64,000 bases of DNA. Source: Thermodesulfovibrionia bacterium (GTDB lineage Bacteria > Nitrospirota > Thermodesulfovibrionia > UBA6902). Below the pieces are notes generated by a model that saw only the letters and a program-made list of their open reading frames with translations, made no database searches and was not told the origin of the DNA. The stretch spans positions 48,712 to 112,711 of the forward strand of contig CAMYND010000005.1 of assembly GCA_947259645.1 (NCBI GenBank), in the 5' to 3' direction. The position numbers and the translations under genes were made by a program. Below are positions 1-64,000 of this stretch, one piece after another (position 1 is the first letter of the stretch; each line of letters starts with the position of its first letter).

Positions 1-294
1 GTCTTCCCGCAGCCGTTCAGCCCAGGGGTCCAGTCCTGCGCCATTGAAAAGAAAGAAGGATGATTCGTATATTTTTTTTATATCGCCGGGAGGGGGTTCA
101 TATTCATGCGGTTCAGATCCCGGAGGCATTATAGTTGCGACCTCGGCCTGATCACCTGCCACCTGGCCCGCGAAATGGGCCAGAGGATAAAAACTGGCCG
201 CCATCTTTAACTTTGCTGATGCCGTACCTATGTCCAGAGCAAGGATACAGCAGAGAGCAAGAACCAGTATTGCTGCAGCCTTTCCTGTAGTCAT
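1..294 (-). CDS. znuA: ZnuA/TroA-like metal ABC transporter substrate-binding protein (partial, runs off window start)
   Basis: Reverse-strand reading from ATG at 294: MTTGKAAAILVLALCCILALDIGTASAKLKMAASFYPLAHFAGQVAGDQAEVATIMPPGSEPHEYEPPPGDIKKIYESSFFLFNGAGLDPWAERLRED; signal peptide plus the typical SFYPLahfa...PPGSEPHEYEP motif. Confidence 0.85.
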   Translation of the reverse strand, partial: MTTGKAAAILVLALCCILALDIGTASAKLKMAASFYPLAHFAGQVAGDQAEVATIMPPGSEPHEYEPPPGDIKKIYESSFFLFNGAGLDPWAERLRED

Positions 295-566
295 TAAGCA
301 CTTACCTCCTGGCATTTTGCACAGAAACCCTGAAATTCGATCGCTTCCCTGGCTCGAGTGAGGCGGCATCCCTTTGACCTTAATTTATCTAATATTATTC
401 TGGCTTCAGGCATCCTCAATATTAATGCAACTCTGTTGCAAATGCAACAATGATCCAGATGTGAGGCTGGATTTGAAACCAGGAATGTAACGTAGTTGAA
501 CGCTTCGGCAGAGCACGGGATATGTAAAAGAGCAGTCAGGTGCCCGGACAGGTCTGTATTTGCCAA
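294..566 (-). CDS. Fur/Zur-family C-terminal (metal-binding/dimerisation) domain only, no N-terminal HTH
   Basis: HLDHCCICNRVALI...LRSKGCRLTRAREAIEFQGFCAKCQ matches the Fur pattern HxHxxCxxCGxVxxF...GF.L......GxCxxC. TTG start; stop TAA overlaps the downstream znuA ATG (TAATG). Confidence 0.6.
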   Translation of the reverse strand: MANTDLSGHLTALLHIPCSAEAFNYVTFLVSNPASHLDHCCICNRVALILRMPEARIILDKLRSKGCRLTRAREAIEFQGFCAKCQEVSA

Positions 567-650
567 AGGGATGATAATTTCTGTATGATTTCATGTAAAC
601 AGATTATGAGCCGGAGAGGAAACAGATAAAAAAAAGGTAAGGTATCGGAC

Positions 651-2069
651 ATGAGAAAAAAAGAAGCGTTCCAGCGCTATAAAAAAATAAAATTTTTCTT
701 TGCAGCTGACGCAGGGAAAGTCAGAGATAAGGAGATAGCTGTTGTTTCTCTCACGCAAAAAAATGACAGTGAGGTCATTACCCTGCCCACAGGTCAAAAA
801 TCCCTCTTAATCGGCGCCGGGAAAACAAGAAAAATAAACAGCCGCACTTTGATTATTCTCAGCCGGACTGTTATAAGTCTTGCAAAGCAGAACAATATTA
901 AAAAACTTGCCCTCAATTTCATGGACTTTGCTTTCCCCCATTTAAAATTAAAGAGCAGTGCAATAGCAGAAATGCTGGCTGTTAATTTTGAAATGGCAAA
1001 CTTCGAATTTGTCCAGTATAAAACATCTCCTGCAAAAGGATGGAACTTTGTCAGAGAGGTCACCATTATCTCAAAAGACAGCGCTGTGAAGAAGGCCGTC
1101 GGGAAAGGGCAGACCATAGGTGAAGAAGTCAATAATACGCGTGTACTGGCAAATTCCCCGGGAGGGGTTATGACGCCGAAGGTGCTGGCCCAAAAGGCAA
1201 AAGAGGCCGGCAGAAAGTACAATTTTAAGGTCAGGGTTTTAGGTTTGAAAGAGATACAGAAAATGAAGATGGGCGGTGTCCTTGCCGTAGCCGGCGGCTC
1301 CAGGGAAGAGCCGAAGTTTATCATCATTGAGTATATGTCCGGAGGAAAAGAAAAGCCTGTTGTCCTCGTTGGCAAGGGTGTTACTTTTGATTCCGGCGGC
1401 CTTAACTTAAAGCCCGGCGAGAGCATGCAGGGGATGCATACAGACATGAGCGGCGGAGCCGCTGTTATATCCGCACTCACCTTAGCGGCCAGGTTAAAAC
1501 TGAAAAAAAATATTGTCGGTCTGGTGCCGGCTGTTGAAAACATGCCTTCAGGCTCAAGCTACCGCCCCGGTGACATCGTGGAGACCATGTCCGGGAAAAC
1601 GATTGAAGTATTGAATACTGACGCGGAAGGAAGGGTTATTTTGTCCGATGCCCTGACCTACGCAGTCAGATACAACCCGAAACTGGTGGTGGATATCGCA
1701 ACACTGACAGGCGCGGCAATGATCGCTCTTGGCCAGAGAGCCTCCGCGGTATTTACAAAAGATCTCAAGCTGGAGAATCTCATTCGTGAACTGGGAGAAC
1801 AGAGCGGAGATTATGTCTGGCCTCTCCCCCTCTGGGATGAGTATGAAGAGGATATCAAGGGGACATTCGGTGACATTACTAATACCGGGAGAAACAGGTA
1901 TGGAGGAGCGATTACAGCGGCAATCTTTCTGTATCAGTTTGCGAAAGAATATCCCTGGGTTCATATTGATATCGCTCCGAGGACCACAGCGGTTGAGGGT
2001 GAGCTCCTGGCTAAAGGCGCATGCGGAGCCCCGGTACGACTTTTGATTAAACTTCTGGAACAGGCATAA
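651..2069 (+). CDS. pepA: Leucyl aminopeptidase (M17 cytosol aminopeptidase)
   Basis: VGKGVTFDSGGLNLKPGESMQGMHTDMSGGAAV and NTDAEGRVILSDALTYA M17 signatures. Confidence 0.95.
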   Translation: MRKKEAFQRYKKIKFFFAADAGKVRDKEIAVVSLTQKNDSEVITLPTGQKSLLIGAGKTRKINSRTLIILSRTVISLAKQNNIKKLALNFMDFAFPHLKLKSSAIAEMLAVNFEMANFEFVQYKTSPAKGWNFVREVTIISKDSAVKKAVGKGQTIGEEVNNTRVLANSPGGVMTPKVLAQKAKEAGRKYNFKVRVLGLKEIQKMKMGGVLAVAGGSREEPKFIIIEYMSGGKEKPVVLVGKGVTFDSGGLNLKPGESMQGMHTDMSGGAAVISALTLAARLKLKKNIVGLVPAVENMPSGSSYRPGDIVETMSGKTIEVLNTDAEGRVILSDALTYAVRYNPKLVVDIATLTGAAMIALGQRASAVFTKDLKLENLIRELGEQSGDYVWPLPLWDEYEEDIKGTFGDITNTGRNRYGGAITAAIFLYQFAKEYPWVHIDIAPRTTAVEGELLAKGACGAPVRLLIKLLEQA

Positions 2070-2141
2070 TGCTGTCTCAAGGTATGGGTTCAGCGTTTTG
2101 CTCCAATTTATTAAATAAGGTAGAATAGCAAAGGATCTAAT

Positions 2142-3170
2142 ATGAGTTTTAAATATATAAAAGTGATGCCGCTTGTCGACGATATACTGAAATCAATCCC
2201 CCTTTCAAAAGAGCTTAAGGAAGTAAAGAAGAAGAGGGATGAGGATATTATCGCTGTCTTCAAGGGTGAGAGCGATAAGTTCATTGTGATTGCCGGTCCC
2301 TGCTCCGCGGACAATGAAGACGCGGTCTGTGAATACGTATCCAAGCTTGCGAGTTTGCAGGATGAGGTCAAGGAAAAAATTATAATCATTCCGCGGTTGT
2401 ACACGAACAAACCGCGGACAACCGGAAAGGGTTATATGGGTATGGCCCATCAGCCAAAGCCCTCGGAAGCGCCGAACATGGTGAAGGGTCTGAAGGCGAT
2501 TCGCAAGATGCATATAAGGGCGATGCAGGAGTCCCACCTCACAGCTGCCGATGAGATGCTCTACCCCGGCAACTACCCATACCTTGAAGACATCCTCAGC
2601 TATGTCGCGGTAGGGGCCCGTTCTGTGGAAAACCAGCTTCACCGGCTCACCATCAGCGGACTTGATGTGCCTGCGGGCATGAAAAATCCCACAGGGGGCG
2701 ACATTGAGGTGATGCTGAATTCTGTTCAGGCTGCCCAGATGCCTCACTCCTTTGTTTATAACGCATGGGAGGTGAAGACCACGGGGAATCCCCTTACGCA
2801 CGCTATTCTTCGCGGTGCGGTGAACCCCTATGGTACGAACATCCCGAACTATCATTACGAGGACCTGATCCGCCTTTCAGATGCGTACAAAAAGAGGGAG
2901 CTCGAGTACCCCGGCATAATTGTTGACACGAATCATGCCAATTCGAGCAAGAAGTTCGGGATGCAGCCGAGGATAGCAAAGGAGGTCATGAGAAGCCGGA
3001 ACGAGTCCAAGAGGCTCAGGAAAAAAGTGAAGGGTCTTATGATCGAAAGCTATCTGGTTGAAGGGGCGCAGAAGATATCCGAGAATGTCTTCGGAAAATC
3101 GATCACTGACCCCTGCCTTGGGTGGGATGCGACGGAACGTCTTGTAAGGGACCTCGTTGAGCTGGTCTAA
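2142..3170 (+). CDS. aroG: 3-deoxy-7-phosphoheptulonate synthase (DAHP synthase, AroFGH class)
   Basis: VIAGPCSADNEDAV, YTNKPRTTGKGYMG, DTNHANSSK, GQ-type C-terminal motifs. Confidence 0.9.
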   Translation: MSFKYIKVMPLVDDILKSIPLSKELKEVKKKRDEDIIAVFKGESDKFIVIAGPCSADNEDAVCEYVSKLASLQDEVKEKIIIIPRLYTNKPRTTGKGYMGMAHQPKPSEAPNMVKGLKAIRKMHIRAMQESHLTAADEMLYPGNYPYLEDILSYVAVGARSVENQLHRLTISGLDVPAGMKNPTGGDIEVMLNSVQAAQMPHSFVYNAWEVKTTGNPLTHAILRGAVNPYGTNIPNYHYEDLIRLSDAYKKRELEYPGIIVDTNHANSSKKFGMQPRIAKEVMRSRNESKRLRKKVKGLMIESYLVEGAQKISENVFGKSITDPCLGWDATERLVRDLVELV

Positions 3171-4033
3171 TTTGCCGGGATCAGCTTGATCTCGTAAACC
3201 TTTGGCCACAATTTCCCCGTAACAAAAATCCGTCCTGTTTGTTCATCATGGGCAATCCCATTAAGGGGCTTCTTTGCAATGCTTCCGCCTGAGATGTGGG
3301 TGAGTTTATCAAGGTTGATCCATGATCTGACCTGTCCTGATTTCGGGTCAATGATTGCGATACGGTTTGTCTCCCAGACATTCGCGTAAATGCTGCCATT
3401 GATATACTCCAGTTCATTGAGCTTGGTGACAGGTTTATTCTGATCATATACGGTGACCTGTCCTGTTTTTTGAAATGTGACGGGGGAAAGGAAGTGTAAG
3501 CGTGCGGTGCCATCGCTCATTATTAATCTTTTTCCATCATAGGTAATGCCCCAGCCCTCGGTTTCATAATCGAATTGATCAACCAGTTGCAAGCTGTCTT
3601 TGCTGTATACAAAGCCCTTGCCGGCCCGCCATGTCAGTTGAACTATTTTGTTCTCCCAGAACGTAATGCCCTCTCCAAATATTTTCGGAGAAAGCTTGAT
3701 GCTCATTACTGTTTTGCCTGTCTTTAAATCAATCTTTCGCAGGGTGGACTGTCCGTAGAGGCCTGTTCCTTCATACAGGTAGCCTTCCCTGAAAAACAGT
3801 CCCTGCGTATATGCGCGGCTGTCATGGGGATAGATGGCAACTACTTTATATGATTGCACAGGAGTTGCAGCTGCATAGTGAGAGGTGGCGGTGTTTTGCG
3901 ATAGTTCAGGCAGTGGTTTATTGCTGGCCGGGGTACTCTCAAGAGCTCCTGAAAGGGCAGCGCATAATAAAATAATGCAGAGGACAACGGGAGAGCTTAT
4001 TATAGGTTTGTGTTGGATCATCATGAACACCAC
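3167..4033 (-). CDS. Glutaminyl-peptide cyclotransferase (glutamine cyclotransferase family)
   Basis: YPHDSRAYTQGLFFREGYLYEGTGLYGQSTLRKIDLKTG, LNELEYINGSIYANVWETNRIAIIDPKSG, LNGIAHDEQTGRIFVTGKLWPKVYEI. Confidence 0.85.
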   Translation of the reverse strand: MVFMMIQHKPIISSPVVLCIILLCAALSGALESTPASNKPLPELSQNTATSHYAAATPVQSYKVVAIYPHDSRAYTQGLFFREGYLYEGTGLYGQSTLRKIDLKTGKTVMSIKLSPKIFGEGITFWENKIVQLTWRAGKGFVYSKDSLQLVDQFDYETEGWGITYDGKRLIMSDGTARLHFLSPVTFQKTGQVTVYDQNKPVTKLNELEYINGSIYANVWETNRIAIIDPKSGQVRSWINLDKLTHISGGSIAKKPLNGIAHDEQTGRIFVTGKLWPKVYEIKLIPAN

Positions 4034-4046
4034 CCTTATTTTACCA

Positions 4047-5360
4047 TTAAACCTTTATATAGAGCATTGGCAGGCCCAGTCTCTGTCTCCTGTTTTCACC
4101 GCTGAAGAGGGCTGTTTTCCTCTCCGGGATATCCTGCCGTTTGCCTTCATGCTGAACCTGCAGTTTTGTGGGAAGGCTTGAGGCGTGCTGAACAGTGTGT
4201 TTGCCGAAGCGTGATGAAAGCTTGTCAATAGAGTCGTAAACTTTTGCCATTTTTTCTATTTTTGTGGTGTCATCAAAGAGGGTAAACTGCACCCTGCTCT
4301 CAGGCATCAGGCCTGAAAGGACAACACCTGTCAGTCTGTAGGGGATTCCCTGCTGGTAAATCTGCCTGAACCCTTCCCTTGCTGCTTCAAACAGTTCAGA
4401 GGGATAGGCAGTGGGGCGGTTCAGTTTCAGCTCTATGCCGATGTCCCTGAAATCTTTTTTTCTCAGAAAGAGAATGAGACGTTTAGCTGCCAGATTATGG
4501 CGTCGTGCCTTTATGCATGCGTTTTCCAGGTTTTTCGAAAGCTGTGCAAAGACAAATGACTCATCAGTTGACGGAGGGGTAAATGTCTTTGTCTTGCTTA
4601 TTGACTGGTAGCTGCTCTTTGATTCGGTCACAACAGGGTACACACTCATTCCATTGAGTTCACACCAGATCTCTTGGAAGGGTTTGGAAAGGTGTCTCTG
4701 GATAAACTCCTCGTCCTTTCCCGCGAGCTCGAGGGCTGTTCGTATTCCGAGCTTATTGAGAAAGGCTGATGTGTTCGGCCCGATTCCCCAGAGTTTTTCT
4801 ACCGGGAGTTTATCCAGGTACAGGTGAATCTCTTTTCCGGGGATAATGGTCAGGCCATGGGGCTTATCGTGCTTTGAACCTATCTTGGCGAGGACCTTTG
4901 AAAGGCTCACGCCGATAGAGACGGTAATCCCCAGTTCCTTCTCTACAGTTTCCTGTATCTGCGAGGCAAGTTCTCCGTAAGAGCAGTGGAAGCTCCTTCT
5001 CAGTCCGGTCAGATCAACAAAGGCTTCATCTATTGAATACTCTTCCAGATCAGGTGAGAAGCGCCTGAGTATCTCAAACATTCTCACAGAAAAGAGGCTG
5101 TAGGTTTCATAATCAGAGGGCACGATAATCGCCTCGGGGCATACCTTCTTCACATCAAAATACCCCATCCCTCTCTTTACCCCGCGGGCCTTTGCCTCGT
5201 AGCTGGCAGCAGCAACAATCCCCCGCTCCTTGCCTGTGATAACAGGCTTCCCCCGCAGCTCCGGATGAATCGCCTGTTCACAGGATGCAAAAAATGCGTC
5301 TGCATCCATATGAAGTATGGCCTGAGGCCAGGAGCGTATTGTTAGTGGCTGATTTCTCAA
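4047..5360 (-). CDS. Y-family DNA polymerase (DinB/Pol IV-like)
   Basis: ILHMDADAFFASCEQA, YEAKARGVKRGM, EEYSIDEAFVDLTG, SIGVSLSKVLAKIGSKHDKPHG. Confidence 0.9.
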   Translation of the reverse strand: MRNQPLTIRSWPQAILHMDADAFFASCEQAIHPELRGKPVITGKERGIVAAASYEAKARGVKRGMGYFDVKKVCPEAIIVPSDYETYSLFSVRMFEILRRFSPDLEEYSIDEAFVDLTGLRRSFHCSYGELASQIQETVEKELGITVSIGVSLSKVLAKIGSKHDKPHGLTIIPGKEIHLYLDKLPVEKLWGIGPNTSAFLNKLGIRTALELAGKDEEFIQRHLSKPFQEIWCELNGMSVYPVVTESKSSYQSISKTKTFTPPSTDESFVFAQLSKNLENACIKARRHNLAAKRLILFLRKKDFRDIGIELKLNRPTAYPSELFEAAREGFRQIYQQGIPYRLTGVVLSGLMPESRVQFTLFDDTTKIEKMAKVYDSIDKLSSRFGKHTVQHASSLPTKLQVQHEGKRQDIPERKTALFSGENRRQRLGLPMLYIKV

Positions 5361-5392
5361 TGCAGATAGCTCACTTTAGATAAATAGTATTG

Positions 5393-5849
5393 AAAACACG
5401 GAGGCACGGAGACACAGAGAAAAGCTAAAGTTAAAACACAAAAGCTATAAAACAAGTCTTTTAATTCCGTTTTTCAATACATTTGTATAAAAGTTAATAA
5501 TTAGTCCTACCTTGATATGAGCGAGTCTCAAATAGGTTAATGTTTGCGCCTCATGGACAGAGGTTATTTTATTCACACATTTGAGTTCTACTATTACAGT
5601 GTTCTTCACTACTATGTCCATACGGTAACCGCAATCAAGCTTGACACCTTTATATTCCAGGGGCAGAGGTTTTTGCCTTTCAAAAGGAATATTCTGTGTA
5701 TATAATTCATGACAAAAACATTCTTCATATCCAGACTCTAAGAGCCCCGGACCGAGATTGCGATGAACTTCAATTGCAGAAGCAATAATCCTGTCTGTTA
5801 GTTCTTTATAAAAAATTTCTTTCTCCGTGCCTCTGTGTCTCTGTGTTTT
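5393..5849. mobile_element. GxxExxY cassette bounded by about 32-bp inverted repeats built from RCACRGAG octamers
   Basis: Left end AAAACACGGAGGCACGGAGACACAGAGAAAAG (5393-5424); right end (reverse complement of 5818-5849) AAAACACAGAGACACAGAGGCACGGAGAAAGA. Confidence 0.6.
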
Positions 5850-5864
5850 ATTCATCATTTTCAC
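5445..5864 (-). CDS. GxxExxY protein
   Basis: ELTDRIIASAIEVHRNLGPGLLESGYEECFCHEL...VKLDCGYRMDIVVKNTVIVELKCV. GTG start overlaps lexA stop; N-terminal TQRHRGTEKE is encoded by the flanking repeat. Confidence 0.9.
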   Translation of the reverse strand: MKMMNKTQRHRGTEKEIFYKELTDRIIASAIEVHRNLGPGLLESGYEECFCHELYTQNIPFERQKPLPLEYKGVKLDCGYRMDIVVKNTVIVELKCVNKITSVHEAQTLTYLRLAHIKVGLIINFYTNVLKNGIKRLVL

Positions 5865-6454
5865 TTATACTTCCTCACCACCGCTGTTACCACCCCTGAG
5901 ATTTTGAGTTCATTTTTGGGTTTAATCGGTTTATATTTCGGGTTTGCAGGCATAAGGGTTATTTTGTCGCCTCTCTTTCTCAAATACTTCATGGTCCACT
6001 CACCATCAACTTCAGCGATAACAATATCACCGCTTCTGGGGGTCTGCCCTTTATTCACTATCACCATATCTCCCGGGAGTATTCCCGCTCCAGACATGGA
6101 GTCTCCGGAGACTTTAAGCATAAACGTCGCCTCATGGTTCTGTATGAGCATTTCATCAAGGGAGCGTGTATCTGCAAGCTCTTCCTCTGCCGGACTCGGG
6201 AACCCCGCCTCTACCGTTCCCAGGATCCTGACCGGGAATTTTATGGACCCCGGTGTAAGCCTGCCTTTTTCATCCCGCGCCAGGACCTTCAGCTCCTCCA
6301 GTCTTATGACCAGCTTGGAAACAGCGTTTTTCGACTTTAATCCAATAAGTTCCCCGATTTCAGAAAAGCTTGGCATCCTGCCTTTCTGATAATAGAAATG
6401 AGATATTTCCTGTATTCGGGACTTTAGCTTCTCTTCCCGGAGCTCCTGTTTCAT
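5861..6454 (-). CDS. lexA: LexA-type SOS repressor/self-cleaving protease
   Basis: MKQELREEKLKSRIQEISHFYYQKGRMPSFSEIGELIGL...GTVEAGFPSPAEEE...MLKVSGDSMSGAGILPGDMVIVNKG...MKYLRKRGD. ORF track start is 6508; ATG at 6454 preferred. Confidence 0.9.
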   Translation of the reverse strand: MKQELREEKLKSRIQEISHFYYQKGRMPSFSEIGELIGLKSKNAVSKLVIRLEELKVLARDEKGRLTPGSIKFPVRILGTVEAGFPSPAEEELADTRSLDEMLIQNHEATFMLKVSGDSMSGAGILPGDMVIVNKGQTPRSGDIVIAEVDGEWTMKYLRKRGDKITLMPANPKYKPIKPKNELKISGVVTAVVRKYK

Positions 6455-6467
6455 ATTTCCATTATAG

Positions 6468-6483
6468 GTGAACGATCGTTTAC
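6468..6483. promoter_or_regulatory. Candidate LexA box GTGAACGATCGTTTAC
   Basis: Near-perfect 16-bp dyad (GAAC-N4-GTTT core, Cheo-box like) 14 nt upstream of the preferred lexA ATG. Confidence 0.55.
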
Positions 6484-6522
6484 TGTCAAGGGGAAGGGAA
6501 AGAAACATGCGGACTGCTTAAC

Positions 6523-6550
6523 GTAGGGGCAATTCATGAATTGCCCCTAC
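6523..6550. repeat. Perfect 28-bp palindrome GTAGGGGCAATTCATGAATTGCCCCTAC
   Basis: The sequence equals its own reverse complement over 28 bp; intergenic. Confidence 0.95.
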
Positions 6551-6569
6551 ACAGAAAAATTTTAAAACA

Positions 6570-9053
6570 CTATGCTGTTTCAACCCTCACTACATCGGCG
6601 GAAGCTGCACTGGTAACCGAAAGATTCGTAAGGCTGCTTATCCCGCTGTGAGGGAAATGTGCCGGCACAAAAACAGTTCCCTCAGGAATTGCATCAGAGA
6701 CAGCGGCTTTAAGATAGACAGCTCCCAGCTTCGAAGTTACCTTGACGTGGCCGTGATCTGAAATGCTGAACCGTTCAGCATCTTCCTCGCTTATCTCAAG
6801 GAGTGCCTCGGAGGAAACAAGGTCAAGCGATTTCGACCTTGTAGACATGCTTCCGGCGTGCTGCAGTATATCTCTTATAACCATGTTTAAAGGGTACTGT
6901 TCATCCGTTTTTTCGCCGGCCTTGTAATCAACAGGGTGAAATCTTCGCGTTGCGGGCATTTCATCGCTATAGTTGTCCCGCAGTGAGTTTATTTCCCGGG
7001 CTATGTCTTTCCTGTCTTTTACGCCCATGTCCTTTCCCATGGTCTTTGCCAGGTTTGTCAGAATCTGCCAGTCAGGAAGGGCCTGCCCCGGAGGGTCAAC
7101 TACCCTTGCTACCCTTTGGGTGAGTCCTTCCGCATTCGTATAGGCTCCGTCTTTTTCCGCCCAGCCGGATGCAGGCAGTATAACGTGAGCATATTTTGCT
7201 GTTTCTGTTAACGCTATATCCTGTACAACCAGCAGGAATAGTGACTTCAATGTAGTAATAACCGCTGATTTATTGGGAAAGCCCACAAGGGGGTCAGCTC
7301 CCATAATGTAAAGAGCCTTGAGGGAGTAGGGTTCGTAAAGCATCTCATGCACGTTTTTCCCGGAAGTCCAGTATTTATGATGGAGCGGTCCCGCGTCCGG
7401 CCTTACTCCCATTTCGTACAGGCCAAATGTGTTGGAGTATTCTGCAGGAATCTGAAGGGCATCAGGGCTCTCGCCGAGAAGGTGAATCAGATTTGCTGCG
7501 GCCAGAACAGTATCCAGCCCCTTTATATTTTCAGAAATACCGAGAGAAAGGGTGATCATTCTCGTTTTGGCATTCACTAACGCCTCGGTAGCGGCAATGA
7601 GCTCTTCACTGGTAACACCCGTCAGTTCAGAAACTCTTTCAGGAGTATACTCTTTCAGTTTTTCCTCAAGAGCTGAAAACCCCTTAATGTCCGGGATATT
7701 TTTATTGCTGACAAGTCCTCTGTCCATCATGACCTTCATGATTCCGTTGAGAAGGGCGACACCTGTTCCCTGTTTTATTTGTGCCCACTGCGTGCTGTGT
7801 CTTGTTAACTTGGTCTCTCTGCTGTCAGCAACGATGAGCTTTGACCCCTCCCTTGTCGCCTGCAGGATGTTCAGGCCGAAAACAGGATGTGTTATGCTGA
7901 GATCGGACTCGATAACGAGGATTGCCTCTTTGCCGAGAGGTGACTTCAGATCGATCCTGTGTCCGGTCAGACCAAAGGCCATGTTCCAGGCCCTTTCTGC
8001 AAGACCGTAACCGAAGGAGGCGGAGGAATCGATGTTTTCCGAACCGACTGTGTTTCGCATAAATTTCTGAAAAATATAATTCTCCTCATTTGTACATCTG
8101 GGCGAGCCTATAGCTCCTATGGATGATGGGCCATAGGCATTTATGATGCTTTTCATTCTGTCGTTTATAGAATTCAGGGCTTCATCCCATGAAACTCTTA
8201 CATGCTCTCCCCCTTTGTTTATTATGGGGGAACTGAGGCGGTTATCACTGTATATATAGTCAAATCCGAACCTTCCTCTTCCGCACAGGTTCCCCTGGTT
8301 TACTCCCTTGTCCGGGCTGCCCTTTGCCCTCAGGATTTTCCCATCTTTTGTTCCCAGGGTGAGGGTGCAGCCGCAGCCGCAGAATGAGCATACGGTGTCC
8401 TTTTCCTCCAGTGACCATGGCCGTGCCTCGAATTTATGGGACTTGTTTAAAATGGCGCCCGTAGGGCACACATCAATGCACTGTCCGCAGTAATCACACT
8501 CCAGAACTTCGCCAAATGCCGGCTGCACAACGGTCGGGAACCCCCTCCCGATAAATCCGAGGGCTCCTTTCCCCTGGTGTTCTGCGCAGATACGCACACA
8601 TTTGCCGCAGAGTATGCACCTGCTGGAATTCAGTTCTACAAGGGGGCCTTTCGTATCAGGCCGTTCGTGGTTCCGTGCTCTTGCGAAACGCGTACGCGGG
8701 CTTCCGTACTCATAGGCCAGGTCCTGGACAGCGCATTCTCCTGCCTTGTCGCATACAGGACAGTCAAGAGGATGATGGACCAGCAGGAGCTCCAGTACTG
8801 TCTGGCGTATCTTTCTGACCTTCGGAGTTTCTGTCCAGACGGTAAGGCCCTCGGCTGCAAATGTTGCACACGATGCTTCAGGCTTCCTCCATCCCTCTAT
8901 CTCTACGACACATAACCTGCAACCGCCATGAGGCGCTAATCTCTTGTCATGGCAGAGATTGGGAATTTTTATGCCGTTATCCAGTGCCGCCTCCAGGATG
9001 GTATTTCCTTTTTTTGTAGTGACGGTTTGACCGTTAATTGTAAGTTCTACCAT
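6570..9053 (-). CDS. NuoG/FdhA-like iron-sulfur molybdopterin-fold oxidoreductase subunit (active-site Cys/Sec absent)
   Basis: [2Fe-2S] ferredoxin, HHPLDCPVCDKAGEC His-ligated cluster, two 4Fe-4S motifs (CILCGKCVRIC; CDYCGQCIDVCPTGA), CSFCGCGCTLTL plus molybdopterin-oxidoreductase fold. Confidence 0.88.
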   Translation of the reverse strand: MVELTINGQTVTTKKGNTILEAALDNGIKIPNLCHDKRLAPHGGCRLCVVEIEGWRKPEASCATFAAEGLTVWTETPKVRKIRQTVLELLLVHHPLDCPVCDKAGECAVQDLAYEYGSPRTRFARARNHERPDTKGPLVELNSSRCILCGKCVRICAEHQGKGALGFIGRGFPTVVQPAFGEVLECDYCGQCIDVCPTGAILNKSHKFEARPWSLEEKDTVCSFCGCGCTLTLGTKDGKILRAKGSPDKGVNQGNLCGRGRFGFDYIYSDNRLSSPIINKGGEHVRVSWDEALNSINDRMKSIINAYGPSSIGAIGSPRCTNEENYIFQKFMRNTVGSENIDSSASFGYGLAERAWNMAFGLTGHRIDLKSPLGKEAILVIESDLSITHPVFGLNILQATREGSKLIVADSRETKLTRHSTQWAQIKQGTGVALLNGIMKVMMDRGLVSNKNIPDIKGFSALEEKLKEYTPERVSELTGVTSEELIAATEALVNAKTRMITLSLGISENIKGLDTVLAAANLIHLLGESPDALQIPAEYSNTFGLYEMGVRPDAGPLHHKYWTSGKNVHEMLYEPYSLKALYIMGADPLVGFPNKSAVITTLKSLFLLVVQDIALTETAKYAHVILPASGWAEKDGAYTNAEGLTQRVARVVDPPGQALPDWQILTNLAKTMGKDMGVKDRKDIAREINSLRDNYSDEMPATRRFHPVDYKAGEKTDEQYPLNMVIRDILQHAGSMSTRSKSLDLVSSEALLEISEEDAERFSISDHGHVKVTSKLGAVYLKAAVSDAIPEGTVFVPAHFPHSGISSLTNLSVTSAASADVVRVETA

Positions 9054-9153
9054 CTGATACCTCCACTCTTAACTGTGTTAGTTTCCATGTGAAGCATTTT
9101 AGCGAGAAATGTGGTTATATGTTTTAATGTCATATTTTCTCTTCTTGCATTAT

Positions 9154-11064
9154 TCATGCGTTGAACATAATGGACTTTTGTCCTTTTTCCTTTATTGCTT
9201 CTGCCAGAAAGTTTAATTCAGCATCGCTTGCGTTGCGGGCAGAAGCGGGAAGGATCTGTATTGCATTGAATTTGCATGAATCCCAGCACGTTCTGCAATG
9301 CACACACCGGTCCTGCACAATCTGGTGAGGTTTTTTCTTCTCCCCGGCAACGGCGTTTGAAGGACATGCCCTGAGACAGGCGCCACATCCCTTACAAAGG
9401 TTTTCATCTATATGAAATGTGCAAAGGTCGCTGCATACGCCGGTTGGGCACCACTTGTTATGTATATGCATTTCATACTCATGCCTGAAATGCTTTATCG
9501 TTGAGAGTACAGGTGTCGGCGCTGACTGGCCGAGTCCGCATAAGGAAGCATCGATAATGTCCTGTGAAAGGTCTTCAAGTATCTCGATATCGCCTGCTTT
9601 TCCCTTTCCGTCGCATATATCGCTGAGCAGATCGTACATTATTTTTGTCCCAATCCTGCAGGGGGTGCATTTCCCGCACGATTCATCAGCAGTAAATTCG
9701 AGAAAGAACCTGGCAGTATTTACCATGCAGGTGCTGTCGTCCATGACCACCATGCCGCCGGAGCCTATAATGGCGCCACTCTCCTTGATATCTTCATAGG
9801 AAACGCGAACATCGAGAAATGCCTCGGGGATGCACCCACCCGAAGGCCCGCCGAGTTGAACTGCCTTGAACTTCCTTCCCTTCTGCTTTATCCCGCCGCC
9901 GATGTCATAGATAATTTTCCTGAGCGGTGTATCCATCGGGACTTCAACTAATCCTACGTTATGAATAGCTCCTGTCAGCGCAAAGACTTTTGTCCCTTTG
10001 CTTTTTTCAGTCCCATGCTTACTGTACCACTCTGCTCCGTTCAGAATAATCTGAGGGATGTTGGCAAGGGTCTCAACATTGTTCAGAATGGTCGGCTTGT
10101 CCCACAATCCTTTAACAGCAGAACGCCAGAGTTTTGGCCTCGGCATGCCCCGTTTTCCCTCTATTGACCGCATCAGGGCTGTGGCTTCACCGCACACAAA
10201 GGCCCCTGCGCCCTGGTATATCTCGAGGTTAAAATCAAACCCCTTGTCAAGAATGTTGGTTCCGAGCAGTCCGGCTTCATAGCACTGGTCTATAGCGGTT
10301 TGCAGGCGCTGAACAGCAAGGGGATATTCTGCGCGAACATATATATATCCCTGGTGCGACTTCGTGGCCAGACCGCAGATAATCATGCCTTCAATAATAG
10401 CGTGCGGGTCTGATTCCATAATTGCCCTGTCCATAAATGCTCCCGGGTCACCCTCATCACCATTGCAGATGACAAATTTCTGATCTGAATCGATCTTGAG
10501 GCCAAGCTCCCATTTTTTCCCCGTAGGAAAGCCTGCACCGCCTCTCCCCCTTAATCCTGAGTCCGATACCTCTTTTATTATTTCTTCGGGACTCATCATG
10601 GTAAGGGTTTTTGCAAGTGCCTGGTAGCCGTCTTTTGCTATATAGTCTTCGATTTTTTCCGGATTGATAAGCCCCTTGTTCCTCAACACCAGCAGGACCT
10701 GGTGTTTAAAGAAGGGAATATCATTTATATGTGGGATGACAGTCTTTTTCACCGGGTCTCTGTACATCAGTTTTTCGTAGGGCCTGCCTTTCAGGAAATG
10801 TTCTTCAACAAGTTCGGGAATGTCTTCTGCCCTGAGTTTCTGATAAAATATTGCTTCTGGATAGACAGCCATAACAGGCCCCTCCGCGCAGTACCCGTTG
10901 CAGCCTGTCTGTACGATCTCCATTTCATTATCAAGCCCCCTCTTTTTCAGTTCCTGCGCAAGGACGGCCGAGACTGTAGGAGTTCCGCAGGATGCACAGC
11001 CGGTGCCTGAACAGAGCATCAGGCTTCCGCGAGCTTTTTCCATAGTTGAGTGAACCTTTTCCAT
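9154..11064 (-). CDS. NuoF/HndC/HydB-like NAD(P)H-binding flavoprotein with N-terminal thioredoxin-like [2Fe-2S] domain and C-terminal 2x[4Fe-4S]
   Basis: CSGTGCASCGTP...QTGCNGYC; GLRGRGGAGFPTGKKWE; YQGAGAFVCGEATALMRSIEGKRG; ESCGKCTPCRIGT; CKGCGACLRACP and CVHCRTCWDSC. ATG at 11064 is preceded by GGAAGGAG. Confidence 0.92.
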   Translation of the reverse strand: MEKVHSTMEKARGSLMLCSGTGCASCGTPTVSAVLAQELKKRGLDNEMEIVQTGCNGYCAEGPVMAVYPEAIFYQKLRAEDIPELVEEHFLKGRPYEKLMYRDPVKKTVIPHINDIPFFKHQVLLVLRNKGLINPEKIEDYIAKDGYQALAKTLTMMSPEEIIKEVSDSGLRGRGGAGFPTGKKWELGLKIDSDQKFVICNGDEGDPGAFMDRAIMESDPHAIIEGMIICGLATKSHQGYIYVRAEYPLAVQRLQTAIDQCYEAGLLGTNILDKGFDFNLEIYQGAGAFVCGEATALMRSIEGKRGMPRPKLWRSAVKGLWDKPTILNNVETLANIPQIILNGAEWYSKHGTEKSKGTKVFALTGAIHNVGLVEVPMDTPLRKIIYDIGGGIKQKGRKFKAVQLGGPSGGCIPEAFLDVRVSYEDIKESGAIIGSGGMVVMDDSTCMVNTARFFLEFTADESCGKCTPCRIGTKIMYDLLSDICDGKGKAGDIEILEDLSQDIIDASLCGLGQSAPTPVLSTIKHFRHEYEMHIHNKWCPTGVCSDLCTFHIDENLCKGCGACLRACPSNAVAGEKKKPHQIVQDRCVHCRTCWDSCKFNAIQILPASARNASDAELNFLAEAIKEKGQKSIMFNA

Positions 11065-11161
11065 TCTGATTCTCCTTCCCGCCGCTCTGAACATTCAGTG
11101 CCGTTTTTTCATGGCTGATTGCTCACAGGGCATTCCGCTTCTTTATAATGAGTTAATTCAG

Positions 11162-11181
11162 CCGGCGGCCGGGGCCGCCGG
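11162..11181. repeat. GC-rich hairpin CCGGCGGC-cggg-GCCGCCGG
   Basis: Perfect 8-bp stem with a 4-nt loop between the REC-NuoE and NuoF genes. Confidence 0.8.
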
Positions 11182-11220
11182 TATGTTTACAGAGAGTCTG
11201 TTTTTTTCTGATTTCCAGCA

Positions 11221-11964
11221 TTAAGACTCCAGATGTCTCGATTTGATAAAACCGCTGACCTCATGAAATGCTTTCGTCCCTGTCATCCATTTCACGCTGT
11301 TCCATGCTCTTTCACATCCGCTTACATGGTGTGAAGTATGCTCAATCTCCGGTTCTGATCTGAAGCAGGAGTAAAAGGAAACAATGCTTCGTATTTCAGC
11401 GGGATGCATGTTCAGCCCGCAGGCGACACGTTTCTGTATCTCCGGCGGGATATAGCCGAATATCTCCTGGGTATGCATCAGTACCCGTATTGCACGGCTG
11501 GACATCTTCCCGTAGTGATTAATCACTTCATCCAGCTCTGCAAACATCTCTTCCTGGAACTTTTCTTCCTGGTCACTCTTTAAGGCATTCCTCCCGATCC
11601 ATGCTATTGCCTTGCCGGTGGCGTCTGTTAACATCTTCGGCTTGAGCGGTTTGCTCAGGTGGCTGACTACGCCGAGCTTCCTGGTCTCTTTAATTGTTTT
11701 CTTTAATGGATTCCCTGTCATCGCCACAATAGCAATACCCGGCCGGTACTGCCTCATCCACTGAATGAGAGTAATGCCGTCTATCCCTCGCAGTGAAAAT
11801 TCAGTGAAAACAAGGTCAAACATGTAATTCCTGATTTTGTGTATCGCCTCTTTTCCACTGAACACGCCTTCTACAAAATGGCCTTCCTGCTCCAGGGTTT
11901 TCCATGCGCTTTTAATAATTGCCGCGTCGTTGTCTACGACCAATATGTTGATGTGATCTTTCAT
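11221..11964 (-). CDS. Response-regulator receiver domain fused to NuoE (24 kDa subunit) N-terminal helical domain
   Basis: INILVVDNDAAII...LVAMTG/LSKPLKP receiver motifs, then AELDEVINHYGKMSSRAIRVLMHTQEIFGYIPPEIQKRVACGLNMHPAEIRSIVSFYSCFRSEP, typical of the NuoE N-terminus; the 2Fe-2S Cys set is missing. Confidence 0.8.
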   Translation of the reverse strand: MKDHINILVVDNDAAIIKSAWKTLEQEGHFVEGVFSGKEAIHKIRNYMFDLVFTEFSLRGIDGITLIQWMRQYRPGIAIVAMTGNPLKKTIKETRKLGVVSHLSKPLKPKMLTDATGKAIAWIGRNALKSDQEEKFQEEMFAELDEVINHYGKMSSRAIRVLMHTQEIFGYIPPEIQKRVACGLNMHPAEIRSIVSFYSCFRSEPEIEHTSHHVSGCERAWNSVKWMTGTKAFHEVSGFIKSRHLES

Positions 11965-12113
11965 TGTGTCCCTCCTTTCTGGTTATAAATGTTCATTCCT
12001 TCAGTCTCTTTATAATTCCTGAGGGTTACCTTCTTAATTGCATTGTGGGATATATGCCGGGCCGTGTAAATCGATAGGAAATTGAAGGTTTTTTGGTATA
12101 AATTTCTTATGAT

Positions 12114-12129
12114 TGATTAGGTGTTTTTG
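12114..12129. promoter_or_regulatory. Operator-like repeat copy 1: TGATTAGGTGTTTTTG
   Basis: Repeated at 12176-12191 and (TGACTAGGTGTTTTTC) at 13050-13065. Confidence 0.6.
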
Positions 12130-12175
12130 TACTAAAGGGGATTTTGAAATGAGGTTTGGAGAGATTGCTGATGCT

Positions 12176-12191
12176 TGATTAGGTGTTTTTG
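12176..12191. promoter_or_regulatory. Operator-like repeat copy 2: TGATTAGGTGTTTTTG(CCTATGCGGGAC)
   Basis: Identical 16-mer to copy 1; imperfect dyad TAGG-N8-CCTA. Confidence 0.6.
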
Positions 12192-12263
12192 CCTATGCGG
12201 GACATTGCAGGGGCATCCACAGTAGTGTGCCCCTGGAGTGCTGACATGATTTCAGGTATGTCA

Positions 12264-12932
12264 TTAATAAATAGATTTAACGGCATGCATGAGGACATCA
12301 TGTGTGCCCTTTAACTGCAGCTTGATTTTTATGTGCTCTATATAGGTTTCAATGGTCTTGACACTGAGGTTGAGCTGCTCTGCTATTTTGTGTTTTTTTA
12401 GTCCCTGACCGATCAGTTGATACACTTCCAGTTCCCGGTTACTGAGGGGTTTTGTGGACGAATCGAAGGTTTCAAACTTGTTATTAACGAATTTATTGAG
12501 AAGGGTTACATTTAATCTGTCGCTCACGTATATCTCTCCACTGAGAACTTTTCTTATTGCTGCCAGCAGCTCTTTTGATGATTCCTGCTTCATGATATAG
12601 CCCTTTGCCCCTGATCTGAGGCATCGCTCTGCATATTCAGACTCATCATGCATGGAAAGAACCAGAATCATCAAAGCGGGATGAGAATACATCAGATTTT
12701 CGGTAAGCCTGATGCCGCTGCCGTCTCCAAGGCTGATATCGACTATTGCAATATCAGGTTTCGCATCTTCAATCGCCTGAGAAGCAGTGGAAACATTGTC
12801 CGCCTCTCCGCATACGACAAGGTCTTCTTCACTATTAATGAGATGTGCCAGTCCTTCCCGTACAATACAATGGTCTTCAACGATAAAAACTCTGTTCTTT
12901 TTAGTTTTGGTTCCGCTTTTTGAAGCCTTCAT
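12264..12932 (-). CDS. NarL/FixJ-family response regulator
   Basis: VFIVEDHCIVREGLAHLI...PDIAIVDISLGDGSG...LSNRELEVYQLIGQGLKKHKIAEQLNLSVKTIETYIEHIKIKL. Confidence 0.92.
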   Translation of the reverse strand: MKASKSGTKTKKNRVFIVEDHCIVREGLAHLINSEEDLVVCGEADNVSTASQAIEDAKPDIAIVDISLGDGSGIRLTENLMYSHPALMILVLSMHDESEYAERCLRSGAKGYIMKQESSKELLAAIRKVLSGEIYVSDRLNVTLLNKFVNNKFETFDSSTKPLSNRELEVYQLIGQGLKKHKIAEQLNLSVKTIETYIEHIKIKLQLKGTHDVLMHAVKSIY

Positions 12933-13049
12933 GATCTATCCTCCGAAAAACCCGGTCCAGGTTGCCCTTCTTTACTAGTTTAGGTCAAACAGGTTGCCCT
13001 GTAAATCAACAATTTGCTAACGGTTTTATCTAAAGAAATTTCTTAGCTT

Positions 13050-13080
13050 TGACTAGGTGTTTTTCCCTATAGCGCGGACT
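13050..13080. promoter_or_regulatory. Operator-like repeat copy 3: TGACTAGGTGTTTTTCCCTATAGCGCGGACT
   Basis: Matches copies 1/2; located upstream of the NarL-type regulator start. Confidence 0.6.
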
Positions 13081-13113
13081 GTGCGGGTTTACATGGCAAT
13101 TTTCTCCTTTGTT

Positions 13114-14970
13114 TTACGTGTTGTGCAGCGGAGTATGAATTTCATTAATATTCCTGGTTCCGCTGTCTTTCTCATCAGAAAAGACACATTCTACGATTGT
13201 CCCTGCGGTCTCATGGGGACGGATATCAATTGATGCATTTATCAGATCTGCCCGATATTTCATGATTTCAAGGCCCATACCGCTTGTCTGATTCAGCATG
13301 GAAAAACCCATGCCGTCATCTCTTACTGTTATGGTAATTATGTTTTCTTTCTTGCTGAGACGAATTTCGATCTTTTCGGGATGGGCATGACGGGCAGCAT
13401 TCGTAATGGCCTCTTGGACAATGCGGTAGATGTGTATCAATGCAGCCTTATTATTTAACTGAACAAATCTGCTGCACTGCAGGTCACAGGGTATCCCAAA
13501 GAGTTTTTCCGAATTAGACGCAAGTTTTACTATAGCTGTGGCCAGACTGTACTCATCTTCCTCAAACAAAGGAGCAAGGCCCAGTGAAAGGGACTTGACC
13601 TGAGTTTTTGACATCTCTATAAGGTATGAAATTCTCGCCGCATCTTCAGCCTCGGGAATTGATTTTTTCCGCAGACTGTTTTCCAGTCCCTTGCTCTTGA
13701 AGGATATGCCGGTAAGCTGCTGTCCCAGGTTGTCATGAAGGTCATGTCCAATACGCCGCCGTTCATGCTCCTCAATTTCAAGAATCGTTTTCTCAAGATG
13801 TTTGCGTTTGACTATCTCTTTATTCAACTCATCCCGGGACGCTGTAGTAATTTTTAGTTTTTCTATCATAAGGTCAAATGTCCTGGAGAGTTTGCCAATT
13901 TCATCTTGTGCAACAGTACCGACCTTATGGTCCAGGTCGCCGCTTCCTATTATTTCGCTTCCTCTATGCAATTTATTAATTGGATCTGAAATTGCTCGTG
14001 ATACAAAAAATGTATTTATTATCACTCCGAACAACGTCATAATTACAATGATTAGCATCCACTTTCTGAGTTTATAAATGGGGGAATAGGCTTCACTAAG
14101 GTCCTGCTTTGCTACAATTCCCCAGCCAGTAAGGGGAATATTCGTATAGGCGGCCAATGCCTTTTCCCCTCTGTAATCCCCCGTCTCGATGATTCCTGTT
14201 TTCCCAAGAGCTGCATCTACAGCCGGCTGTGACGTAATTTTCCGCATATGTGGTGTCTTTTCATACCACATCAAATCATTCAATGTTATGACATTTTTGT
14301 TCACCATAAATACCTCACCAGTCTTCCCGAATCCTGTCAGATTAAACACCACCTTACGCAGAGTTGCCTCAAGGTCAATGTTGGCAACGAGAATGCCGGT
14401 AATGTTGCTACTGTCAGCTGAGTTGAAAAGAGGCATGGACAGGGTCACGCCGGGCTTGTTTAACTTGTTGGAATAATTGGTATCTGAAATGGATACCCCT
14501 CCAGCCTGTAATTTCTCAGTGAGATGAATGTCTGTAGAACTGTTTTGACCTTCACTTCTTTTATCTGTGGAGACGATGATGGTTTTAGTAGATAAGCTGA
14601 CAATATGGATTTCATGGACGTCATCATATTTTTCAAGATATTTATTGAGAATGTCCCGGACATTTGAAACGGTTGTTGTACCTGCCGGGCTGCGGCCTAA
14701 TTTGTTAAGGGATATTTTATCCAGCATACCGATCTCTTTACTGCCGGCGATGGTGCGGATATCCGTTATTCTTTCATCAAGCCAATGATTTACTTCAATT
14801 ACCTTTTGATCCCTGACAGCCTCAATTTTATTAAACATTGACTGCTTTATGGAATTTACCATATGAATGTAAATTGCGATATTGACCATAATAAGAGGAA
14901 GCATAGCCATAATGAAAAACCAGAAGGTAAGGCGTGCTCTTATACTCTTAAATTGGAACCTTTTTCCCAC
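13114..14970 (-). CDS. Membrane sensor histidine kinase (Cache-like extracytoplasmic sensor, HAMP, HisKA_3, HATPase)
   Basis: N-terminal TM, periplasmic domain, second TM, HAMP-like segment, EHERRRIGHDLHDNLGQQLTGISFK, AITNAARHAHPEKIEI, DDGMGF. Confidence 0.9.
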   Translation of the reverse strand: MGKRFQFKSIRARLTFWFFIMAMLPLIMVNIAIYIHMVNSIKQSMFNKIEAVRDQKVIEVNHWLDERITDIRTIAGSKEIGMLDKISLNKLGRSPAGTTTVSNVRDILNKYLEKYDDVHEIHIVSLSTKTIIVSTDKRSEGQNSSTDIHLTEKLQAGGVSISDTNYSNKLNKPGVTLSMPLFNSADSSNITGILVANIDLEATLRKVVFNLTGFGKTGEVFMVNKNVITLNDLMWYEKTPHMRKITSQPAVDAALGKTGIIETGDYRGEKALAAYTNIPLTGWGIVAKQDLSEAYSPIYKLRKWMLIIVIMTLFGVIINTFFVSRAISDPINKLHRGSEIIGSGDLDHKVGTVAQDEIGKLSRTFDLMIEKLKITTASRDELNKEIVKRKHLEKTILEIEEHERRRIGHDLHDNLGQQLTGISFKSKGLENSLRKKSIPEAEDAARISYLIEMSKTQVKSLSLGLAPLFEEDEYSLATAIVKLASNSEKLFGIPCDLQCSRFVQLNNKAALIHIYRIVQEAITNAARHAHPEKIEIRLSKKENIITITVRDDGMGFSMLNQTSGMGLEIMKYRADLINASIDIRPHETAGTIVECVFSDEKDSGTRNINEIHTPLHNT

Positions 14971-15320
14971 AGGTGTCTCCTGTTAATTTCTCCCCTGCAG
15001 CTCCTTTGGTTCATCGAAAAGTATTTCAACAAAATTAGTTGCCTGCCAAAAAAAAATCAACCTAAAGTCCAATACTTCGGCATCCCGGCTTAGCTAAGAC
15101 GACCAGCTTCTGTCCCCTTCACTGCAAAGGGCTTAGCTTTATTGAAATTTCAGTTCTATAATTAATATGTAACACCAAGTGCGTTAACTATCAATTAAAA
15201 TTAGTTAATAATCATATAAATTATTGGCTGGAAGTTTTTTCATGAATTGATTGTGTGTGATAAGGGGTCAGCGACAGGGAAGGCAAGGCATTTACTTTGC
15301 CATGGCTTCAGCCCTGTTAA

Positions 15321-16778
15321 TCATGCTTTCGTAGGTACTTTCAGGACCTGCCCTTTCTTGAGCATGTTCGGGTCTTTAATCTCGTTTGCTTTAATGATGG
15401 CTTTAACAGAAGAGTTATATAACTTAGCAATTTTCCACAAATTTTGGCCCATTTTTACACGATGAAGTTTTGTGATATCGATAGTGCTTCTTTTTTCCGC
15501 TGCAGCAATCAGGGCATATTCATCAGTGAGTTTGTCTTTCATACCTGCAGGGACTCTTAAGGGGTAGTGTTTTGGCAGAAATTTGTGTGATTTCAGCAGG
15601 GATTTATTTAATTCAGGGTTCAGCCTGGTTATAGCCTTTTTATCTAAAGAACAATACTTGAGAAGGGTCTTCATTTTGACGTAATCATTCAGAATAAACT
15701 CATCATATTCATCGGGAGACGCAAATGCTATGTCACCGTAATACTGCTTGTAGTTTTCTGTCACCTCGAGAGCAGCCAGGAATTCAGCATAAAAATTTCT
15801 GGATGAAAAACCGAAAGAGCGGCTCTTGTATTTCTTGATGATTGTCTCAATGTTCCTGCTTTTTGTCTTCAGTACCGCAGTTTTTATCCCATATGCTCCA
15901 TGGTTATAGGCGGTGATAGCAAGAGGCCAGGACTCCAGTTGCCGGAAGTATGATGAAAGCAGTTTGGCAGCAGCTTCCGTTGATTTAAGGGGATCCTTTC
16001 TTTCGTCTACATACCGGTCAATCTTCAAATAATGTTTCCCTGTCGAAGGCGTGAGCTGCCAGATGCCGGCAGCGCCGACCCTCGAGTATGCATTTACATT
16101 AAAGGAAGACTCTATAAATGGTATGCGGGTTAATTCCACGGGGAGTTCATACTGAGCGAAAATACTTTCCATCTCTTTTACATAGCGGGGTGCGTTCACC
16201 AAAGCCCATTGAAAGCTGTCTCTCATGCCATGCTGGACCCTGAAGTTTCTAGTAGCCCTGGTAAAGCTGTAGTTTCCGGGAATCGCCTTGACCATGCGAA
16301 AAACCGCTTCTTCCTCTTCGCTCAATGCAGGCATGTTCTTCGGGTTGAGCTTGCTGAGTTTGCGCAAGATACGTTTATATTTATTAAATGCTGTACGAAT
16401 TACTTTTCTCCGGGCCCTCTTGGAATGCCGTTGCTGTTTTGTCAGGTCTATTACTGTGTAAATGATACCCATATGCATACGATCATGAATAACCGCCTGT
16501 CCGGTCGTGTACTCAGTGAAGATCTTTTTCCAGAACTCTACCTGAGGTCTGAGCTCCTCTGGATAGTCAAAATGGGTCGGGTTTTCAGGGCGGGCAAAAA
16601 GCGGGTCAGGATCTGCGGGGGATTGCGATAACTGTGTATCTTTATCGCCGGGATTGCTGTCAGTGCCGGATAGCTGATCATTGCCCTGAACAGACAGGAA
16701 GAAAAGAGCCCCTGCAAGAAAAAAAAGAAAAAGCAGGAGATACCCGTTTCTTTTTGTTAAATAAATATTATTTACCAT
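15321..16778 (-). CDS. Lytic transglycosylase with C-terminal LysM (MltD-like)
   Basis: PFIESSFNVNAYSRVGAAGIWQLTPSTGKHYLK, ITAYNHGAYGI, LHRVKMGQNLWKIAKLYNSSVKAIIKANEIKDPNMLKKGQVLKVP. Confidence 0.9.
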   Translation of the reverse strand: MVNNIYLTKRNGYLLLFLFFLAGALFFLSVQGNDQLSGTDSNPGDKDTQLSQSPADPDPLFARPENPTHFDYPEELRPQVEFWKKIFTEYTTGQAVIHDRMHMGIIYTVIDLTKQQRHSKRARRKVIRTAFNKYKRILRKLSKLNPKNMPALSEEEEAVFRMVKAIPGNYSFTRATRNFRVQHGMRDSFQWALVNAPRYVKEMESIFAQYELPVELTRIPFIESSFNVNAYSRVGAAGIWQLTPSTGKHYLKIDRYVDERKDPLKSTEAAAKLLSSYFRQLESWPLAITAYNHGAYGIKTAVLKTKSRNIETIIKKYKSRSFGFSSRNFYAEFLAALEVTENYKQYYGDIAFASPDEYDEFILNDYVKMKTLLKYCSLDKKAITRLNPELNKSLLKSHKFLPKHYPLRVPAGMKDKLTDEYALIAAAEKRSTIDITKLHRVKMGQNLWKIAKLYNSSVKAIIKANEIKDPNMLKKGQVLKVPTKA

Positions 16779-17130
16779 AATGATTTACGTTTCCTAAGCA
16801 CTGCATCTCTGATGCTCATAAACGTCCGGCCCTTGTTCTAAGATATTCGCAATGCAGTTGAAATTCTGTAATGCGCATCACAGCTATCTTCAGAAGTACG
16901 TGCCTGTTAATCTCAGTTCCGTATTTTACCTCATTCAGTAAAATTCTTTCTGACACTGCTCAAAATCGGATGGAAAGGCCCGATATTACGTTTGACGGAC
17001 TCTCTTTTTTGGCTGGTTGACAACCCTGCCTGGCTTGATACAACATATAAAGCTATCCTGATATTCAGGATATATTTAAAATTATCAACAAGATTTATTC
17101 TATAGTTTTAAGAGAAGAAAGTGAGGAACT

Positions 17131-17757
17131 ATGTCATTTAAAAAGATAATTTTCGCGATTTTTTTCATTGTCCTGCTCTTTATGGCCGGTCTGTTTTTTG
17201 CTGTACCTCAGCTTGCAGCCCAGACCCGAGACATCCTGATCGGGATATATGCTGCAGCCGGTCTTGTGCTCTGGGGGATACTCTCCCTTACTGTTTACGG
17301 GTTGGGTAAAAGCGCAGTAAAGAAGGTCACCGGGCCGAAAGAGAAGAGAGCTGCTCCGGCAAAGAAAACAGCCCCGTTTGATGAGAATGCGGTGCAGGTG
17401 TTCTCAATTTTACAGAGACGAGGACGGCTTATCGATTTTCTTAAAGAAGATATAGGTGTCTACGAGGACAGCCAGATCGGCGCTGCTGTAAGAAATATTC
17501 ATAAGGGGTGCAAAGAGGCTGTTGAAGAGTATGTGAAGATCGAGCCGGTCATGAGAGAAGCAGAGGGGGATGAGGTAACTGTTAAAGAGGGGTTTGATCC
17601 CTCAGGGATCCGTCTGACAGGAAATGTTAAGGGGAAACCGCCTTTTAAGGGTATTTTGAGACACTGCGGATGGCGTGTGTTAACCACAGATTTTCCACCC
17701 CTGCCGAAAAAACAGGACTTACGGGTACTGGAACCTGCGGAAGTGGAGATGGAATAA
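17131..17757 (+). CDS. DUF2760 family membrane-anchored protein
   Basis: Two TM helices then VQVFSILQRRGRLIDFLKEDIGVYEDSQIGAAVRNIHKGCKEAVEEYVKIEPV...LRHCGWRV. Confidence 0.75.
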   Translation: MSFKKIIFAIFFIVLLFMAGLFFAVPQLAAQTRDILIGIYAAAGLVLWGILSLTVYGLGKSAVKKVTGPKEKRAAPAKKTAPFDENAVQVFSILQRRGRLIDFLKEDIGVYEDSQIGAAVRNIHKGCKEAVEEYVKIEPVMREAEGDEVTVKEGFDPSGIRLTGNVKGKPPFKGILRHCGWRVLTTDFPPLPKKQDLRVLEPAEVEME

Positions 17758-17762
17758 GTGGA

Positions 17763-17786
17763 CCGCTTTCCATTCCACGAAAGCGG
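17763..17786. repeat. Hairpin CCGCTTTC-N8-GAAAGCGG downstream of DUF2760 gene
   Basis: Perfect 8-bp inverted repeat, no T-tract. Confidence 0.7.
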
Positions 17787-17957
17787 TAATGTCAAATAAA
17801 AAATCTCAACTATCAAATGAAATCCAAAAAATAAAATCTGAGTACTTTGCTATTCTCTTTTTTGACATTGATTTGATGGTTGGATTTAGAAATATGGAAT
17901 TAATCAATAACCATTTAATCGTCATCCTAATAAAATTTAGAGAGGTTATGCGCATAC

Positions 17958-19799
17958 ATGAACAAGAGCCGTTACATTGTTGGAATAGACCTGGGGACGA
18001 CAAACAGTGTTGTCTCATTTATTGATACAGAAGAGGAGACAGGAGGGGTTCCTCAAACTCACCTGCTGAACATTCCTCAGCTTACTGATGCTGGCGTTGT
18101 GGAAGGCCTGGAGCACTTACCGTCATTTTTATATATCCCCGGTGAGACTGAACTTCCGGAAAAGAGCCTTGACCTTCCCTGGTCGGACGATACCCCTTAT
18201 GTTGTCGGGAAGTTTGCGAGAAAGAGAGGGGCTGAAGTACCGCTGAGACTCGTCTCGTCAGCAAAGTCGTGGCTCTGTTATCCTGATATAGATAAGACTT
18301 CAGCCATACTCCCCTGGAATGCTCCTGAAGACGTATCAAAGATATCACCGCTTGACGCATGTGCCCGCTATCTGAAGCATGTTCGGATGGCATGGAACCA
18401 CACCATGGCAGGCGGTGAGTCCGGCTATTTTCTGGGGAACCAGGATGTATATGTAACGGTCCCTGCTTCATTTGATGCGGTAGCTCGGGAGTTGACAGTA
18501 AGGGCTGCTGACAAGGCAGGACTTCATGACATTACCCTCCTTGAAGAACCCCAGGCAGCATTTTATTCCTGGATCAATAAAAAAGATGAGACCTGGAGAG
18601 ACCAGATTAAAATCGGGGATGTTATTCTGGTCTGCGATATCGGGGGCGGCACAACAGATTTCAGCATAATAGAGGTCAAGGATGAAGGCGGAGAGCTAAC
18701 CCTAAATCGGGTCGCGGTAGGAGAGCATATCCTTCTCGGCGGTGACAACATGGATCTTACCTTGGCGTACTCACTCCGCAGGCACTTTACCGAGAGAAAG
18801 ATAAATCTCGATACCCGGCAGATGCTGGGCCTTATTTACAGCTGCAGGGAAGCAAAGGAGACAATGTTAAATGACCCGGACATCCGATCCCGGCCCATCG
18901 TAATACTGGGCAGGGGGAGAAGTGTTGTCGGCGGCACCCTTGAAACAGAACTGAAACGGGATGATATAGAAGAGACCATTCTCAATGGATTCCTTCCTGA
19001 ATGCAGCATTGATGAGATGCCCGTGGAAAAAAAGGCCGCTGGTTTCAGGGAGCTTGGACTCCAGTATGCAACAGATACCGCTGTTACCAGGTATCTCGCC
19101 AAATTTTTAAGGCAGAATGCGAACATGGATGAGGCTGATGGCGGGCATAAAACCGGCTTCATTCATCCGACAAAAATACTCTTTAACGGCGGAGTGACAA
19201 AAGCAGGTGCGATAGGCGGACGGCTTATTAATGTACTGAATAATTGGCTGGCCGCAGATGAAAGCTCCCCGGTAAGCATCCTTGAAGGTAGTGATCCTGA
19301 TACAGCAGTCGCTACCGGAGCAGCGTACTACGGCTTTGCGAAGCGAGAGAAGGGGATCAGGATAAGGGCAGGTGCGGGCAGGTCCTATTATGTAGGGGTC
19401 GAGACATCTATGCCCGCTGTTCCGGGTATGCCAGCTCCGCTGAAAGCACTCTGTGTTGTGCCTTTTGGCATGGAAGAGGGGACTGACTTTAAACTTGCGG
19501 AACAGGAATTCGGCCTCATTGTCGGTGAGCATGCTGAGTTCAGGTTTCTCTCTTCCCTTGTCTGTAAAGACGATGCCCCCGGCTCGGTAATAGAAGAGTG
19601 GGATGAGGGGGAGATAGAGGAACTTGCCCCCCTGGAGACCACTCTTCAGGCCGCGGGCATGGAAACAGGAGCGCTCGTTCCGGTCAAGCTCCACAGTTAC
19701 CTTAACGAGATCGGGGTCCTGGAGCTCTGGTGTGAGGCCTCGGACGGTTCAGGCCGGTGGAAACTTGAATTTAATGTGAGAGAGGAACATATTGATTGA
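17958..19799 (+). CDS. Hsp70-family protein (paralogue 1)
   Basis: YIVGIDLGTTNSVVSFIDTE, VTVPASFDAVARELTVRAADKAGL, LEEPQAAFYSWI, VCDIGGGTTDFSI, LFNGGVTKAGAI. Confidence 0.92.
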   Translation: MNKSRYIVGIDLGTTNSVVSFIDTEEETGGVPQTHLLNIPQLTDAGVVEGLEHLPSFLYIPGETELPEKSLDLPWSDDTPYVVGKFARKRGAEVPLRLVSSAKSWLCYPDIDKTSAILPWNAPEDVSKISPLDACARYLKHVRMAWNHTMAGGESGYFLGNQDVYVTVPASFDAVARELTVRAADKAGLHDITLLEEPQAAFYSWINKKDETWRDQIKIGDVILVCDIGGGTTDFSIIEVKDEGGELTLNRVAVGEHILLGGDNMDLTLAYSLRRHFTERKINLDTRQMLGLIYSCREAKETMLNDPDIRSRPIVILGRGRSVVGGTLETELKRDDIEETILNGFLPECSIDEMPVEKKAAGFRELGLQYATDTAVTRYLAKFLRQNANMDEADGGHKTGFIHPTKILFNGGVTKAGAIGGRLINVLNNWLAADESSPVSILEGSDPDTAVATGAAYYGFAKREKGIRIRAGAGRSYYVGVETSMPAVPGMPAPLKALCVVPFGMEEGTDFKLAEQEFGLIVGEHAEFRFLSSLVCKDDAPGSVIEEWDEGEIEELAPLETTLQAAGMETGALVPVKLHSYLNEIGVLELWCEASDGSGRWKLEFNVREEHID

Positions 19800-22627
19800 A
19801 AGAACCAAGATACATTATCGGAATAGATCTGGGGACTACAAACTCAACGCTGTCCTATATAGATACCGAAAGTAAAAGCCCAAAGGAAATTCAGGTTTTT
19901 CAGATACCTCAACTGGTTGACGATGGGCTTCTGAATAATCTCAGCGCACTTCCTTCCTTCCTTTACCTCCCCGGAGAATATGAGCTGCCTCCGGAAACCG
20001 CAGAACTTCCCTGGAAGGGAGAGGGGAAAGGGATTGTGGGAGAACTGGCACGAAAGCAGGGGGCGAAAGTGCCTGCGAATCTGGTTTCCTCTGCCAAGTC
20101 CTGGCTCTGCCACAACCGCGTCGACCGGAATGGTCTGATTCTCCCATGGGGCAGAGAGACCTCAGCAGAAAAAGTCTCTCCTGTAGACGCCTCGTCGAGC
20201 TATCTCAGGCACCTGAAGGAGTCATGGAATTTTAGCATGGCCGGAGGGAATGAAGACAGGTTTCTGGAACATCAGCAGATTATCATAACCATACCGGCAT
20301 CATTCGATGAATCAGCCAGAGAGCTCACAGCTGAAGCCGCACAACGGGCAGGGATTGAAGACTTTACCATGCTTGAAGAGCCTCAGGCCGCATTTTACGC
20401 ATGGATATCATCCCATCACGGAAGCTGGCAGGAGATGACAGGAAAAGGCAGGCTGGTCCTTGTGTTCGATGTTGGTGGCGGGACAACAGACTTTACCCTC
20501 ATCTCAATCCATGACGAAAGTGAAAGGCCTTCTTTTCAGCGTGTTGCCGTTGGTGATCATATAATGCTTGGCGGAGACAATATGGACCTTACCCTTGCCA
20601 GAAAGATTGAACAGGACCTGATGGGTAGTTCAGGAAAGTTTGATTTCAATCAGTGGCTCTCTGCAACGCATCAGTGCCGCGCTGCAAAAGAGGAACTTCT
20701 CGGCGGCTTACAAAAAGAGAGTGTTGCCATATCTGTACTCGGGAAAGGCAGGAGCGTCATCGGCGGTGCCCGCAAATCTGAACTTACAGCAGCCCGGGTA
20801 AAAGAGACGATCATCAACGGATTTTTTAAAAATGTAGAGAAAGGCGAAGAACTTGAGAAAGGGAAGGCTGCCGGCCTCCAGGAACTTGGTCTGCCTTTTG
20901 AAGCTGATACAGCGATAATGAAGCATCTTGCTTCATTCCTGAAACGGCACGCTGTGAACAGGGAATTAGCCCAGGTGAGTGACAGTGGGAGCGGTACGGC
21001 CATTGTCCGGCCTGATATAGTTCTCTTTAACGGGGGTGTTTTTAAATCACCGGTTATACGGGAACAGGCAGTGTCCATAATCAGGGAGTGGTTTGCTGAT
21101 GGAATGTGGTCATTGCGAATTCTTGAAAATAATCAGTTTGACCAGGCAGTCTCGATCGGGGCTGCCTACTACGGTCTCGTATTGCGAGGAGATGGTGAAC
21201 GCATATCCGGAGGAATAGGCAAAGCCTATTATATAGGTGTGGAAAGATCCTGTGAACAGACAGATCCGGGATTGAGTAATCCTCTGACCCTTGTCTGTAT
21301 TGTCCCTCGGGGAGTTGAGGAAGGCGAGGAAATTCATCTTTCCCAGCCCGAATTCCAGATCATGACAAACAGTCCTGTAAGCTTTACCCTGTATTCCTCA
21401 AGTTACAGGGCCGGGGACAGGACCGGGGATGTTATTACAGCTGAACAGGCAGAGTTCATTGAGCTCCCGCCGGTCAGGACAGTGCTGCACTATGGCAGAA
21501 AAACAGGCTCTATCAGGATTCCCGTGTCCCTCGGGGTACGGCTCAATGAGTTCGGTACTCTCGATGTATGGTGTGAATCAAAAGAAACAAACCATCGCTG
21601 GAAACTCGCTTTTCAGCTGCGGAAAGAGGTAGAGGGGGAGTTTGTAGCGTTGCAGGATAACGGGCTTGAGCATACCCTTGATGAATCCGCGATAGCCGGG
21701 GCAATTGCATTAATGGAAGGGGCCTTTAACAGCTCTCCCCGAACATCTGCCGAAGTGACACCTGAAAACCTGATTAAGAAAATGGAACAGCTGCTGGACC
21801 TGGACCGGAAATCCTGGCCGCTCTTTGCCATAAGGAAAATGTGGGATGCCCTGATCAGGCTCAAGGAGAGACGGAAAGCCTCAGCCATGCATGAGTCCCG
21901 TTGGCTGAATCTCACAGGGTTCCTGCTCCGCCCCGGATTTGGCTATGAACTTGATGATATGAGAATCAGGGAGCTCTGGAAAATATTTCTGGCAGATCTC
22001 CAGTTTGCCGGAAACGGCCAATGCAGGTCAGAATGGTGGATACTCTGGAGGCGTGTTGCCGGTGGATTTGAAAGATCCAAACAGGACATCCTGTATAGAA
22101 AAATAGCGCTCTGGCTGAAGCCGTCAAAGAAAAAACAGAAGAAACTGTCGCCAGCTGAAATAACAGAAATGTGGATGCTCGCTGCCAGCCTTGAAGACAT
22201 CTCACCTGAAGACAAAGTGGCCATTGGCAGTGAACTGGTCAAGAAACTGAAAAAGTCTAAAGACAAATCTCTGGACCAGTATCGCTGGGCTCTCTCCAGG
22301 ATCGGTGCCCGGCTCCCTTTTCATGGTTCAATTGAAAACATTGTTCCTGTCGGGACGGTAGAGAAGTGGATTGAAGCGTTACTCAATGAGCATTGGCCCA
22401 ATCCCAAAAGCGCGGGCTACGCCCTTACCCAGCTTTCACGGAAAACAGGAGACAGGACCAGGGACATTAATGAAGACTTGCGTTCCCAGGCAGTGAATCG
22501 ACTCTCTGAATACAGCTGGTCAGGCCACTATATTAAACAGGTACAGGAAGTCATTGCGCTGGAAAAGGAAGAGGAAAAAGATATTTTCGGAGAGTCCCTC
22601 CCCGCAGGACTTTTCATTGAAAACTGA
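19796..22627 (+). CDS. Hsp70-family protein with long C-terminal extension (paralogue 2)
   Basis: YIIGIDLGTTNSTLSYIDTE, ITIPASFDESARELTAEAA, VFDVGGGTTDFTL, LFNGGVFKSPVI; TTG start overlaps the previous stop (TTGA). Confidence 0.92.
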   Translation: MKEPRYIIGIDLGTTNSTLSYIDTESKSPKEIQVFQIPQLVDDGLLNNLSALPSFLYLPGEYELPPETAELPWKGEGKGIVGELARKQGAKVPANLVSSAKSWLCHNRVDRNGLILPWGRETSAEKVSPVDASSSYLRHLKESWNFSMAGGNEDRFLEHQQIIITIPASFDESARELTAEAAQRAGIEDFTMLEEPQAAFYAWISSHHGSWQEMTGKGRLVLVFDVGGGTTDFTLISIHDESERPSFQRVAVGDHIMLGGDNMDLTLARKIEQDLMGSSGKFDFNQWLSATHQCRAAKEELLGGLQKESVAISVLGKGRSVIGGARKSELTAARVKETIINGFFKNVEKGEELEKGKAAGLQELGLPFEADTAIMKHLASFLKRHAVNRELAQVSDSGSGTAIVRPDIVLFNGGVFKSPVIREQAVSIIREWFADGMWSLRILENNQFDQAVSIGAAYYGLVLRGDGERISGGIGKAYYIGVERSCEQTDPGLSNPLTLVCIVPRGVEEGEEIHLSQPEFQIMTNSPVSFTLYSSSYRAGDRTGDVITAEQAEFIELPPVRTVLHYGRKTGSIRIPVSLGVRLNEFGTLDVWCESKETNHRWKLAFQLRKEVEGEFVALQDNGLEHTLDESAIAGAIALMEGAFNSSPRTSAEVTPENLIKKMEQLLDLDRKSWPLFAIRKMWDALIRLKERRKASAMHESRWLNLTGFLLRPGFGYELDDMRIRELWKIFLADLQFAGNGQCRSEWWILWRRVAGGFERSKQDILYRKIALWLKPSKKKQKKLSPAEITEMWMLAASLEDISPEDKVAIGSELVKKLKKSKDKSLDQYRWALSRIGARLPFHGSIENIVPVGTVEKWIEALLNEHWPNPKSAGYALTQLSRKTGDRTRDINEDLRSQAVNRLSEYSWSGHYIKQVQEVIALEKEEEKDIFGESLPAGLFIEN

Positions 22628-22794
22628 GAGAATATCGAGAACCTCCAATTCTGTCATATATCAGTCAGTTCCGCGTCAAAGTTCTGTGCATTCTTCGAGA
22701 AACCGATCAGGAAATCTTGAATTTTCAGACAGTTAATAGATGGCATTCTTATTGCATTACTGATTGTTACCATATAATTGCAGCATCCACTCAC

Positions 22795-22826
22795 GGGGCG
22801 AAAGGTTTCGCCCCAGCTTTTTTTTT
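22795..22826 (+). terminator. Intrinsic terminator
   Basis: GGGGCGAAA-gg-TTTCGCCCC followed by AGC(T)9. Confidence 0.85.
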
Positions 22827-22973
22827 ACCGCTCATAAAAGATTCAGATCTTACGTTGTCTGAACCGATCTTGCCAATCATTTCCTCTGGTCAGAACCGCC
22901 TTTCTTTCTTCCGGGAGCAGCACATGGTATATAATGTGTTATAGAAGAATCAAATTATTCCAGAGGAAAGAGT

Positions 22974-23888
22974 ATGAGTACACTGCGAAGAATAAAAAAA
23001 GTATTAAAAAGTAAAGCAACAGTTGAGGGTGCCGGAGTGCATTTGAAGCGGGCCTTTGGTTACGACCAGGTCCCTGAACTGGACCCTTTTCTGCTTCTCG
23101 ATGATTTCCACTCTGACAATCCTGATGAATACAGCATGGGCTTTCCCTGGCACCCCCACCGGGGCATAGAGACGATAACGTACATGCTGGCCGGGGAGGT
23201 TGAGCATGGCGACAGCATGAAAAACAGCGGGATGATTCATTCCGGAGATGTTCAATGGATGACCGCAGGCAGCGGAATTATTCATCAGGAAATGCCGAAG
23301 GGCGGACAGGGCGGTCTTATGTGGGGCATGCAGCTCTGGGCTAATCTTCCTGCTGCGCACAAAATGATGCCCCCGAGATACCGTGATGTTCAGGCGCGGG
23401 ACATACCGGAGATTACCCTTGAAAACGGGACCAGGATTAAAATAATATGCGGCAACGTAGGTGGCAGTCAGGGGCCTGTGCAGGATATTGTTATTGACCC
23501 TGAATATCTGGATATTACGGTCCAGCCAGATTCCGAATTCAGGCATGCCGTTCATAAAGGCTATACAGTTTTTGCCTATCTGCTGGAAGGAAGTGGGTAC
23601 TTTGAACAGGGCCGCGACTCATATGCATATGAAAAGGAAGGGGCCAATTATTTTGATTTCGAGCGGGAGTGTCTGATACAGAATGAAAGTCTTGTTCTGT
23701 TTGATGATGGGGATGAAGTTTGTGTAGCAACTGAGAACATGCCGGTACGGTTTCTTTTAATATCAGGTAAACCGATCGGCGAGCCCGTGGCATGGCATGG
23801 GCCGATTGTTATGAACACGCAGGATGAACTGAAGGTTGCCTTTGAGGAATACAGGGACGGACGGTTTATTAAGAATCAGAATCCATAA
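22974..23888 (+). CDS. Pirin family protein
   Basis: FGYDQVPELDPFLLLDDFHSDNPDEYSMGFPWHPHRGIETITYMLAGEVEHGDSMKNSGMIHSGDVQWMTAGSGIIHQEMP. Confidence 0.95.
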   Translation: MSTLRRIKKVLKSKATVEGAGVHLKRAFGYDQVPELDPFLLLDDFHSDNPDEYSMGFPWHPHRGIETITYMLAGEVEHGDSMKNSGMIHSGDVQWMTAGSGIIHQEMPKGGQGGLMWGMQLWANLPAAHKMMPPRYRDVQARDIPEITLENGTRIKIICGNVGGSQGPVQDIVIDPEYLDITVQPDSEFRHAVHKGYTVFAYLLEGSGYFEQGRDSYAYEKEGANYFDFERECLIQNESLVLFDDGDEVCVATENMPVRFLLISGKPIGEPVAWHGPIVMNTQDELKVAFEEYRDGRFIKNQNP

Positions 23889-23930
23889 GGAATGAGAATA
23901 GCCGCGAATTAACAGACGCTTAAAGAAAGG

Positions 23931-24407
23931 GTGGAGATGGATGATAAGATAAAACAGCTGCTTTTTAAGATGAATGATAAACAGGGGGTGTTTTATTTAT
24001 TGAGTGATCAGGAACTGGATTTGATTCATCTCTACTTTGAAGTAGCCCACTGCAGTGCTGGGACATCATTGTTTACTGAGGGTGACCCCGGCGGATATAT
24101 CTCTTTTATACTATCGGGTAAACTGGAAGTAAAAAAGGAAACAGAGTTTAAAGGCAAACAGGTCGTTCTTGGCACCCTCAGCAGCGGTTCTTTTATCGGG
24201 GAATCCTCCCTTGTAAATGAAAAGGAGCACCGTGCTGCGACTGCTGTTGCTCTTGAGGATACGGATGTAATTATATTGAGGACTGACGCCTTTGAATCTT
24301 TGATCAAGGAATATCCGGAAGCGGGCATTAAAATTCTCAAAGGTCTTGTTAAGGTCATTTCCATACGTCTTCTCAAGGCAGTGGAAAAGCTGACAAAATC
24401 CTATTAG
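23931..24407 (+). CDS. Cyclic nucleotide-binding domain protein (no DNA-binding domain)
   Basis: CSAGTSLFTEGDPGGYISFILSGKLEV...LGTLSSGSFIGESSLVNEKEHRAATAVALEDTDVIIL. Confidence 0.85.
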   Translation: MEMDDKIKQLLFKMNDKQGVFYLLSDQELDLIHLYFEVAHCSAGTSLFTEGDPGGYISFILSGKLEVKKETEFKGKQVVLGTLSSGSFIGESSLVNEKEHRAATAVALEDTDVIILRTDAFESLIKEYPEAGIKILKGLVKVISIRLLKAVEKLTKSY

Positions 24408-24587
24408 GCTGCTGATCGGAGTATGTCCCCTTGCATTGCCTTTTCTGCGGTCATAACATTCGCAGGTGAGGTATTCATTGAGCAAAGACATTGAGGGGCA
24501 TTATACCGGCATTCGGGGTATATTGAAATACCGCCTTGATTCCTATAGAATAACGGTGGTTAAAAAAACTTATTTTCTCAACTGATT

Positions 24588-25781
24588 ATGCGTAAATTTA
24601 TCATCGGACTTTCAATTTTATTTTTCGCCCTTGCAGGATATGTCTCCTTTCAGGCCCTGGAAATCCCTCTTTGGAACTCCGGCTATCAAGGAACCTCGAA
24701 AAAAACAGAGGCAGAGCAGCGTTACCAGAAAACAGAAGCGGCAATGCAGAAGCTCAATGAGGAGAAGGCGGCTAACCTTGCGCTGGTCGACGAACTGAAG
24801 ACAAAGGTTGCCACCCTAGAAGGCGAACTCTCCGGCAAAAATGACGAGCCCATGGAAGAAGAGCGTTCCCGGGGAGGACAGGACGAGACAAGGCTCCTGA
24901 CTGTTTTGGGAAGTGGTTCATTTGACTCTGGCCAGGTTGTCATTAACAAAAACAAGGTCACTATCATTAAGGATATTGTCCCCGAAATCCTCGCATCTCC
25001 AGACCATCATGTAAGTATTGAAGGTCATACCAGTAACTATGGTGTGACGCCTTCTGAAGAGGAGCAATATGATGAAAATATGAAGCTGTCATTGCTCAGG
25101 GCAGATGCGATTGCTGCACTGTTAATCGAAAACGGAGTGATTGCTGACCGTATCTCCATAGTCGGGTATGGTGATACTCGTCCCCTGGTCTCGAACGAGA
25201 CCTATGAGGGGAGATTAAGAAACCGGAGAGTTGAGGTGAAACTTGTACCAAAGAGCAGGGTGGCTGCTTTGCTTCAGCAGCGAAAAAAAGAGCATCAAGC
25301 CAATAAGGCCCTCATAGAAAGTAAAGATGTTTCTTATTCTGCCGAAAAAGAAAGCACTATGCCGGTGATTCAGCCTGCGGCCAGGGCCCCGAAGCCTGAA
25401 GGAAGGGTGCTGGCTGTTCTGGGAGGTGAAATGTTCCGGCTGGAAAAAATTATTGTAGATGAGCAGCTTATAAATGTCATTAATGATCTGGTTTCAGATA
25501 TTCAGGAAATGAGTAGCAATAACGTTATGATTGAAGGACATACTGACAACATCCCGATCAAACCATATGCAGGCCTGCCTTTCACAAGCAATGAAGAACT
25601 TTCTTTGCTCAGGGCACGGGCTGTGGCCTCGATACTCGAGGAAAACGGTATTTCACCGTACCGCATGACAGTAATCGGTCATGGTGACACACGACCGGCA
25701 GCCTCTAATGGGACACGCAGCGGGCGGGCGAGAAACCGCAGGGTAGAAGTACGGCTTGTCCCTGAAAAGAAGGGGAACTAA
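24588..25781 (+). CDS. OmpA-like protein with two tandem peptidoglycan-binding domains
   Basis: Two copies of ...EGHT(S/D)N...LSLLRA.A.A..L.ENG......VGYGDTRP...(G)R.RNRRVEV.LVP. Confidence 0.85.
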   Translation: MRKFIIGLSILFFALAGYVSFQALEIPLWNSGYQGTSKKTEAEQRYQKTEAAMQKLNEEKAANLALVDELKTKVATLEGELSGKNDEPMEEERSRGGQDETRLLTVLGSGSFDSGQVVINKNKVTIIKDIVPEILASPDHHVSIEGHTSNYGVTPSEEEQYDENMKLSLLRADAIAALLIENGVIADRISIVGYGDTRPLVSNETYEGRLRNRRVEVKLVPKSRVAALLQQRKKEHQANKALIESKDVSYSAEKESTMPVIQPAARAPKPEGRVLAVLGGEMFRLEKIIVDEQLINVINDLVSDIQEMSSNNVMIEGHTDNIPIKPYAGLPFTSNEELSLLRARAVASILEENGISPYRMTVIGHGDTRPAASNGTRSGRARNRRVEVRLVPEKKGN

Positions 25782-25787
25782 CAGAGA

Positions 25788-26957
25788 ATGTACGCTGAGC
25801 ACTTTGCCCTGAAGATGCTGCCCTTTGAGAATGTTCCCAATCCGATATTCTTTTTTGATGAGGGTGATCATGCCCGCGTGCATCAGCGGATTAAAGAATC
25901 CTTAAAGGCCGGCAGGGGGCTGATGGTTGTTACAGGGCCGATAGGATCGGGCAAGACAACCATGAGCCAGATGATCATTTCTGAATTTTCCAGAGATATC
26001 AAATTAATATGGATAGCCGAGCCTCCAGCAGGCAGCACAGAACTGTTTCTCTTTATCGCTGAGGAACTCGGCCTGAAACCAGCCTCTTCTGAGAGGACGT
26101 TTGTTCTGCGGGATATCAGGAGTACCTTGCTTAAAATTAATACTGACGGCGGTAAATGCCTGGTGATCATAGATGAGTCACATCTGATGTCTGATGATGT
26201 TATTAATGGAATTCGCCTGCTCAACAACCTTGAAGAAGGTGCGGCCAAACTTATTCAGGTATTTTTGCTTGGGCAGGAGGAAATGGTTGAAATAATAAAC
26301 AGGCCGGAGCTGGAGCCTTTTAAGCAGCGTATCGCGACCCTTGAAGTCATGGGGAAAATGCGTGCCGACCGGATACTTGAATATATCTCACATCGTGTCC
26401 GGGTAGCAGGCAGTCAGAAATCCCTGTTTACGGATACCGGCATGGAAGCTTTGGCGCTGGCGTTCGGCAGTGAAAACACTCCCCGAATAATTAATACCCT
26501 CTGCGACCGTTCACTTACCACTGCATTTGAAAAAGGAAAGGCACAGGCAGATGTTGATGATGTGTACGAGGCAGCCGAAGGGATGGGACTGCAGAAAGAC
26601 ATCTTTTTTTACCGAATATCTCAGAAAAAAAAGAAGGAAGAGGGAAAATCCCTGCCCGGCGCGCTAAAACCTGCTGCAACAGAACCTGAATCAGATGAAA
26701 GTAAGCCTGGCCGCCTGCTTCGTAAAAGTCCTGACAGCAGTGGCAATGGTCTTTCGAACACCGGGCCTTCCCCCGTGGCTGGGAGCGTTGACAGGGTTGA
26801 TCTTTCTCTCTCTGATGAGAAGAAGGAAAGCATGAAATTTCCCCTGATTCTACTCTTTGCATCACTTACCGCACTCTTTTTAAGTATCGCCTTCTATTGT
26901 GATAGGTCAGGATCATCTGATCTGATGCAATGTCTTACAGAACTGATCGGTTTGTAA
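25788..26957 (+). CDS. ExeA/GspA-like AAA ATPase with C-terminal TM segment
   Basis: MYAEHFALKMLPFENVPNPIFFFDEGDHARVHQRI, TGPIGSGKTTMSQM Walker A, CLVIIDESHLMSDDV Walker B. Confidence 0.85.
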   Translation: MYAEHFALKMLPFENVPNPIFFFDEGDHARVHQRIKESLKAGRGLMVVTGPIGSGKTTMSQMIISEFSRDIKLIWIAEPPAGSTELFLFIAEELGLKPASSERTFVLRDIRSTLLKINTDGGKCLVIIDESHLMSDDVINGIRLLNNLEEGAAKLIQVFLLGQEEMVEIINRPELEPFKQRIATLEVMGKMRADRILEYISHRVRVAGSQKSLFTDTGMEALALAFGSENTPRIINTLCDRSLTTAFEKGKAQADVDDVYEAAEGMGLQKDIFFYRISQKKKKEEGKSLPGALKPAATEPESDESKPGRLLRKSPDSSGNGLSNTGPSPVAGSVDRVDLSLSDEKKESMKFPLILLFASLTALFLSIAFYCDRSGSSDLMQCLTELIGL

Positions 26958-27094
26958 GGACTTCCTGTTCTCGTCCGGAAAAGTTCTCAGGTCCTGTCCT
27001 GTAAATCCTTCTCCATCTGTATCCGCCTTCTGAATTGAGACCCTGTCGCTTTATTCTGTTACAATAATAAAATCATCTATATGTACTAATTGTT

Positions 27095-27562
27095 ATGGGT
27101 TCATTGCTTGCTGTTGACTTAGGATTAAAGACCGGCCTTGCCCTGTATGGTGATGACGGAAAGCTCCGCTGGTATCGTTCAAAGAACTATGGTTCCGCGG
27201 CGCGGCTGAAACGGGGTGTCCATACGCTCCTGAATTCTGTTCCTGATATTTCTCAGATTGTTATGGAAGGCGGGGGAACACTGGCACTGATCTGGCAGCG
27301 CGAGGCAGAACGGAGAAGCATTCCTGTCCGTCAGATTAACGCGGAAAAATGGAGGCAGAAATTGCTCTATCCCCGGGAACAGACCACGGGGCTTCAGGCA
27401 AAGCATTATGCCGGTGACTTTGCGCGGAGGGTCATTGCATGGTCAGGCATATCCCGACCTTCATCCCTGAGGCATGACACGGCAGAGGCGATCCTTATCG
27501 GCTTCTGGGCAACACTGGAGTTGAAATGGCTGGAACGGGTGCCCCCGGAATTGAGGCGTTAA
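27095..27562 (+). CDS. RuvC/RNase H-fold nuclease-like protein
   Basis: LLAVDLGLKTGLALYG, QIVMEGGGTLALIW, LRHDTAEAILIGFWA: acidic residues in the RuvC-fold order D...E...D.AEA. Confidence 0.55.
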   Translation: MGSLLAVDLGLKTGLALYGDDGKLRWYRSKNYGSAARLKRGVHTLLNSVPDISQIVMEGGGTLALIWQREAERRSIPVRQINAEKWRQKLLYPREQTTGLQAKHYAGDFARRVIAWSGISRPSSLRHDTAEAILIGFWATLELKWLERVPPELRR

Positions 27563-27640
27563 CTTCTTAATGAAGAAGAATGTACAAACGCGCAGTCCAC
27601 AGATGAACAAAGAGATTTCCTTGAGTAAGAGGTGCTGAGT

Positions 27641-28717
27641 TTATTTCATCTGCTGAATAATGGCATCTGCCATGCCTGATGTTGTAACAGCAGAGGGATC
27701 GTCAGGAGTCGGTTTCATGTCATAGGTGACATCTTTCCCTTCCTTGATGATGGAGGCAATTGCTTTATCGAGCCTTTCTGCTGCCTCCATTTCTCCCAGG
27801 TGCCGCAGCATCATAACACCGCTCAGTATTACCGCAAGGGGATTAACCTTATTGAGCCCTTTATATTTCGGTGCGCTGCCATGTGTTGCTTCAAACACAG
27901 CGTACTCTTCACCGATATTGGCGCCGGGAGCAAGGCCCAGCCCTCCGATCAGGCCTGCGGCAAGGTCAGATACAACATCACCGTAGAGATTTGGCAACAC
28001 GAGAATATCGTAGAGCTCCGGCTTCTGCACGAGCTGCATACACATGTTATCAATGATTTTATCTTCGAATTCAATATCAGGGTACTCTTTCGCAACCTCT
28101 CGTGAGACTTCAAGAAACAATCCGTCAGAGTATTTCATGATATTGGCCTTATGGACCGAGGTGACTTTGCGACGCTTATTTTTCCGTGCGTACTCAAATG
28201 CTGCCCGTACGATGCGCTGCGTTCCATATACGGAAATAGGCTTAATGCTGATTCCTGAATCCTGCCGAATCTCTCTGTCAGAAAGTTTCTTAACCAGGTC
28301 AATAATCTCTTTGGCACCCTGAGAACCTTTCTCGTACTCGATGCCGGCATAGAGGTCTTCGGTATTTTCCCTGAATAACACAAGGTCAATATTGTCATAT
28401 CTGGTCTTGGCACCTGTGTACGTTTTGCAGGGCCGTACGCAGCTGTAGAGGTCAAGTGTCTGCCTCAGTGTCACATTTACGCTTCTGAAACCTGTGCCCA
28501 CCGGCGTTGTTATCGGACCTTTGATCGCAATTTTATTTTTCTTGATCGAATCGATAACCCTGTCAGGTAAGGGGTTCCCTTCCTGGTTATAGACATCTTC
28601 ACCAGCGTTCTGTATTTCCCAGTCAAAAGAAACTCCTGTCGCCTCAAACACTCGTACAGCAGCTTCTGTTATTTCCGGACCTGTGCCGTCTCCGGGTATT
28701 AACGTAATTTTGTACAT
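27641..28717 (-). CDS. Isocitrate dehydrogenase (NAD-type, beta-decarboxylating family)
   Basis: ITLIPGDGTGPEI, FRSVNVTLRQTLDLYSCVRPCKT (SxN substrate motif), NLYGDVVSDLAAGLIGGLGLAPGANIG, FEATHGSAPKYKGLNKVNP. Confidence 0.85.
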   Translation of the reverse strand: MYKITLIPGDGTGPEITEAAVRVFEATGVSFDWEIQNAGEDVYNQEGNPLPDRVIDSIKKNKIAIKGPITTPVGTGFRSVNVTLRQTLDLYSCVRPCKTYTGAKTRYDNIDLVLFRENTEDLYAGIEYEKGSQGAKEIIDLVKKLSDREIRQDSGISIKPISVYGTQRIVRAAFEYARKNKRRKVTSVHKANIMKYSDGLFLEVSREVAKEYPDIEFEDKIIDNMCMQLVQKPELYDILVLPNLYGDVVSDLAAGLIGGLGLAPGANIGEEYAVFEATHGSAPKYKGLNKVNPLAVILSGVMMLRHLGEMEAAERLDKAIASIIKEGKDVTYDMKPTPDDPSAVTTSGMADAIIQQMK

Positions 28718-29958
28718 TATCTTATCCTTGGTGATATAGTGAGAATTTTTGAGACCGCATCCGGGTGCTCTGCTATAAATACCAATTCATCGTCAGTCAG
28801 GGGTTTCTGCGTATGCAGGTTTGCATACTGGACCAGTTCGAGTATTTTTCGCGCCTGCTTGTCACCGCGGAAATGAATCCCCAGGTTCTCATAAACATGC
28901 CGAAATCCCTTCAGGCCGCCATAGGACCCGGTTGTAATTACCCTGCCTGTATGCAGTGTTTCCGGTTCTCCTCTTCCAACTTCCTCCGGGTCATAGAGCT
29001 CATAGTTGCGCCTGTCTTTCAGGGCGCCGTCCGCGTGTATTCCGGATTCATGGGCAAAGGCATTTGCGCCAACACCGACCTGTTTTATCGGGATCGGGAT
29101 ATCAAAGGCATATGAAGTATATCGGGCAAGCTTCCAGGATTTCTTCAGGTCTACTTTGTCAGCGAGATGTATTTTATCTTCGAATCCGTGGGAGTATTTC
29201 AGGGCAAGTAATATTGAGACAAGGTCGCAGTTGCCGGCCCTTTCGCCGTAGCCGTTGATTGTAGTATTTATGTACGCGTCAACGCCGCTTTCAATCGCTC
29301 CCTGGGCACCTACGAGGGAGACGGCCGCGGCCATTCCCAGGTCATTGTGGCAGTGCATCTCCAGATCAATCATGGAAGCTTCAGCGATTGTTTTAATTTT
29401 TTCATAGATTGTTATGGGGTCGTCTGCTCCAAGGGTGTCACAATAGCGGAAACGGGTCGCTCCGTATTCCTTTGCAGCGCAGGCGAATTCGACAAGTTTC
29501 CCGGTTTCAGTTCGGGATGCGTCTTCTGCATTCACTCCTACAGTTTCAGCGCCGAGGGCCTTTGCTGTTTTCAGGGCCTCGATCATGGAATCTAATACAT
29601 CTTTCCACGTTTTTCTGCCCTGAAACTTCCCTTCAATCATGATATCAGATGTTGAAATTGAAATATTCAGATGCTTTATGTCCGGGCAGTTTTTAAATGC
29701 CAGTTCAATGTCTTCCTGGACAGCCCTGCACCAGCCCTCAAGGCGAAGGTTTTTAATCTTGCCTTTTTTTGCCAGGTCAAGGTTGGCATTTATATAGTTG
29801 ACCTCATGCTTGAGGGTGGGGAAGCCGATCTCGCTCTGGAAGACACCCATATCATCCAGGTAGAGATTAATCATTGTTTTTGCGAGCTTGCTTACCAGTA
29901 TGCGGGAAGTTTGCACACCATCCCTGTTTGTGACATCTATGAGATAGATATTTTTCAT
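28717..29958 (-). CDS. HMGL-family condensing enzyme (homocitrate synthase-like; candidate Re-citrate synthase)
   Basis: YLIDVTNRDGVQTSRI, DLEMHCHNDLGMAAAVSLVGAQGAI, TINGYGERAGNCDL, HESGIHADGALKD. Confidence 0.85.
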   Translation of the reverse strand: MKNIYLIDVTNRDGVQTSRILVSKLAKTMINLYLDDMGVFQSEIGFPTLKHEVNYINANLDLAKKGKIKNLRLEGWCRAVQEDIELAFKNCPDIKHLNISISTSDIMIEGKFQGRKTWKDVLDSMIEALKTAKALGAETVGVNAEDASRTETGKLVEFACAAKEYGATRFRYCDTLGADDPITIYEKIKTIAEASMIDLEMHCHNDLGMAAAVSLVGAQGAIESGVDAYINTTINGYGERAGNCDLVSILLALKYSHGFEDKIHLADKVDLKKSWKLARYTSYAFDIPIPIKQVGVGANAFAHESGIHADGALKDRRNYELYDPEEVGRGEPETLHTGRVITTGSYGGLKGFRHVYENLGIHFRGDKQARKILELVQYANLHTQKPLTDDELVFIAEHPDAVSKILTISPRIR

Positions 29959-30312
29959 GAATCGCTATTTAAACATATTTCCTGTTTGATTTACAATAGA
30001 AAAGAGAGCGTTTGATTCGGTGCCATTATCTTGGACAGGTAGCATGAAATGGTACGCTGCGATGCTTCTGTCAAAAGGACTTGCAATCTGATGGCAATCA
30101 AATTTACAAACGAAAATTTGGAAAATGCTTCATGATTATGTGTCTCTCTTACTGTCCTGGGTACAGCTGTGGTATAATAAAAATAACTGTTACATCAATT
30201 ATTACAGTAAGTTATGACAGAATGGGACCTTCGGGATACAGCCTATGATAGCTTTAAACTGGTTCTCAGCCAGATCATCTTGATGAATGTATAATCATGA
30301 GAAAGAATCCGG

Positions 30313-31374
30313 ATGAGTTCTGAAATGAAAAAATCACTTCTCGTTGTTGACGACGACCCCTATGTGCTTGAATCTGTTTCCGCGCTCCTCACTGAGTACA
30401 AATATTCCGTTATTTCCTGCAATTCTGGAGAAAAGGCAGTTAAAGAATTGCTGAACAACAAAAGTGTGCTGGTATTAACGGACATTAAAATGCCCAGCAT
30501 GTCCGGAATTGAACTCCTGGAAAAGATTCATTCCATATATCCCAAGATGCCGGTGATTCTGATGACCGGTTACGCGGAGCTTGATCTTGCCATTGATGCG
30601 ATAAAGAGGGGTGCCTTTGACTTTATTACAAAACCCTATAATGCGGATCACCTGCTTCATACAGTCGACAAGGCGGTCAGATATTCAGAGCTGCTGAAGG
30701 TTGAGGAAGACTACAAGCAGAGACTTGAACAGACGGTGAAGCAGCAGACCCAGGAAATTTTCAATTTAAGCCGGGAAGTAATAAACCGCCTGACCGCGGT
30801 GGCCGAGTTCAGGGACACCGATACAGGGGCTCATATTTCGCGGATCGGGCTGTATGCCAACAAGATAGCAGAGGCGCTCGGTATGCCCATATATTTTGTT
30901 GATGCTATTACCTATGCCAGCTCGCTTCATGATATCGGTAAGATCGGTATCCCTGATAATATTCTTTTAAAACCGGGGTCGTTGACATCCGACGAGTTTG
31001 AGATTATGAAATCTCATACGACGATCGGACACAATATCCTGGCCGGATCTACTCACTCCATTTTAAAGATGGCATCCACCGTGGCACTTACCCATCATGA
31101 GCGATGGGATGGAAGCGGGTACCCCCGGGGAATGAAGGGAGAAGATATCCCCCTTGAAGGCAGAATTGCAATTATATGTGATCAGTACGATGCGCTCATG
31201 AGCTCACGGCCCTACAAGCTTGCCCTGATGCATGCTGAAGCATTTAAGGTAATTACAGAGGGCGACGGACGGACTATGCCGGAGCATTTTGACCCTGATG
31301 TCATGCATGCCTTTAAGAGTCTTGCCCAGACATTCAAGGAAATATTTGTTGAACACCAGGATATTCACTGCTGA
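30313..31374 (+). CDS. Response regulator with HD-GYP output (c-di-GMP phosphodiesterase-like)
   Basis: LLVVDDDPYVLE...LVLTDIKMPSMSG...LMTGYAEL...ITKPY; HDIGKIGIPDNILLKPGSLT; HHERWDGSGYPRG. Confidence 0.95.
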   Translation: MSSEMKKSLLVVDDDPYVLESVSALLTEYKYSVISCNSGEKAVKELLNNKSVLVLTDIKMPSMSGIELLEKIHSIYPKMPVILMTGYAELDLAIDAIKRGAFDFITKPYNADHLLHTVDKAVRYSELLKVEEDYKQRLEQTVKQQTQEIFNLSREVINRLTAVAEFRDTDTGAHISRIGLYANKIAEALGMPIYFVDAITYASSLHDIGKIGIPDNILLKPGSLTSDEFEIMKSHTTIGHNILAGSTHSILKMASTVALTHHERWDGSGYPRGMKGEDIPLEGRIAIICDQYDALMSSRPYKLALMHAEAFKVITEGDGRTMPEHFDPDVMHAFKSLAQTFKEIFVEHQDIHC

Positions 31375-31392
31375 TGCGATTGATCTCTGACC

Positions 31393-31986
31393 TTACTCCC
31401 ACCGTTTAAACAGGCTGTGTTCTATGCCTGCGCTGTCAAGTATTTTCCCGACAACAAAGTCCACGATATCGTTGAGGCTTTCCGGCTTCTGGTAAAATGC
31501 CGGCACAGGAGGAGCAACAGTTACTCCCAGCCTGACCAGCTTTAACATGTTCTCAAGATGGATCGCGCTGAAGGGCATCTCACGGGGGGCGAGTATGAGT
31601 CTTCGTCCCTCCTTCATAGCAACGTCAGCTGACCGTTCAATGAGATTGTTCGCGTAACCATTGGCAATCCCGGACAAAGTTTTCATAGAGCAGGGCACAA
31701 CAAACATGGCACCGGTCAGGAATGATCCGCTGGCGATGGGTGCGGCAAGGTTTGTTTCGTCAAGGTACTGAATTTTGCTCGATTGATAGTATGCCCGGAT
31801 CTTTTTCATTGTTGCGGACTCTGTTTTTCCTGTCCAGTTCAGGCCGGTCTCCATTTTAATAATGGGAAAGGCGTGCCTGGATATACAGAGATAAACTGAA
31901 TCTGCTGATTTAAGCAGTTCTTCAACCAGGCGCAGACCATAAATCACACCGCTGGCGCCCGCTATTGCCACAACATACGCGCTCAT
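31393..31986 (-). CDS. ubiX: UbiX-family flavin prenyltransferase
   Basis: YVVAIAGASGVIYGLRLVEEL, DVAMKEGRRLILAPREMPFSAIHLENMLKL. ORF track start 32004; internal ATG at 31986 preferred. Confidence 0.9.
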   Translation of the reverse strand: MSAYVVAIAGASGVIYGLRLVEELLKSADSVYLCISRHAFPIIKMETGLNWTGKTESATMKKIRAYYQSSKIQYLDETNLAAPIASGSFLTGAMFVVPCSMKTLSGIANGYANNLIERSADVAMKEGRRLILAPREMPFSAIHLENMLKLVRLGVTVAPPVPAFYQKPESLNDIVDFVVGKILDSAGIEHSLFKRWE

Positions 31987-32007
31987 TTGATGATTGTAAC
32001 ACATTCG

Positions 32008-32028
32008 CCTTCAGCGCAGAGCTGAAGG
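32008..32028. repeat. Hairpin CCTTCAGC-gcaga-GCTGAAGG
   Basis: Perfect 8-bp inverted repeat in the rsmG-ubiX gap. Confidence 0.8.
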
Positions 32029-32029
32029 G

Positions 32030-32695
32030 CTATGATTCCCGGGAGGATTCTGGGCAGCTCAGCACCACAATAGTTCTTTCTGTGTCAGTAAGGGGGAGGC
32101 TGAGCCGAAGCACATTCTTTATCGCGTCGTTGGGATAAGAGGAACGTTTCAGTGCGCTCATTTCATCAGACACTTTTGGTCCTTTATTCAGTATCAGAAC
32201 CCCCTTTTTCTTAACGCAATAACAGGCAGCGTCAAGGAATTCCACCATGCTGAATGTCGCCCTGGAAGTGACCACGTCAAAAAATCGTGCGTAGTCCGTG
32301 CCGAGGTTCTCAACGCGCTCTTCCAGGACCTGGGCTCCCGTCAGATTGAACAGCCTCACGATATGCCTGATAAATGATGCTTTTTTTCTTGACGGTTCGA
32401 TAAATGTCAGATCAATATCCGATCTGATAATTTTAATGGGCATACCCGGAAAACCAGCCCCTGAACCTGCATCGGCGAGGCGCACAGGGCCCTCTGGAAC
32501 AGCTTTTAAATAAAGGAGAGAGTCAATGAAATGTTTGATAACAATGTCACTGTCAGTTTTGAGAGCGGTAAGATTATAGGTTTTATTCCATTTTTTCAGT
32601 TCAGAGAGAAACTGTGTAAATACCCTGAGCTGAGTTTCTGAGCAGGAGATGTTTAATTCCAATAACCCTTTTTTGAGAAGTTCTCGTGCATTCAT
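32030..32695 (-). CDS. rsmG: 16S rRNA (guanine-N7) methyltransferase
   Basis: KWNKTYNLTALK, HFIDSLLYL, LADAGSGAGFPGMPIKI, VTSRATFSMVEFLD. Confidence 0.92.
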   Translation of the reverse strand: MNARELLKKGLLELNISCSETQLRVFTQFLSELKKWNKTYNLTALKTDSDIVIKHFIDSLLYLKAVPEGPVRLADAGSGAGFPGMPIKIIRSDIDLTFIEPSRKKASFIRHIVRLFNLTGAQVLEERVENLGTDYARFFDVVTSRATFSMVEFLDAACYCVKKKGVLILNKGPKVSDEMSALKRSSYPNDAIKNVLRLSLPLTDTERTIVVLSCPESSRES

Positions 32696-32711
32696 AGCGG
32701 TCTGGCCGCGG

Positions 32712-33071
32712 CTATGTGATCTTTATGATCAGCCACTGGTTGTCCTTGAGCCGAACCAGGCTGTAGCTTCCCTTCAGACGTGAGCCCTTTAGTTTGACTA
32801 CCAGCGCTTTTTCGGTTTCTGATTCCACGGTGTATGTGCCGCTGTCCCATATCTTGACGGTACCTGCCCCGTATTCACCCTCACCAATCTCCCCTTCAAA
32901 GTCAATATAGTCGAGGTCATGGTCTTCAACCTGTATGGCAAGGCGTTTAACCTTTGTCTTTTCCGGCACGCCTTTGGGAACTGCCCAGCTTTTCAGGACG
33001 TCCTCTCTTTCGAGCCTGAAGTCCCAGTGAAGGTTGCGGGCATGGTGCTCCTGGACTACGAACCGGTTCAC
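32712..33071 (-). CDS. Stand-alone LigD-type 3'-phosphoesterase domain
   Basis: FVVQEHHARNLHWDFRLEREDVLKSWAVPKGVP...HDLDYIDFEGEIGEGEYGAGTVKIWDSGTY. Confidence 0.9.
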   Translation of the reverse strand: MNRFVVQEHHARNLHWDFRLEREDVLKSWAVPKGVPEKTKVKRLAIQVEDHDLDYIDFEGEIGEGEYGAGTVKIWDSGTYTVESETEKALVVKLKGSRLKGSYSLVRLKDNQWLIIKIT

Positions 33072-33781
33072 GGTACTGTCCCGATATGTACTGCCGCTAT
33101 ACCAAGGCTCAGCCGGTGATAAAGGACATGTATCAGACCTGTCTGCTCCATCTCTTTTTTAAACTCTTCAGGTCCGGGGAATTCAAGCATGGATGAGGGT
33201 AAGTACTTATACGCGCCTTTTTTACCTGAAATAAACTCACCGATAAAAGGCAGGACCTTGGTTAAGTAGAATCTGTAGGGAACCTTGAAAAAAGGGTTTT
33301 GAATGCTGGTAAACTCAAGGATCACAACATTACCCCCGCTTCGTACAACCCGGCCCATTTCCATTATCCCTTTCTTAAAGTCCTGGACGTTTCGTATCCC
33401 GAATGCGATTATCGCGGCATCAAACCTGTTGTCATCGAAGGGGAGTGCTGTAACATCCGCAAAGCGCACCTCGATTCTTTTTTCCAGCTCTGCTTCCCGG
33501 ACCTTTTCCCTGCCGCGTTTCAGCATACCCTCGCTGAAATCCACTCCCACAACCCGGGTTTCAGCTGAATGCTGCCGGATGATTTCAAGGGCAACATCAC
33601 AGGTTCCTGTTGCTACATCAAGAAACAAGGATTTTTCTCCGGAGGGAAGCTGGCTGACCGCAAATTTTCTCCATTGCCGGTCTATGCCCAGGCTCAAAAC
33701 CCTGTTGAGCAGGTCATAGCGGGGCGCTATGGTAGAAAACATTGACCGGATTTTTTCAGGGTCTTTGGCTGATTTATCCAT
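33068..33781 (-). CDS. ubiE: Ubiquinone/menaquinone C-methyltransferase
   Basis: MFSTIAPRYDLLNRVLSLGIDRQWRKFAV, LDVATGTCDVAL, AFGIRNVQDFKKGIMEMGRVVRSGG. Confidence 0.93.
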   Translation of the reverse strand: MDKSAKDPEKIRSMFSTIAPRYDLLNRVLSLGIDRQWRKFAVSQLPSGEKSLFLDVATGTCDVALEIIRQHSAETRVVGVDFSEGMLKRGREKVREAELEKRIEVRFADVTALPFDDNRFDAAIIAFGIRNVQDFKKGIMEMGRVVRSGGNVVILEFTSIQNPFFKVPYRFYLTKVLPFIGEFISGKKGAYKYLPSSMLEFPGPEEFKKEMEQTGLIHVLYHRLSLGIAAVHIGTVP

Positions 33782-34080
33782 TATACGTGAGGCCTTCTCC
33801 TTGGTCTGAAGTTTAAAATTATGATTCCTGTCATGTCAAATGAGCATATCGAAATAGATAGAAAAAATAATGAGATCAAAGAGTTGGGCAAGACCGCCGC
33901 CCCATATTTATCATGTCAATATGTCATGGTGTTGCCAACTTGACACAAGCTGGCATATTTATCGGATCAATGCTTTTCTTTGATTCAGAACAGTTACATT
34001 CTGGTATTGCATTTGCTACATGTAAGCTCAAATGCATTGCCCGCAGATATCGCGGGCGTGTCGCAGAGGGCTACTAGATT

Positions 34081-34482
34081 ATGATTTCTTCAGGCAGGGA
34101 CAGCATTAAAGGTTCAATATTAATCGTTGATGACGAGAGTGTCATCTGTGAAGGTGTTGAGAGGCTTTTGGCTGATGATTACAATACGTACCATACGGTG
34201 AGCGCGAAAGAGGCACTGAATATCGTCAGGGACAATAGCGACATTGACGTTATCCTGTGTGACCTGATCATGCCTGAAATGGATGGGAATGAAATGATTG
34301 AAAAAATACGGTCTGAAAACAAAGAGATTCATCTTATTGTAATGACCGCGTACGCTGATCCCCTGAAAGTCTGCGATGCAATGAAAAAAGGCGCCAATAC
34401 ATTTTTGCTCAAACCCCTCGATATATCCCTCCTTGAACGGTCAGTCAAAAACGCTGTACAGAGAAAAAGAGAGCTTCTTTAG
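34081..34482 (+). CDS. Orphan single-domain response regulator
   Basis: ILIVDDESVICEG...VILCDLIMPEMDGNEMI...VMTAYAD...LLKPLD, no output domain. Confidence 0.9.
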   Translation: MISSGRDSIKGSILIVDDESVICEGVERLLADDYNTYHTVSAKEALNIVRDNSDIDVILCDLIMPEMDGNEMIEKIRSENKEIHLIVMTAYADPLKVCDAMKKGANTFLLKPLDISLLERSVKNAVQRKRELL

Positions 34483-35032
34483 TCTTCACGGGTCTGTCAA
34501 AAGCGAGGAAAATCAAGGTTGCGAACAATGGGGGAGAACCCTTATATGCAAAAAAAATAGAGCCATTCTCCGGCCTGCTTCATTGGACAACTGAAACGTT
34601 GCGACCTTAACTGAATGCCGCACTGTTTGTCAGCATGATCCGTTGCCGTTCATGGCTCTATTCGGTATATACGTGTGCGATCCCTGGTATCCGGACAATC
34701 AAAAAGCTTTTCTATTGTGGGTGTCTCAGCAGATACTTTAGGCTTCCTCGTTGTTGCCTGAGGCCTGCTCACCATATCCGTCACCAACATCCCAGACTTA
34801 TTTACTTAGTCCTCTGGATTAATCCGCTCCAGGGCATCGCAATTTATGTCCTTACCTGTATTTTATCTCCTTTAGATACCTTGTCAACCCCCCTGTAATG
34901 TCGCGGAAACAGCGGCTTCACAGAGTACGAGCCCCTCAACCCGCCCTGACAGTGGCTTTGCAGGACAGTTTGATAACAGCATATTTTTCCCCCATTCGGT
35001 TAAAGGCTGAAACTCTGAGTTATAATCACACT

Positions 35033-36895
35033 ATGGATGTTCAAAATAAATTACAGCAGGTCCCTGGTTCCCCGGGGATTTACATCATGAAAGGTGCGAA
35101 GGAGCGGGTTTTGTATGTTGGAAAGGCCAAGAACCTCAGGAGCCGCGTGAGGTCATACTTTCAGAACTCTGCCTCTCTTGATGAGAGGAAGCATAAAATG
35201 GTCAGGGAGGTCAGGGATTTTGAGTATATTGTCACTGCCAATGAACTTGAAGCCCTGATTCTGGAGTCCAGTTTCATAAAGAAAAACAGGCCGCCCTACA
35301 ATATCATTCTGCGGGATGACAAAAATTATCCCTACCTGAAATTAACGGTCAATGAAGAATGGCCCTGTCTTGAGGTCGTCAGAAAAATAGAGAAGGACGG
35401 GGCCCTGTACTTCGGGCCGTATGTGCCTGCCGGGTCCATGTGGGAAGTGTTGCGGTTCATCAGGCGAAACCTGCCGGTGAGGCTCTGCAAGCATAGCCTT
35501 AAAAAACCGTTCCGGCCCTGCGTGCAATACCAGATGGGGCGGTGCCTTGCCCCCTGTTCTGAATCGCTGAGGGGAAAGTCGGACAGGGAGAGGTATCTGG
35601 AAGCGGTCGAAGACGTCAAATCCTTTATTCAGGGGGAAAAAAAAGAGCTGCTCTCACATCTGCAGATCCGGATGAAAAAACTTTCGGACAAACAGGAATA
35701 TGAAGAAGCAGCAAGAATCAGGGACAGGATGAAGGCCCTTGAACGGGCATGGGAATCACAGCGGATCATTGCGCCTGAACTTGGGGACATGGATGTTATC
35801 GGGCTGTACAGGGATAAAGATGAGGCGTCAATCTTTGTGCTCTTCATCAGGAAGGGGACTATTACAGGGCAGAAGGATTTTTTCTTTAGAAAACTGGGGA
35901 ACAGGGAAAGCAGGGAGCTCATCGAGAGCTTTATCGGGCAGTTCTACGCAAAAGATATCGTTCTTTCGCCCAGAATTGTGATACCCCTGAAACAGCGACT
36001 TCCTGCGCAAAGTCAATGGCTCAGCCGGAAGAGAGGAGCGCCTGTCCGGCTTTCATCTGCCCGGGGAGAACTTGAAACAAAGGTTCTCAAGATGGCCGAC
36101 GACAATGCGATGTACGCTTTCAACAGGATAAAGGAGACAAAGGTTGACGATGCGCTTGTTGGCCTCAAGGAGCTGTTAAACCTCAGTGCAGTGCCCCGGA
36201 GGATAGGGGCGGTGGACATATCCAATATATCCGGCTCTGAAGCGGTTGGCGCGGTGATATTGTTTGAAGAGGGGAAGTTTAACAGAAATGATTACCGGCA
36301 CTTCAGAATAAAGACAGTAAAAGGTATTGATGACTTTGCCATGATCGGTGAAGTAGTAGAACGATATATGTCACATCTCATTGAAAATGAAGGAGATATG
36401 CCTGACCTGATGCTCATTGACGGGGGCAGGGGGCAGCTTGAATCAGCGTTGAAAGCTGTCAAGCGCTCGGGACTCGATCCTGATGTTGCAGCCATGGCCA
36501 AGGCGAAAACCAGAGGACTCAAGGGCAGCGGGAGTGGGGTCCGTACGGACCGGGAGAGAATATATCTTCCGGGAAAGAGGGCACCTCTTTACCTTGATCC
36601 TTCATTGCGGTCAACGCTTCTGCTCCAGAAGATAAGGGATGAAGTCCACCGCGTAGCGATCAGCTATCACAGAAAACTTCGCGCCAAAAGAACCCTTGAG
36701 TCACCTCTTGAAAAGGTGAAGGGAATCGGAAAAACAAGGCGGCTCCTTTTACTGAAGCATTTTGGCAGTATTGAGGCGATACGAGAGGCATCTGTTGATG
36801 AGATAGCTTCACTGAAGACCATGAACAGGAAACTGGCAGAGACCTTAAAACAGCAGATTTCCAGGCCAGAAAAGACGAGAGGCGTAAAGGAATGA
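35033..36895 (+). CDS. uvrC: Excinuclease ABC subunit C
   Basis: VPGSPGIYIMKGAKERVLYVGKAKNLRSRVRSYF, DISNISGSEAVGAVILFE, LMLIDGGRGQLESA. Upstream 45 codons of the ORF track look non-conserved; ATG at 35033 preferred. Confidence 0.95.
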   Translation: MDVQNKLQQVPGSPGIYIMKGAKERVLYVGKAKNLRSRVRSYFQNSASLDERKHKMVREVRDFEYIVTANELEALILESSFIKKNRPPYNIILRDDKNYPYLKLTVNEEWPCLEVVRKIEKDGALYFGPYVPAGSMWEVLRFIRRNLPVRLCKHSLKKPFRPCVQYQMGRCLAPCSESLRGKSDRERYLEAVEDVKSFIQGEKKELLSHLQIRMKKLSDKQEYEEAARIRDRMKALERAWESQRIIAPELGDMDVIGLYRDKDEASIFVLFIRKGTITGQKDFFFRKLGNRESRELIESFIGQFYAKDIVLSPRIVIPLKQRLPAQSQWLSRKRGAPVRLSSARGELETKVLKMADDNAMYAFNRIKETKVDDALVGLKELLNLSAVPRRIGAVDISNISGSEAVGAVILFEEGKFNRNDYRHFRIKTVKGIDDFAMIGEVVERYMSHLIENEGDMPDLMLIDGGRGQLESALKAVKRSGLDPDVAAMAKAKTRGLKGSGSGVRTDRERIYLPGKRAPLYLDPSLRSTLLLQKIRDEVHRVAISYHRKLRAKRTLESPLEKVKGIGKTRRLLLLKHFGSIEAIREASVDEIASLKTMNRKLAETLKQQISRPEKTRGVKE

Positions 36896-37944
36896 TAAAT
36901 AAAAAAAGCATTGAGAATTATATCAGAGAGCTTTTTGGCGGTGATGCCCGTGACGTGGCAATCAGAAAGCTCGGGGCAGGTGTGCAGGGCGCGGGTTTTC
37001 TGGTGGAAGTAACAACAGGAAGCGGAATGAAATCCTATGTCATAAAAGGACTCTTTCCCGAAGGCCTGGAACACGACTATCCATCAGACCGGGCAGGGGC
37101 TTTCCTCCTTGACCTCGACGAATTCGGAAATTTGCCGAACCACGTCAAGGCAATTGATGTGCTCTCAGAGATGAAAGACGGTTCGGTCAGGTCTATTGGA
37201 GGAGGCCGTGAATATTATCTCCTGATGGAACAGGCAAGGGGAAGAGACTACTTTCATGATCTTGCATCAATGGCCGGAAAGAAGAGGCTGGAAGGCCATG
37301 ATATCAGAAAGATAGAAAGCATGACATCCTATCTTGCCGGGATTCACAAGGTAAAAAAAGATTCCAGAACACTTCACTGGAGAAAGGTCAGAGACACGAT
37401 CGGCCACGGCGAGTGTCTGATGGGTGTGTTTGATACCTATCCGGACAATACAATCAGTTATGGGGAAATGGCAGCGATAGAGAAGAAATGCGTTGACTGG
37501 CGGGCGAAACTCAAGCCCCTGTACGGAAGGCTCTGCCAGGTTCACGGAGATTTCCATCCCGGCAATATATGGTTTCAGGACGAGGCAGACTTTATTCTTC
37601 TCGACAGAAGCAGGGGCCCCTGGGGTGATGCTGCCGATGATGTAACAGCATTGACGATCAACTATATATTTTTTTCCATAAAAAACTGCGGAATGGTTCA
37701 GGGGGCATACCGTGAGGCATTGGCCCTTTTTTATGAGAACTATATCCAGGCCACAGGAGACAGAGAGCTCTCTGAAGTTGTTGCTCCCTTTTATGCCTTC
37801 AGGGGTGCGGTAGTGGCGAATCCCGCTTTTTATCCCGAAGTGACGCCTGAAGGGCGGCGCAAAATACTGAATTTTGTCAATGGTGTTCTTGATGACCGAT
37901 CGTTTAATATTGATAAGGTCAATGAGTATATAGAAGGAAATTGA
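36892..37944 (+). CDS. Aminoglycoside-phosphotransferase-fold kinase-like protein
   Basis: CQVHGDFHPGNIWFQDEADFILLDRSRGPWGDAADDVTAL Brenner-type kinase motif; ATGA overlap with uvrC. Confidence 0.75.
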   Translation: MINKKSIENYIRELFGGDARDVAIRKLGAGVQGAGFLVEVTTGSGMKSYVIKGLFPEGLEHDYPSDRAGAFLLDLDEFGNLPNHVKAIDVLSEMKDGSVRSIGGGREYYLLMEQARGRDYFHDLASMAGKKRLEGHDIRKIESMTSYLAGIHKVKKDSRTLHWRKVRDTIGHGECLMGVFDTYPDNTISYGEMAAIEKKCVDWRAKLKPLYGRLCQVHGDFHPGNIWFQDEADFILLDRSRGPWGDAADDVTALTINYIFFSIKNCGMVQGAYREALALFYENYIQATGDRELSEVVAPFYAFRGAVVANPAFYPEVTPEGRRKILNFVNGVLDDRSFNIDKVNEYIEGN

Positions 37945-38030
37945 TAAGTTGAAGTTTAATATTATGGAACAAAACGTATTATTCCGGTTCCTGAATATTC
38001 TTTTTTGTATTTTGTTTTTGTGTTCAAATT

Positions 38031-38981
38031 ATGATAGACATTAAGAGCTTGAGAAAAATAGGAAAGCTCCTTAAAAAGGAGGTAGACCAACATATAGGCG
38101 AACTCCTCAGGAGCGCCCCCCTTGGAAAGGGCGCTGGCGGGGATGTGACACATCTTGTTGATAAACGGGCGGAGGATATTGTCTTTGAAGAACTCCGGAA
38201 ACTGAATACGCCTGTAACACTTGTCTCGGAAGAGTGTGGTATCAGGGAGATACAGGGCGGCGGTCCCCGGCTTCTTGTTGACCCCATTGACGGAAGCAGA
38301 AACGCTATAACCGGAATCCCGTTATTTTCAACGTCCATTGCGCTTGTTGATGGTGACAGGATCGGGAAAACCGCAATCGGCTATATCATTAACCTGGTGA
38401 GCGGAGATGAATTCTGGGCGCTGAAAGGATCCGGAAGCTTTCTCAATGGGATTCAGATCCATACCCAGCAGGGAATCAGGATGAAAGTAGCCGCGTATGA
38501 AGCGCAGATTCCCCGGAGAGATATTCCAAAAATTGTGCCTCTTCTTTCCCTGTTTGACCGGGCACGCTGTTTCGGTTCAACAGCTCTTGATCTTGCGTTC
38601 CTTGCGCGCGGTGCCGTAAGCCTGTTTATTGTTCCTTCGCGATCAAGGAGTTTTGATTTTGCTGCCGGGTACCTGCTGGTCAGGGAATCAGGGGGAATCA
38701 TCACAGACCTTAAGGGTAAAAGCATAGAAAATGTAGAAGTGGGAATAAAACATTCGACCCCGCTTCTCGCCTCTGCAAATGAGGAGATGCACAAGAAAGC
38801 TCTGGATGTTCTGCTTGGCCGGGGCAGGTATGCGAGGAAAGAAGAAAACACCGGAGATTGTCTCTCTCGGAATCCAAAAAAAAAAGAGACCAAAAACCCC
38901 TGTCCTGACTGCACATTCTGCCAGTGGTGCGGTGATGAGCGGTGCTTAAAGTGCAGACCTCTTATTCATTTGCCCCTATGA
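38031..38981 (+). CDS. Inositol monophosphatase/FBPase-family protein with Cys-rich C-terminal tail
   Basis: LVSEECGIRE, LLVDPIDGSRNAITGIPLFSTSIAL, RSFDFAAGYLLVRESGGIITD; tail CPDCTFCQWCGDERCLKC. Confidence 0.85.
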   Translation: MIDIKSLRKIGKLLKKEVDQHIGELLRSAPLGKGAGGDVTHLVDKRAEDIVFEELRKLNTPVTLVSEECGIREIQGGGPRLLVDPIDGSRNAITGIPLFSTSIALVDGDRIGKTAIGYIINLVSGDEFWALKGSGSFLNGIQIHTQQGIRMKVAAYEAQIPRRDIPKIVPLLSLFDRARCFGSTALDLAFLARGAVSLFIVPSRSRSFDFAAGYLLVRESGGIITDLKGKSIENVEVGIKHSTPLLASANEEMHKKALDVLLGRGRYARKEENTGDCLSRNPKKKETKNPCPDCTFCQWCGDERCLKCRPLIHLPL

Positions 38982-39680
38982 CCGGGTCCGGAAATCGAGC
39001 TCACTGACAGCAGGATTTTTTAAAAGCTTTTTCACTTTGACCGTAAACGTAAAATCTCCCAAAATTATATTGATAAGAGAGGGATGCCAGGAACCGTCTT
39101 CGCCCTGTTCAGGATCCTGGTACGTAATATCGATAAGTCTGTCAAGAGAGGCTATCTCCTGATGCATGGGGACCAGGGTATCCCCGTTGATGCGGATTTT
39201 TTTCCGTGCAGTCCGGATGACATAATCATTTCCGTCCCTGTCCATAATTCCGTCTTCTATCCTGTCCCACCAGAAAATAGCATGGTAAAATTCATTGCCC
39301 AGCTTTTTCAGGTTTGGATCATTTTTGCCGGACAAAACAAAAAGATCATTGTCATTTACCACGAAGTCCCTGACGAGCATGCCGAACTTATAGATCCTCA
39401 TATGCACCCATCCCGGCTTCTTTGCGAGGACCGAGGCCTTGACGAAATCATAGGGCTCATTGTTTCTCATTATTGTTACATCAGCAATAGCCTTGATCAG
39501 ATCAATGTCTTCGCCCGCACGGGCAACCAGTTCCTGAAGAGAGAGGTCTTCTGTAACATATTCAGGCATCGGCGCTGTTTTCGGCGCACATGCGGCAATA
39601 AGAAAAACAATACTAAAACAAAAGTATTTCAATAGCTTCTTCAACGTTTTTTGCTCCTGTAATTTCAATGTTGAAATCAT
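38976..39680 (-). CDS. Lipoprotein (DUF4292-like)
   Basis: FCFSIVFLIAACAPK lipobox followed by an outer-membrane-lipoprotein-like domain. Confidence 0.55.
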   Translation of the reverse strand: MISTLKLQEQKTLKKLLKYFCFSIVFLIAACAPKTAPMPEYVTEDLSLQELVARAGEDIDLIKAIADVTIMRNNEPYDFVKASVLAKKPGWVHMRIYKFGMLVRDFVVNDNDLFVLSGKNDPNLKKLGNEFYHAIFWWDRIEDGIMDRDGNDYVIRTARKKIRINGDTLVPMHQEIASLDRLIDITYQDPEQGEDGSWHPSLINIILGDFTFTVKVKKLLKNPAVSELDFRTRS

Positions 39681-40953
39681 CTGCGCCGCTGCTGTTGCTC
39701 ACAGGGACGACCCCCTTCTTGAACCCGAGCTTAGCCGCCTCCCCGATCCGTATATCTGGCTGGCTTATCGCCCTCAGTTCTCCTGACAACCCCACTTCAC
39801 CGAAAGTAAAGAGCTCAGTTGCAATGACCTTGTTTCTGAATGATGAGGCGATAGCAGCGATTATTCCCATGTCAATCGCAGGTTCATCGATTTTCAGGCC
39901 CCCGACGACATTCACATAAATATCCATTCCCCCGAGCTGCATCCCGAGGCGTTTATCAAGGACCGCGACAAGCAGATTGATGCGATTGTAATCAACGCCG
40001 ATTGCTGTCCTTCTCGGCACCCCGAAACTTGATGCGGTTACCAGGGCCTGGATCTCGATAAGAAGCGGCCGCGTGCCTTCAATACTCACAGTCACAACTG
40101 AACCCGGCACATTCTCCGGCCGTTCGGAAAGGAAGAGCTGGGACGGGTTTTCAACTTCCTGCAGACCTGATTCCATCATTTCAAAGACCCCGATTTCATT
40201 TGTGGATCCGAACCGGTTTTTAACAGCCCTCAGGATCCTGAAGGGATTCCCCTTGTCCCCCTCAAAATACAGAACTGTGTCCACAATGTGCTCCAGGACT
40301 TTCGGTCCCGCGATTGCTCCGTCTTTGGTCACGTGGCCGATAATGAATAGCGGGATCCCCTGTTTTTTTGCGAGGAACATTAATTTTGTCGCACACTCCC
40401 GTATCTGACTCACAGAACCGGGTGCTGAGGGCAGCTCCAGAGAAAAAATCGTCTGAATTGAGTCAATGACGATTATTTTAGGCTTGACTTTACGGGCCTG
40501 ATCTATTATTCCTTCCAACGATGTTTCAGGAAGAAGTATTATGTTATCTGACGTGATGTTAAGGCGGTCTGCCCGTATCTTGATCTGTTCAGGGGACTCC
40601 TCGCCTGAGACATACAGGAGGTTTCCCAGCTTTGCCAGGCCCTTCATGGACTGGAGTGTCAGCGTTGACTTGCCGATACCGGGGTCACCGCCTATGAGTA
40701 CGACTGAACCCATGACCACTCCGCCACCGAGTGTGCGGTCAAGTTCCTTGATCCCTGTTGAAATTCGTGTATCGTGAGAGGCGGTTATGTCGGGAAGGGC
40801 AACAGGCTCAGCAGTGCCCTGACGCTTCAGTCCGGTGATTTTCTGTTCTTCTGTAAAGCTGTTCCATTCAGCGCAGTCCGGGCATCTTCCAAGCCATTTC
40901 GGACTTGAATAGCCGCAACTCTGACACTGGAAAAGAATTTTTGGACGGGCCAT
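39613..40953 (-). CDS. radA: DNA repair protein RadA
   Basis: FQCQSCGYSSPKWLGRCPDCAEWNS, LIGGDPGIGKSTLTLQ, KNRFGSTNEIGVFEM, Lon-like C-terminus. ATG at 40953 preferred. Confidence 0.95.
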   Translation of the reverse strand: MARPKILFQCQSCGYSSPKWLGRCPDCAEWNSFTEEQKITGLKRQGTAEPVALPDITASHDTRISTGIKELDRTLGGGVVMGSVVLIGGDPGIGKSTLTLQSMKGLAKLGNLLYVSGEESPEQIKIRADRLNITSDNIILLPETSLEGIIDQARKVKPKIIVIDSIQTIFSLELPSAPGSVSQIRECATKLMFLAKKQGIPLFIIGHVTKDGAIAGPKVLEHIVDTVLYFEGDKGNPFRILRAVKNRFGSTNEIGVFEMMESGLQEVENPSQLFLSERPENVPGSVVTVSIEGTRPLLIEIQALVTASSFGVPRRTAIGVDYNRINLLVAVLDKRLGMQLGGMDIYVNVVGGLKIDEPAIDMGIIAAIASSFRNKVIATELFTFGEVGLSGELRAISQPDIRIGEAAKLGFKKGVVPVSNSSGADDFNIEITGAKNVEEAIEILLF

Positions 40954-41080
40954 GAAGTATATTACCAGCTTTAAACCTTTAAAGTGTGCAACAGGAGAAA
41001 ATCCCGGCCACCAGGGAGAAATTGACATTATTAAGATAGATATGTTAAAAAATTAATCTACTTTAGCAATGGAGGCAGTT

Positions 41081-41389
41081 ATGTACGCAATAATTGAAAC
41101 AGGCGGAAAGCAGTTCAGGGTATCTGAAGGAGACGTGATCAAGATAGAAAAGATCAGCGATGATAAATCAGTGACATTCGGAAATGTCCTGATGGTCTCT
41201 GACGGAGAGAACATATCCTATGGCAGCCCCTACCTTGATTCAGCAGAGGTGACAGCTGATGTCATGGGAACGGACAAGGCAAAAAAAGTTCTTGTGTTTA
41301 AACAGAAGACAAGGAAAAACCACAGGAAACTGCGGGGCCACAGGCAGTTGTATACGTCTGTCAAGATCAGCAATATCAAGCTTAATTAA
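41081..41389 (+). CDS. rplU: 50S ribosomal protein L21
   Basis: MYAIIETGGKQFRVSEGDVIKIEKI...KKVLVFKQKTRKNHRKLRGHRQLYTSVKI. Confidence 0.95.
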   Translation: MYAIIETGGKQFRVSEGDVIKIEKISDDKSVTFGNVLMVSDGENISYGSPYLDSAEVTADVMGTDKAKKVLVFKQKTRKNHRKLRGHRQLYTSVKISNIKLN

Positions 41390-41404
41390 TTCGGAGGATA
41401 ACTC

Positions 41405-41662
41405 ATGGCTCATAAAAAAGGAGTAGGAAGTACACGGAACGGCCGTGACAGCCAGTCAAAACGTTTAGGCGTAAAAATGTTCGGCGGACAGGTCGTCAAG
41501 TGCGGGAATATTCTTGTCAGGCAGCGTGGAACAAAATTCCACCCGGGCTTTAATGTTGGCAGGGGCGGAGATGACACCCTCTTTGCAAAAGCGAGCGGTG
41601 TTGTTAAATTTGAACGTAAGGGAAAAACAAAACAGGTAAGTGTCTATCCTGTGGAAGCGTAG
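41405..41662 (+). CDS. rpmA: 50S ribosomal protein L27
   Basis: [48 protein letters not shown]. Confidence 0.97.
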
Positions 41663-41692
41663 CAGGAACAACATAATTCATGCATTCTTTGA

Positions 41693-41717
41693 AGGCGGGT
41701 TTATCCCGCCTTTTTTT
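41693..41717 (+). terminator. Intrinsic terminator after rpmA
   Basis: AGGCGGG-tttat-CCCGCCT plus T-tract. Confidence 0.9.
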
Positions 41718-41755
41718 GTTTTTCATATAATATAAAGAATCTCAAAGCAGTAAAT

Positions 41756-41867
41756 GACCACGGAGACACAGAGACACGGAGAAAAAAATTACGTTACAAA
41801 AACTAAAAAAGTCTTTTAAGGGTATCCTTCTTTTTGTAATCTCTGTGCCTCTGTGTCTCCGTGGTTC
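41756..41867. mobile_element. 112-bp miniature derivative of the GxxExxY element (both inverted ends, deleted interior)
   Basis: GACCACGGAGACACAGAGACACGGAGAAAA ... reverse complement GAACCACGGAGACACAGAGGCACAGAG; the interior keeps TTAAAAGACTTTTTTAGTTTTTGT, matching the GxxExxY 3' end TTAAAAGACTTGTTTTATAGCTTTTGT. Confidence 0.65.
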
Positions 41868-41878
41868 AATTTTTGTAA

Positions 41879-42910
<1,032 letters not shown>

Positions 42911-42937
42911 GAGTTTCAGTAAATAAGTATAATGAGC

Positions 42938-42995
42938 AACCACGGAGACACGGAGAAAAGAAATAAAGCTCTAAATAAAATAAAGTCTTTTGAGT
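42938..42995. repeat. Solo end of the GxxExxY-type element
   Basis: AACCACGGAGACACGGAGAAAAGAAATAAAGCTCTAAATAAAATAAAGTCTTTTGAG; reverse complement CTCAAAAGACTTTATTTTATTTAG resembles the GxxExxY C-terminal coding end. Confidence 0.55.
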
Positions 42996-43076
42996 TAATG
43001 TTTGTCATTATTATCTCAGGGCCTCTTGGTTAGTCGACAGGACTGATGATTTTGTGAGTTCTCTGCAGCCGATAGT

Positions 43077-44171
43077 ATGAAAAGGTTAGTCATAAAAATA
43101 GGAAGCAATATTCTGGCTTCAGCTGAGCAGGGGCTGAACACACGGCGGCTGCGAACGATAGCAAGGGACGTATCCGAGGCCGCTGACATGGGGATTGAGG
43201 TTGTTATGGTATCCTCAGGTGCCGTCGCAGCAGGGCTCAAAAAACTTGGCCTCAAGGAAAAGCCCAACGATATCAGGCTGAAACAGGCTGCTGCTGCCAT
43301 TGGTCAGTCCAGTCTCATGTGGGCGTATGAGCATCACTTTGCTGAATTTGGCAAAAAGGTTGCGCAGGTGCTGCTGACAAGAGACGATATCGGTAACCGT
43401 ATGAGGTATATCAACGCGAAAAACACGCTCTTTACGTTAATGAGCTATGGTGTTATCCCGTTGATAAACGAAAACGACCCGATAGCAGTTGATGAAATAA
43501 AGTTCGGTGACAATGACATGCTTGCTGCGCTGGCAGCAGGCCTCGTAGAGGCCGACATGCTGGTAATTCTTTCAGATGTTGAGGGGCTCTACTCAAAAAA
43601 CCCGAAATATAAAAGCGCCAGCATTATTAAACAGGTTGATACAATAACGCACGATATTGAAGCCCTTGCCGGCGGGGCGGGAAGCGCAGTGGGAACAGGG
43701 GGGATGTACTCCAAGATACTCGCGGCCAAACAGGCTGTTGACCACGGTATTCCCGTTGTGATCATGAGCGGCAAAAAAAGAGGTTTGCTCGGGAAGTTAT
43801 TAAATGGGCAGGAATGTGGAACGTATTTCAATCCCAAAAAGCAGAGACTGTCCTCCAGAAAAGGATGGATAGCCTATGGAGTGCGGTCCAAAGGCGCGAT
43901 CTATCTGGATACGGGAGCGGTAAAGGCCCTGACTGAGATGGGCCGTAGTCTTCTGCCGTCAGGAATTACAAAAATAGAAGGGCACTTTAAGGTTGGCGAC
44001 TATGTACGATGCCTCAGCAGCGACGGAAAAAAGATCGCCAAGGGACTTACCAACTATTCATCAAAGGACCTTGAAAAAATCAAGGGCAGAAAGACCTCTG
44101 AAATAGAGAAAGTGCTCGGTTATAAATATTCAGACGAAATTATTCACCGAAACAACCTCGTCCTCGTATAA
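43077..44171 (+). CDS. proB: Glutamate 5-kinase
   Basis: LVIKIGSNIL, VSSGAVAAGLKKLG, INENDPIAVDEIKFGDNDMLAALAAGLVEADMLVILSDVEGLY, PUA C-terminus. Confidence 0.95.
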   Translation: MKRLVIKIGSNILASAEQGLNTRRLRTIARDVSEAADMGIEVVMVSSGAVAAGLKKLGLKEKPNDIRLKQAAAAIGQSSLMWAYEHHFAEFGKKVAQVLLTRDDIGNRMRYINAKNTLFTLMSYGVIPLINENDPIAVDEIKFGDNDMLAALAAGLVEADMLVILSDVEGLYSKNPKYKSASIIKQVDTITHDIEALAGGAGSAVGTGGMYSKILAAKQAVDHGIPVVIMSGKKRGLLGKLLNGQECGTYFNPKKQRLSSRKGWIAYGVRSKGAIYLDTGAVKALTEMGRSLLPSGITKIEGHFKVGDYVRCLSSDGKKIAKGLTNYSSKDLEKIKGRKTSEIEKVLGYKYSDEIIHRNNLVLV

Positions 44172-44184
44172 TTCCGCTTTATAC

Positions 44185-44212
44185 GCAGGGGCACGGCATG
44201 CCTTCCCCCTGC
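44185..44212. terminator. Hairpin GCAGGGG-N14-CCCCTGC between convergent genes (candidate bidirectional terminator)
   Basis: Perfect 7-bp inverted repeat between convergent proB and the BNR gene. Confidence 0.5.
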
Positions 44213-44243
44213 ATTGTATATTTTGACTGTATTCTCCCTGCGG

Positions 44244-45893
44244 TTACATCTGCCCCGCAGCAGCCAGCCTCTTTGAGAGAAAGGAGCCGGTTAAGGCATC
44301 GATGTTTGCTGTGAGTTCCTGCAGTCTGAGCTGCTCTTCAACCTTCCCCTTCACACTTTCCTTTGGCGCAAGGGCTGCTTCATACTGAAGCCGACGCCGT
44401 TCATAATAGAGGCGCGTTACCTCATTCAGGATGTCATCCCTGAGCTGCACCATAAGCTTTGACCTGTTGTCTATGGAGGTTTGTGCACTGTTCCATACAA
44501 GATCGCTGAAATCCCAGGTAAGAGAGACAGACCAGGATTCATCGTCCCCCTCGGTGATATCATCATCTTTGTATTTCTGGCTCGTTGTGCTGTAGAAGTA
44601 ATTGCTGCTCTGCCAGTCCTCTCCCTCGCCATATTCAACCCTGAGACTGGGCAGCCACGCTTTCCGCGCTGCTTCCTTTCTCCAGCGTGATATTTTGTCG
44701 GGATGGATCTCAGCGTACCTGATTGAAGATTCCCTGATCTCTTCTATTGATGGCTCATGGGAAAACATCTCCATCAGTTTACGCGGGTCTCTCTCTGCCC
44801 ATCCCGTACCTGCATCACTCACTGAGGGGACTGTTTTGAAGAGGCCTCTTTTTGTTGCTGCCCAGAGGACAGGATTATTCGTTTGTGGATTTTGGGATAT
44901 GGCGAGAGACGTGACATGAGAAGAGACAAGCCCCTCGTAGATCTCTTCCCATTGAGCTGATTTCTGAGAGTACCTGAAGACGCCCCTTTCAGTGGCCGCG
45001 TATATATGTTTATTATCAGATCTACTCATGGCAATGTCATGGATACTCCTGCTGGCCAGTCCTATGCTGCTCATTTTGGACCAATTCAATCCTTTATTCT
45101 GTGAAATAAATATCCCCTCAGATGTGGCGGCATAGACCGTACTGTTGTCTGCTGGATCAATGAGCAGGCTCTTTATCGTGAACTCAGTTTCTGCCTTATC
45201 AATTTCACCCTCCTCCGGCATCGTTGCCTGCTGCCAGTTATTATCAGAGTGTGTTACATGGAACACCTTTTTCCATGTCTTCCCCTTATTCAGGCTTTTA
45301 TGTATCCCATCAACCGTTCCGGCATACAGCGTGTCGGGGTTTATGTGGTCGATCACTATATGTGAAACAGCAGTCTCAAAGATCAGGTGATTCAATCTTT
45401 TCCAGTTGGTCCCGCTGTTCTCAGTCTGGTACAGTCCTGCCCGGGAGCCTGCATACACGATATGATGGTCATCTGGATCAACAGCAGCTGAGAGGATTTC
45501 ATGCTGCCGGCTGTTTATGCCTGCCGAGATTTTTTCCCACTGTGCACCCCTGTCTGTGCTTTTGTAGAGGCCGCTGCCCGTAGCGGCAAAGATGATTTTT
45601 GTGTCTGATGGGGCAATGGCCAAAGAATAAATACTGTCCGCAGCACCTGCCGAAAATATCTTGTCCCAGTTCTTACCGCTGCTTACCGTTCTATAAACAG
45701 TATGATCAGATAGTGCAAAGGCGATCTCCTCATTGTCAGGGCTGATCACCACCTTCTGTATCACCGCGTCGCTTAATTCATGGCTCACAGAGGTCCATAC
45801 TGTTCTTTCCTGTTCCGCATCGACTGATGAAACCACTGAACAGTACAGAAATACACAGAGTAATAATGTTTTTGTGAATAGAGTAAATCCCAT
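44244..45893 (-). CDS. Secreted YCF48/sortilin-like BNR-repeat propeller with additional C-terminal domain
   Basis: Signal peptide and repeated (Y/F)A(G/A)T..G(I/L)(Y/F)(K/R)(S/T)..(K/R)G..W.K motifs; C-terminal segment lacks repeats. Confidence 0.8.
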   Translation of the reverse strand: MGFTLFTKTLLLCVFLYCSVVSSVDAEQERTVWTSVSHELSDAVIQKVVISPDNEEIAFALSDHTVYRTVSSGKNWDKIFSAGAADSIYSLAIAPSDTKIIFAATGSGLYKSTDRGAQWEKISAGINSRQHEILSAAVDPDDHHIVYAGSRAGLYQTENSGTNWKRLNHLIFETAVSHIVIDHINPDTLYAGTVDGIHKSLNKGKTWKKVFHVTHSDNNWQQATMPEEGEIDKAETEFTIKSLLIDPADNSTVYAATSEGIFISQNKGLNWSKMSSIGLASRSIHDIAMSRSDNKHIYAATERGVFRYSQKSAQWEEIYEGLVSSHVTSLAISQNPQTNNPVLWAATKRGLFKTVPSVSDAGTGWAERDPRKLMEMFSHEPSIEEIRESSIRYAEIHPDKISRWRKEAARKAWLPSLRVEYGEGEDWQSSNYFYSTTSQKYKDDDITEGDDESWSVSLTWDFSDLVWNSAQTSIDNRSKLMVQLRDDILNEVTRLYYERRRLQYEAALAPKESVKGKVEEQLRLQELTANIDALTGSFLSKRLAAAGQM

Positions 45894-46113
45894 GCCAATC
45901 CCCCCTTGCTGACCAGAGGACAGATCTCCCCTGACAGTTCCATTTATTGATTTTATTGCAGGATCAAAGGAATAACTTCGTTCAATCCATGTCCCAGTTA
46001 GGAGATATTATAGCCATGAGAACTATGCAGGTCAACGTGGAGCTGAAAACTGTCAGCTATCAGCTATCGGGTTAAGGGTGAGATTCTTCGGCTGTTGCCT
46101 CAGAATGGTAGTA

Positions 46114-48819
46114 TTAAAAGTACTCTTTCAGGTATTTCCCGGTGTAAGACTTCTTCTCTTTTGCAACGCGCTCCGGTGTTCCTTCAGAGACGATGGAACC
46201 ACCCTGGTCCCCTCCTTCAGGTCCGATATCAATAATCCAGTCAGCGCTTTTTATGACATCCATGTTATGTTCTACCAGCAGCACCGTGTTGCCGGCAGAG
46301 ACCAGGTCATTCAGGACAATGAGCAGCTTTCTGATGTCATCAGGGTGGAGTCCCACTGTTGGTTCATCAAGGATATAGAAGTAGTCCTTTCTGTTCAAGA
46401 GTCCGAGTTCAGCACATATTTTAAGACGCTGGGCCTCTCCTCCTGATAGTGTTGTTGCGGACTGCCCGAGCCTGAGATAACCGAGCCCCACGGACTCCAT
46501 CAATCTCAGTTTATTTACCAGGGCAGGAGTGCGCCTGAAAAATTCAGCTGCTTCATGAACAGTAAGGTTCAGGACATCAGAGATGTTTTTGCCGTTGTAT
46601 GTGACATTCAGGACTTCTGGTTTATACCGCTTCCCGTGGCACTCCTCACACTGCACATAGAGGTCTTCAAAAAAGTACATCTCAAGCTGTTCAGAACCTG
46701 CTCCGTTGCATGTTTCGCAGCGGCCTCCCTCTGTGTTGAATGAAAAATGGCCGGGCTTGTAGCCGAGCATTTTAGACTTGGGCTGGTCAGCAAAAAGCTT
46801 TCTTATCGGGTCGAAGGCTTTCAGATAGGTGACCGGGTTTGAGCGGGGGCTCTTGCCTATCGGCTGCTGGTCTATGATCTTAATGCCTTTCAGTTGGTCA
46901 AGTCCTTTGATAGATTCATAGGGAGCCGGTGCGTCAAACTCAAGTTTAAAGTGTTTGGCAATAGCTTTATACAGGGTGCTCTTTACAATGGTGGTCTTGC
47001 CTGAACCAGAAACACCGGTGACACAGGTCAGGGTTTTCAGAGGTATCCTGATATCAATATGTTTCAGGTTGTTTCCCGAAGCCCCTTTTATCTGAAGAAA
47101 TTTCCGGTTTCCCTTTCTTCTGACCCTTGGCAGGGGAATGCTGTTCAGATCATGGAGGTACTCTGATGTTAATGTTTCGCTTTGGTCAAATTTTGATTTT
47201 GGCCCTGCGAAAACAATTTCCCCTCCTTTTTCCCCTCCTCCCGGACCGAGTTCAACAACCCAGTCCGCAGAATCGATAACTGACTTATCATGTTCAACCG
47301 CTATGATGGTGTTCCCCATGCCGGCAAGTTCTTTCATTATTTCCGAGATCCGGTCGACATCCCTTTGATGAAGCCCTACTGTGGGCTCGTCTAAAACATA
47401 GAGCGTTCCTGTAAGCCGGGAAGCAAGCTGGTTTGAGAGATTTATGCGCTGAGCCTCCCCGCCTGAGAGTGTTTTTGACTCCCTGTTCAGGGTAAGGTAG
47501 CCAATGCCCACCCTGATCAGGAACCCGAGCTTCAGCTCGAGCTGTCGCAGAATCTCGGCAGATATTTCCCGTTCAGATTTGGTCAAATGAATTCGGGAGA
47601 AAAAATCACTCATCTCGAAAATTGACATCTGTGACAGCCGGGCAATGTCCATGTTGTCTACCTTAAAAGCGAGCGCTTCAGGCTTGAGTCTGCTGCCGTT
47701 GCAGCTTTTGCATGTTATCGCTTTTCTGTACCTGCTGAGAAAAACCCTGACATGAAGTTTATAGCGTTTTCCTTCAAGTTCCTCAAAGAAATCATCAATC
47801 CCGTGAAATTCATCGCTCCCGCTGAATATCAGTTTTCGTGTTTTACCTGAAAGCTTTTTGTAGGGGACATTCAGCTTGATTCCATGGGATCCTGCTGCCT
47901 TCGCAAACTGTCTGTACCACCATTTTGCAGCGGGTTTGCTCCACGGTTCAATTGCTCCTTGTTTCAGGCTCAGGTCCTTATCCGGGACAACGGTGTCCTC
48001 AGAGTATTCAAGGGTGTTACCGAAGCCTTTACAATCCGGGCATGCCCCGAGCGGGTGGTTCGAGGAAAAGAGCAGCGGCTGCGGCGGAACTATTTCCCTG
48101 TCGCAGTCAAGGCACCGATACTCCCCATGAAAAAAAAGGGTCCTGTTTTTGTCCTGCGGATCACCCACAATTTCAATCTTTACATTTCTGTCTCCCTGTT
48201 CCCATGCTGTCTCAACTGAATCGGAGAGACGGGGTTCATCTTTTATAATGAGGCGGTCCAGTATGACTTCGTATTCTGCGGTTTTCGGAGTTGACTGATA
48301 TTCCCGTATTCTGTGAAACCCTTTTTTCTGTAAATCCTCAGGGGTATCGTCTGAATCGAAAATGATCATGGCCTTTGCCCCGGAATGCTTTTCAACAAGT
48401 TCCCTGACAACAGAAGAGGGCGTCCATGCCTGCAATGGCTTGCCGCACTCTGGACAGAAAGGGCTCGAAATTTTGGCGTACAACAGCCTGAGGTAATCAT
48501 AGATCTCGGTAGTTGTTCCGACCGTGGATCGGGAACTCTTAACAGGGTTCCTCTGTTCAAGCGCGATGGCAGGCCTTATATTGCGGATCGAGTCAACATC
48601 AGGGCGGTCGAGTTTCTCAAGAAAAAGCCGCGCATACGTTGAGAGGGATTCAATAAATCTCCACTGCCCCTCAGCAAAGATGGTGTCAAAGGCGAGAGAT
48701 GACTTTCCTGAACCAGAAACACCGGTAACCGCGATAAATTTATTGTGGGGCAGCTTCAGGCTGATATTTTTCAGGTTGTTCTGTTTTGCCCCTTCAATTA
48801 TAAGTTGGTCAATGGACAT
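46114..48819 (-). CDS. uvrA: Excinuclease ABC subunit A (UvrA family)
   Basis: VTGVSGSGKSSLAFDTIFAEGQWRFIESLSTYARLFLEKLDRPDVD, STVGTTTEIYDYLRLLYA, two LSGGEAQR signatures, Zn-finger CETCNGAGSEQLEMYFFEDLYVQCEECHGKRY. Confidence 0.93.
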   Translation of the reverse strand: MSIDQLIIEGAKQNNLKNISLKLPHNKFIAVTGVSGSGKSSLAFDTIFAEGQWRFIESLSTYARLFLEKLDRPDVDSIRNIRPAIALEQRNPVKSSRSTVGTTTEIYDYLRLLYAKISSPFCPECGKPLQAWTPSSVVRELVEKHSGAKAMIIFDSDDTPEDLQKKGFHRIREYQSTPKTAEYEVILDRLIIKDEPRLSDSVETAWEQGDRNVKIEIVGDPQDKNRTLFFHGEYRCLDCDREIVPPQPLLFSSNHPLGACPDCKGFGNTLEYSEDTVVPDKDLSLKQGAIEPWSKPAAKWWYRQFAKAAGSHGIKLNVPYKKLSGKTRKLIFSGSDEFHGIDDFFEELEGKRYKLHVRVFLSRYRKAITCKSCNGSRLKPEALAFKVDNMDIARLSQMSIFEMSDFFSRIHLTKSEREISAEILRQLELKLGFLIRVGIGYLTLNRESKTLSGGEAQRINLSNQLASRLTGTLYVLDEPTVGLHQRDVDRISEIMKELAGMGNTIIAVEHDKSVIDSADWVVELGPGGGEKGGEIVFAGPKSKFDQSETLTSEYLHDLNSIPLPRVRRKGNRKFLQIKGASGNNLKHIDIRIPLKTLTCVTGVSGSGKTTIVKSTLYKAIAKHFKLEFDAPAPYESIKGLDQLKGIKIIDQQPIGKSPRSNPVTYLKAFDPIRKLFADQPKSKMLGYKPGHFSFNTEGGRCETCNGAGSEQLEMYFFEDLYVQCEECHGKRYKPEVLNVTYNGKNISDVLNLTVHEAAEFFRRTPALVNKLRLMESVGLGYLRLGQSATTLSGGEAQRLKICAELGLLNRKDYFYILDEPTVGLHPDDIRKLLIVLNDLVSAGNTVLLVEHNMDVIKSADWIIDIGPEGGDQGGSIVSEGTPERVAKEKKSYTGKYLKEYF

Positions 48820-49042
48820 CCGAATATTTTAACAGTATGGGGCCTGGCTTTGAAACAGGAGATAGTAGCGATTATTTCATAATAGGTCAGACTCTCGAGT
48901 CAGAGAGGATTTTATTCACTTTTTTTGCTACCAGGGATATTTGTTATAATCCAGACTAAATCATCAATTAATGTTTAATATGGCTACCACAGCGGCTTGT
49001 TGCAGCAGGCTCCAGCAGCCCGGGACAGAGAGGAGGGATCAT

Positions 49043-49459
49043 ATGGTATTTGGAAAAGAGATCAGCATTCAGACGAAAGGGTTTTCAGACATTCATGATA
49101 TCACCGGCGAGGTCCAGGATATTGTTTTAACGTCTAAAATCAAAGACGGGATCGTCCATGTATTTGCTGTCGGGTCTACCGCATCTGTTACGACGATCGA
49201 ATACGAACCAGCGCTGGTGAAGGACATGCAGGACCAACTCGAGAATTTCGCGTCTAAAACCATGCACAGCAGGCATTCTCAGACATGGGGGGATGACAAC
49301 GGCTTCTCCCATATCCGCGCGACATTTATGGGGCCGGGCATGACCGCGCCGGTCTCAAAGGGGGGTGTTGTGCTTGGAACGTGGCAGCAGATTGTGGTGA
49401 TTGATCATGACAACCGGCCGAGATCGAGGAAGATATTTATTCAGGTGGTGGGGGAGTAG
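49043..49459 (+). CDS. YjbQ/UPF0047 family protein
   Basis: IHDITGEVQDIV, HVFAVGSTASVTTIEYEP, DDNGFSHIRATFMGPGMTAPVSKGGVVLGTWQQIVVIDHDNRPRSRKI. ATG at 49043 preferred over track start. Confidence 0.92.
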   Translation: MVFGKEISIQTKGFSDIHDITGEVQDIVLTSKIKDGIVHVFAVGSTASVTTIEYEPALVKDMQDQLENFASKTMHSRHSQTWGDDNGFSHIRATFMGPGMTAPVSKGGVVLGTWQQIVVIDHDNRPRSRKIFIQVVGE

Positions 49460-49562
49460 GTTTGAGCCATTTTTTTATTGTTGGAATGGGGTTTCGGCCC
49501 CAAACGACGAGTTCATTCTTTTTTACGCAAAAAAGAACGAACCAAGAAAAGGCGCCCAGAGT

Positions 49563-49683
49563 GATTGCTTAGATTCCGTGATATTCCGGTCTGAACACTG
49601 AATTTAAAAAAACTCGGTCGTATCGACCTCAGACAGTTTTTAAATTCTTAACGTGTTCAAACCTCCATATCCCGGAAGCAATC
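49563..49683. repeat. Long nested imperfect inverted repeat (about 121 bp)
   Basis: Outer arms 49563-49598 and 49653-49683, inner arms 49600-49620 and 49624-49647. Confidence 0.7.
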
Positions 49684-49736
49684 AAGTGGGGTGTTAAAGA
49701 CAAAGATGAAAAGGAAAAGGACTCACTGCGACTTCA

Positions 49737-50468
49737 TCAGCGCGTGAGCAACTCCTCAACACCGAAATCAGGGGCAATATTCAGAAGCAGATATAACTTG
49801 TCAGTTAACAGGATAATTCCGAATCCGATAAGGAGAAGACCGCTGACGATCATGACCAGCTTCATGTACTTCTGGATTATCCTGAAGCTGCTGAGAAAGG
49901 TATTCATGGCCATGGACGCTGCCAGAAACGGTATGGCAAGACCGAGGGAATAAATAAGTAAAAGCTTGAACCCCTCATAAGCAGACCCTGTTGTGCTGGC
50001 AACGAGAAGGATTGAGCCGAGAATGGGTCCTATGCAGGGGGTCCATCCGGCGCCGAACGTCAGGCCTACTATAAAAGAGCCGAAATACCCGCGGGGTTTT
50101 GACTGAAGATGGACTCTCTTGTCTGATGCAAGAAAGGATAACTTGAAGACTCCCATTACATAGAGCCCCATGAGGATTATTATCACCCCCCCGATTATCC
50201 TGATGTGATCATAATAGATGGCAAAATACTTCCCCACATAGGATGAAGAAATGCCCAGCAGGATAAAGACCAGTGAAAATCCTGCTACAAAGGCGGAGGA
50301 ATTCATTAAGGTAAGCTTTCTCAGGCGCGCCTTGTCTTCTTTCTTGAAATCTTCAAAGGATACCCCTGTGATAAAGGACATGTAGGAGGGGATCAAAGGG
50401 AGAACGCATGGCGAGAGAAATGAGAGTATTCCGCCTAAAAATGCTGTAATATAGCCAACCTGTGTCAT
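49737..50468 (-). CDS. CcdA-like cytochrome c biogenesis/thiol-reductant transmembrane protein
   Basis: FLGGILSFLSPCVLPLIPSYMSFITG, GLTFGAGWTPCIGPILGSILLVAS. Confidence 0.92.
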   Translation of the reverse strand: MTQVGYITAFLGGILSFLSPCVLPLIPSYMSFITGVSFEDFKKEDKARLRKLTLMNSSAFVAGFSLVFILLGISSSYVGKYFAIYYDHIRIIGGVIIILMGLYVMGVFKLSFLASDKRVHLQSKPRGYFGSFIVGLTFGAGWTPCIGPILGSILLVASTTGSAYEGFKLLLIYSLGLAIPFLAASMAMNTFLSSFRIIQKYMKLVMIVSGLLLIGFGIILLTDKLYLLLNIAPDFGVEELLTR

Positions 50469-50563
50469 ATTATATGATCAATTTTTCCTTATGTATAATG
50501 TATGTGTGTTGTACAGTTAATATTACAGGAAATGAAACTAATTAAGCCACAGAGTCATCGAAA

Positions 50564-51121
50564 TTATTCCTCTGATTTCCCGTCAACCAGGTCAAAAATA
50601 GCCGTGCTTTTGTCCTGCACGATAAATTCACCATGATTTGATACATGAGCCAGCAGCTTTATCTGATTATAGGTGGTATGAGCAGCTGATTTAATGGTTC
50701 CAATACATGTAAAGGTCAGGACAAGTGCAAGAATATAGCTGATGGGTTTGACAACTGAATACCATTTCAGTGTAAAGAGGGACAGCAGCCCGTCCTGGCC
50801 CATGTTATAGAGGAGCCTGATTACGTAGCCGAGCATAACAACGAAAAAAGCCGCTCCTATCAATCCAAAGATGAGATAGACCCGGGCATCACTTGGATTA
50901 TCAGTAATATGAATCCATTCAGCCCGGGGATTTACCTTGACAGTAATAAGTCTGAATATCCAGTAGCACAGTAAAGCAATGCATGCAATGTTGAGAACAT
51001 TCGCAAGATGCCCTCTCTGGTCCAAAAGCCATTGATACAGGGCGGAGCCTTTAAAGTGAGCAAACATCCGGCACTGACTTCTTTTTGGTTCGATTGTTGA
51101 GCCTGATCTTTTGAATCTCAT
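50564..51121 (-). CDS. Hypothetical multi-TM membrane protein
   Basis: Long ORF with three to four hydrophobic helices between ccdA-like and tgt. Confidence 0.55.
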   Translation of the reverse strand: MRFKRSGSTIEPKRSQCRMFAHFKGSALYQWLLDQRGHLANVLNIACIALLCYWIFRLITVKVNPRAEWIHITDNPSDARVYLIFGLIGAAFFVVMLGYVIRLLYNMGQDGLLSLFTLKWYSVVKPISYILALVLTFTCIGTIKSAAHTTYNQIKLLAHVSNHGEFIVQDKSTAIFDLVDGKSEE

Positions 51122-51203
51122 TGCTTATATTTTTAACGGTGCGGTGCTGTAAAACTTTAGCTCAGGGGCTTTCACTCGGGAAAGAAATGCGAGGCGCAGA
51201 CAA

Positions 51204-52310
51204 TTATCCGTTATAGTTAGCCTTGAGAACTCCTGTCTGCTCTTTTCTGAACCGGTCAAACCTGTTATCAGCGATCGCTTTTCTCATATTCTTGAAGAAT
51301 TCCAGGTAAAAGTGAAGGTTGTGAAGGGAGTTCAGCCTCATCGAAAGGATCTCCCTGCTCAGGAAGAGGTGTCTCAGGTAGGAACGGGAGAAGTTTGTAC
51401 AGGTGTAGCAGCTGCAGTTTTGATCGAGAGGGGACGGGTCTTTTTTGAACTCTTTACGTTTAATGCTGATTCTGCCGTGGCTGGTAAATAATGTTCCGTT
51501 GCGGGCATTACGGGTAGGCATTACACAGTCAAACATGTCCACCCCCGCTGACACTGATTCCAGAACATCCAGCAGGTCTCCTATGCCCATGAGATAACGG
51601 GGTTTTCCTTCCGGGAGCAGCGGCGTGGTATAGTTTACCATCTCATACATTAATTCCTTTGGCTCTCCCACGCTGAGGCCTCCAAGAGCATAACCGTCAA
51701 AGTCGAGCTCGAGCAGTTCCCCTGTACTCTGTTGTCGCAGGTCCTTGTACATACTTCCCTGAACAATACCGAACAGGGCCTGCCCCGGATTTCTGGACTG
51801 CATGCATTTTTGGGCCCATGCAGTTGTTAATTTCAGTGAACTAAGGGCATAGTCCCTGTCTGCGGGGTAAGGAGTGCACTCATCAAATATCATTGCAATA
51901 TCTGATCCGAGGGCGCCCTGGATTTCCATTACAAGTTCTGCTGTCAGAAAATGGAGTGAACCATCAATATGAGACCTGAACTCTACCCCGTTGTCCCTGA
52001 TTTTCCGCAGCGGTGAAAGACTGAAGACCTGAAAGCCGCCGCTGTCAGTCAATATGGGGCCGCTCCAGTCCATGAATCTGTGCAGGCCGCCTACTTCCCT
52101 TATTACATCATGGCCCGGCCGCAGGTAGAGATGATAGGTATTTGACAGAATGATTTCGGCACCCAGCTCTTTCATCTCAACCGGGCTCATTGACTTGACA
52201 GAGGCGTTCGTGCCGACAGGCATAAACGCAGGGGTGTGTATTGTCCCACGGCGGGTTGTGATCTGCCCGAGTCGTGCATTGCCGTCTGTGTTGATAAGTT
52301 CAAACTTCAT
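51204..52310 (-). CDS. tgt: Queuine tRNA-ribosyltransferase
   Basis: TPAFMPVGTNASVKSMSPVEMKELGAEIILSNTYHLYLRPG, LTDSGGFQVFSL, CSCYTCTNFSRSYLRHLF. Confidence 0.96.
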   Translation of the reverse strand: MKFELINTDGNARLGQITTRRGTIHTPAFMPVGTNASVKSMSPVEMKELGAEIILSNTYHLYLRPGHDVIREVGGLHRFMDWSGPILTDSGGFQVFSLSPLRKIRDNGVEFRSHIDGSLHFLTAELVMEIQGALGSDIAMIFDECTPYPADRDYALSSLKLTTAWAQKCMQSRNPGQALFGIVQGSMYKDLRQQSTGELLELDFDGYALGGLSVGEPKELMYEMVNYTTPLLPEGKPRYLMGIGDLLDVLESVSAGVDMFDCVMPTRNARNGTLFTSHGRISIKRKEFKKDPSPLDQNCSCYTCTNFSRSYLRHLFLSREILSMRLNSLHNLHFYLEFFKNMRKAIADNRFDRFRKEQTGVLKANYNG

Positions 52311-52417
52311 GATAGAGTGTACGTGTTCGGCCGGCCCCCGGCCTCTGAACGGTTCTATGGAAATTAGCCCATATTGATCAGGAATATATTAGTCACAGGT
52401 TGTATCTGTAATGCGGG

Positions 52418-52858
52418 CTAATAATGTGCTTGATAAATACCTGCAGCGATTGCCAGAAAGCTGAGGCCAAGGACAAACCAGTGGAATCCCTGGAGCAGGT
52501 TGAAAACCTTTTTCATATTCGCCTGTTCCCCCGGCTTTGAAAAGAGCTTCTTGAAGATCAGTTTTTCAAGGCCGAACAGGAGTGAGGCATAAAAGGTCCA
52601 GACGAAAAGCATGATCCATACCCCGACACTCAGACCCTTTTCGTAGATTAAATAGAACCCTGACAGCCCCGCAAGAATTACCATGAACTTGGCGATCTTG
52701 CCAAATCTGTGCTCCACTCCCTGAAACATAAGGACCATTTCAAGAGACTGATCCATGCGCAGTATCATGGGGAATGTTACCAGTGTTACAAAGGACACAC
52801 CGCCTATCCAGATAACCACGGACAATACATGGATTGTTAATGCGGCTGAGCCGGGCAA
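52418..52858 (-). CDS. CopD-like membrane protein
   Basis: ALTIHVLSVVIWIGGVSFVTLVTFPMILR and four TM helices; TTG start lies inside the argS ORF. Confidence 0.7.
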   Translation of the reverse strand: MPGSAALTIHVLSVVIWIGGVSFVTLVTFPMILRMDQSLEMVLMFQGVEHRFGKIAKFMVILAGLSGFYLIYEKGLSVGVWIMLFVWTFYASLLFGLEKLIFKKLFSKPGEQANMKKVFNLLQGFHWFVLGLSFLAIAAGIYQAHY

Positions 52859-54446
52859 GAGAAAGCGCGGTATCTTCTGATATTACCCGATGCTTGTAAT
52901 AATAAGAATGGAATGATCCGGCCAGTTCCTGCAGGTAATAGGTTATTCTGTGGGGTTCAAAATAGAGTGCCGCACCCTCGAAAACCGCAGGGTACTGCAG
53001 CAGCTTTTTTATCAGAGCGATCTCCTCCTGTTCTCCGAGCAGCGAAAGGTCAGCATTCTGTATGTTCTCTTTTTCTACTCCGTCCACACTCTTTTCCCCG
53101 GCCTGACGGAAGAGGCTTGATATTCGGGCGAACGCGTACTGCACATAAAAAACCGGGTTTTCGGATGACTGCTCCTTTGCAATATCAAGATCAAAGTCAA
53201 GGTGGCTGTCAGCTTTTCTCGTAAGGAAGATAAATTTAGTTATATCAGAGCCGACTTCGTCAATGACCTCCCGCAAGGTAATAAATTCTCCTGCTCTCTT
53301 GGACATCTGCACAGGCTCACCGTGCCGGAGAAGTGAAACCATCTGGATCAGTATGACCTTGAACCTGTCTTTGGGAAGATCAAAAGCCTCAAGTACTGAC
53401 CTGATCCGCGGGATATACCCGTGATGGTCAGCGCCCCATATATCAATAATTGTTTCAAACCCTCTGTCAAGCTTGTCTTTGTGATAGCAGATATCAGATG
53501 CAAAATAGGTGAACTCGCCGTCCTGCTTCTTCACAACGCGGTCCTTGTCATCTTCAAATTCAGACGATTTAAACCAGAGGGCCCCGTCCTTTTCATACGT
53601 AAGATCCTTTGATTTCAGGGCATTCAGTGCTTCTGATACTTTGCCTTTGGTGTGAAGCTCCTTTTCGCTCTGCCATTTGTCAAAAATGACTCCAAAGTCT
53701 TTCAAGTCTTTGGCAAGGTTTGTCAGCATCATTTTATAGGAAAAGCTGGTCATGAATTCGCCGCACTCTTCAAAGGACTTATTCCTGTAGGTATCACCGC
53801 CCTGCTTCTGTATTTCCTTTGCAATAAGTTCGATATAATCGCCCTTGTATCCATTTTCAGGAAAGGGGGCATCATTTCCCAGCAGCTGCTGATAACGGGC
53901 ATGCACTGACTGACCAAGAAGTTTGACCTGCAGTCCGGCATCATTGATGTAGAATTCCCGCTGTACACTGAATCCTGCTGAAGCCAGAATGTTGCAGAGG
54001 GCGTTTCCAACCGCGGCCCCCCGTCCGTGTCCGATATGCAGCGGTCCTGTCGGATTTGCACTTACAAATTCTACCTGTATCTTTCGCCCCTTTCCGATAT
54101 CTGTCATCAAGGCGGAGTGATCTTCTTCCAGAAGGGTTTTCAGGCTTGCATGAAAGTATCCGCGGGGGAAGGTGAAGTTGATAAAGCCCGGGCCGGCTAC
54201 TTCAATTTTTTCAAAAAAGCCGGGGGACAGGTCATGTACAGTTTCAATAATTTCCTGCGCTATTATTTTTGGGCCTTTTTTCAGTAGTTTTGCCAGTTTC
54301 ATGGCGATCGATGTGGCAAAATCACCCATGGAATTATTTTTCGGAAACTCTCCGTCAATATCGGGCAGACTCTGCTGGTCCCATCTGTTTTTCAGCCTGT
54401 CCAGTGCTTTCGTTAATATATCAATAACATCCTGTTTCATGAACAA
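52740..54446 (-). CDS. argS: Arginyl-tRNA synthetase with aberrant C-terminus
   Basis: VEFVSANPTGPLHIGHGRGAAVGNAL, DIWGADHHGYIPRIRSVLEA, MSKRAGEFITLREVIDEVG; last ~36 residues not ArgS-like. Confidence 0.93.
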   Translation of the reverse strand: MFMKQDVIDILTKALDRLKNRWDQQSLPDIDGEFPKNNSMGDFATSIAMKLAKLLKKGPKIIAQEIIETVHDLSPGFFEKIEVAGPGFINFTFPRGYFHASLKTLLEEDHSALMTDIGKGRKIQVEFVSANPTGPLHIGHGRGAAVGNALCNILASAGFSVQREFYINDAGLQVKLLGQSVHARYQQLLGNDAPFPENGYKGDYIELIAKEIQKQGGDTYRNKSFEECGEFMTSFSYKMMLTNLAKDLKDFGVIFDKWQSEKELHTKGKVSEALNALKSKDLTYEKDGALWFKSSEFEDDKDRVVKKQDGEFTYFASDICYHKDKLDRGFETIIDIWGADHHGYIPRIRSVLEAFDLPKDRFKVILIQMVSLLRHGEPVQMSKRAGEFITLREVIDEVGSDITKFIFLTRKADSHLDFDLDIAKEQSSENPVFYVQYAFARISSLFRQAGEKSVDGVEKENIQNADLSLLGEQEEIALIKKLLQYPAVFEGAALYFEPHRITYYLQELAGSFHSYYYKHRVISEDTALSLARLSRINNPCIVRGYLDRRCVLCNTGNIPHDTAHGSVS

Positions 54447-54587
54447 TTAAGTTTAAAGGTCCCGTTTCGCTAAGTCAACTCATCCTGTATCCTGACAATT
54501 CACCCGGCCCTTTGGTATACTTGATATACAAACAAAAACAGGAGAACCGGTCGCAGAGGAGCAGAATAATTACTCAGGAGGGCAGTT

Positions 54588-54761
54588 ATGACGGTCAACA
54601 AAGAATTGCTTGATATCCTTGCCTGTCCCCGCTGCAAGGGTGACATCATGATGAATGAGTCAGAGGACGGACTTATATGCGGCGCGTGCAAACTCCTCTA
54701 CCCCATAGAGGATGGCATCCCGGTCATGCTTGTCGATGAAGCTCGAAAAATAGAAGATTAG
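54588..54761 (+). CDS. Trm112-family small zinc-ribbon protein (UPF0434/YcaR-like), below ORF-track size cut-off
   Basis: MTVNKELLDILACPRCKGDIMMNESEDGLICGACKLLYPIEDGIPVMLVDEARKIED, preceded by CAGGAGGGCAGTT RBS. Confidence 0.9.
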   Translation: MTVNKELLDILACPRCKGDIMMNESEDGLICGACKLLYPIEDGIPVMLVDEARKIED

Positions 54762-54921
54762 CTCCACTACGGAACACCCTGCTGCATTTATTCATTCATC
54801 CCGAATATAATTCCTAATACAGTCTTAAAAATTATTAATAACAACAAACCTGTTCAATCCTCTATACTTATTACGTATTTCTGCTGTAGAACGTACACGT
54901 TCCGGAGTCAATATCAACAAA

Positions 54922-55455
54922 ATGAATGCAAAGAAACGATATCAGATAATCATGGCGTCTGCCGGCGACATTGTCGTTGAAGACAAGATAGTACGTGAAG
55001 TATGCGATGGCATTAATGAGGGCATCTTACTCAATAATAAGAGCGCATCATATGAAGTGCGAAAGTGGGGTGAAGTCTTTTCCTCTGAGATGAGTTCTGA
55101 CGGCATCGTAAAAAAACTTCAAGAGGAGTGCGATATCCTGATATGCATATTTCATAAAAGGTTCGGGACGACCTCAGTCCCCGGCAAATTTTGTAACCTG
55201 GGAACATTTCTGTCCGCTCCGGAGCTCTGGAAATCATTGACAAAGCCTCACATGATCTTTTTTTTCAAGGAAGTAAGCGTTCAGTCCCTGCAGGATATCA
55301 CTGATCCTCAACTGCTCGACGTATTTAATCTGAAGGACAAACTGAAAAGCAGTACTGCCATGACGGTCGAGGACTTTAAATCGCCGGGAGAATTTTGCGA
55401 AAAGGTTCAGGACTGCCTGGACAGCCTGGCTGGACATATCAGCTCGTCGGCATAG
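54922..55455 (+). CDS. Solo DUF4062/TIR-like domain protein
   Basis: IIMASAGDIVVEDKIVREVCDGINE...YEVRKWGEVF...IVKKLQEECDILICIFHKRFGT pattern. Confidence 0.45.
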   Translation: MNAKKRYQIIMASAGDIVVEDKIVREVCDGINEGILLNNKSASYEVRKWGEVFSSEMSSDGIVKKLQEECDILICIFHKRFGTTSVPGKFCNLGTFLSAPELWKSLTKPHMIFFFKEVSVQSLQDITDPQLLDVFNLKDKLKSSTAMTVEDFKSPGEFCEKVQDCLDSLAGHISSSA

Positions 55456-55685
55456 TACCCTGTTAATTCTGCATTTTGTGTTCACTGATCATTGCTTTTT
55501 ATTCAATGGATTAAACTTTACACTTTATCTTTTTCTGTTAAGCATGGTGTCGACTTGTTTTACACTAAGTGAAGGTTTGATAGCCCTAACCCCTTTTAAA
55601 ATATGACTTTTATTATTGGCACAGGGCTTGCTTATTATTCATGTTATGGTAATGGAACTATCACTCTTTCTATCAGGTTATTCCT

Positions 55686-56156
55686 ATGAATAATTCAGCA
55701 CTTGCTGATCCACCGCCCTGCAGCAGTAACAGTTCGCAGGCCCGCACTGACAGGCGCAAGCAGCCAACTCGGATCATAAGCCGGTATACCTTCTTTGGAG
55801 GGAAGCGAATGACGGTGAGAAGGACGAATGACAAAAAAGCCCATCTCTTTGTTGACCTCTACAGCACCCGACTGCTTGCAGCCGTTATACTCCTGCTTCT
55901 CTTGAGCAGCCTCGATGCATACCTGACCCTTTCCCTGATCTATAAAGGGAGGGTTGTCGAGGCAAATCCGATCATGGCATATTTTCTTGATTACGGCATA
56001 CTGCCGTTCACCTTTGTAAAGATCATGATTACGAGCACCGCGCTGATTGTCTTGTGTGTATTTAAGAATGTCAACCTGACCAGGATCAGCGTTCCCTTGA
56101 CGATCAAGATTTATCTGGCGGTAATTGTGTATGAATGTTATCTCATGATGCTCTGA
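55686..56156 (+). CDS. DUF5658-like membrane protein
   Basis: LLLLSSLDAYLTLSLIYKGRVVEANPIMAYFLDYGILPFTFVKIMIT. Confidence 0.65.
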   Translation: MNNSALADPPPCSSNSSQARTDRRKQPTRIISRYTFFGGKRMTVRRTNDKKAHLFVDLYSTRLLAAVILLLLLSSLDAYLTLSLIYKGRVVEANPIMAYFLDYGILPFTFVKIMITSTALIVLCVFKNVNLTRISVPLTIKIYLAVIVYECYLMML

Positions 56157-56427
56157 CCCGCCCGATCGTGTTTGACCAAAGAGGCCCCTCAAAGTAAAAT
56201 ACCCACCATGATACATCAGGAAGAGGCCTAGCCGGAGGAGGACCCGTTGTGTCCGGAACAGGCACAAGGGCCCGTTATTTCGTATTGTATCCCGCCGGAT
56301 GTCACAATAAGAGAAACCAGCACAGAGAGCTCAGTATCATGACAGGGGAGCGGAAAAATCGCATTGATATTCTGCTTGAGACCGGGACTCGACCCCTGCT
56401 CAATGAAAACACGTTTAGGGAGGTGCA

Positions 56428-57792
56428 GTGAGGGTTCAGGGTAGGGCAGTTGATCTTACTGCCGGGAGCATCTGGAAAAATATCTGGCATATGTCGTGGT
56501 CAATGATTCTCGTGATGTTCCTTAATTTCCTCGTTGGAATCACAGACATTTATGTTGCCGGGTTTCTCGGCCCTGAAATACAGGCGGTCGTCGGTTTTGT
56601 CGGGGAACTCTATTTTTTTATCATCATCGTTGCAAATGCCATCAGTATCGGCACCGTGGCAATCGTTTCCCGGGCTGTTGGTTCTGGTGACACGGAAGGG
56701 GCCCTCTCTGCTGCCCGTCAGTCCCTGCTTCTGGGTGCTGTCTGCGCCCTTGCGCTTATGATGGCAGGAATTCTTTTCAGGGATGCTCTCATAGCGGTTG
56801 CGGGCTTTCCTGAAAATGTTCGCACAATTGCCGCCGAGTTTTTCGTGATCTTTGCGGTTGCCCTGGTTCCGAATTACCTGCTGATAATATCCAATGCTAT
56901 ATTCCGTGCTGGCGGTGAGGTAAAGCTGACACTGACAGCGATGTTTGTTGCCAGTCTCGTTAATATTGTATTAGACTTTCTCCTTGTTTTCGGACTATTT
57001 TCTTTTCAGGGCATCGGGTACCGGGGCATAGCGGTCTCTACCGCTTTGGCGATGACCGCCGGGATGATGATCTGTATTGCCCTGTTCAGACAGAGCAGAT
57101 GGCAGAAGATATTTCACGGAACGTGGCACCTGTATAAAGATCTTGTTCGGAGATTCTTTGTTTTAAGCTGGCCGGCAGCACTGCTTCAGGTGTCATGGAA
57201 CACCGGAAATATAGTCATTTATAACATTCTCGGCCGTCTTGATGAAGGAAGCATTACCGCTATGGCAGCTCTTACAAGCGGCCTCAGAATCGAGGCGATT
57301 ATTTATCTTCCGATGTTTGCCCTCAACATGGCCGGGTCTGTACTGACCGGGCAGAACCTCGGGGCCGGGATGCCGGAAAGAGCTGAGAAGATAGGATGGA
57401 AAATAGCTTTTGCCGGAGTTGTTTTTGTCTCTCTCCTGGCAGTACCGGTTTTCATCTGGGCAGGTGCGCTATCCTCATCTGTTGCAAAGGACCCCCAGGT
57501 CCTGGCTGAGACTGTTCGTTATCTCAGGATTATGATGCTTTCTGAACCATTTATGGCGTTGAGCCTGATCCTGGGGGGCTGTCTGCAGGGGGCCGGAGAC
57601 ACAAAAGGGGCGATGTTTATCATCGTCGGGGCGCTCTGGATAGTCCGCCTCCCCCTGGCTTATATCATCGCTGTTATAGCTGGTTACGGCGCATACGGCG
57701 TTTGGCTTGCTATGGTAATCTCGATGTTTTTCCAGGGAATTGCGATGACGCTCCGTTACAGACGGGGGCGATGGAAAGACTTGAAATATTGA
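56428..57792 (+). CDS. MATE-family efflux transporter
   Basis: About 12 TM; IVSRAVGSGDTEGALSAARQSL, ALTSGLRIEAI, LTGQNLGAGMPERAEK. Confidence 0.9.
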   Translation: MRVQGRAVDLTAGSIWKNIWHMSWSMILVMFLNFLVGITDIYVAGFLGPEIQAVVGFVGELYFFIIIVANAISIGTVAIVSRAVGSGDTEGALSAARQSLLLGAVCALALMMAGILFRDALIAVAGFPENVRTIAAEFFVIFAVALVPNYLLIISNAIFRAGGEVKLTLTAMFVASLVNIVLDFLLVFGLFSFQGIGYRGIAVSTALAMTAGMMICIALFRQSRWQKIFHGTWHLYKDLVRRFFVLSWPAALLQVSWNTGNIVIYNILGRLDEGSITAMAALTSGLRIEAIIYLPMFALNMAGSVLTGQNLGAGMPERAEKIGWKIAFAGVVFVSLLAVPVFIWAGALSSSVAKDPQVLAETVRYLRIMMLSEPFMALSLILGGCLQGAGDTKGAMFIIVGALWIVRLPLAYIIAVIAGYGAYGVWLAMVISMFFQGIAMTLRYRRGRWKDLKY

Positions 57793-57902
57793 GATAACGT
57801 GATACAATAGCAACAATGGACAATCGGAACAATAAGCGGTTGCAGATTCAACTCGCTGCAATAAGTTGACAGGAAAAATCCTGTGGTCCGCTGTCTGTTT
57901 CT

Positions 57903-59363
57903 TTATCCCCTGCCGGTAAGCTCTTTCAGTTTCTCAGTAATTGCCTCAGGCTCAGCTTCCACCTTCTGCGGGCGAATAGATTCAATGTCTATTCCAGCCA
58001 GTTTTTTCAGTGATGGGCATTGCGGGATAGGAATATCAGGGTAGTGCTTCTGAAAGTCAGGAAATTTTGCCGGAGATGCGGTCTCGAGAACCGCAACTAT
58101 CGAATCCTCAGTGTTAAAGTACTGCCGGTATCTGAATGAAGCTGCTACCCCTATTGCTCCATGGGGCTCCAGAACAAGCTTGTTTCTCCGCCAGAACCGC
58201 ACAATATGAGCCTCTATATCCTCATTTGTAATAATATCCTCACCAAAGACATCCTTGCGCAGGTTATCTGCCACATCAGGCGTAACGCTTCTTTTTTCCG
58301 CAAGAATATCAGGAATGTTATGAGGAGATTCTCCGTAGAGAAAAAGGATGCGTTCAAGGTTTGATGGTACGGAGATATCCATGGAGTTTGCAAGTGTCTG
58401 CTTGTTGATGAGACTGCCTGAAGACGAACCTTTGCCAACAATATTTGCAAAGATATTATTTGCGTTTGTTGCTGCAATAAACATCTTAACCGGCAGGCCC
58501 ATGCGCTTAGCCATCAAACCCGCGGTCAGATTACCGAGATTACCGGAGGGGACAGAAAAGAGAATATTCTTATCAGGAAAGCGTTTGTTGAGTTCTGCCC
58601 AGACAAAGAAGTAGTAAATGGTCTGGGGAATAAGTCTCCAGAGGGATATTGAGTTCGCAGTTGTGAGGTTGAATCTTTCCCTGATGCTGTCATTATTCAG
58701 CAGGCTCTTGGCCAACCGCTGACAGTCATCAAAATTACCGTTAATCGGAAGGGCCCCGACATTTCCGCTGACAGAAAGCATCTGCTTTTCCTGAACATTT
58801 GAGACCCCGTCTGCTGGGTAGAGGACAAGGACATGAGTATGGGGAAGACCGTGAAAAGCTGTTTGTATGGCAGTCCCTGTATCGCCTGATGTTGCAACAA
58901 TAATAGTGGCCTCTCTCTTATTAACCGAAAGGTAGTAACTTATAAGCCGTGCCAGAAATCTGGCGGCAAAGTCCTTGAAGCTGCAGGAAGGGCCCCTGTC
59001 GAGACGTGCTATTACAAGCCCGTTATCGTTCAATGCATCATCAATAGGAATAGTTGTTTTACTATAGGCCCCATCACAGATTTCCGCCAGCGTGGTATCC
59101 GGCACGCCTTCACGGGGCAGAAACCCCCTCATTATGATCCATGCCAGTTCCGGATACGTCAAGTCTGATAAACGGTTTATGATTTCTTCAGAAAAGTGAG
59201 GGATAGTGGAGGGCATAAAAAGCCCGTAGTCAGGACTCAGCCCTCTTTCAAGGACGACTTGCCATTGATATTTGTGTTCCCCCTGACTGCTCCGCGTTGA
59301 TACAAAAACAGGACTCTCCGCGAAGCTGTCACCAAGTATGTCCTGAAGTCTGGAAATATCCAT
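57903..59363 (-). CDS. thrC: Threonine synthase
   Basis: DRGPSCSFKDFAARFLARL, IIVATSGDTGTAIQTAF, FSVPSGNLGNLTAGLMAKRMGLP. Confidence 0.95.
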   Translation of the reverse strand: MDISRLQDILGDSFAESPVFVSTRSSQGEHKYQWQVVLERGLSPDYGLFMPSTIPHFSEEIINRLSDLTYPELAWIIMRGFLPREGVPDTTLAEICDGAYSKTTIPIDDALNDNGLVIARLDRGPSCSFKDFAARFLARLISYYLSVNKREATIIVATSGDTGTAIQTAFHGLPHTHVLVLYPADGVSNVQEKQMLSVSGNVGALPINGNFDDCQRLAKSLLNNDSIRERFNLTTANSISLWRLIPQTIYYFFVWAELNKRFPDKNILFSVPSGNLGNLTAGLMAKRMGLPVKMFIAATNANNIFANIVGKGSSSGSLINKQTLANSMDISVPSNLERILFLYGESPHNIPDILAEKRSVTPDVADNLRKDVFGEDIITNEDIEAHIVRFWRRNKLVLEPHGAIGVAASFRYRQYFNTEDSIVAVLETASPAKFPDFQKHYPDIPIPQCPSLKKLAGIDIESIRPQKVEAEPEAITEKLKELTGRG

Positions 59364-59637
59364 GTAATCAAGCCTCCTTCTAAAAAAGGGAACCGGGTTT
59401 ATTTCCCTTTCGATAGGAATATATTATAATTTATTGAAGGGTTTCTATGTGGTCAAGACTATACTATTTTAAGCGAAATTTCCCATAATTTAATCGTGTT
59501 TATTTAAAAAATCCATGAAAATCACAAAAAAGCATCTTGTCTACGGGTAAAAAAATGGACAATCTCCTCTTTTTGTTTGACTTTTCAATAAAAAAATGCC
59601 ATATTGTATAAATGCTTCAGGAGTTTTTGTAATTTGT

Positions 59638-59673
59638 AATGCCACAAAGACTTTAAGCTTTGTGGCATTTTTT
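59638..59673 (+). terminator. Intrinsic terminator-like hairpin upstream of cspA
   Basis: AATGCCACAAAG-actttaag-CTTTGTGGCATT followed by T-tract. Confidence 0.9.
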
Positions 59674-59726
59674 ATCGGATCAGGATTCCACAGGAATTCT
59701 GATTATTTATAAGGAGGGAAGTTAGC

Positions 59727-59930
59727 ATGGCAAATGGAACAGTAAAGTGGTTTAATGAAGCCAAGGGTTTTGGTTTCATAACTCAGGATGATGGAGGACC
59801 CGATGTGTTCGCGCACTATTCTGAGATCCAGGGTGAAGGCTTTAAAAGCTTGAACGAGGGTGACAGCGTAAGTTTTGAAATTGTAGAAGGTGACAAAGGT
59901 CCGAAAGCTACTAATATTCAGAAAGCCTAA
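59727..59930 (+). CDS. cspA: Cold-shock protein (CspA family)
   Basis: [64 protein letters not shown]. Confidence 0.97.
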
Positions 59931-59940
59931 TAAAAGTAAA

Positions 59941-59972
59941 GCAAGCTCTGTTTAACAGGGCTTGCTTTTTTT
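59941..59972 (+). terminator. Intrinsic terminator after cspA
   Basis: GCAAGCTCTG-tttaa-CAGGGCTTGC plus (T)7. Confidence 0.9.
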
Positions 59973-60057
59973 ATCTGACAGCCGCAGCATATCCCCGGTT
60001 TTAAAAACAATCAATTATTAAGAGCAGCTGCAACTGAATCTGTCAAGGCGTAATTGA

Positions 60058-60252
60058 TCAGGCTATTGAACAGCTCATGTCCTGGCCGCAGCACATGGGG
60101 GACTTAATCTTGCCATGACCATTTGGACATTTAGAGACCTGCACTTCTGTCCCATCATCCACCTTCAACGTATCATCAACGAGTGGCGCATCGCATGCAG
60201 CGCACGTTGCATTTACCGCCATACCACATTTTGAACATTTGTATGTAGCCAT
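60058..60252 (-). CDS. Small multi-Cys zinc-ribbon protein
   Basis: YKCSKCGMAVNATCAACDAPL...VSKCPNGHGKIKSPMCCGQDM. Confidence 0.7.
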   Translation of the reverse strand: MATYKCSKCGMAVNATCAACDAPLVDDTLKVDDGTEVQVSKCPNGHGKIKSPMCCGQDMSCSIA

Positions 60253-60419
60253 TTTACCTGCCTCCTTATGTTTTTAGCCGGGTTATTTATTGAGCATGTA
60301 TCAATTATAGCTTAAAATTACTCAGGGCACTGCATTATCTTTCGGTAGACAGATCAGGGTTTTAATGATAAGAGATACCTATAGATGTTCTCCGTCTCAT
60401 TTCAACCGGGAGAGAAGCT

Positions 60420-61634
60420 GTGATCAAAACTGATTTAAGGCAGATTGTTCATGCATTATCCGATATGCTGGATCTTGTAGGAGTAGATGAACTCTATCAC
60501 AGCAAGCGCGTTGCCTTTATGTCTGCTGAGTGCAGCAGATTGGTGAACTTGAGTGAGGAAGAGCGCGACACAGTTTACGATGCGTCTCTTCTTCATGACT
60601 GTGGTGTATCTTCCACCCATACTCATAAATACCTGATATCTGAACTTGACTGGTCAGACTCAGAGGCCCACTGCATCAAAGGGCATGATCTTCTGGCGGA
60701 AGAGGATTTATTCAGTAATCTGGCCCCGATAATTCTCTCTCATCACACTCACTGGGATGTATTGCATACAAAAGATATTTCTCCTGAGAATGCGCTGATC
60801 AGCAACTGTATCTACCTGGCTGACAGGGTGGATGCATTAATAACGCAAAACAAGGGCTGTGAGTTGCTGCTGGTCAAGGATAGCATCCGCGAAACAATAA
60901 AAAACTATCGAGGCTCTTTTTTCGCACCAGAGCTGGTGGATGTCTTTCTGGATGTCTCGCAGAGCGAGTTTTTCTGGCTCAGCATGATGCCTCACCATCT
61001 TACGAAGTACATCGCGGAAATGTCAGCCATGAAAAAACCGCACTATCTCGACCACAACGCTCTTATGCATATTGCGAACATGTTTGCCACCATTGTAGAT
61101 GCTAAAAGTCATTACACCGTAGAACACTCAAGAGGAGTTGCACGGCTGGCAGCACATATTGCTTCAGAGCTTGGCATGGGCAGGGAGAAGTGTGTTGAAC
61201 TGAATGTTGCCGGTCTTCTGCACGATATCGGGAAACTGAAGATTCCTGATGAAATTCTTGAAAAGCCCGGCCCCCTGACTCCCGCTGAAAGAGCTGTTAT
61301 GAAATCCCACAGCTTCGAAAGCTACCAGATCCTGAAGTCTATAGGGGGCTTTGATGACATCAGCAAATGGGCTGCCTTTCATCACGAGTATATATCCGGA
61401 GAGGGCTATCCCTTTCATCTCCATAAAGATCAGCTGCCGGAAGAAGCCAGAATTATCAGTGTTGCCGATGTGTTTCAGGCGTTAGTCCAGGACCGTCCCT
61501 ATCGCTCCTCTGCTGAGCCTCAAAAAGTGCGGGCAATGCTCGAGGAGATGGGATCAAGCGATAAGCTGGATTCAGATCTTGTTGGTTTTGTGAATAACAA
61601 TATGGAAACCTGCTGGAACGCTGCTACAGCATAA
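60420..61634 (+). CDS. Tandem HD-domain protein with HD-GYP-like C-terminal domain
   Basis: N-terminal YHSKRVAFMSAEC...LLHDCGV...HH; C-terminal HSRGVARLAAHIA...LLHDIGKLKIPDEILEKPGPLTPAE...HHEYISGEGYPF. Confidence 0.85.
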   Translation: MIKTDLRQIVHALSDMLDLVGVDELYHSKRVAFMSAECSRLVNLSEEERDTVYDASLLHDCGVSSTHTHKYLISELDWSDSEAHCIKGHDLLAEEDLFSNLAPIILSHHTHWDVLHTKDISPENALISNCIYLADRVDALITQNKGCELLLVKDSIRETIKNYRGSFFAPELVDVFLDVSQSEFFWLSMMPHHLTKYIAEMSAMKKPHYLDHNALMHIANMFATIVDAKSHYTVEHSRGVARLAAHIASELGMGREKCVELNVAGLLHDIGKLKIPDEILEKPGPLTPAERAVMKSHSFESYQILKSIGGFDDISKWAAFHHEYISGEGYPFHLHKDQLPEEARIISVADVFQALVQDRPYRSSAEPQKVRAMLEEMGSSDKLDSDLVGFVNNNMETCWNAATA

Positions 61635-61754
61635 CAGGATAATGAGCGAATGAAATTATACAAAGACGTCGGGAGGGTCAATTTCAGTCAATAAAAAAGG
61701 CAGAGCCGTGAATGGCCCTGCCTGAGCGGTACTCTTTAAATATTTTCAGGCGGT

Positions 61755-62084
61755 TTAATCTTTAATCGTTTTTGTTTTCCCATTGGCAATCACAGACTTT
61801 ATGCCATTTCCCACTCCGCTGGCACTTGCGTACATCTGGCTCTTGCCAATTATTTGGTGATTTCTGGCTTTTAAGACAAAGTAATGCTTGCCATTTTTTG
61901 CTTCTTTTCGTTCAAAGCCATCTTTGTTTCCACAGTTAGACTGGACAGAGACGATCCCTCTTTTGCATCCTGTCCTGGTTGCATACTGTTGACTGGATAA
62001 AATCGTTTCTTTGTTCCGTGCCTGCAGATTAAACGTATACTTACCGTTCTTGCCCTTCTTAATCTCATACAATCCTGATGCCAT
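61755..62084 (-). CDS. YegP/DUF1508 family protein (two repeats)
   Basis: YEIKKGKNGKYTFNLQARNKETILSSQQYATRTGCKRGIVSV and FERKEAKNGKHYFVLKARNHQIIGKSQMYASASGVGNGIKSV. Confidence 0.9.
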   Translation of the reverse strand: MASGLYEIKKGKNGKYTFNLQARNKETILSSQQYATRTGCKRGIVSVQSNCGNKDGFERKEAKNGKHYFVLKARNHQIIGKSQMYASASGVGNGIKSVIANGKTKTIKD

Positions 62085-62288
62085 ATATCCCTCCTTTTAT
62101 GTTGGGGTTGCTTATGGTTATACCTCCTGGTGGATAAATTGCCGTATCGTTATTGAGATCTTCTATGGAACATTTATGCTTTTCTGAAATAATTATGGTA
62201 TATGAACAGGTGCAGCTCTATTAGTAAGAAACGCATAAATCTTCACTAGTATGAGAAATCTTTGAAGAGGAGTCAAGAAAAAAGAGGT

Positions 62289-63461
62289 TTAAATGAATAA
62301 TGACTTGATAATCTTTTTTACTATCTTCAGCGTCTCAACCGAGAGGTTCAATGATTTATTCAAATGATCAGTAACTGTATAGGTAGATCCAGAGGCTGCA
62401 CGGAACAGCATGACCTTCCCGTCAACTCCGCCCACCAGGACGTCATTCTGCCCGTCATTGTTCCAGTCAGCAATATAAAGACGTGAACGGGGCACGCCCT
62501 TAGAGGAAGGAAAACGAAGAGGATTCCCGTTTTTCAGGAAAAGTTTCTCAGCCCGGTTAAATGCAGGGTTGTCATTTGATGCAACATTTTTAAGATAATA
62601 AACATAGCCTTCTAATTCACCAATCAGTATGTCTTTTAACCCGTCATCATTCCAGTCAAATATTCTCGGTGCAGCCCGTGAACCAATGTCCAAGACATTT
62701 CCCCCTGCTACAAGAAGATAGGAGGTGGCAAAATCCGGTTCAGCGTTCGTTCCCTCATTTAAATAAACATGAATGGTTCCCTCAAAATTGCCGATGAGCA
62801 GGTCTTTCCGCCCATCTTCATTCCAGTCATTGACGATCGGCGCTGCTCTCATGCCAACGTCTATCTCTGTTCCTCCTGCCTGGATTATTGAACCGCCCTC
62901 CAGGATTGGGTCACTGTTGTCATGTCTGTTCAGAAACAGATGAACATGGCCATCACCATTACCGACGAGCAGGTCATGCAGTCCATCATTGTTCCAGTCC
63001 ACGACTGTCGGGTAGGAACCCTGTCAACCCTCTGCAAGGACTGTTAATGGCTCACAGATATTTGTGCATGTCTGGATCTGCTGAGCAACATTAAAAGAAG
63101 GCTCTGAATCAGAGCCGATATTTTCATAGAAACTGATATATCCGCTCTTTGGTTTATTATCATCATAAGTTCTGTTGCCAACCAAGAGGTCTTTTTTCCC
63201 ATCATTGTTCCAGTCAAATACATGGGGAACTGACCAGTTATTGGCTTTCAGATCTGATGCACCATCCTGGGTATAGGTTCCTGGCAGGAGCATAGTCTGA
63301 TAGTCTGAATAATACGCATTGTTAATGAGGAAGAAAAGGATTGCTATGACGGGTAAGATGGTGATTAACGCTAAGCCCTGTCTGCTGAATAGATTGATTA
63401 TAACACCTCGTTTTTTTATAGAACGTCCGTAAATTAAGTTTAAGGGAGTATTTGATTCCAA
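62289..63461 (-). pseudogene. FG-GAP/VCBS-repeat protein interrupted by a single in-frame TGA (63024-63026)
   Basis: Same reading frame on both sides (1173 nt = 391 codons): ...CEPLTVLAEG*QGSYPTVVDWNNDGLHDLLVGNG...; repeated (V/F)DWN(N/D)DG.(K/H)D(L/I)L(V/I)G units. Confidence 0.7.
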
Positions 63462-63753
63462 GTCAAACCTTGAGCGAAGAAATGAAATGATCTAATATAA
63501 GCTCACAAACCTGTCACACGGAGAGACACTGATTCATGCTAAAGGGAGGTTGAAGAAAAAAACGTGATGGTAGAGATTTAAAATACAGAGCCCGCTCATA
63601 CTCAGCACGCACTGTTCAACAAATTTAAATTCAGGAGAGAGAGTTTTTTATTGTTCTCTTTTCCAGAATTCTGAAGTTGATGGATCATTTATAAGAGGGG
63701 ATACTTTTCAGGCTTAGGCTTTAATAAGCACTACAGATAATCGATTGCATGGC

Positions 63754-63798
63754 AGTGTCAGATCTTCAGAAAAACATAAAGATCGGATATCTGACACT
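63754..63798. repeat. Inverted repeat AGTGTCAGAT ... ATCTGACACT
   Basis: Perfect 10-bp arms separated by 25 nt in the intergenic region. Confidence 0.8.
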
Positions 63799-63925
63799 AC
63801 CTGTTCAATTTCCCTCATACCTTCACGATTTACCCTCAAGATATATATTGAAAATCCGTTTAATAGTTTATATCCCTAAATGCTATGGAGCGTACGGGGA
63901 GCAAATACTATAGGAGGTGTTGTAA

Positions 63926-64000
63926 ATGCAAACAAAACTGAAATATCCGATCTATGCTGTTCTGCTGCTTGGGGTGGCCGTCCTTGTATGGGCCTGTGGA
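63926..64000 (+). CDS. N-terminus of a lipoprotein/secreted protein (partial, runs off window end)
   Basis: MQTKLKYPIYAVLLLGVAVLVWACG signal sequence with an RBS (TAGGAGG) upstream. Confidence 0.65.
   Translation, partial: MQTKLKYPIYAVLLLGVAVLVWACG

Follow-up and report, generated by a model that had tools for sequence, protein, structure and literature searches.

The locus described here encodes P0001, a protein in which a response-regulator receiver is joined to part of a NuoE-type subunit, next to genes for NuoF- and NuoG-type proteins. It raises the question of what such a protein can do for an electron-transferring complex when both its cluster-binding domain and the usual phospho-acceptor of its receiver are missing. 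The window, i.e. the whole stretch of 64,000 nucleotides that was analysed, carries the gene in an operon with the order histidine kinase, NarL-type regulator, P0001, NuoF/HydB-type subunit (P0002) and NuoG-type subunit (P0003) (Table 1).

Table 1. Positions of the P0001 operon and its parts in the window
Feature	Positions	Strand	Basis
NuoG (BfuA)-type subunit P0003, formate-dehydrogenase-like domain	6570..9053	-	Pfam, PDB matches, alignment
NuoF/HydB (BfuB)-type subunit P0002	9154..11094	-	Pfam; PDB match HydB; conserved Cys kept
Perfect GC-rich hairpin between P0001 and NuoF genes	11162..11181	.	Place of the HndB-like gene in sister loci
Receiver-truncated NuoE subunit P0001	11221..11964	-	247 aa, ATG start; purifying selection
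P0001 clade-specific tail, residues 207-247, in place of [2Fe-2S] thioredoxin domain	11224..11346	-	
P0001 N-terminal helical domain of NuoE/HydC type (residues 136-206), which probably docks on NuoF	11347..11559	-	Pfam, model
P0001 receiver domain, residues 1-122	11599..11964	-	Response_reg match, structure, residue comparison
P0001 Glu55 codon GAA, phospho-acceptor position	11800..11802	-	Alignment and codon comparison
NarL-type response regulator (Response_reg + GerE)	12264..12932	-	Pfam; conserved in sister loci
dCache-HAMP-HisKA_3-HATPase histidine kinase	13114..14970	-	Pfam; conserved in most sister loci

Domains and fold of P0001

A Pfam profile search finds Response_reg (PF00072; residues 7-115, E 3.2e-19) and 2Fe-2S_thioredx (residues 145-218, E 3.5e-13), the latter match covering only positions 2-72 of the 145 in the profile. 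Receivers are also the PDB and NCBIfam matches of the N-terminus, while residues ~130-215 match NuoE, HoxE, formate dehydrogenase gamma or HydC in the same two collections. The helical half covers positions 2-75 of TIGR01958 (NuoE), and the PDB sequence matches of residues 138-213 are HydC/NuoE proteins (7p5h_C, E 2.7e-8; 6hlm_A, E 3.5e-7).

The AlphaFold model of P0001, built on a 37-row alignment (mean pLDDT 85.5), reveals a complete (beta-alpha)5 receiver, for which Foldseek gives a TM (target) of about 0.9 with solved receivers (0.93 with 3crn_A), so that both the fold and the profile of a receiver are present. A NuoE domain of four helices follows (residues 138-201), and the tail is modelled as two lower-confidence helices, 211-222 and 232-244, with no thioredoxin sheet anywhere in the model. 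P0001 has the N-terminal helical domain of the NuoE/HydC/BfuC 24-kDa subunit and lacks the thioredoxin-fold domain with its four [2Fe-2S] cysteines. In the alignment of the 12 truncated proteins of this kind, three of the four cluster columns contain no Cys at all and the fourth contains Cys in two proteins only. By eye, neither a frameshift nor a hidden remnant of the thioredoxin domain is recognizable in the translated 127-bp junction 3' of P0001. The initial annotation had proposed an N-terminal receiver, the helical half of NuoE and the loss of the four cluster cysteines, and all three proposals are borne out: the first by the Response_reg match and the modelled fold, the second by the half-profile match and the four-helix model, and the third by the half-profile match together with the alignment to full-length homologues.

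Distribution, single origin and selection of the truncated gene

The receiver-NuoE fusion is not peculiar to P0001 and is widespread in Thermodesulfovibrionia. Among 396 genomes of the phylum, the listed full-length receiver-NuoE matches all belong to this one class of the Nitrospirota, and the listed matches elsewhere in the phylum start at query residue 126 or later, without the receiver. In a scan of named genomes, those of the best 80 hits that fall outside Nitrospirota cover a single domain region, in most cases that of the receiver. P0001 has the features that define the receiver-NuoE of the class, namely an N-terminal receiver on NuoE encoded beside HydB/NuoF and NuoG genes. We found no papers on a receiver-NuoE/HydC fusion in the open-licence literature; the wider literature may differ.

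The 110 full-length homologues compared (a set that leaves out row L199) keep the four cluster cysteines wherever that region is present, and 106 have an intact phosphorylation quintet, which is lost in L227, L228 and L229 and carries a Thr to Ala change in L074. The former three, full-length proteins from distant families, have Tyr, His and Asn in place of the acceptor Asp and retain the cluster cysteines, so receiver decay happens also without loss of the cluster domain.

The truncated form is represented by 12 genes in 11 of the 37 genomes of the window's family and was found only there. On the tree these genes form a single clade (support 100/100) that requires one change and is nested among the full-length proteins, and the NuoFs of the truncated operons form a matching clade (100/100). 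Rather than an isolated oddity, P0001 is a paralogue derived from the intact receiver-NuoE subunit that occurs across the class. The alignment and the tree indicate that loss of the cluster domain is common to the clade and that decay of the receiver came after it, unevenly. The histidine kinase-NarL pair is conserved with the truncated operons, and the cluster cysteines seen in the intact operons are retained in their NuoF and NuoG proteins, with the exception of one Cys to Ser change in one sister NuoF.

An intact receiver-NuoE of 290 residues, 46% identical to P0001, is encoded on contig 9 of the same genome, with the acceptor Asp and all four cluster cysteines. The best PDB match of its NuoE half is 7t2r_C, the BfuC of NiFe-HydABCSL (E 7.8e-43); the AlphaFold model of a full-length homologue is weak (pLDDT 76.7, pTM 0.44). 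The contig-9 operon encodes a HAMP-HisKA kinase, a receiver, DRTGG and PHP proteins, a small HATPase, a receiver-GcvH fusion, the receiver-NuoE, an HndB-like 2Fe-2S protein, NuoF/HydB and a NuoG-like protein. Next to it, in divergent orientation, lies a complete operon for complex I that includes a NuoE, a NuoF and a NuoG, and on this ground we reject the receiver-NuoE as complex I's own NuoE; the intact protein most likely serves as C subunit in a separate complex of the Bfu/Hnd type. The receiver-GcvH/lipoyl-like gene (L038:10668-11432; Response_reg 1.7e-28, GCV_H 2.9e-7) lies directly upstream of the intact receiver-NuoE here and, among the other class members with operons read, is present in most.

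The operons of the sister genomes differ from that of the window in gene content. NfnA-like, GltA/NfnB-like and HndB-like genes occur in the truncated operon of most sister genomes, and all three have been lost from the window operon. In L039-L049 the NfnA-like and GltA/NfnB-like genes lie between the NarL regulator and the truncated receiver-NuoE, which suggests an NADP-linked complex. In L048 and L049, the two most basal truncated loci, a tandem pair of receiver-AraC-like regulators additionally separates the NarL regulator from the NfnA-like gene (L048:4173-5817, L049:11835-13610). The hairpin of the window, which has no clear T-run and was not seen in the sister junctions examined, could have been left behind by the loss of the HndB-like gene or be a site of RNA processing or attenuation. 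Elsewhere in the window, two tandem Hsp70/DnaK-like ATPase genes of 613 and 943 residues were recognized by eye (17958-22627), preceded by a DUF2760 gene (17131-17757) in an arrangement that looks like a chaperone-like cluster.

Pairwise comparisons give omega values of about 0.27-0.32 for P0001 against its nearest orthologues and of 0.07-0.32 for the truncated gene across the clade, against about 0.03-0.05 for the full-length homologues (measurable pairs; many pairs are saturated) and about 0.05-0.06 for the partner NuoF. Values for the tail are 0.11-0.66 between orthologues, and in the window lineage it is the least constrained part (0.55-0.66). The truncated gene is under purifying selection, constrained but relaxed. 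The faster evolution of the truncated gene relative to the full-length copies and the loss of the HndB-like and NfnAB-like genes from the window operon are what a decaying duplicate without function, or a sequencing artefact, might produce, but the reading frame is open in all 12 genes from 11 genomes, omega is well below 1 with the receiver and helical regions included, and that of the partner NuoF is about 0.05. We regard decay or artefact as very improbable, and the omega values together with the 12 open genes likewise disfavour a pseudogene.

The phosphorylation pocket

The quintet positions of P0001 read D11, N12, E55, T83 and K105, and the complete DD-D-T/S-K quintet is not present. Glu55 sits at the end of beta3 in the model, in the phospho-Asp site, and the receivers aligned to P0001 among the PDB sequence matches have Asp at precisely this position, so a true acceptor Asp elsewhere is refuted and the earlier placing of a Glu at the acceptor position stands. 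The pocket residues had also been described as present, which holds for the Thr and the Lys but not for the acidic pair, of which only Asp11 remains beside Asn12; the Asp-Asp pair is found in all 52 full-length homologues of one set and in 108 of the 110 of another.

Within the truncated clade, ten of the 12 receivers still have the acceptor Asp. Tree mapping assigns the Asp to Glu replacement to two independent changes, in P0001 (codon GAA) and L013 (GAG), with Asp codons GAT/GAC in L012/L015, and the change of the second Asp to Asn to a single event shared by P0001 and L009-L012; L014 shows a Thr to Ala change. The notion of Asp to Glu as a conserved trait of the family is rejected by its occurrence in two of 12 truncated and none of 110 full-length proteins. 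All three replacements (the second acidic Asp to Asn, acceptor Asp to Glu, Thr to Ala) are common in pseudo-receivers, Glu being the commonest substitute in Asp-less receivers generally, and Glu at the acceptor position activates some receivers and not others (PMC12632262).

The initial annotation took Glu55 for a classic phosphomimetic. A true phosphomimetic would lock the receiver in its active form, and the NuoF-NuoG complex would then always be in the state that the ancestral subunit brings about on being phosphorylated. The double origin of Glu, with no other Asp replacement in the truncated clade, the retention of T83 and K105 in P0001 and the partial activation of many receivers by Glu (PMC12632262) are consistent with such a role; Asn as the second Mg2+ ligand of P0001 and the Asp kept by most of the clade argue against it, and we consider it unlikely. 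Since the window's branch already has Asn in place of the second Mg2+-binding acid, the domain is not a clean phosphomimetic and, judged by its residues, classes as a pseudo-receiver under the definition of PMC12632262. Bacterial pseudo-receivers likewise lack quintet residues, but the P0001 receiver is carried by a redox-enzyme subunit and has neither a DNA-binding nor an enzymatic signalling output domain. Phosphorylation of the P0001 switch is probably no longer possible. Some of the ten truncated receivers that keep the acceptor Asp could be phosphorylatable, and for this reason we argue for loss of phospho-control in the window's branch only.

The partner subunits and the missing C1 domain

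P0002 consists of an N-terminal 2Fe-2S thioredoxin-like domain, FMN and NADH_4Fe-4S domains and a C-terminal 2x[4Fe-4S] domain (Pfam), and the additional thioredoxin-like domain and the two-cluster ferredoxin domain are typical of BfuB. Its best PDB match is HydB (7q4v_B, E 3.8e-234; also 7t2r_B, 8.1e-230), making it closer to the HydB of electron-bifurcating hydrogenases than to the NuoF of complex I, and all conserved Cys columns are filled, so that it has the FMN domain and cluster ligands of a BfuB. The neighbour had been called NuoF-like; it is of the NuoF type, but the name says too little for a HydB/BfuB-type protein with cluster motifs and a NuoG-type partner. This neighbour and partner imply that the cluster missing from P0001 corresponds to the C1 gate of a bifurcating core.

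The partner, P0003, matches formate dehydrogenase alpha and NuoG in the PDB and keeps all conserved cysteines, as expected of a BfuA-type partner with Fe-S domains. The stretch IDSSASFGYG, which we take from the Sec/Cys motif of formate dehydrogenases to be the catalytic position, has no Cys in P0003 or in 20 homologues, and the TIGR01591 score of 462 bits is below the cut-off of 666. We reject P0003 as an active formate dehydrogenase because the catalytic Cys/Sec is missing.

P0001 shares the helical NuoE domain with BfuC/HydC/HndA of the Bfu (HydABC) enzymes (PMC9304861, PMC8880783; 7t2r_C, 7q4v_C, 8a6t_C), as well as the gene order C-(HndB-like)-B-A and a BfuB/HydB partner with cluster motifs. 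It differs from them in its N-terminal receiver and in the loss of the C1 domain with all four cysteines; the words "receiver" and "response regulator" do not appear in PMC9304861. The N-terminal helical half is also homologous to NuoE of complex I, from which P0001 is set apart by the lack of an N1a-type cluster, by the receiver fusion and by the separate complex I operon in the genome. In NiFe-HydABCSL, C1 resides in the mobile C-terminal domain of HydC and swings between the FMN and the B2 cluster (PMC8880783). It is the proposed gate for low-potential electrons (PMC8880783, PMC9304861), and its conservation is reported for every Bfu enzyme (PMC9304861); HoxF, which does not bifurcate, has no such cluster in its homologous part (PMC8880783). 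P0001 has no C1 [2Fe-2S] cluster of this kind.

As the gate domain is lost and the helical domain kept, we favour, on balance, a reading in which P0001 has a structural role, independent of phosphorylation, in a second Bfu-type NuoF-NuoG complex that arose by duplication and lacks the C1 gate; a structural or adaptor role on the neighbouring NuoF-like protein, with putative docking on it, is the most likely one. The ancestral subunit of the class would have combined the receiver, the NuoE helical domain and the [2Fe-2S] thioredoxin domain carrying C1. The latter would have been lost once, from an operon copy in one family, and the phosphorylation chemistry then lost too in the window's branch, with the second Asp changing to Asn and the acceptor Asp subsequently to Glu. 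The helical domain would dock on NuoF/HydB and complete or stabilize the complex, while the pseudo-receiver may serve as a fixed structural or interaction module without a phospho-switch. Without C1 the gated route to ferredoxin would be missing and transfer would run mainly from NADH through NuoF (FMN) to NuoG; alternatively, bifurcation by the window complex would need another 2Fe-2S protein. Control may act at the level of expression, a task that has probably passed to the neighbouring histidine kinase/NarL pair.

A possible supplier of the cluster, and evidence against the structural reading, is the separate HndB-like 2Fe-2S protein encoded beside the truncated gene in sister loci. If this thioredoxin [2Fe-2S] protein provided C1 in trans, from the same operon in sister loci and from the contig-9 operon in the window genome, the complex would still bifurcate, and it is consistent with this that the cluster ligands of BfuB are kept, the ferredoxin-side ones included. 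The HndB-like gene, however, neighbours intact receiver-NuoE genes as well and so did not originate as a replacement, and we reject it as a C1 substitute created with the truncation. Moreover, the two HndB-like sequences read have three cysteines and not four, and the gene has gone from the window operon and is kept only at the other locus, which leaves supply in trans doubtful. A further alternative is that the truncated subunit changes places with the intact receiver-NuoE in the NuoF-NuoG complex of contig 9 and so turns bifurcation off. The docking domain is the same, one genome holds both copies and the dedicated kinase/regulator pair could time the expression of P0001, but the P0001 gene occurs together with NuoF and NuoG genes of its own and has diverged in step with them, which a dedicated complex explains better; we think competition of this type improbable.

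For a receiver that acts on a redox complex, the nearest functional precedent found is Rv3143, the orphan response regulator of mycobacterial complex I, a receiver-type protein that is bound to the NADH dehydrogenase and modulates it by protein contact rather than by binding DNA (PMC9274095). In contrast to P0001, it is a stand-alone protein of an unrelated lineage that binds NuoD, is not fused to NuoE and keeps its putative phospho-Asp (PMC9274095).

The intact class-wide fusion is a more interesting lead than the window gene itself, and its presence throughout the other members of the class suggests that two-component control of bifurcation at the protein level can occur. More specifically, though only as a tentative proposal, the intact receiver-NuoE may be a post-translational bifurcation switch, in which the co-encoded kinase would phosphorylate the BfuC receiver and thereby control the mobile C1 gate; the window gene would be a C1-less, phosphorylation-blind derivative in an ungated NADH dehydrogenase. 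The co-encoded kinase for such a switch in the window genome is the HAMP-HisKA protein with a CxxCH haem-c-like motif. This kinase of the intact operon (L038:14505-16091) has in its sensor part the haem-c-type motif CTGCH, together with an atypical CSTAACH, which suggests a sensor of redox state or of a gas. If true, a bifurcating enzyme would be under direct two-component control without transcription, with a natural deletion of C1 alongside. The Bfu mechanism as proposed rests on the C1 gate, and here evolution took exactly that domain while the ligands of the other cofactors stay; the two NuoF-NuoG complexes of this one genome would therefore test the gate model directly.
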